From NCBI GenBank assembly GCA_031262565.1, contig JAISHL010000013.1, positions 1 to 17,539 on the forward strand: 17,539 nt of DNA, given 5' to 3'. This document shows, piece by piece, positions 1-17,539 of this stretch. The stretch's first letter is position 1. Every line of letters starts with the position of its first letter. The stretch comes from Candidatus Nomurabacteria bacterium (GTDB lineage: Bacteria; Patescibacteriota; Saccharimonadia; Saccharimonadales; Saccharimonadaceae). The notes below the pieces were generated by a model. That model searched no databases, was not told the DNA's origin, and saw only the letters and a program-made list of their open reading frames with translations. A program made the position numbers and the translations under genes.

Positions 1-476
1 CCCCCCACAGTTTTGATGACGAAGTTAATGATGACGAGCGCGAGCATGGCGAAAATCAGCCCGACGATGGAATATATCAGCATAGATTTGGCTTTTTTTG
101 CCTTGTCGGGCGAGCCTTGCGCCGTGACATAGGTGATTCCAGATACGATTATCATGATCACGCCCAAAACGCCCACGCCCCACATCAGCCAGTTGATGAT
201 GGTTGTGACTAGGGCGTTAGCCTCATCGTCTGCTTCATCATCTGAAATGGAGTCGCTTGGATTCGAAAAAGAAGCTGGGTCGGGGCAAATTGATGGTCTA
301 GGAGTAGCTTGATTGTAGCCTGGATTATTTGGGTGGTATTTATAGCACGGACAGTTTGCATCACTGTAAGGCTTGGATGTGCAATCTGGCACTGCAAAAG
401 CCTGCGCTGGTGTAAAAATACCAACCATACCAAACAAACCAATCGCAACCATAAAGCTTGTCAGAATCTTTTTCAT
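1..476 (-). CDS. TrbC/VirB2-like pilin protein, C-terminus cut by window edge
   Basis: I translated this frame by hand; it is open from the ATG at 476 to the window edge (158 codons). The N-terminus is a signal peptide (MKK, hydrophobic run, cleavage near AQAFA at about residue 28). A Cys/Pro-rich stretch (about residues 30-65, five Cys) and an acidic linker (about 70-87) follow. Two membrane helices (about 97-117 and 133-153) are joined by a short loop with TAQGSPDKAKKAK. This two-helix hairpin with a small polar GxP loop is typical of the VirB2/TrbC pilin group in type IV secretion or pilus systems. The start overlaps the stop of the upstream gene by one base (TAATG), so the two are probably translationally coupled. 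It is the third gene of a pilin-like cluster. Whether the product builds a pilus or serves as a small membrane component is unknown. Confidence 0.8.
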   Translation of the reverse strand, partial: MKKILTSFMVAIGLFGMVGIFTPAQAFAVPDCTSKPYSDANCPCYKYHPNNPGYNQATPRPSICPDPASFSNPSDSISDDEADDEANALVTTIINWLMWGVGVLGVIMIIVSGITYVTAQGSPDKAKKAKSMLIYSIVGLIFAMLALVIINFVIKTVG

Positions 477-1165
477 TAGACTGCCCCCACAACAAAATTA
501 GTGATGGTGAATGCGAGCAGAACGATGACTAAGCCGACTACTGAAAAAATGATCGTATTTTTGCCGTCGGCGGCTTTTTTCGGATCGCCACTCGACATGA
601 TGTATTTGTATGCTCCGATGATGATCATAACCACGGCGACAAGACCGAGGACGAAATAGACTAGGCTTAATGTGTTTTGCAATAATTCGGTGCCGCTCTG
701 TTTGATATTATTATTCATGCGTGAAACGACAAAACTGACCGCGACGGACGACACGATGGCAATCAACATGCCGAGTAGGGCGCGCATAATGGTTTGGCGA
801 CCTTCTTTGGCTTTTCCGGGGTCGCCTTGGGCGGTGATATATTTGAACCCGCCGAAGATTACAAAGCCGACCGCAATGATTGAACCTAAGCGCAAGACAA
901 TGTCGATGATATTGAGGGCGACGGTGAAAACTAGATTAGCAACAGAGCCATGATATTCGCAAACTGTGCCATCAGAAGTCGGTCTTTCTTCGCCAACTAA
1001 TCCACGATACCAAGTTGGAAAATTCAAAAAATTAGAGTTCGGATTATTGCCGACTAAATCACAATCCGCCGCGAGTGCTATGTTTGGTATCGCAAAGCTA
1101 AAAACCGAAGCGACCAGTGAGATGACCGCTAGGGTGAGGCTGAGTTTTTTAATAAATACTTTCAT
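476..1165 (-). CDS. Two-module TrbC/VirB2-like pilin protein
   Basis: 229 residues. Residues 1-32 form a signal peptide ending near NIALA, and the mature part starts ADC. Two similar membrane modules follow. The first spans about residues 76-150 with the loop FKYITAQGDPGKAKEG. The second spans about 162-229 with the loop YKYIMSSGDPKKAADG. Each module has a helix, a GDPxKA loop and a second helix, which is the VirB2/TrbC layout, so the protein looks like an internal duplication or fusion of two pilin units. It lies 4 nt downstream of the next pilin-like gene and overlaps the one after it by one base, so all three are probably one transcript. No good Shine-Dalgarno site precedes the ATG. Pilin-like family membership is fairly sure; the role (T4SS-like pilus, DNA uptake or host attachment) is inferred. 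Confidence 0.8.
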   Translation of the reverse strand: MKVFIKKLSLTLAVISLVASVFSFAIPNIALAADCDLVGNNPNSNFLNFPTWYRGLVGEERPTSDGTVCEYHGSVANLVFTVALNIIDIVLRLGSIIAVGFVIFGGFKYITAQGDPGKAKEGRQTIMRALLGMLIAIVSSVAVSFVVSRMNNNIKQSGTELLQNTLSLVYFVLGLVAVVMIIIGAYKYIMSSGDPKKAADGKNTIIFSVVGLVIVLLAFTITNFVVGAV

Positions 1166-1169
1166 AATT

Positions 1170-1583
1170 TTACCAAAATTTACCTGTTCCTTGTGGTAAA
1201 ATAAAATTCAAAATGGCATACATTGCAAAATAAAGTATGAGGGCAATGATTGCACCACGAATAATCCCCATACCTTTTTTAGCTTGGTCAGCTTTTCCGC
1301 CTGCCGACGAATAGAGTGTCGCGCCGTAAATTATGCCACCGATGACTGCAATCGTGACACCAATGGCTGCCCAGTTGAAGATTGTCATAAGGAGTCCAGC
1401 GATACCATAATCATCCGCATTTGGATCGGATGAGCTACAACCCCAGTCAAAATAAGTTTCCGCCTCGCCGCATTTAGCCGCAAAAACCTGACTAGTCGGC
1501 GCTGTCGCAACTGTAAAAATCGTCGCCAATGCAAAGATGGTGGCTATGAAACTTTGGCGGATTTTATATTTTTTCATGATCAT
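1170..1583 (-). CDS. TrbC/VirB2-like pilin protein, first gene of cluster
   Basis: 137 residues from the ATG at 1583; a second in-frame ATG at 1577 is almost as likely. A signal peptide (to about residue 35, ending SQVFA) is followed by AKC, a short Cys-containing segment (about 36-58) and two membrane helices (about 61-90 and 106-128). The loop between them reads SSAGGKADQAKKG, matching the polar GxxxKA loop of the two genes downstream. The stop is 4 nt before the next start. A promoter ends 6 nt before the ATG at 1583, so the mRNA may be leaderless; a second possible -10 (TATAAC, 1585-1590 on minus) would fit the ATG at 1577. The last residues are GTGKFW. VirB2/TrbC-like pilin is the best reading; the function is not proven. 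Confidence 0.78.
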   Translation of the reverse strand: MIMKKYKIRQSFIATIFALATIFTVATAPTSQVFAAKCGEAETYFDWGCSSSDPNADDYGIAGLLMTIFNWAAIGVTIAVIGGIIYGATLYSSAGGKADQAKKGMGIIRGAIIALILYFAMYAILNFILPQGTGKFW

Positions 1584-1589
1584 GGTTAT

Positions 1590-1618
1590 ATTTTAAACTA
1601 AAAAACGATTTAACGCAA
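1590..1618 (-). promoter_or_regulatory. Promoter of the pilin-like operon
   Basis: On the minus strand, -35 TTGCGT (1613-1618), a 17-bp spacer and -10 TAAAAT (1590-1595). The ATG at 1583 follows after 6 nt, about where transcription would begin, so a leaderless mRNA is predicted. Confidence 0.5.
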
Positions 1619-1661
1619 GTGGGTTTAGAGAAAAAGTATACAGTATTGTTTATAAGCGATC

Positions 1662-1728
1662 GTCATTGTCGGACTTGTTCCGACAATCCAGTGATAAACT
1701 AGATTACCCGAACAAGTCGGGTAATGAC
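1662..1728. repeat. Palindromic repeat, full unit (67 bp)
   Basis: Bounded by GTCATT (1662-1667) and AATGAC (1723-1728), with two hairpins inside: TGTCGGA/TCCGACA in the left half and TTACCCGA...TCGGGTAA in the right half. The last 27 bases (1702-1728) are identical to 2366-2392 inside the desulfurase-like gene and differ at one base from 9943-9969 inside the P-type ATPase gene. The three copies are therefore one family. Confidence 0.88.
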
Positions 1729-1744
1729 GAAAACTATAGACCAT

Positions 1745-1816
1745 GTCATCCTGAACTCGTTTCAGGATCTATAATAATATGAAGTGATGGAGATTCCGAA
1801 ACAAGTTCGGAATGAC
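1745..1816. repeat. Palindromic repeat, full unit (72 bp)
   Basis: Starts GTCATCCTGAA and ends TTCGGAATGAC. The left hairpin is ATCCTGAA/TTCAGGAT and the right hairpin is ATTCCGAA/TTCGGAAT. The architecture matches the unit at 1662-1728 but the stems differ. Its right half resembles the half unit at 2398-2425 inside the desulfurase-like gene. Confidence 0.82.
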
Positions 1817-1845
1817 AAATAAAATGATTATGATGACAATAGTTA

Positions 1846-1977
1846 CTGGATTGCTTCGCTTTACTCGCAATGACAAGAAAATACCTCGCAATGATAAGTA
1901 TAAAGTAGATGCTGAAATAAATTCAGCATGACAAATGGTCATTAGATTTGCCACGTTGCTATGCTCCTCGTAATGAC
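1846..1977. repeat. Cluster of degraded or half palindromic repeats
   Basis: Contains a half unit ending CTCGCAATGAC (1846-1874), a fragment CTCGCAATGAT (1885-1894), a hairpin GATGCTGAA...TTCAGCATGAC (1908-1932) and a unit bounded by GTCATTA and TAATGAC (1938-1977) with CACGTTGCTATGCTCC inside. From memory, the last is like the GTCATTGCGAGGAGCATAGC-type repeats found in several bacterial phyla. Together with 1662-1816 this fills most of the 416-bp gap between the pilin operon and the next gene. I see no gene there. Confidence 0.7.
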
Positions 1978-1986
1978 AAAATATGT

Positions 1987-1992
1987 TATAAT
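1987..1992 (+). promoter_or_regulatory. -10 box of the desulfurase-like operon
   Basis: Consensus TATAAT ends 7 nt before the ATG at 2000, so the transcript probably begins at or next to the start codon. No convincing -35 is seen. The box lies just after the last palindromic repeat (ends 1977). Confidence 0.55.
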
Positions 1993-1999
1993 GGTTATC

Positions 2000-3343
2000 A
2001 TGAAATTTGGTAAAAAATCGGCGAAAAATTCTGATGTGGGCAAGGGTGATTTTGGGTATTTGCCAGAGTCGGCGATTTACTTTGATTCGGCGTGTCAGAG
2101 TTTGCGACCTCAACCCGTGATTGACGCGATGACCGAATATTACACGAAGTTTAACTCTTGTGGTGAGCGCGTGAAATATCAGTGGGGGTTGGAAGTTGAC
2201 GAGCGCGTTGAGGCGACGCGGGCGAAGATTTTGAAAATGCTGAAATTGTCGCCAAAAGAATATTTTGTAAGTTTTACAACAAATACGACTTATGGGATAA
2301 ACTTGATTTTGGAACAACTTGATTTGTCATCCTCGGGCTCGTCCCGTGGATCCAATGAGCAACTGGATTACCCGAACAAGTCGGGTAATGACAATTTGGA
2401 GATCCTGAAACAAGTTCAGGATGACAAAGATAAAACGGGCAGTGACAATACGGGGGCATTGGGAAAAATACAAAAAGTCATCACCAGCGATATTGAACAT
2501 AACTCGCCGTTTCTTGCGACGATGACTTTTGCAAAAAAACATGGCATTCCGCGCGAGATTTTGACGCGCAATGACGACGGCTCGATTGATCTTGATGCGG
2601 TGGATTTTACAAACGCGGTCGTCGTATTGAATGCAGTGTCAAATATTGATGCGCGACAACTGAAAAATATCAAAGACGTGGCGGCGAAAATTCGCAAGCA
2701 AAACGGCATTTTCATCATCGACGCGGCGCAAACTATGGCGAATTATCACGAGTTGATCGCTGGCGTGGAGGCGGACGCGATCTGTTTTTCTTCGCATAAA
2801 ATGTATGGACCGAGTTTGGGCGTGATGGTGGTGCGACGCGAATTATTGAAGAAAATTAACCCGACGTTTATCGGTGGCGGCATGGTTGACGATGTGATGC
2901 GCGACGATTTTGTGTTGAGTGCGAAAAGTCCTGATCACGCGCATACGGCGTTTGAAATGGGACTGCAAGCTTATGCGGAAATTATCGGGCTGGGTGTGGC
3001 GATTGATTGGATTTTGGCGCAAAAGAAAAACGGCGCGGGCGAAAAATTATCGGCGCAAAGTCAAAAATTGTTCGATTTTCTGAAATCTTCCGAGAAAATT
3101 CATCTGATCAACTCGGAGGCGACTACGACAATTAGCTTTTATCATGAAAAAATTGATTCGCATTTGCTCGCCGAGGCGCTGTCGGATCAGGGAATAATGG
3201 CGCGCAGTGGTTATTTTTGCTGTCATTATTATCTGGATCATGTCAAACATTATCCGCCACTCGTGCGCTTGTCGCTGGGGTTGAATACGCGCGACAGTGA
3301 TATTGACGGCGCGATTAAGATTTTGGAGGGAATTGTAAAATGA
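2000..3343 (+). CDS. Class V aminotransferase, cysteine desulfurase (SufS/IscS)-like, with in-frame repeat insertion
   Basis: 447 residues from the ATG at 2000. An upstream in-frame ATG at 1961 lies inside a repeat and before the -10 box, so I prefer 2000. PLP-enzyme landmarks are present in order: FDSACQS near the N-terminus, FTTNTTYGIN, the PLP-stacking His in SDIEHNSPF, Asp in IDAAQT, Schiff-base Lys 267 in SSHKMYGPS, and Cys 407/408 in RSGYFCCHYY where SufS has its catalytic Cys. Known members take sulfur from cysteine as a persulfide for Fe-S or thio-modification. About residues 109-142 are encoded by a palindromic repeat plus a half repeat, and sit in the loop between the GINL helix and the VITSDIEH strand, where SufS has a short turn. 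A GGAGGG near the 3' end and an ATGA overlap couple it to the next gene. Desulfurase activity itself is inferred. Confidence 0.82.
   Translation: MKFGKKSAKNSDVGKGDFGYLPESAIYFDSACQSLRPQPVIDAMTEYYTKFNSCGERVKYQWGLEVDERVEATRAKILKMLKLSPKEYFVSFTTNTTYGINLILEQLDLSSSGSSRGSNEQLDYPNKSGNDNLEILKQVQDDKDKTGSDNTGALGKIQKVITSDIEHNSPFLATMTFAKKHGIPREILTRNDDGSIDLDAVDFTNAVVVLNAVSNIDARQLKNIKDVAAKIRKQNGIFIIDAAQTMANYHELIAGVEADAICFSSHKMYGPSLGVMVVRRELLKKINPTFIGGGMVDDVMRDDFVLSAKSPDHAHTAFEMGLQAYAEIIGLGVAIDWILAQKKNGAGEKLSAQSQKLFDFLKSSEKIHLINSEATTTISFYHEKIDSHLLAEALSDQGIMARSGYFCCHYYLDHVKHYPPLVRLSLGLNTRDSDIDGAIKILEGIVK
2326..2392. repeat. Palindromic repeat inserted in frame in the desulfurase-like gene (67 bp)
   Basis: Bounded by GTCATC and AATGAC, with the same length and two-hairpin layout as 1662-1728. 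It is read in frame as SSSGSSRGS...LDYPNKSGND. Left stem TCCtCGGG/CCCGtGGA, right stem TTACCCGA/TCGGGTAA. The peptide and the reading frame match the copy at 9900-9969. Confidence 0.88.
2398..2425. repeat. Half palindromic repeat, in frame in the desulfurase-like gene
   Basis: A hairpin ATCCTGAA/TTCAGGAT ending in GATGAC, like the right half of 1745-1816. It is translated as part of EILKQVQDDK. It follows the full unit after 5 bases, so this loop received two elements or one composite. Confidence 0.8.
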
Positions 3344-3579
3344 TAGTTATTGAAGGTGTTTGGCTTTGGGTGGGTTTTGCTTTTATAGTGTTAGCTCTGA
3401 TTGCTTTCGTGGTCTTCATGGTTGATAGTAGTAAAAATAAGCCAAAAATGCAATTTACTGAATTAGGTGGAGTTAGACACGGAAGACATTCTGCAAATAC
3501 AAGCTTAGAAGATCTCAAATATAAAGGCGCAAATTATAGTGAAGTTCGTAGTGTTAATGTAAAAAAAGGAAAAAAATAA
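3340..3579 (+). CDS. Small single-span membrane protein, unknown
   Basis: 79 residues. I do not recognise a family. One hydrophobic helix (about residues 5-28) is followed by a polar, basic tail of about 50 residues ending VKKGKK, probably cytoplasmic by the positive-inside rule. The ATG overlaps the TGA of the previous gene (ATGA), and GGAGGG at 3325-3330 lies 9 nt upstream, which supports this start. The stop is directly followed by the next ATG. Its place between a desulfurase-like gene and a membrane thioredoxin-fold gene suggests a role with them, but nothing in the sequence shows what. Confidence 0.68.
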   Translation: MIVIEGVWLWVGFAFIVLALIAFVVFMVDSSKNKPKMQFTELGGVRHGRHSANTSLEDLKYKGANYSEVRSVNVKKGKK

Positions 3580-4650
3580 ATGGTCTGTATTGCTGCGTTT
3601 ATCATCTTGGCGATTATCGTTTTATGTCTGCCAATTATTAGGATTTTTAACAAAAAAACCGCGAACTCGATCTGGTCATTGTTCAAAAAAGCGACGTATT
3701 GTGTCGGGCGACGGACGACTTTTCGCAAGTGTGATTCGAGCTTTAAGGATGATGTCAAAAACAGCATTTTGAAAAAAGTGGTTTTGAAACATCCGACTTG
3801 GGTTAAACCGCTATCTCGGACGATTGAAATTACGGCGGTCGTGATTGTCGTTGTTAGTATTTGGTCGCTACTTGTGGCGGCGAAAGCGGGCGTTTCGTTG
3901 TTTGTTTACGGCACGTGTGATGTGGCGCAACCATCATCATGCTCGTTGTCGGGCGAATCGTGCAGTATTGACAGTCAGCCCGTCGACTTTTTGCAAGATC
4001 CGCTGAAATGGACAGGGAATTGGTTTGCGGAATTTGGCGACGCGATCGTGAATATTCCGACGCGATTGAAAAATTGGAACGCCGACGATTATATTCCAGA
4101 AAACGCCGAGCCGTATAATAAATTTAGCTGGAAAAAGAACGCGCTGGATATTCTCGACCCAGGCTGTTCGGTCTGTCGTGAGTCGTTTAAGAATCAATTA
4201 GAGAGCGGATTTTTTGATAAATATAATGTCGCTGTGATGTTATATCCAATCAAAAATCCTGACGGCGAGTATAAATTTGCTAATTCGTATCTGATAACGT
4301 CGTATATTGAAGCGGCGAGATTGAGGCGACTGGATGGCTCCGAACGACCGATTGAGTGGCAGATTTTGCAGCGATTATTCACCGAAAAAGATGCGGACGG
4401 ACGCGATTTTCAGGTGGCGTTTAATATTTCGTATAACGAAAAGCGCGCGAGAGAGATTTTAGCTGGCTGGCTGGCGGATTTTGGCTATTCCGAAACGCAG
4501 ATTACAGAGATTGCGAAGCTGGCGGATTCTGACGAAGTGCGAGAAATTATTGAAAAAAACATGACGGTCATGAATAATGAGATAAAAAGTAAGCAAATTC
4601 CGACGATGATTTTTGACGGAAAAAGACATGATGGGCTGTTTGAAAAATAG
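3580..4650 (+). CDS. Membrane-anchored thioredoxin-fold protein with CSVC motif
   Basis: 356 residues. Two hydrophobic segments (about 2-22 and 81-107) bracket a basic loop with extra Cys (YCVGRR, FRKCDS). A Cys-rich stretch (about 112-132) and the thioredoxin-like part follow. That part reads ALDILDPGCSVCRESF with C196-S-V-C199, and the expected cis-Pro loop appears near the end as KQIPTMIFDGKRHDG (P341). The CxxC and IPT pair, about 145 residues apart, suggests a DsbA/thiol-oxidoreductase-like fold with a helical insert, as in DsbA. The domain is probably outside the membrane. The start is fixed by an AGGA 9 nt upstream and by abutting the previous stop. Thiol redox work is an inference; redox direction and partner are unknown. 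Confidence 0.68.
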   Translation: MVCIAAFIILAIIVLCLPIIRIFNKKTANSIWSLFKKATYCVGRRTTFRKCDSSFKDDVKNSILKKVVLKHPTWVKPLSRTIEITAVVIVVVSIWSLLVAAKAGVSLFVYGTCDVAQPSSCSLSGESCSIDSQPVDFLQDPLKWTGNWFAEFGDAIVNIPTRLKNWNADDYIPENAEPYNKFSWKKNALDILDPGCSVCRESFKNQLESGFFDKYNVAVMLYPIKNPDGEYKFANSYLITSYIEAARLRRLDGSERPIEWQILQRLFTEKDADGRDFQVAFNISYNEKRAREILAGWLADFGYSETQITEIAKLADSDEVREIIEKNMTVMNNEIKSKQIPTMIFDGKRHDGLFEK

Positions 4651-4668
4651 TTAAAATCGGAGAATAGA

Positions 4669-5688
4669 ATGGATTATTCAAAATTAAATTACAGCGCACT
4701 GGACAATAAAAATCTTTCCAAAAAAGATTTCACCGAGGAGCAATTGGCGATGATAAATACTAAAAAATTTAACAGGATGTTTTTGCGAAGTGTTATCCGC
4801 GTTTCCCTTGGTGCTATAATTATAATTTGGACTGTTTTATCGATAGTTTATATGACAGATGAAACGGGAGAGCAATTGGGATTTTTAGTTCCTCCATTGT
4901 TCCTTGTTATTATTGCACTAGTGGCAGTTTTCGTGATTTCATATGATAGTAGATATAGTAGTAAACGAAATCTCAGTATTTTGCGATTTGCGATAGATAA
5001 TGATCTTCACTATACGACAGACTCAGAAATTACACCTCCAAAAGGTCCTTTGATGTTTAGCATTGGTTATGATCGCAAACAGATAAGAACTTTGATTTTT
5101 CCTGACTTATCAATGTTTGCACTTTATGAATATACTGTCGAATCAGGAAAAAGCAGAGCCACACACTCTCTAGAATTTATGAGTATGATGTTGCCTCGAA
5201 GAGTGCCACATTTACTACTAAACAGCAAGAGAAATATGGTTAGCGTGCCAGTTTATAATTATCAGGTGCAAAAAATTGAGCTGGAAGGAGATTTTAATAA
5301 ATATTTCACAGTTTATGCTCCGCCAAATTATCACGTTGACGCGTTGCAAATTTTAACGCCAGATGTCATGCAAGCTTTTATTAAATATGGTCAAAAATAC
5401 GATTTTGAACTGATCGGTAATAAATTGTATGCATATCGTCATCCATCTACAAAAACTTGGTCGGCAGCTGGAATGCGCGAGGCGTTAACTGGTGTGGCGA
5501 ATGTCGCGTCGCAGATTCGTGAGCAAACGGACACTTATCGTGATGCTCGAATAAATGGAGCGGTGGATATTGTGGCGCCTGACGGTATGCGATTTAAAAT
5601 ACGTCCATCTTGGCAACGTGCGCTGATTGTAATATTAATAGTGCTTTTTTGCTATCTTATGGATTATTTAATAAAAGCATTATTCTAG
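4669..5688 (+). CDS. DUF3137-like membrane protein, unknown function
   Basis: 339 residues. Two membrane helices lie near the N-terminus (about 41-62 and 73-92) and one at the C-terminus (about 318-337), with a soluble part of about 220 residues between. That part holds KIELEGDFNKYFTVYAP followed by LQILTPDVMQAF, which from memory matches the core of the DUF3137 family; the family has no known function. GGAG at 4659-4662 precedes the ATG, and the gene lies 18 bp after the thioredoxin-fold gene, so it probably belongs to the same operon. TAAAAT at 4652-4657 could be an internal -10 box. The base composition looks more AT-rich than in the desulfurase-like gene. It faces the next gene tail to tail with 13 bp between them and no obvious terminator. 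Confidence 0.68.
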   Translation: MDYSKLNYSALDNKNLSKKDFTEEQLAMINTKKFNRMFLRSVIRVSLGAIIIIWTVLSIVYMTDETGEQLGFLVPPLFLVIIALVAVFVISYDSRYSSKRNLSILRFAIDNDLHYTTDSEITPPKGPLMFSIGYDRKQIRTLIFPDLSMFALYEYTVESGKSRATHSLEFMSMMLPRRVPHLLLNSKRNMVSVPVYNYQVQKIELEGDFNKYFTVYAPPNYHVDALQILTPDVMQAFIKYGQKYDFELIGNKLYAYRHPSTKTWSAAGMREALTGVANVASQIREQTDTYRDARINGAVDIVAPDGMRFKIRPSWQRALIVILIVLFCYLMDYLIKALF

Positions 5689-5701
5689 GTGGTGGTGGGT
5701 T

Positions 5702-6337
5702 TTATAAGGACTTTGCTCGTTGCAATAACTTTTCAATCGTCTCCATCTGTAAATTCCAATATGCTTGCCAAGTTTCATCTTCGGTTAGCTCTGTGTCATA
5801 GCGCCAAACGCCATTCAATTTTACCTGAGAAATTGCCGCAAACGAAAATCCAGCAGCTTTGACTGGCGAGGGTTTGTCGATCAAACGAAATTCTTTGATC
5901 GCCGTGTCGGATACGACGTTGTTTTTGTCATTTTTCCGCCACGCCAGCGCATAGCCCCAATGAAATTCCAGCGGAATTGTGCCGCCGTATTTTCGCGCCA
6001 AATCAGCAAAAACTTTTTCGCCGTTCGCGTCGGAATATTCGCCCATTTTTCGCACCACAAATTCCTTGTTATGATTTTTCAGATCATCTTCGTCGGTAAC
6101 TCCGCGCAAAAAACTAACATCGTCACGCGCCAAAACGGGCAAATCGTGAAATTGTTTTGCGTAACCGATCGCTTTTTCTCTGGCGATATTTTCCGCAGTG
6201 TCGGCGGTTTCGTCTGGCTCGGCGAGGTGTAAATTCAGGTCGGCAAATGATAAACCTTCAAGTCCGAGTTTTGACAATTGAGCTTTGGCTGAACGGATTT
6301 TACCAGCGCTGGTTGTGGCAATGAGGATTTGTTGCAT
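5702..6337 (-). CDS. HAM1/RdgB-like non-canonical NTP pyrophosphatase
   Basis: 211 residues. The N-terminus QILIATTSAGKIRSAKAQL matches the ATxNxGKxxE nucleotide-binding start of the HAM1/RdgB family. ETADTAENIAREKA corresponds to the family's ETG.TFxENAxxKA, and LARDDVSFL sits where RdgB has the catalytic ADDSGL; the Asp pair is kept but the rest is altered. Family members hydrolyse dITP, XTP and related NTPs to the monophosphate and keep deaminated bases out of nucleic acids. The length is normal. The altered motif III may mean changed substrate choice. The start is supported by an extended -10 box 6 nt upstream. Confidence 0.72.
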   Translation of the reverse strand: MQQILIATTSAGKIRSAKAQLSKLGLEGLSFADLNLHLAEPDETADTAENIAREKAIGYAKQFHDLPVLARDDVSFLRGVTDEDDLKNHNKEFVVRKMGEYSDANGEKVFADLARKYGGTIPLEFHWGYALAWRKNDKNNVVSDTAIKEFRLIDKPSPVKAAGFSFAAISQVKLNGVWRYDTELTEDETWQAYWNLQMETIEKLLQRAKSL

Positions 6338-6343
6338 GGGAAT

Positions 6344-6352
6344 ATCATAGCA
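6344..6352 (-). promoter_or_regulatory. Extended -10 promoter of the NTP pyrophosphatase gene
   Basis: On the minus strand TGCTATGAT; the box ends 6 nt before the ATG at 6337, predicting a leaderless mRNA. No clear -35. Confidence 0.55.
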
Positions 6353-6355
6353 TTT

Positions 6356-6384
6356 TTGCGTTTTTCTAACAGATCATATATAAT
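6356..6384 (+). promoter_or_regulatory. Promoter for the structured leader and R-M genes
   Basis: -35 TTGCGT (6356-6361), 17-bp spacer, -10 TATAAT (6379-6384). Predicted start near 6390-6391, exactly where the long hairpin begins. The pilin promoter carries the same TTGCGT. It partly overlaps the divergent promoter region at 6344-6352. Confidence 0.6.
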
Positions 6385-6390
6385 AAAAAG

Positions 6391-6521
6391 GCTAAACTTA
6401 AATGAATTTGGTCAACAAACTTTGGTTTGAGAAGACATTGCGACCATATACCGCAAAATTGATTCTCAAATCAAATTTGTTTAAGTTTAGCGACTAATGT
6501 ATGTGGTCGCTTTTTATTTTT
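6391..6521 (+). ncRNA. Candidate structured small RNA or 5' leader of the R-M operon
   Basis: No ORF of note. 6391-6410 pairs with 6472-6491 over 20 bp, including two adjacent wobble pairs (U-G, G-U) in place of mismatches. Further in, 6424-6433 pairs with 6463-6472 over 10 bp with one G-U (base 6472 can serve only one stem). An apical TTGCG/CGCAA stem (6438-6442, 6452-6456) encloses a 9-nt loop. A 13-nt one-sided bulge (6411-6423) interrupts the rod. Wobble pairs suggest selection as RNA rather than as a DNA cruciform. The terminator-like hairpin at 6489-6521 ends it. The rod resembles 6S RNA in outline, but it is short and I cannot assign a family. It could be a free RNA, an attenuating leader, or both. 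Confidence 0.55.
6489..6521 (+). terminator. Rho-independent terminator between leader and methyltransferase
   Basis: AGCGAC (6489-6494) pairs with GTCGCT (6506-6511) across an 11-nt loop, followed by a T-rich tract TTTTTATTTTT (6511-6521). The second arm GGTCGC (6505-6510) can instead pair with GCGACC (6522-6527), which would break the terminator. Confidence 0.55.
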
Positions 6522-6542
6522 GCGACCAGAAAAGTCGCTAAA

Positions 6543-7349
6543 ATGGAAGTTCTTAATAAGAAAATATTAGATAAGGCGTATTTTAGAGAGTCGGATTTTG
6601 TGCTATTTAATGCCGACTGTATTGAATTATTGCAAAAATTACCCGAAAACTCAGTAGATCTGATTTTTGCCGATCCGCCATATAATTTAAGTAATGGCGG
6701 TTTTACGGTTCATTCTGGTAAGCGCGTCGCCGTTAATAAAGGAGATTGGGATAAAAGCCAGGGTGTGCAGAATGATTTTGATTTTCATGTGCGATGGCTT
6801 GAAGAATGTCGTCGAGTTTTGAAAATAAACGGCACAATTTGGATTAGCGGAACTTATCATTCAATTTATCAATGTGGTTACGCATTGCAATTATTGGGTT
6901 ATAAAATTTTGAACGATATTGCATGGTATAAACCAAACGCCGCGCCGAATTTGTCGTGTCGTCGATTTACGGCGAGTCATGAAACGTTAATTTGGGCGGC
7001 AAAATCAGATGATAGTAAATTCACTTTTAATTACGACGCAATGAAAAACGGCGATTTTCTAGATGATTTTATTAAAAAACCAAACAAACAAATGCGTTCG
7101 GTTTGGTCAATTTCTACTCCGCCACCGCGTGAAAAAGTTCTAGGAAAACATCCGACGCAAAAACCATTAAAATTATTGGAGCGAATTATTATATCGTCAA
7201 CGAATAAAAGTGATGTTGTTTTAGATCCTTTCACTGGAAGTTCAACGACTGGAATAGCTTCTGTTGAACTTAGGCGAAAATTTATCGGTATTGACTTGGA
7301 GAAAGATTTTCTGGATTTGTCGATTAAGCGATATGGAGCGATAAAATGA
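6543..7349 (+). CDS. DNA methyltransferase of a type II R-M system (DPPY, beta-type order)
   Basis: 268 residues from the ATG at 6543. An in-frame ATG at 6501 lies inside the terminator hairpin and adds a poorly conserved-looking leader, so I prefer 6543; neither has a Shine-Dalgarno site. Catalytic motif IV DPPY (residues 44-47) comes first, and the AdoMet-binding DPFTGSSTTG (from residue 228) comes near the C-terminus, which is the beta-class order for amino-methyltransferases. GKHPTQKPLKLLERII is the usual segment before motif I. DPPY is typical of N6-adenine (or N4-cytosine) methylation, and the layout recalls the MboII group. It methylates the host site to protect it from the nuclease encoded next, whose start overlaps its stop (ATGA). 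The recognition site cannot be read from sequence. Confidence 0.88.
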   Translation: MEVLNKKILDKAYFRESDFVLFNADCIELLQKLPENSVDLIFADPPYNLSNGGFTVHSGKRVAVNKGDWDKSQGVQNDFDFHVRWLEECRRVLKINGTIWISGTYHSIYQCGYALQLLGYKILNDIAWYKPNAAPNLSCRRFTASHETLIWAAKSDDSKFTFNYDAMKNGDFLDDFIKKPNKQMRSVWSISTPPPREKVLGKHPTQKPLKLLERIIISSTNKSDVVLDPFTGSSTTGIASVELRRKFIGIDLEKDFLDLSIKRYGAIK

Positions 7350-7909
7350 TTGCTGGCGGAGTTGGTGGTGCGAATACGCAAACGGGCGCCGTATTTGAAA
7401 ATGACACAGATTTTGCCAATTTTTTAGCTACCTTAGACGGTTACAAGATTATTGAGAATGACAAACCTGACGTAGTTAATTCTCGTTGGAAAATTATATA
7501 TCAAAACATTGAAGTTGGTGAGATTTTTCGTAAAAAAGGTTTGTATAGATATTTTGCCGAAATTAACTACGATTGGACTTTGCGGATATCAAAGTCAATT
7601 GAGCCAGATGATGCAATCTTTGTTATCGCAAATAATACAGTTTTTATAGTAGAGAAGAAGTATCAAGAAGTTGAAGGTTCAGTCGATGAGAAATTGCAAA
7701 CTTGTGATTTTAAACGAAAACAATATCTAAAATTATTTGCGCCCTTAAATAAAGAAGTTGAATATTGTTATTTATTAAGGCGTGATTTTTTTGACAAGCC
7801 AAAATATAAAGATGTTTTGGATTATATAGTGAGTGTTAGCTGTCAATATTATTTTGACTATATACCTTTACGAAAGTTAGGATTGCCAGTTCCTATTTCA
7901 AATAAATAA
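7346..7909 (+). CDS. Probable type II restriction endonuclease, PD-(D/E)XK type
   Basis: 187 residues. Start at 7346 overlaps the methyltransferase stop (ATGA), with TGGAG 7 nt upstream. A PD-(D/E)XK-like site is visible: P87-D88, then a strand NNTVFIVEKKYQ with E103-K104-K105, giving PD-x14-ExK. GSVDEKLQTCDFKRKQY follows as the helix after the active site. Position directly behind a cognate-type methyltransferase makes it the restriction partner by context. One sampled 60-base line (7621-7680) is 30 percent GC, against 55 percent for a line in the metal ATPase gene (9121-9180), consistent with acquisition by transfer. Its 3' end overlaps the opposite gene by 17 bp. No specificity can be assigned. 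Confidence 0.75.
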   Translation: MIAGGVGGANTQTGAVFENDTDFANFLATLDGYKIIENDKPDVVNSRWKIIYQNIEVGEIFRKKGLYRYFAEINYDWTLRISKSIEPDDAIFVIANNTVFIVEKKYQEVEGSVDEKLQTCDFKRKQYLKLFAPLNKEVEYCYLLRRDFFDKPKYKDVLDYIVSVSCQYYFDYIPLRKLGLPVPISNK

Positions 7910-8636
7910 TCCCCAGTGATTGCTCGACGCGAAAATTTTTAACTCGCGTGGAATTTTGACGTAGCCATTCGTCGGTGGCGCGGGCGGCTCCGGGCAGGGC
8001 TTCGTTTTGATAATCGTCGATCACTATGGTGACATGCGGCGCGAACTGTGGGGCGGTGACGCGGAAGCTGTCGCGGATTGATTCGTAAAAATCGCCGTCA
8101 AAAAATGCGAACGCGATTTTGTTTGGCATATCGCTGTCGGTTAAATCTTTGAACCACGCTTTTTTAATGATCGGCAAGGTCAAGTTTTCTTTTTTGAAGT
8201 TGCGGATCAATTCGGATTTGGTCGCCGCGAGTTCGCCGGCTTTGAAATTGTCGCCGACGCGGGAGTTGTCGGGGGTGGTTTTTTCGGGCAAGCCAGCAAA
8301 ACTGTCGTAAAGGTAAAGCTTTCGATATGTTTTTTCTGTGTCATTTTTCTCGCTCGATACGCTCATCTCGCCCGTCGTCACGGGGAGATCTCGCTCTCCT
8401 TTTTGTCGTCCAAAAAGACGATCTCGCGATGAAAAATGACCTACAGAAGCATTATATTTTTCTAAAATCCGTGCCAAAAACAAACTCGTCGTGCCTTTAT
8501 AACAACCGAGTTCGACAGCGTCGCCGTCAATATCATTCTCTAAAACTCGTAAAAATTCCCGCAAAATCACTTTCAGTTCGCGCGGGTCAACTTGGTCGGA
8601 AACCAGCCGATGTTTGCGCAATAATTCATCAATCAT
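7893..8636 (-). CDS. TylF/MycF-like class I methyltransferase with in-frame repeat insertion
   Basis: 247 residues. The AdoMet-binding strand-loop reads DAVELGCYKGTTSLFLARIL (motif I, about residues 39-58); KLYLYDSFAGLPEKT is the second-strand signature of the TylF (macrocin O-methyltransferase) family, and AFAFFDGDFYESIRDSF and VTIVIDDYQNEALPGA carry the later acidic residues that bind metal and substrate in that family. Between motif I and the second strand lies an insert of about 34 residues (66-99) encoded exactly by a 101-bp palindromic element; relatives have only a short turn there. Relatives methylate sugars or natural products; the substrate here is unknown. It is transcribed away from the metal ATPase gene from a mirror-image promoter. 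Confidence 0.75.
   Translation of the reverse strand: MIDELLRKHRLVSDQVDPRELKVILREFLRVLENDIDGDAVELGCYKGTTSLFLARILEKYNASVGHFSSRDRLFGRQKGERDLPVTTGEMSVSSEKNDTEKTYRKLYLYDSFAGLPEKTTPDNSRVGDNFKAGELAATKSELIRNFKKENLTLPIIKKAWFKDLTDSDMPNKIAFAFFDGDFYESIRDSFRVTAPQFAPHVTIVIDDYQNEALPGAARATDEWLRQNSTRVKNFRVEQSLGIIYLK
8340..8440. repeat. Palindromic element (101 bp) inserted in frame in the TylF-like gene
   Basis: Ends are inverted: GTCATTTTTC at 8340-8349 and GAAAAATGAC at 8431-8440. Two inner hairpins are visible: ATCTC-CCCGT paired with ACGGG-GAGAT (about 8365-8390), and CTTTTT/AAAAAG (about 8399-8417). The sequence differs from the 67-70 bp family but shares the GTCAT...ATGAC ends. It is translated without a stop as about residues 66-99 of the host protein. 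Confidence 0.78.
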
Positions 8637-8643
8637 GGTGATA

Positions 8644-8652
8644 ATTTTAGCA
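8644..8652 (-). promoter_or_regulatory. Extended -10 promoter of the TylF-like gene
   Basis: TGCTAAAAT on the minus strand, ending 7 nt before the ATG at 8636. It is the mirror image of the box at 8668-8676. Confidence 0.6.
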
Positions 8653-8667
8653 AAAACTCCGCGAAAA

Positions 8668-8676
8668 TGCTAAAAT
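8668..8676 (+). promoter_or_regulatory. Extended -10 promoter of the metal ATPase gene
   Basis: TGCTAAAAT ending 6 nt before the ATG at 8683, so a leaderless mRNA is predicted. Only 15 bp separate it from the divergent copy. Confidence 0.6.
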
Positions 8677-8682
8677 GGCAAT

Positions 8683-10572
8683 ATGAAAAAGTTTTGCAAA
8701 GTTATCAAAAAATATTGGGAATTTTCGGCGACGATCGTGCTTGGCGCGGCGACGTTGATCGCAGCGTTTGTTTGCGAGCAACAAATTATTGCGAATTATA
8801 TAATTGGCATATGGGGTGCATTCATTTCGATTTTGATGCTGGTTGACATGATAAAAACTTTGCGCGAGGGCAAATATGGCGTGGATATTTTGGCGATTAC
8901 GGCGATCATTGCGACGATTGCAGTGGGGCAACTTTGGGCGACGCTGGTGATAATCGTCATGCTGACGGGCGGTGAAACTTTGGAAGATTATGCAAATACC
9001 AGAGCTGAACGGGAGCTAAAAGCGCTTTTGGAGCGTGCGCCGCGGATTGCACATTTGGTTTTGAAATCTGGCGAGATTCAAGATGTTGCCATTGGAAAAA
9101 TCAAGCCAGACGATGTGGTTTTGGTTCGCCCACAGGAAGTTGTGCCGGTTGATGGCGAATTATTGGACGTGGAAGCGGAGTTTGACGAAAGTTCGTTGAC
9201 GGGCGAGTCGTTACCTGTGTTAAAATCGGCGGGCGACGGCGTGATGTCGGGATCGTTGAACGGCACGACGGCGATTAAAATTCGAGCGACTGCCGACGCG
9301 AAACACTCGCAATATGAGCAAATTATCGCACTGGTTCGCGACGCGGAAAGCCAGCCAGCACCGTTTGTTCGCCTTGCTGATAAATATGCCGTGCCGTTTA
9401 CGCTGATTTCATACGTAATTGCTGGGGCGGCGTGGGCGACATCTGGCAATCCGACGCGTTTTGCGGAAGTTTTGGTCGTGGCGAGTCCTTGCCCGTTAAT
9501 TTTGGCGGCTCCGATCGCGTTGATTTCGGGCATGTCGCGCGCGAGTAAGCACGGAATTATTGTGAAAAACGGCGCGGTTTTGGAAAAAATGAATCGCGTG
9601 AGTGTGATGGCTTTTGACAAAACTGGGACGCTGACGATGGGAACTGTTTTGGTTGATCAAATTGTGCCAGCGAAGGGTTTTATGGCGAACGAGATTCTAA
9701 AAGTGACATCAGCGGCGGAGGCGAACAGCGCGCATATTTTGGCGGTGTCGCTGGTGAAATATGCAACAGATCGGAAGATAAAATTACCAACTGCGAAAAA
9801 TGTGCGTGAAATGACGGGCGATGGCGTATTTGCGACGATTGACGGGCAAAAAGTTATCGTTGGTCGCGCGGAATTTTTGCGGAAAAATAAGATTGACATG
9901 TCATCCTCGGACTCGTTCCGTGGATCCAGTGATAATAAAGTGGATTATCCGAACAAGTCGGGTAATGACGAAGTTAATGACAAAACCGCGATTTTCGTGG
10001 CGATCGATCACAAATTTGCTGGGGCGATCTATTTTGCGGATCAGGTGCGGGAAAATGCCAAAAAAACCATTCACGAATTGAAGCGCTTGGGAGTTAAAGA
10101 AACGGTCATGTTGACGGGTGACAAACGCGACGTGGCAAATAAAATTGGTTCAACCGCTGGTGTTGATAAAGTTTTTGTGGAACTTTTACCGAAAGACAAA
10201 GTTGAGATCATGCGGAATTTGTGTGGTCGCAAAGATAGTGTGGCGATGGTCGGCGACGGCGTGAATGATGCGCCAGTTTTGGCGGCGGCGGATGTCGGAA
10301 TTGCGATGGGCGCGCGAGGAAGCACGGCGGCGAGCGAATCGGCAGACGCAGTGATCATGTTGGACGATTTGTCGCGCGTGGCGCTTCTGCGAAAAATCTC
10401 AAAACGCACCATCAAAGTCGCCTTGCAGTCGGTTTGGTCGGGGATTGCGCTGTGCTTGATCTTGGAATTGATCGCTGTAACAGGTTTTATTCCAGCGCTG
10501 GTCGGAGCAGGATTACAAGAGTTGATCGACGTTACAGTGATATTTAATGCATTACGGGCGCATAAAGGCTAG
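8683..10572 (+). CDS. P1B-type heavy-metal-translocating P-type ATPase with in-frame repeat insertion
   Basis: 629 residues, without the N-terminal metal-binding domain of many relatives. P-type landmarks are in place: actuator TGES (173-176), membrane metal site SPCPL (268-272), phosphorylated Asp 312 in DKTGTLT, TGD in VMLTGDKRD, and hinge GDGVNDAP (524-531). The SPC form is typical of the P1B-4 subgroup (Co/Zn/Fe-type export), but the last helices read LQELIDVTVIFNALR rather than HEGG, so the metal is unsure. The usual His-Pro pair of the nucleotide domain is HI here (NSAHILAVSL). About residues 406-429 come from a 70-bp palindromic repeat between FLRKNKI and KTAIFVAID, a surface loop at the edge of the nucleotide domain. 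It exports metal ions across the membrane using ATP. Its TAG overlaps the opposite gene's stop. Confidence 0.9.
   Translation: MKKFCKVIKKYWEFSATIVLGAATLIAAFVCEQQIIANYIIGIWGAFISILMLVDMIKTLREGKYGVDILAITAIIATIAVGQLWATLVIIVMLTGGETLEDYANTRAERELKALLERAPRIAHLVLKSGEIQDVAIGKIKPDDVVLVRPQEVVPVDGELLDVEAEFDESSLTGESLPVLKSAGDGVMSGSLNGTTAIKIRATADAKHSQYEQIIALVRDAESQPAPFVRLADKYAVPFTLISYVIAGAAWATSGNPTRFAEVLVVASPCPLILAAPIALISGMSRASKHGIIVKNGAVLEKMNRVSVMAFDKTGTLTMGTVLVDQIVPAKGFMANEILKVTSAAEANSAHILAVSLVKYATDRKIKLPTAKNVREMTGDGVFATIDGQKVIVGRAEFLRKNKIDMSSSDSFRGSSDNKVDYPNKSGNDEVNDKTAIFVAIDHKFAGAIYFADQVRENAKKTIHELKRLGVKETVMLTGDKRDVANKIGSTAGVDKVFVELLPKDKVEIMRNLCGRKDSVAMVGDGVNDAPVLAAADVGIAMGARGSTAASESADAVIMLDDLSRVALLRKISKRTIKVALQSVWSGIALCLILELIAVTGFIPALVGAGLQELIDVTVIFNALRAHKG
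9900..9969. repeat. Palindromic repeat inserted in frame in the P-type ATPase gene (70 bp)
   Basis: Bounded by GTCATC and AATGAC. Read as SSSDSFRGS...VDYPNKSGND, in the same codon phase as the copy at 2326-2392 and three bases longer. Left stem TCCtCGGA/TCCGtGGA, where the desulfurase copy has TCCtCGGG/CCCGtGGA: both arms have changed together. GAAGTTAATGAC follows (9970-9981) and may be a remnant of a further end. Confidence 0.88.
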
Positions 10573-11087
10573 GCGTTATAGTCGTATTGTTTTAGATAAA
10601 AGTTGCCAATATCACTTTGTTTTTGTAGCTCCGATAATATATTAGGATCGCCAGTTTCGGCTGCTATCTTAGCTTTGTTGTATGCGGAAGTGTCAGTTTC
10701 GCCCATTGCAGCATAGTTAATATATCCAATACCTTTATTAGAATATACGCTATAACTCTGCTTTGATTGGTTAACGCCTCTAACTCCTGTTATTTGTGGT
10801 CTTGGTGCGGTATTTGAATTGGGATCTAAACTTAAATCTCGGGCATAACCTAATCTGTCGCCAGCTGCAATATCGCCTTCCTTGTATCGTCGAATTAATT
10901 CCATTTTTACAGGGTTAATTTGTTGAACCTCTTGTTGAGTTTCTTGTGTTGACATATTTAATGCGGTGTTCGCCATAGTATTTTGACGATCATTATTCCA
11001 GTTATTAAATTCTTCAACCTGAGAGGGGTCATTCATGTCATATGATTGACCAGTTTCTGAATTATTTAGCCCTAATACTTCTGCCAT
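10569..11087 (-). CDS. Hypothetical soluble protein
   Basis: 172 residues; I do not recognise it. It has no signal peptide or membrane segment. It is rich in Asn and Gln, with a polar N-terminal half (about 1-60, NNW and QETQQEVQQ stretches) and a C-terminal part with Tyr-rich pieces (SYSVYSNKGIGYINYAAMG) ending YLKQYDYNA. AAGGAG 7 nt before the ATG fixes the start, and a near-consensus promoter lies about 40 bp upstream, so it is likely well expressed. Stop codons of this gene and of the metal ATPase overlap in a shared CTAG. AT-rich compared with its neighbours. Confidence 0.68.
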   Translation of the reverse strand: MAEVLGLNNSETGQSYDMNDPSQVEEFNNWNNDRQNTMANTALNMSTQETQQEVQQINPVKMELIRRYKEGDIAAGDRLGYARDLSLDPNSNTAPRPQITGVRGVNQSKQSYSVYSNKGIGYINYAAMGETDTSAYNKAKIAAETGDPNILSELQKQSDIGNFYLKQYDYNA

Positions 11088-11127
11088 AGTTTACTCCTTT
11101 TTGATTTATTAAACTATTACATTAAGC

Positions 11128-11156
11128 ATTATAGCACAAACACTATAAAAAGTCAA
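11128..11156 (-). promoter_or_regulatory. Strong promoter of the hypothetical gene
   Basis: On the minus strand -35 TTGACT (11151-11156), 17-bp spacer, extended -10 TGCTATAAT with TATAAT at 11128-11133. The predicted leader is about 34 nt and carries AAGGAG. Confidence 0.7.
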
Positions 11157-11180
11157 CAAACAGACTCTTATAAGAGGGAA

Positions 11181-13478
11181 TTACTGTTCGCGCCACATTC
11201 GCATTGGATTTGGACCAGTGACAGGTGTTTTCTTGAACGAAATTGGCGCAGCTGGTTTTTTGGCGACTGGACGGGTTGGTGAAAAACTGGCGGCATTTGG
11301 TCGGCGAACGATTTTTTGCGGACCGCTGAATTTTTGTGAATTACCACCAAATGAGCTGGTTTTATTCTGATTATTAAATGGTTTTCGTGGCGCAAAGTGT
11401 GCGGAAGTTTGACCTTTGATGCGTGCAATTTCTTGCTGCTCAAAGTCGCGGTTGCGATCTTCAAAGCGCTGTTCAGTGCGACGAGCTGGCGAACTATTTG
11501 TCGAGCCAATTTCGTTAATAACAGGGATAACAATCGGATTATGCTGTGTTTGATCATACAAAATCTGGGAAATCTCATCACGCAAGTCGCGTTTGAAATC
11601 GTCCATGTCAACGCGACGCGACGCATAAACTCGCGCCACTTTTTGCTTAACATATTGGCGAATTGAGTTGATCAAATCTTCGCTATCACGCAGATAAATA
11701 AACCCGCGCGAAATGATGTCTGGCGAGGAAAGCATGCGTCCCGTGCCACGCTGAATTGTCAATACTACAACAAAAATTCCCTCTGTTGACATATGAATGC
11801 GATCCTTCAAAACGACATCTGATACGACCGCACCCGCGTTGTCATACATGACATTGCCGACATAAACGCGACCAGTGCGCGCCGCTGTGCCGTCATGGTA
11901 AAACTCCACAGTATCACCTGCGTCGCAAACGAAAATATTTTGCTTTGGAATGCCGCAATCGCGATGCGCCAGTTCGGCGTTATGCACCAAAAATGTGAAA
12001 TCGCCGTGGTTCGGGAAGTAGAATTTTGGATTCAATGCGTTAATAAATTTGACGTGGTCGTCGTGGTGACCGTGACCACCAGTGTGAACTGCGCCAACCC
12101 CATAAAACGCCGCGTTGTTTTTTGAAATCACGTCGCAACCTTCGCGGATCAAATTGTCTTCCATCATGGCGACATGACCTTCGTTGCCTGGAATGCGCGA
12201 GCTTGACAGCACGATAATGTCGGAATTTTTAATCTTAATCCAACGGTGCGCACCACTTGCCATGCGGTTCAAAACAGCGTTCAATTCGCCCTGATTTCCT
12301 GTGCAGAGAATACAAACTTGACTGTCTGGTAGATTAACAATATCTTCCAATTTCATTATGGTATTATTTGGGATTCGTAAGTCGCCAGTTCGCAGTGCGA
12401 TCTCGACGTTGTTGATCATGGAATAGCCAGCAACGGCAACTTTGCGACCGTGTCGCGCGGCTTCGTTGATGGCAGTTTGCAAGCGGTGAATTTGCGAGCT
12501 AAATGACGAGATGATCACGCGAGAATTTGGAAATTCGTTCATGACGGTTTCAAAACTCATGCGGATTTCGTCTTCGGTGGCGTGGTTTTCACCTGGCACT
12601 TCACAGTTGGTTGACTCGTTGATCAATAATTGGATTCCTTCGGTCGTGGCAATTTCGGTCAAACGCTCCAAGTCGAATTTTCGTCCGTCTAATGGATCTG
12701 GAGTAAAACGCCAGTCGCCAGATGAAACCACAACGCCAACTGGTGTGCGAATTACAACACAAGCGGAGTCGGGAATCGAGTGATTGACGCGAACTAATTC
12801 AATCGAAAAATACTTGCCAACTTGCACGCGGTCGTGATTTTCTGGGTTCAAAACATGGTAATCTGGCGTAAAATCGGTGTCTTCCTCCTCCATATTTTTT
12901 TTCAACATTTCGGTCGTGAATTTTGTCGCATAAACTGGCGCAGGAATTTTCGGAATCATATGGTGAAAAGCGCCAATGTGATCAAGGTGTCCGTGCGTGA
13001 ATACGACTGCTTTGATCTGTTCTTTGCGCTCTTCAAGATACGTAATATCTGGCACGACGTAATTGATGCCGGGGAAATCATCACCAGGGAACATAAAGCC
13101 CATATCAATCACAACAATTTCGTCGTCATATTGCAAGGCGGTTGTGTTTTTACCTATCTCTGTGCCGCCGACAGGGATAACTTTTAGACACGGCTTGTCT
13201 TTGGTTTTTGTCTTGCCGAGCGTGGCGCGCTTTTTTCCTTCGGTCGTGTTGTATTGCTCGCCACCAAATCCGTTAAAAATAGACTTGTTGACTGGCATAG
13301 AAATGTCCATGATTGAAGCGCGCAAATTCACATTGTCGCTGACGCGTCGCTGTGCGCGCATAACTTCGCCGCGGCGCGTTGTGGTTGCGTCGAGGACGGA
13401 ATTGCCAGTTTTTTGGCGTGTGGTTGGTCGCTTTGATAAATCATCAGCCTGCGATTCGGCTAGTCGTTGTTGACCCAT
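11181..13478 (-). CDS. rnj: Ribonuclease J (metallo-beta-lactamase/beta-CASP nuclease)
   Basis: 765 residues, longer than the roughly 555 of typical RNase J. A charged, low-complexity N-terminal extension of about 95 residues precedes the start of the metallo-beta-lactamase fold (LKVIPVGGTEIGKN). The metal-binding THGHLDHIGA is at 161-170, and SGDWRFTPDP and the beta-CASP segment (FSSQIHRLQTA, GYSMIN) follow. The HTGGHGHHDD and YFPNHGDF motifs stand for the usual HxSGHAS and PVHGE. The last 110 or so residues are basic, with many Pro, Asn and Phe, and look disordered. RNase J degrades and matures RNA as an endonuclease and 5'-3' exonuclease. The start is supported by AAGGAG at 13485-13490. 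A promoter about 100 bp upstream gives a long leader with a hairpin at its 5' end. Confidence 0.92.
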   Translation of the reverse strand: MGQQRLAESQADDLSKRPTTRQKTGNSVLDATTTRRGEVMRAQRRVSDNVNLRASIMDISMPVNKSIFNGFGGEQYNTTEGKKRATLGKTKTKDKPCLKVIPVGGTEIGKNTTALQYDDEIVVIDMGFMFPGDDFPGINYVVPDITYLEERKEQIKAVVFTHGHLDHIGAFHHMIPKIPAPVYATKFTTEMLKKNMEEEDTDFTPDYHVLNPENHDRVQVGKYFSIELVRVNHSIPDSACVVIRTPVGVVVSSGDWRFTPDPLDGRKFDLERLTEIATTEGIQLLINESTNCEVPGENHATEDEIRMSFETVMNEFPNSRVIISSFSSQIHRLQTAINEAARHGRKVAVAGYSMINNVEIALRTGDLRIPNNTIMKLEDIVNLPDSQVCILCTGNQGELNAVLNRMASGAHRWIKIKNSDIIVLSSSRIPGNEGHVAMMEDNLIREGCDVISKNNAAFYGVGAVHTGGHGHHDDHVKFINALNPKFYFPNHGDFTFLVHNAELAHRDCGIPKQNIFVCDAGDTVEFYHDGTAARTGRVYVGNVMYDNAGAVVSDVVLKDRIHMSTEGIFVVVLTIQRGTGRMLSSPDIISRGFIYLRDSEDLINSIRQYVKQKVARVYASRRVDMDDFKRDLRDEISQILYDQTQHNPIVIPVINEIGSTNSSPARRTEQRFEDRNRDFEQQEIARIKGQTSAHFAPRKPFNNQNKTSSFGGNSQKFSGPQKIVRRPNAASFSPTRPVAKKPAAPISFKKTPVTGPNPMRMWREQ

Positions 13479-13553
13479 ATTTTTCTCCTTAAATTACTCT
13501 TTTATTCCGTAAGATTTGACATTTTTCAAAATTTTCTAAACCCTATCGAGAAT

Positions 13554-13568
13554 GCGATCTTCTATCGC
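13554..13568 (-). promoter_or_regulatory. Hairpin near the 5' end of the RNase J mRNA
   Basis: GCGAT/ATCGC, 5-bp perfect stem with a 5-nt loop, about 6 nt from the predicted transcription start near 13574. It could shield the mRNA's 5' end from the exonuclease it encodes; that role is inference. Confidence 0.4.
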
Positions 13569-13580
13569 TTAGTGATTAAA

Positions 13581-13609
13581 AGTATAGCAAAGTGCGGGCG
13601 GTAAGTCAA
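13581..13609 (-). promoter_or_regulatory. Promoter of rnj
   Basis: On the minus strand -35 TTGACT (13604-13609), 17-bp spacer, extended -10 TGCTATACT with TATACT at 13581-13586. The predicted leader is about 96 nt with a Shine-Dalgarno site. Confidence 0.7.
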
Positions 13610-13630
13610 GATATGTTAAAAATGTGTTAA

Positions 13631-13636
13631 TATAGT
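13631..13636 (+). promoter_or_regulatory. -10 box of the MurE-like gene
   Basis: TATAGT, ending 6 nt before the ATG at 13643; no good -35. A leaderless mRNA is predicted. It stands back to back with the rnj promoter. Confidence 0.45.
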
Positions 13637-13642
13637 CACGTT

Positions 13643-14944
13643 ATGACAATTAAACACTTAATTGAAAAAGTTCCCGCTTATGACACGCTGATTCTGCCGT
13701 ATCACCGAGTTCAGGCGTGGCGGGCGGCGAATAACGCGGATTATCCAGCGTCGGCAATGAAAGTTATTGGAGTGACTGGCACAAATGGCAAGACGACGAC
13801 TTGTTTTATGATTTACCAGATGTTGAAGTCGGCTGGCAAGAAAGTTGGCTTGATGACGACGGTTGGCTGGGGTGTTGATAAAGTTCATAGTCAGATCACG
13901 CATATGACGACTGCGACGCCGAAACTTTTGAATAAACGAATCCGTGAGATCGCTGATTCTGGCGCGGAATATCTGGTTTTGGAATTGACTTCGCACGCGC
14001 TGGCGCAACATCGGGCGTTTGGTGTGCCGATTGATGTTGCTGTTATGACTAACGTGACGCATGAACATTTGGACTATCACAAAACTTTTAGTAGATATTG
14101 CACGGCGAAGGAAAAATTATTTCGACAGGCGCAAAAAACTCATAATGGGCGCAAAATTGGCATAATTAACGCTGACGATCCGACCGCAGTCTGTTTTGCG
14201 CGGGATATTGAAAATGTGGTGAGTTATGGCGTAAATGATGGTGATTTACGCGCGCGACAGGTGAAATTAACCCCGAATGGCGTGGAATATTATGTGAAAG
14301 TTCCTAGTGGCGACAAACTTCACATCAAAACCAAGATTGCGGGCGAGTTTAACGTTTACAATTCGCTGGCGGCTGTGGCGGTTGGGCTGGCTTACGGGCT
14401 AACTGGCGAGCAAATTGAACAGGGAATTTTTGCGTTGGAAAGTGTTGAGGGGCGCATGAATACGATTGACGAGGGGCAGAATTTTCATGTAATTGTGGAT
14501 TATGCGCATACACCAGATAGTTTTGAGAAGTTGTTTAATGATATGAAAAGTTCGGCGAAAGGGCGAATTATTGCGCTGTTTGGCTCGGCTGGTGGTCGTC
14601 GCGATCCGTCAAAACGCCGTCCGCAAGGTGAAATTGCTGGCAAAAATGCTGACATTGTGATTTTAACGGAGGAAGATGACCGCGATACGTCGGGGCAAGA
14701 AATCTTGAATCAAATTGCGGCCGGCGTAGAAGCGGAAGGCAAAATTCGCGACAAAGATCTGTTTTTGATTCACGATCGCCCGAAAGCGATCAAATTTGCG
14801 CTGGAAATGGCAAAAAAAGATGACGTTGTGTTACTACTCGGTAAGGGGCATGAAAAAACCATTGAACGTAAAGATGGCGAACACGCTTGGGACGAAATCG
14901 GCACGGCGCGCAAGATTTTACGAGAAATTATTAAGAAATCGTGA
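13643..14944 (+). CDS. MurE-like UDP-MurNAc peptide ligase, short N-terminus
   Basis: 433 residues. The ATP-binding P-loop VTGTNGKTTT is at 44-53, about 65 residues earlier than in E. coli MurE, so most of the N-terminal UDP-binding domain is missing or replaced. Family landmarks follow: MTTATP, LELTSHALAQHR, TNVTHEHLDYHKTF, Lys 156 in YCTAKEKLF at the position of the carbamylated Lys, VDYAHTPDSFEKL, FGSAGGRRDPSKRRPQGEIA and LLGKGHEKTIERK. Where MurE that adds meso-diaminopimelate has DNPR, this has TEEDDRDTSGQE, so the amino acid added cannot be predicted. It should add the third residue to the cell-wall peptide in the cytoplasm. Its 3' end overlaps the opposite gene by 14 bp. The Mur ligase call is firm and MurE likely. 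Confidence 0.85.
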   Translation: MTIKHLIEKVPAYDTLILPYHRVQAWRAANNADYPASAMKVIGVTGTNGKTTTCFMIYQMLKSAGKKVGLMTTVGWGVDKVHSQITHMTTATPKLLNKRIREIADSGAEYLVLELTSHALAQHRAFGVPIDVAVMTNVTHEHLDYHKTFSRYCTAKEKLFRQAQKTHNGRKIGIINADDPTAVCFARDIENVVSYGVNDGDLRARQVKLTPNGVEYYVKVPSGDKLHIKTKIAGEFNVYNSLAAVAVGLAYGLTGEQIEQGIFALESVEGRMNTIDEGQNFHVIVDYAHTPDSFEKLFNDMKSSAKGRIIALFGSAGGRRDPSKRRPQGEIAGKNADIVILTEEDDRDTSGQEILNQIAAGVEAEGKIRDKDLFLIHDRPKAIKFALEMAKKDDVVLLLGKGHEKTIERKDGEHAWDEIGTARKILREIIKKS

Positions 14945-15779
14945 GCGACACGCAGCGAATATAGCCACCACCGCGGGCAAGTTCTGGCGCGCTGATCGGC
15001 AGAACCTTTAGACCATTTTTCTCAATTTCAGCTTGGAATTTTGGCGCGTGGGCGGACATAATAACGGTTTCGCCCGTGGAAACCAAATTGCATGCCAAAC
15101 CCTTTACAGCTTCGTCGTAATCAACCTCGATTTTTTGTAGTGGCAGGGCGGCGATTTGGACGCGCGAAACTTCGTCAAACGCCTCGGGGCAATAGGCGAT
15201 TAAATCGTCGCGAAGGACGGAAATTGCGAGGTCGATGTCATAAAATAATGAATCTTCCCAACCGCTTGCCGAGTTGATGACGGGTTGACCACTCGCGTCT
15301 AATTTTGGCACGGCGTGAAGTTGTACTAGTTCAAAACCTAAGGCTTCGGCGGCAAACTTTTGCGCCCGCGGATCTGAGCGATAACCCGATCCCGACAGCA
15401 AAAAATTTCCGCACGGCAACGAGTCGCCTTGTCCAGAAAAACGCCAATCCTCGGGAGCATGAATTACTTCTAAACCGAGCTGTCGAAAAACTGCTTCCGC
15501 GTATTTTTCTTCGTTTTTGCGAGCATTTGGCAGACGCGACAAAACGACTTTGCCGTTTCGCACTAAACCCCAGTTCGCCGTATAAACCCCATCTTGACTG
15601 TTAGCGGGCGGCGTGACTTGAAGTATCTCAATTTCCGCCTTGTAAAAATTCTCCAAAATTGTCCGATGTTCCGCTTTCGCCTCTGGAACGTTAACTGGTT
15701 TTGAATCGTAATATGGATTGATCGGCTGGTCGAGCGCGAAAAAATCCGCTCCTGAAATTAAAACTTTTGCGTTTAACAT
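14931..15779 (-). CDS. DDAH/arginine-deiminase-fold (amidinotransferase superfamily) protein
   Basis: 282 residues. The order of motifs matches dimethylarginine dimethylaminohydrolase-like proteins: ANWGLVRNGKVVLSRLPNAR near residues 68-90, then GDSLPCGNFLLSGSGYRSDP, then FYDIDLAISVL and AYCPEAFDEVS, and at the very end ARGGGYIRCVSL with the nucleophile Cys 276. In relatives the FYDID segment reads YHLD, and its His is part of the active site; here that position looks like Asp. The superfamily breaks or transfers the guanidino group of arginine derivatives. With the His changed, another substrate or no activity is possible. The start is supported by a -10 box 6 nt upstream. The 3' end overlaps the MurE-like gene. 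Confidence 0.72.
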   Translation of the reverse strand: MLNAKVLISGADFFALDQPINPYYDSKPVNVPEAKAEHRTILENFYKAEIEILQVTPPANSQDGVYTANWGLVRNGKVVLSRLPNARKNEEKYAEAVFRQLGLEVIHAPEDWRFSGQGDSLPCGNFLLSGSGYRSDPRAQKFAAEALGFELVQLHAVPKLDASGQPVINSASGWEDSLFYDIDLAISVLRDDLIAYCPEAFDEVSRVQIAALPLQKIEVDYDEAVKGLACNLVSTGETVIMSAHAPKFQAEIEKNGLKVLPISAPELARGGGYIRCVSLTIS

Positions 15780-15785
15780 AAAAAC

Positions 15786-15794
15786 ATTGTAACA
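15786..15794 (-). promoter_or_regulatory. Extended -10 promoter of the DDAH-like gene
   Basis: On the minus strand TGTTACAAT, ending 6 nt before the ATG at 15779; leaderless mRNA predicted. Confidence 0.5.
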
Positions 15795-15820
15795 AGATTC
15801 TGCGCACTTGACTATTATAT

Positions 15821-15849
15821 TTTACTTAACATGTAAAGTATAGTATAAT
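15821..15849 (+). promoter_or_regulatory. Promoter with possible operator for the CX5R phosphatase-like gene
   Basis: -35 TTTACT (15821-15826), 17-bp spacer, -10 TATAAT (15844-15849) ending 7 nt before the ATG. The spacer is filled by a near-palindrome, TACTTAACATGTAAAGTA (15823-15840, 16 of 18 bases symmetric), a likely protein-binding site. Confidence 0.5.
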
Positions 15850-15856
15850 AGCAACT

Positions 15857-16375
15857 ATGAATTATAATATTGATAATGTCAATAAAGAGAGAGAGATTTA
15901 TATTCCTAATGAGCAGACAGAAAGCGTTATTTGTTGTCGTGAGGGATTACATCGCAGTCCAACTATTGCTCGTGGCGTAAATGAGAAGAAGATGGCGCAG
16001 AAATGTATAGCGTTATCTGGCGGATTACTGGGAGTTACGAGCTATTTGCAACCAGCAGAGGAGATTTTGGGCGATACAATAACCGAAAGGCGTAATATGG
16101 CTGAATCTACAATTGACAGAGTTTGCGAGGAAACAAATAATATTAAAGTTCGCGATTATTACAAATCCATTTTTGATAACGATAAAATTGATCATATTTA
16201 TTTAATTCAAAATGGTCGTGAACTCAGAAAGTTTTATAATCAGTCCGCAATTGCAGTATTTGAGCGATATGCGAGAATGAGCAAGAAAATTTTTGAGGTT
16301 ATTGCCTTGGAGGATATTATAAGGAAGTTTGATATTCCAGAGGTGCGAAAAAATCTCAGCTATCTTAACTTTTAA
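15857..16375 (+). CDS. Protein tyrosine phosphatase-like protein with CX5R loop
   Basis: 172 residues. A strand ESVICCREGLHRSPTIA holds C27-x5-R33-S34, the phosphate-binding loop of Cys-based phosphatases; the following SPTIA resembles low-molecular-weight and related bacterial PTP-like proteins. The rest (a Ser-Gly-Gly turn at SGGLLGV, then charged helices, DKIDHIYLIQNG strand, C-terminal helices) shows no second motif that I recognise, and no clear general-acid Asp can be picked. Either a phosphatase or a fold relative; the substrate is unknown. The double Cys (C26, C27) could allow a protective disulfide. It is AT-rich compared with its neighbours and has its own promoter with a possible operator. 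Confidence 0.6.
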   Translation: MNYNIDNVNKEREIYIPNEQTESVICCREGLHRSPTIARGVNEKKMAQKCIALSGGLLGVTSYLQPAEEILGDTITERRNMAESTIDRVCEETNNIKVRDYYKSIFDNDKIDHIYLIQNGRELRKFYNQSAIAVFERYARMSKKIFEVIALEDIIRKFDIPEVRKNLSYLNF

Positions 16376-16381
16376 GGCAAG

Positions 16382-16410
16382 CTGACAAACTTTCCCGTAT
16401 ATGCTAAAAT
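16382..16410 (+). promoter_or_regulatory. Promoter of the PMM-like gene
   Basis: -35 CTGACA (16382-16387), 17-bp spacer, extended -10 TGCTAAAAT with TAAAAT at 16405-16410. The leader of about 17 nt carries AAGGAGG (16424-16430) only 3 nt before the ATG, an unusually close spacing. Confidence 0.65.
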
Positions 16411-16433
16411 AGCGACATAAACTAAGGAGGGTT

Positions 16434-17183
16434 ATGAAAAAAGTTTTGAGTTTTGATCTGGATGACACGTTGAGCTTGGCGAAGTTGCCGATGGAGCCTG
16501 AAATGGCGAAAGCATTTGGCGATTTATTGGAGTATTACGATATGTGCGTGATCTCGGGTGCGATGTTTTCGCAGATTAAAAAGCAAGTGGTTGATGTTTT
16601 GAATGTGCCAGCGGAAAACCTGAAACGTTTGCATGTTATGGCGAGTCAAGGCACGAAATATTGGCGTTTTCAAGATGGCGAGTGGAAAGTGATTTATGCG
16701 GACGACCTTGCGCCAGAAAAAATCGCGGAGATCTTCAAAGTTTTGGAAGAGTCGGCGAAAGAGGCGGGTTATTGGTGTAAAAATCCAGCGGGCGAGATTA
16801 TTGAAAATCGCGACAATACGCAGGTGACGATGTCGGCGATTGGGCAAAAAGCGCGCAAAGAAGATAAATACGCTTGGGATCCTGATCATAAAAAGCGTGA
16901 GGCGATCGTCAAGATTGCGCGCGAAAAAATGCCAGATTTGGAATTTGGGATTGGTGGCACAACGTCGATTGATGTGACGATGCCGGGCGTAAACAAGGCT
17001 TATGGTATGCGAAAATTGATGGAAAATAATGATTTGGAAAAATCGGACATCTTGTTTTTTGGCGATATGACGCAAGTTGGCGGCAACGACTACCCTGTCG
17101 CGGAAATGGGAATTGATACGATTACGGTGAAAAATTGGCAAGAAACCGTGAATGTGTTGAAGGGAATTCTGGCGGTTAGCTGA
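16434..17183 (+). CDS. HAD-IIB protein, eukaryote-type phosphomannomutase (PMM)-like
   Basis: 249 residues. HAD motif I FDLDDTL carries D8, D10 and T12; motif II is VISGAMF; ENRDNTQVTMSAIG sits where PMM has its sugar-phosphate segment; FGIGGTTSIDVTMPGVNKAYG provides the conserved Lys loop; and FFGDMTQVGGNDYPVA is motif IV. The cap is of the C2b type and the length matches PMM (about 250). Known members interconvert mannose-6-phosphate and mannose-1-phosphate for GDP-mannose and glycan synthesis; some HAD-IIB relatives are plain sugar phosphatases. The catalytic Asp pair is intact. It is transcribed alone from a good promoter. PMM-like family membership is firm; mutase versus phosphatase is open. 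Confidence 0.8.
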   Translation: MKKVLSFDLDDTLSLAKLPMEPEMAKAFGDLLEYYDMCVISGAMFSQIKKQVVDVLNVPAENLKRLHVMASQGTKYWRFQDGEWKVIYADDLAPEKIAEIFKVLEESAKEAGYWCKNPAGEIIENRDNTQVTMSAIGQKARKEDKYAWDPDHKKREAIVKIAREKMPDLEFGIGGTTSIDVTMPGVNKAYGMRKLMENNDLEKSDILFFGDMTQVGGNDYPVAEMGIDTITVKNWQETVNVLKGILAVS

Positions 17184-17201
17184 TAATTTTCTCGCAATTC
17201 C

Positions 17202-17229
17202 TTGACTAACCCATCAGGGGTGATATAAT
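17202..17229 (+). promoter_or_regulatory. Promoter of the secreted protein gene
   Basis: -35 TTGACT (17202-17207), 16-bp spacer, -10 TATAAT (17224-17229). The ATG follows after 9 nt, or after 12 nt for the second ATG, so the leader is at most a few bases. Confidence 0.68.
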
Positions 17230-17238
17230 GGTTGTGCT

Positions 17239-17539
17239 ATGATGAGGGGGCTTAAAAAGTCTAAGCGAGAGTTAAATTTGAGTAGGAAAAACTTACGCAA
17301 GTATATTTTACCATGCACTACAATCGCTCTTATCTTCACTTTATCCACCTTAACTTTTTGTAAACTCTTTCTATCAGAAAACCGTCTCTCCTCCGACCTC
17401 TCCTACACCTCCTCTCAGCAATCTGGCTTCAACATCGCCCTCGCCGTCGGCGCTGGCGTTAACGCCAGCATTGCTATGACCAATACAGACAGTGAAACAG
17501 AAGGAGATAGTGATACCTGTAAACTAACACCATCAACCC
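17239..17539 (+). CDS. Secreted or surface protein, N-terminal part only
   Basis: Open from the ATG at 17239 to the window edge (100 codons); a second ATG follows immediately. A basic N-terminus of about 21 residues (MMRGLKKSKRELNLSRKNLR) leads into one hydrophobic helix (about 23-45), so it is a signal peptide or anchor. The outside part is Ser/Thr-rich (SSDLSYTSSQQSG), then AVGAGVNASIAMTNTDSETEGD. No domain can be named from this part. Codons end in C (ATC, CTC, GCC, ACC, TCC) far more often than in the gene before it. The full protein lies outside the window. Confidence 0.7.
   Translation, partial: MMRGLKKSKRELNLSRKNLRKYILPCTTIALIFTLSTLTFCKLFLSENRLSSDLSYTSSQQSGFNIALAVGAGVNASIAMTNTDSETEGDSDTCKLTPST

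Follow-up and report, generated by a model that had tools for sequence, protein, structure and literature searches.

The best-known examples of palindromes read in frame within conserved genes come from Rickettsia. In its main text, a survey of CGTC REPs (Di Nocera, De Gregorio and Rocco 2013, PMC3733652) assigns the R. conorii elements RPE-4 and RPE-6 to the CGTC superfamily, records these repeats from five phyla, Patescibacteria not being among them, and leaves open whether they still move and by what enzyme. The main text of a 2025 REP survey contains neither the word Patescibacteria nor Saccharibacteria (PMC12306157), and in the accessible text of a paper on Saccharibacteria "palindromic" refers to CRISPR (PMC11257099). 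Our literature search, which mostly covered material outside subscription full texts, found no record of such repeats in CPR, Patescibacteria or Saccharibacteria. The elements described here are a known kind of repeat, in a lineage where that search found no published record.

The window analysed (the whole stretch of DNA, 17,539 nucleotides) belongs to a fragmented Saccharibacteria MAG of 89 contigs that is 70.85% complete. A sequence-only reading had placed related palindromes in a single codon phase inside two unrelated enzymes, and had noted a non-coding copy at about 1662-1728. The positions and the shared phase were borne out, as was the non-coding copy (no frame of at least 100 aa spans 1661-1729). 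The features concerned are as follows.

1661..1729, forward strand: intergenic 9-bp-class dimer, clustering with the in-gene copies
1744..1817, forward strand: two 8-bp-stem units forming a head-to-head dimer between genes (1744-1771 forward, 1790-1817 reverse)
1849..1874, reverse strand: third-class unit, GTCATTGCGAG...GAAGCAATC
1906..1933, reverse strand: lone intergenic 8-bp-stem unit
2000..3343, forward strand: gene for a SufS-like cysteine desulfurase, with alternative candidate ATG starts at 1961 and 1991
2325..2393, forward strand: head-to-head dimer of two 9-bp-stem CGTC REP units in the SufS-like gene (2325-2354 forward, 2364-2393 reverse), peptide SSSGSSRGSNEQLDYPNKSGND
2327..2461, forward strand: complete insert of the SufS-like protein, 45 aa
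2399..2426, reverse strand: single 8-bp-stem CGTC REP unit in the same SufS insert, read by the gene as EILKQVQDDK
8683..10572, forward strand: gene for a heavy-metal-translocating P-type ATPase (P1B metal ATPase)
9899..9970, forward strand: head-to-head dimer of two 9-bp-stem CGTC REP units in the metal ATPase gene (9899-9928 forward, 9941-9970 reverse), peptide SSSDSFRGSSDNKVDYPNKSGND

The units at 2325-2393 and 9899-9970 are CGTC-tagged REP palindromes arranged as head-to-head dimers. One REP hairpin, about 30 nt long, is the basic unit, and two of them make up each palindrome of the earlier reading. The SufS insert is also longer than had been described, because the 8-bp-class unit at 2399-2426 follows the dimer, and a T-T mismatch occurs in the left hairpin of both in-gene copies. 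The matched stem change pointed out between these copies (G-C versus A-T beside the loop) is real, with 12 A-U and 3 G-C pairs among 15 copies. The SufS-like gene has a Pfam match to Aminotran_5, its top NCBIfam match is sufS at a score under that model's cut-off, and its protein matches solved cysteine desulfurases.

Across the genome, a BLAST search with the repeat returned 23 places, including the query. In 123,470 bases (stretches making up 21% of the MAG) there were 90 strict units, whereas none of 25 dinucleotide shuffles contained any. By construction, since the scan selected GTC there, every unit ends on one side in an unpaired tag, CGTC or TGTC; the first base of the tag is C or T in all listed units except a few. 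Stems are of 8 bp in 51 units and of 9 bp in 39, with 5-nt loops, features that were partly imposed by the scan, and the 3-base tails are CCA or CTA/CTC-like, only the first tail base having been imposed. Head-to-head dimers predominate (29 dimers, or 58 of the 90 units), the places scanned having been found with a model that was itself built as a dimer. At the gathering thresholds of Rfam, the window had no match.

Nearly half of the strict units (42 of 90) lie inside frames of at least 200 aa, and in-frame copies occur in 18 named genes, among them PolA, PcrA, RecJ, five aminoacyl-tRNA synthetases, PyrG and GatB. The suggestion that the repeats had spread through unrelated, essential-looking genes is therefore upheld, and the element is far from confined to three places. 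A single base separates the intergenic dimer at 1661..1729 from a copy within NifS (C66:588); such closeness of a copy between genes to one inside a gene bears on CGTC mobility in a genome with no detected Y1 transposase.

Relatives of the host proteins lack the inserts. In alignments, the metal ATPase peptide was absent from 13 of 13 relatives and the SufS-like insert from 9 of 9, and inserts were missing from relatives at all seven aligned sites, in five genes; at none of these did relatives carry the peptide segment and lack the palindrome. The conserved positions that flank the SufS insert are separated by 9 residues in 33 of 35 chosen homologues, compared with 54 here. In two metagenomic SufS homologues the site of the insert is occupied by other, palindrome-like peptides, which points to tolerance, not to a shared role. 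Judging from alignments to homologues and from solved structures, the inserts probably lie in loops, and the open, homologous frames on either side suggest that the peptide is translated. A target-site duplication was sought at the codon level, and none was readable at this divergence.

Among units within genes of this genome, a single phase is used by 23 of 23 with 9-bp stems and by 18 of 19 with 8-bp stems. Frame and length were tested post hoc, on data already seen, and shared descent among the copies means that these tests lack independent events. With that proviso, 15 of the 16 dimers inside genes use whichever open frame is most hydrophilic (P = 3e-4), and the length of 9-bp dimers was divisible by three in 10 of 10 in-gene copies versus 1 of 6 intergenic ones. 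One sublineage comprises the ten strict 9-bp dimers found in genes together with a single intergenic copy, and is free of the in-frame stop and odd length that mark the five other intergenic copies. A loop codon encodes serine in 9 of the 11 sense 9-bp units inside genes, whereas between genes the corresponding base is C in 4 of 16 units (p = 0.006), and no comparable shift was seen in three control groups. However, the serine change may have been inherited within the shared coding sublineage, which makes the leucine-to-serine difference weaker as proof that selection acts on the peptide. It is conceivable, though we would sooner doubt it than rely on it, that a REP sublineage has become coding-compatible through a stem pair changed from A-T to G-C that removed its stop, a frame-keeping length and, mostly, serine for leucine at the loop codon, and that it now passes among genes as a passenger that is neutral at the peptide level, such that peptide selection would shape mobile DNA within a reduced genome of the CPR. 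In other Patescibacteria the frame rule is looser, some genes reading SVILNSIQDPD or SVIPANAGIQ, and G001, a relative from the same genus, holds few in-gene copies that are clearly internal. In another genome (L305) RsmA has inserts at a site that differs from that in the RsmA of this genome.

We consider it highly probable that these are tolerated selfish CGTC REP palindromes, small non-autonomous DNA elements that are often dimerised head to head and that have been copied to sites across the genome. Most landings in genes would be lost through a frame shift, a stop codon or an added hydrophobic segment; survivors would combine a frame-keeping length, a frame that gives a short peptide rich in Ser, Asp, Asn and Lys, and a location in a loop. 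One 9-bp dimer sublineage is stop-free in that frame and of a length that keeps it, and hence tolerable in gene after gene. The elements may be moved in trans by a Y1/HUH-type transposase, or be copied as hairpins during replication. Because no linked transposase of the Y1 family and no readable target duplication were found, mobility is suggested by copy number, near-identity and empty sites.

That the hairpins are instead retained for a role in mRNA, for example by affecting how fast the message is translated, how the protein folds during synthesis or how stable the mRNA is, seems improbable. Covariation supports the short hairpins, in which 97.3% of positions pair, both partners have changed in five pairs, and the covariation score exceeded 500 of 500 shuffles; it does not support the full-length hairpin, whose covariation did not exceed that of shuffles and which we rejected as the conserved structure. 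Covariation of the short hairpins speaks for an RNA role, but a DNA element copied through its hairpin would show the same, and the paired changes largely divide subfamilies. Nor are stems better preserved in genes than between them (mismatches in 5 of 23 9-bp stems in genes versus 1 of 16 outside, and in 1 of 19 versus 3 of 32 8-bp stems), the host genes are unrelated and their relatives lack the inserts, and the RNA-level function once proposed thus gained no positive support.

Recruitment of the inserts for protein function, for example as a binding segment common to several enzymes, would account for a near-identical peptide in unrelated enzymes and for the serine that prevails at the loop codon; given that this serine is possibly inherited within the coding sublineage, that relatives do without the inserts and that the SufS site holds different peptides in two other proteins, we think it very unlikely. 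Repeats often cause misassembly, and a MAG in 89 contigs at 70.85% completeness invites the suspicion that they were misjoined into genes during assembly or binning. However, homology runs on in one frame on both sides of the insert at seven sites in five genes, the best relatives of these genes fall in the same genus or family, and UvrD, NifS, RsmA and TrmD of other Patescibacteria show the same, leaving such an artefact scarcely credible.

A search of this genome (71% complete) for the Y1_Tnp family gave no match, and Y1/RAYT was set aside as a linked mobiliser. Of seven relatives with the REP model, Y1_Tnp was present in three and absent from four. Among 379 Patescibacteria genomes sampled, the dimer model matched 61; Y1_Tnp was found in 41 of these versus 136 of the 318 others (p = 7e-4, uncorrected for relatedness or genome size) and was lacking in 20 of the 61. 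Inspection of a single model match in G020 (E = 0.004) revealed no unit inside. No CGTC unit was present in any of eight Y1 loci of related genomes, nor in two longer stretches, and the 71-nt dimer region was unmatched in plasmid and phage records, where no carrier was found. With 18 named host genes here and model matches in 61 genomes of the phylum, CPR genomes offer a natural experiment on selfish DNA that crosses coding sequence and leaves new protein segments.

The GTAG REPs with RAYT transposases resemble these elements in their short tagged hairpins, dimers and scattered copies, but have another tag, and the missing Y1_Tnp match and the eight Y1 loci free of CGTC units set this genome apart from them. 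The likeness to CGTC REPs, as given in the survey's main text (PMC3733652), extends to the GTC tag, an 8-9-bp stem starting with AT, a 5-nt loop, a CCA-type tail, head-to-head dimers, intragenic copies and the lack of a linked transposase, as judged here by Y1_Tnp, and PolA- and UvrD-type repair genes are also among the targets there; by contrast, use of one phase per class and a coding sublineage are not described in that main text. The tie to RPE-4 and RPE-6 is made through the published CGTC classification. Rickettsia palindromic elements, as described in PMC3733652 and PMC2229807, are likewise in-frame palindromes tolerated in unrelated conserved genes. They belong to another phylum, and the dimers here are about 70 nt long compared with 105-146 bp for RPE-1. 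The Rickettsia-like behaviour first proposed for this locus nonetheless holds, given the CGTC anatomy, in-frame copies in 18 named conserved genes and empty sites in relatives at seven sites in five genes.

The pattern is confirmed and largely explained: these repeats are a known kind of selfish palindrome. The two units named in the sequence-only reading, which lie within a SufS-like cysteine desulfurase gene and a P1B metal ATPase gene, were recovered with identical codon phase and nearly alike peptides, and its third copy was indeed intergenic. Each 67-70-nt palindrome consists of two units of about 30 nt, head to head. Units of the 9-bp class combine a (C/T)GTC tag with a 9-bp stem starting AT, a loop of 5 nt and a tail of the CCA type, and two further classes were also present.

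Repeats and neighbouring genes in the window.
3-1583, minus strand: three adjacent, apparently membrane-spanning small proteins, one of at least 158 aa and the others of 229 aa and 137 aa, which look like tandem relatives and have the similar motifs GxPxKAKxxK, GDPxKAxxG and GKADQAKKG
1583-2000: repeat-dense interval flanked by the divergent small-protein gene and the SufS-like gene; it contains a 9-bp dimer, an 8-bp dimer, a lone 8-bp unit and a unit of the third class, plus additional degenerate ends
1662-1728: intergenic palindrome
1744-1817, 1906-1933 and 2399-2426: second class, 8-bp stems
1849-1874: third class, GTCATTGCGAG...GAAGCAATC
2326-2392: palindrome in the SufS-like gene
6501-7909, plus strand: DNA methylase (PF01555) and, overlapping it, a protein whose PD-(D/E)XK nuclease match (PF20472) scores 21.6 bits and so stays below the cut-off of 23.7; the two may form a restriction-modification pair
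9900-9969: palindrome in the metal ATPase gene
14931-15779, minus strand: dimethylarginine dimethylaminohydrolase match (PF19420), barely over the Pfam cut-off, and a weak arginine deiminase match

Across 15 aligned copies, 97.3% of cells in the two short hairpins were paired and five pairs were altered on both sides; their covariation score exceeded all 500 of 500 shuffles, and their pair-type count was unremarkable (reached by 260 of 500). For the full-length hairpin, 78.5% of cells were paired and covariation did not rise above shuffles. The alternative that the palindromes serve an RNA function has a low probability, and nothing here favours it.

The genome (587,657 bases in 89 contigs, the window being contig C45; estimated completeness 70.85%) had been called an apparent CPR genome, and we take it as Saccharibacteria because the best matches of the window's MurE-like protein (Mur ligase domains) are MAGs labelled Saccharibacteria (top identity 75%). 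As suspected, the repeat extends beyond the three original places: a 67-nt query found 23 places, its own included, 14 of them in frames of at least 290 aa. A covariance model built on 15 copies (10 in-gene) gave 71 matches at E ≤1, many representing one place matched on both strands. A strict scan identified 90 units in 123,470 bases (window included) versus none in each of 25 dinucleotide shuffles, the bases scanned being stretches chosen around hits, not a random genome sample, with weaker matches only partly included.

Of the 90 units, 42 fell in stop-to-stop frames no shorter than 200 aa, counting one at the very start of its frame that may be extragenic (C77:3636, contig:position) and two in a 296-aa frame on contig C89 without a Pfam match. 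The named hosts are 18 genes and include five aminoacyl-tRNA synthetases: the window's SufS-like desulfurase and metal ATPase, GatB, RNase HII-YraN, M1 aminopeptidase, CTP synthase (PyrG), HisRS, a NifS-type desulfurase (two sites), PolA, MetRS, ArgRS (two sites), RsmA, LepA, LeuRS, PcrA, ExoIII, and, detected by the third class alone, PheRS beta and RecJ. The frames of LeuRS, LepA and PyrG reach contig ends. Third-class units in this genome's genes read VIASxxKQS in all five cases.

At the aligned sites relatives lacked these inserts. The 45-aa SufS-like insert was missing in 9/9 relatives, and 33 of 35 homologues aligned (out of 119 listed) kept a 9-residue spacing between the conserved positions on either side; three more, longer homologues checked by eye lacked the insert. 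SufS-like matches occurred in 81 of 198 genomes of a family sample, where, at ≥50% identity, only this genome's match was split at the insert place. The remaining two aligned homologues, metagenomic P0004 and P0015, carry different, unrelated peptides at the exact insert site (SSLRATRSNLSNDD... and CHCEKRNDEAIQ...), which resemble translated third-class units and may be such. Sites were empty in 11/11 relatives for both ArgRS site 1 and NifS site 1, and short at ArgRS site 2 (9/10), NifS site 2 (10/11, the other having a longer, unrelated loop) and in PyrG (8/9, the genus relative G001 having an unrelated linker). The ATPase peptide occurred in 0/13 relatives; the length of that loop is variable. 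The exception at ArgRS site 2, related genome G003 (locus L323), fills the same loop with a different insert, roughly 45 residues long, in whose DNA no unit of the scanned classes was obvious.

Within genes of this genome each of these two classes had a single phase, used by 23/23 9-bp units and 18/19 8-bp units. Stop codons alone are insufficient for this choice, since in 16 intergenic 9-bp units both unused sense phases were open in 16/16 and the used phase in only 3/16. The frame used was the most hydrophilic open frame in 15/16 in-gene dimers (P 3e-4 for random choice among open frames; three had a single open frame only). Dimer length was a multiple of three in 10/10 in-gene versus 1/6 intergenic 9-bp dimers (p 0.001), and 8-bp dimers had the in-gene length class in 5/6 cases within genes versus 1/7 outside (p 0.03), although these frame and length tests exaggerate the number of independent events because copies descend from one another. 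G001 and related genome G044, pooled, used the same phases in 10/11 9-bp and 13/15 8-bp units, several at frame ends and perhaps non-coding. In other Patescibacteria the sense reading was looser, with SVILNSIQDPD and SVIPANAGIQ present within genes.

An alignment and tree of this genome's 16 strict 9-bp dimers separated all ten in-gene copies, together with the one at window positions 1661-1729, from five intergenic copies. In the latter (70 or 74 nt) the stems are TTATCGG/CCGATAA, so that a TAA falls within the reading frame; the coding group (69 or 72 nt) has TTGTCGG/CCGACAA or TCCTCGG/CCGTGGA, the right half of C81:4374 differing. A single base separates in-gene copy C66:588 from the window's intergenic copy. 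A loop codon was serine in 9/11 in-gene sense units, and the same base was C in 4/16 intergenic units (p 0.006), with no loop-base shift in three control groups (p 0.67, 0.48 and 0.24); this excess could also stem from common ancestry inside the sublineage. The filtering of palindromes by coding sequence leaves an unusually clear trace here.

The covariance model matched 7/61 related genomes, a count including this genome, G020 (rejected as a REP, no unit being found on inspection) and the model-only matches of G004, G012 and G051. Across the phylum it matched 61/379 sampled genomes; loci from 29 of these were scanned with a somewhat looser filter, and each of the 29 genomes held at least one unit of the described anatomy. 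Six in-gene cases from other genomes were examined, in RsmA, TrmD, a UvrD-type helicase, a glycosyltransferase, a methyltransferase-like protein and, at two sites, a NifS-type desulfurase. One Patescibacteria helicase of UvrD type outside this genome (locus L297, 119-1984, plus strand) carries a Hint/intein-like module besides its REP dimer. No Y1 transposase domain was detected in this genome. Across the phylum, Y1 transposases occurred in 41/61 model-positive versus 136/318 other genomes (p 7e-4, kinship uncorrected), and the eight Y1 loci and two stretches examined contained no REP unit.

Our literature searches found no published record of such repeats in this lineage, and Patescibacteria fall outside the five phyla listed for CGTC-tagged REPs in the available portions of the classification by Di Nocera and colleagues (PMC3733652). 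That classification places R. conorii RPE-6 in CGTC-1 and RPE-4 in CGTC-4, and it is through this published assignment that they are tied to the present units. In tag, stem, loop and tail our units agree with the CGTC superfamily as described there, and like it they form head-to-head dimers, occur within genes too and have no linked transposase, here of the Y1 type.
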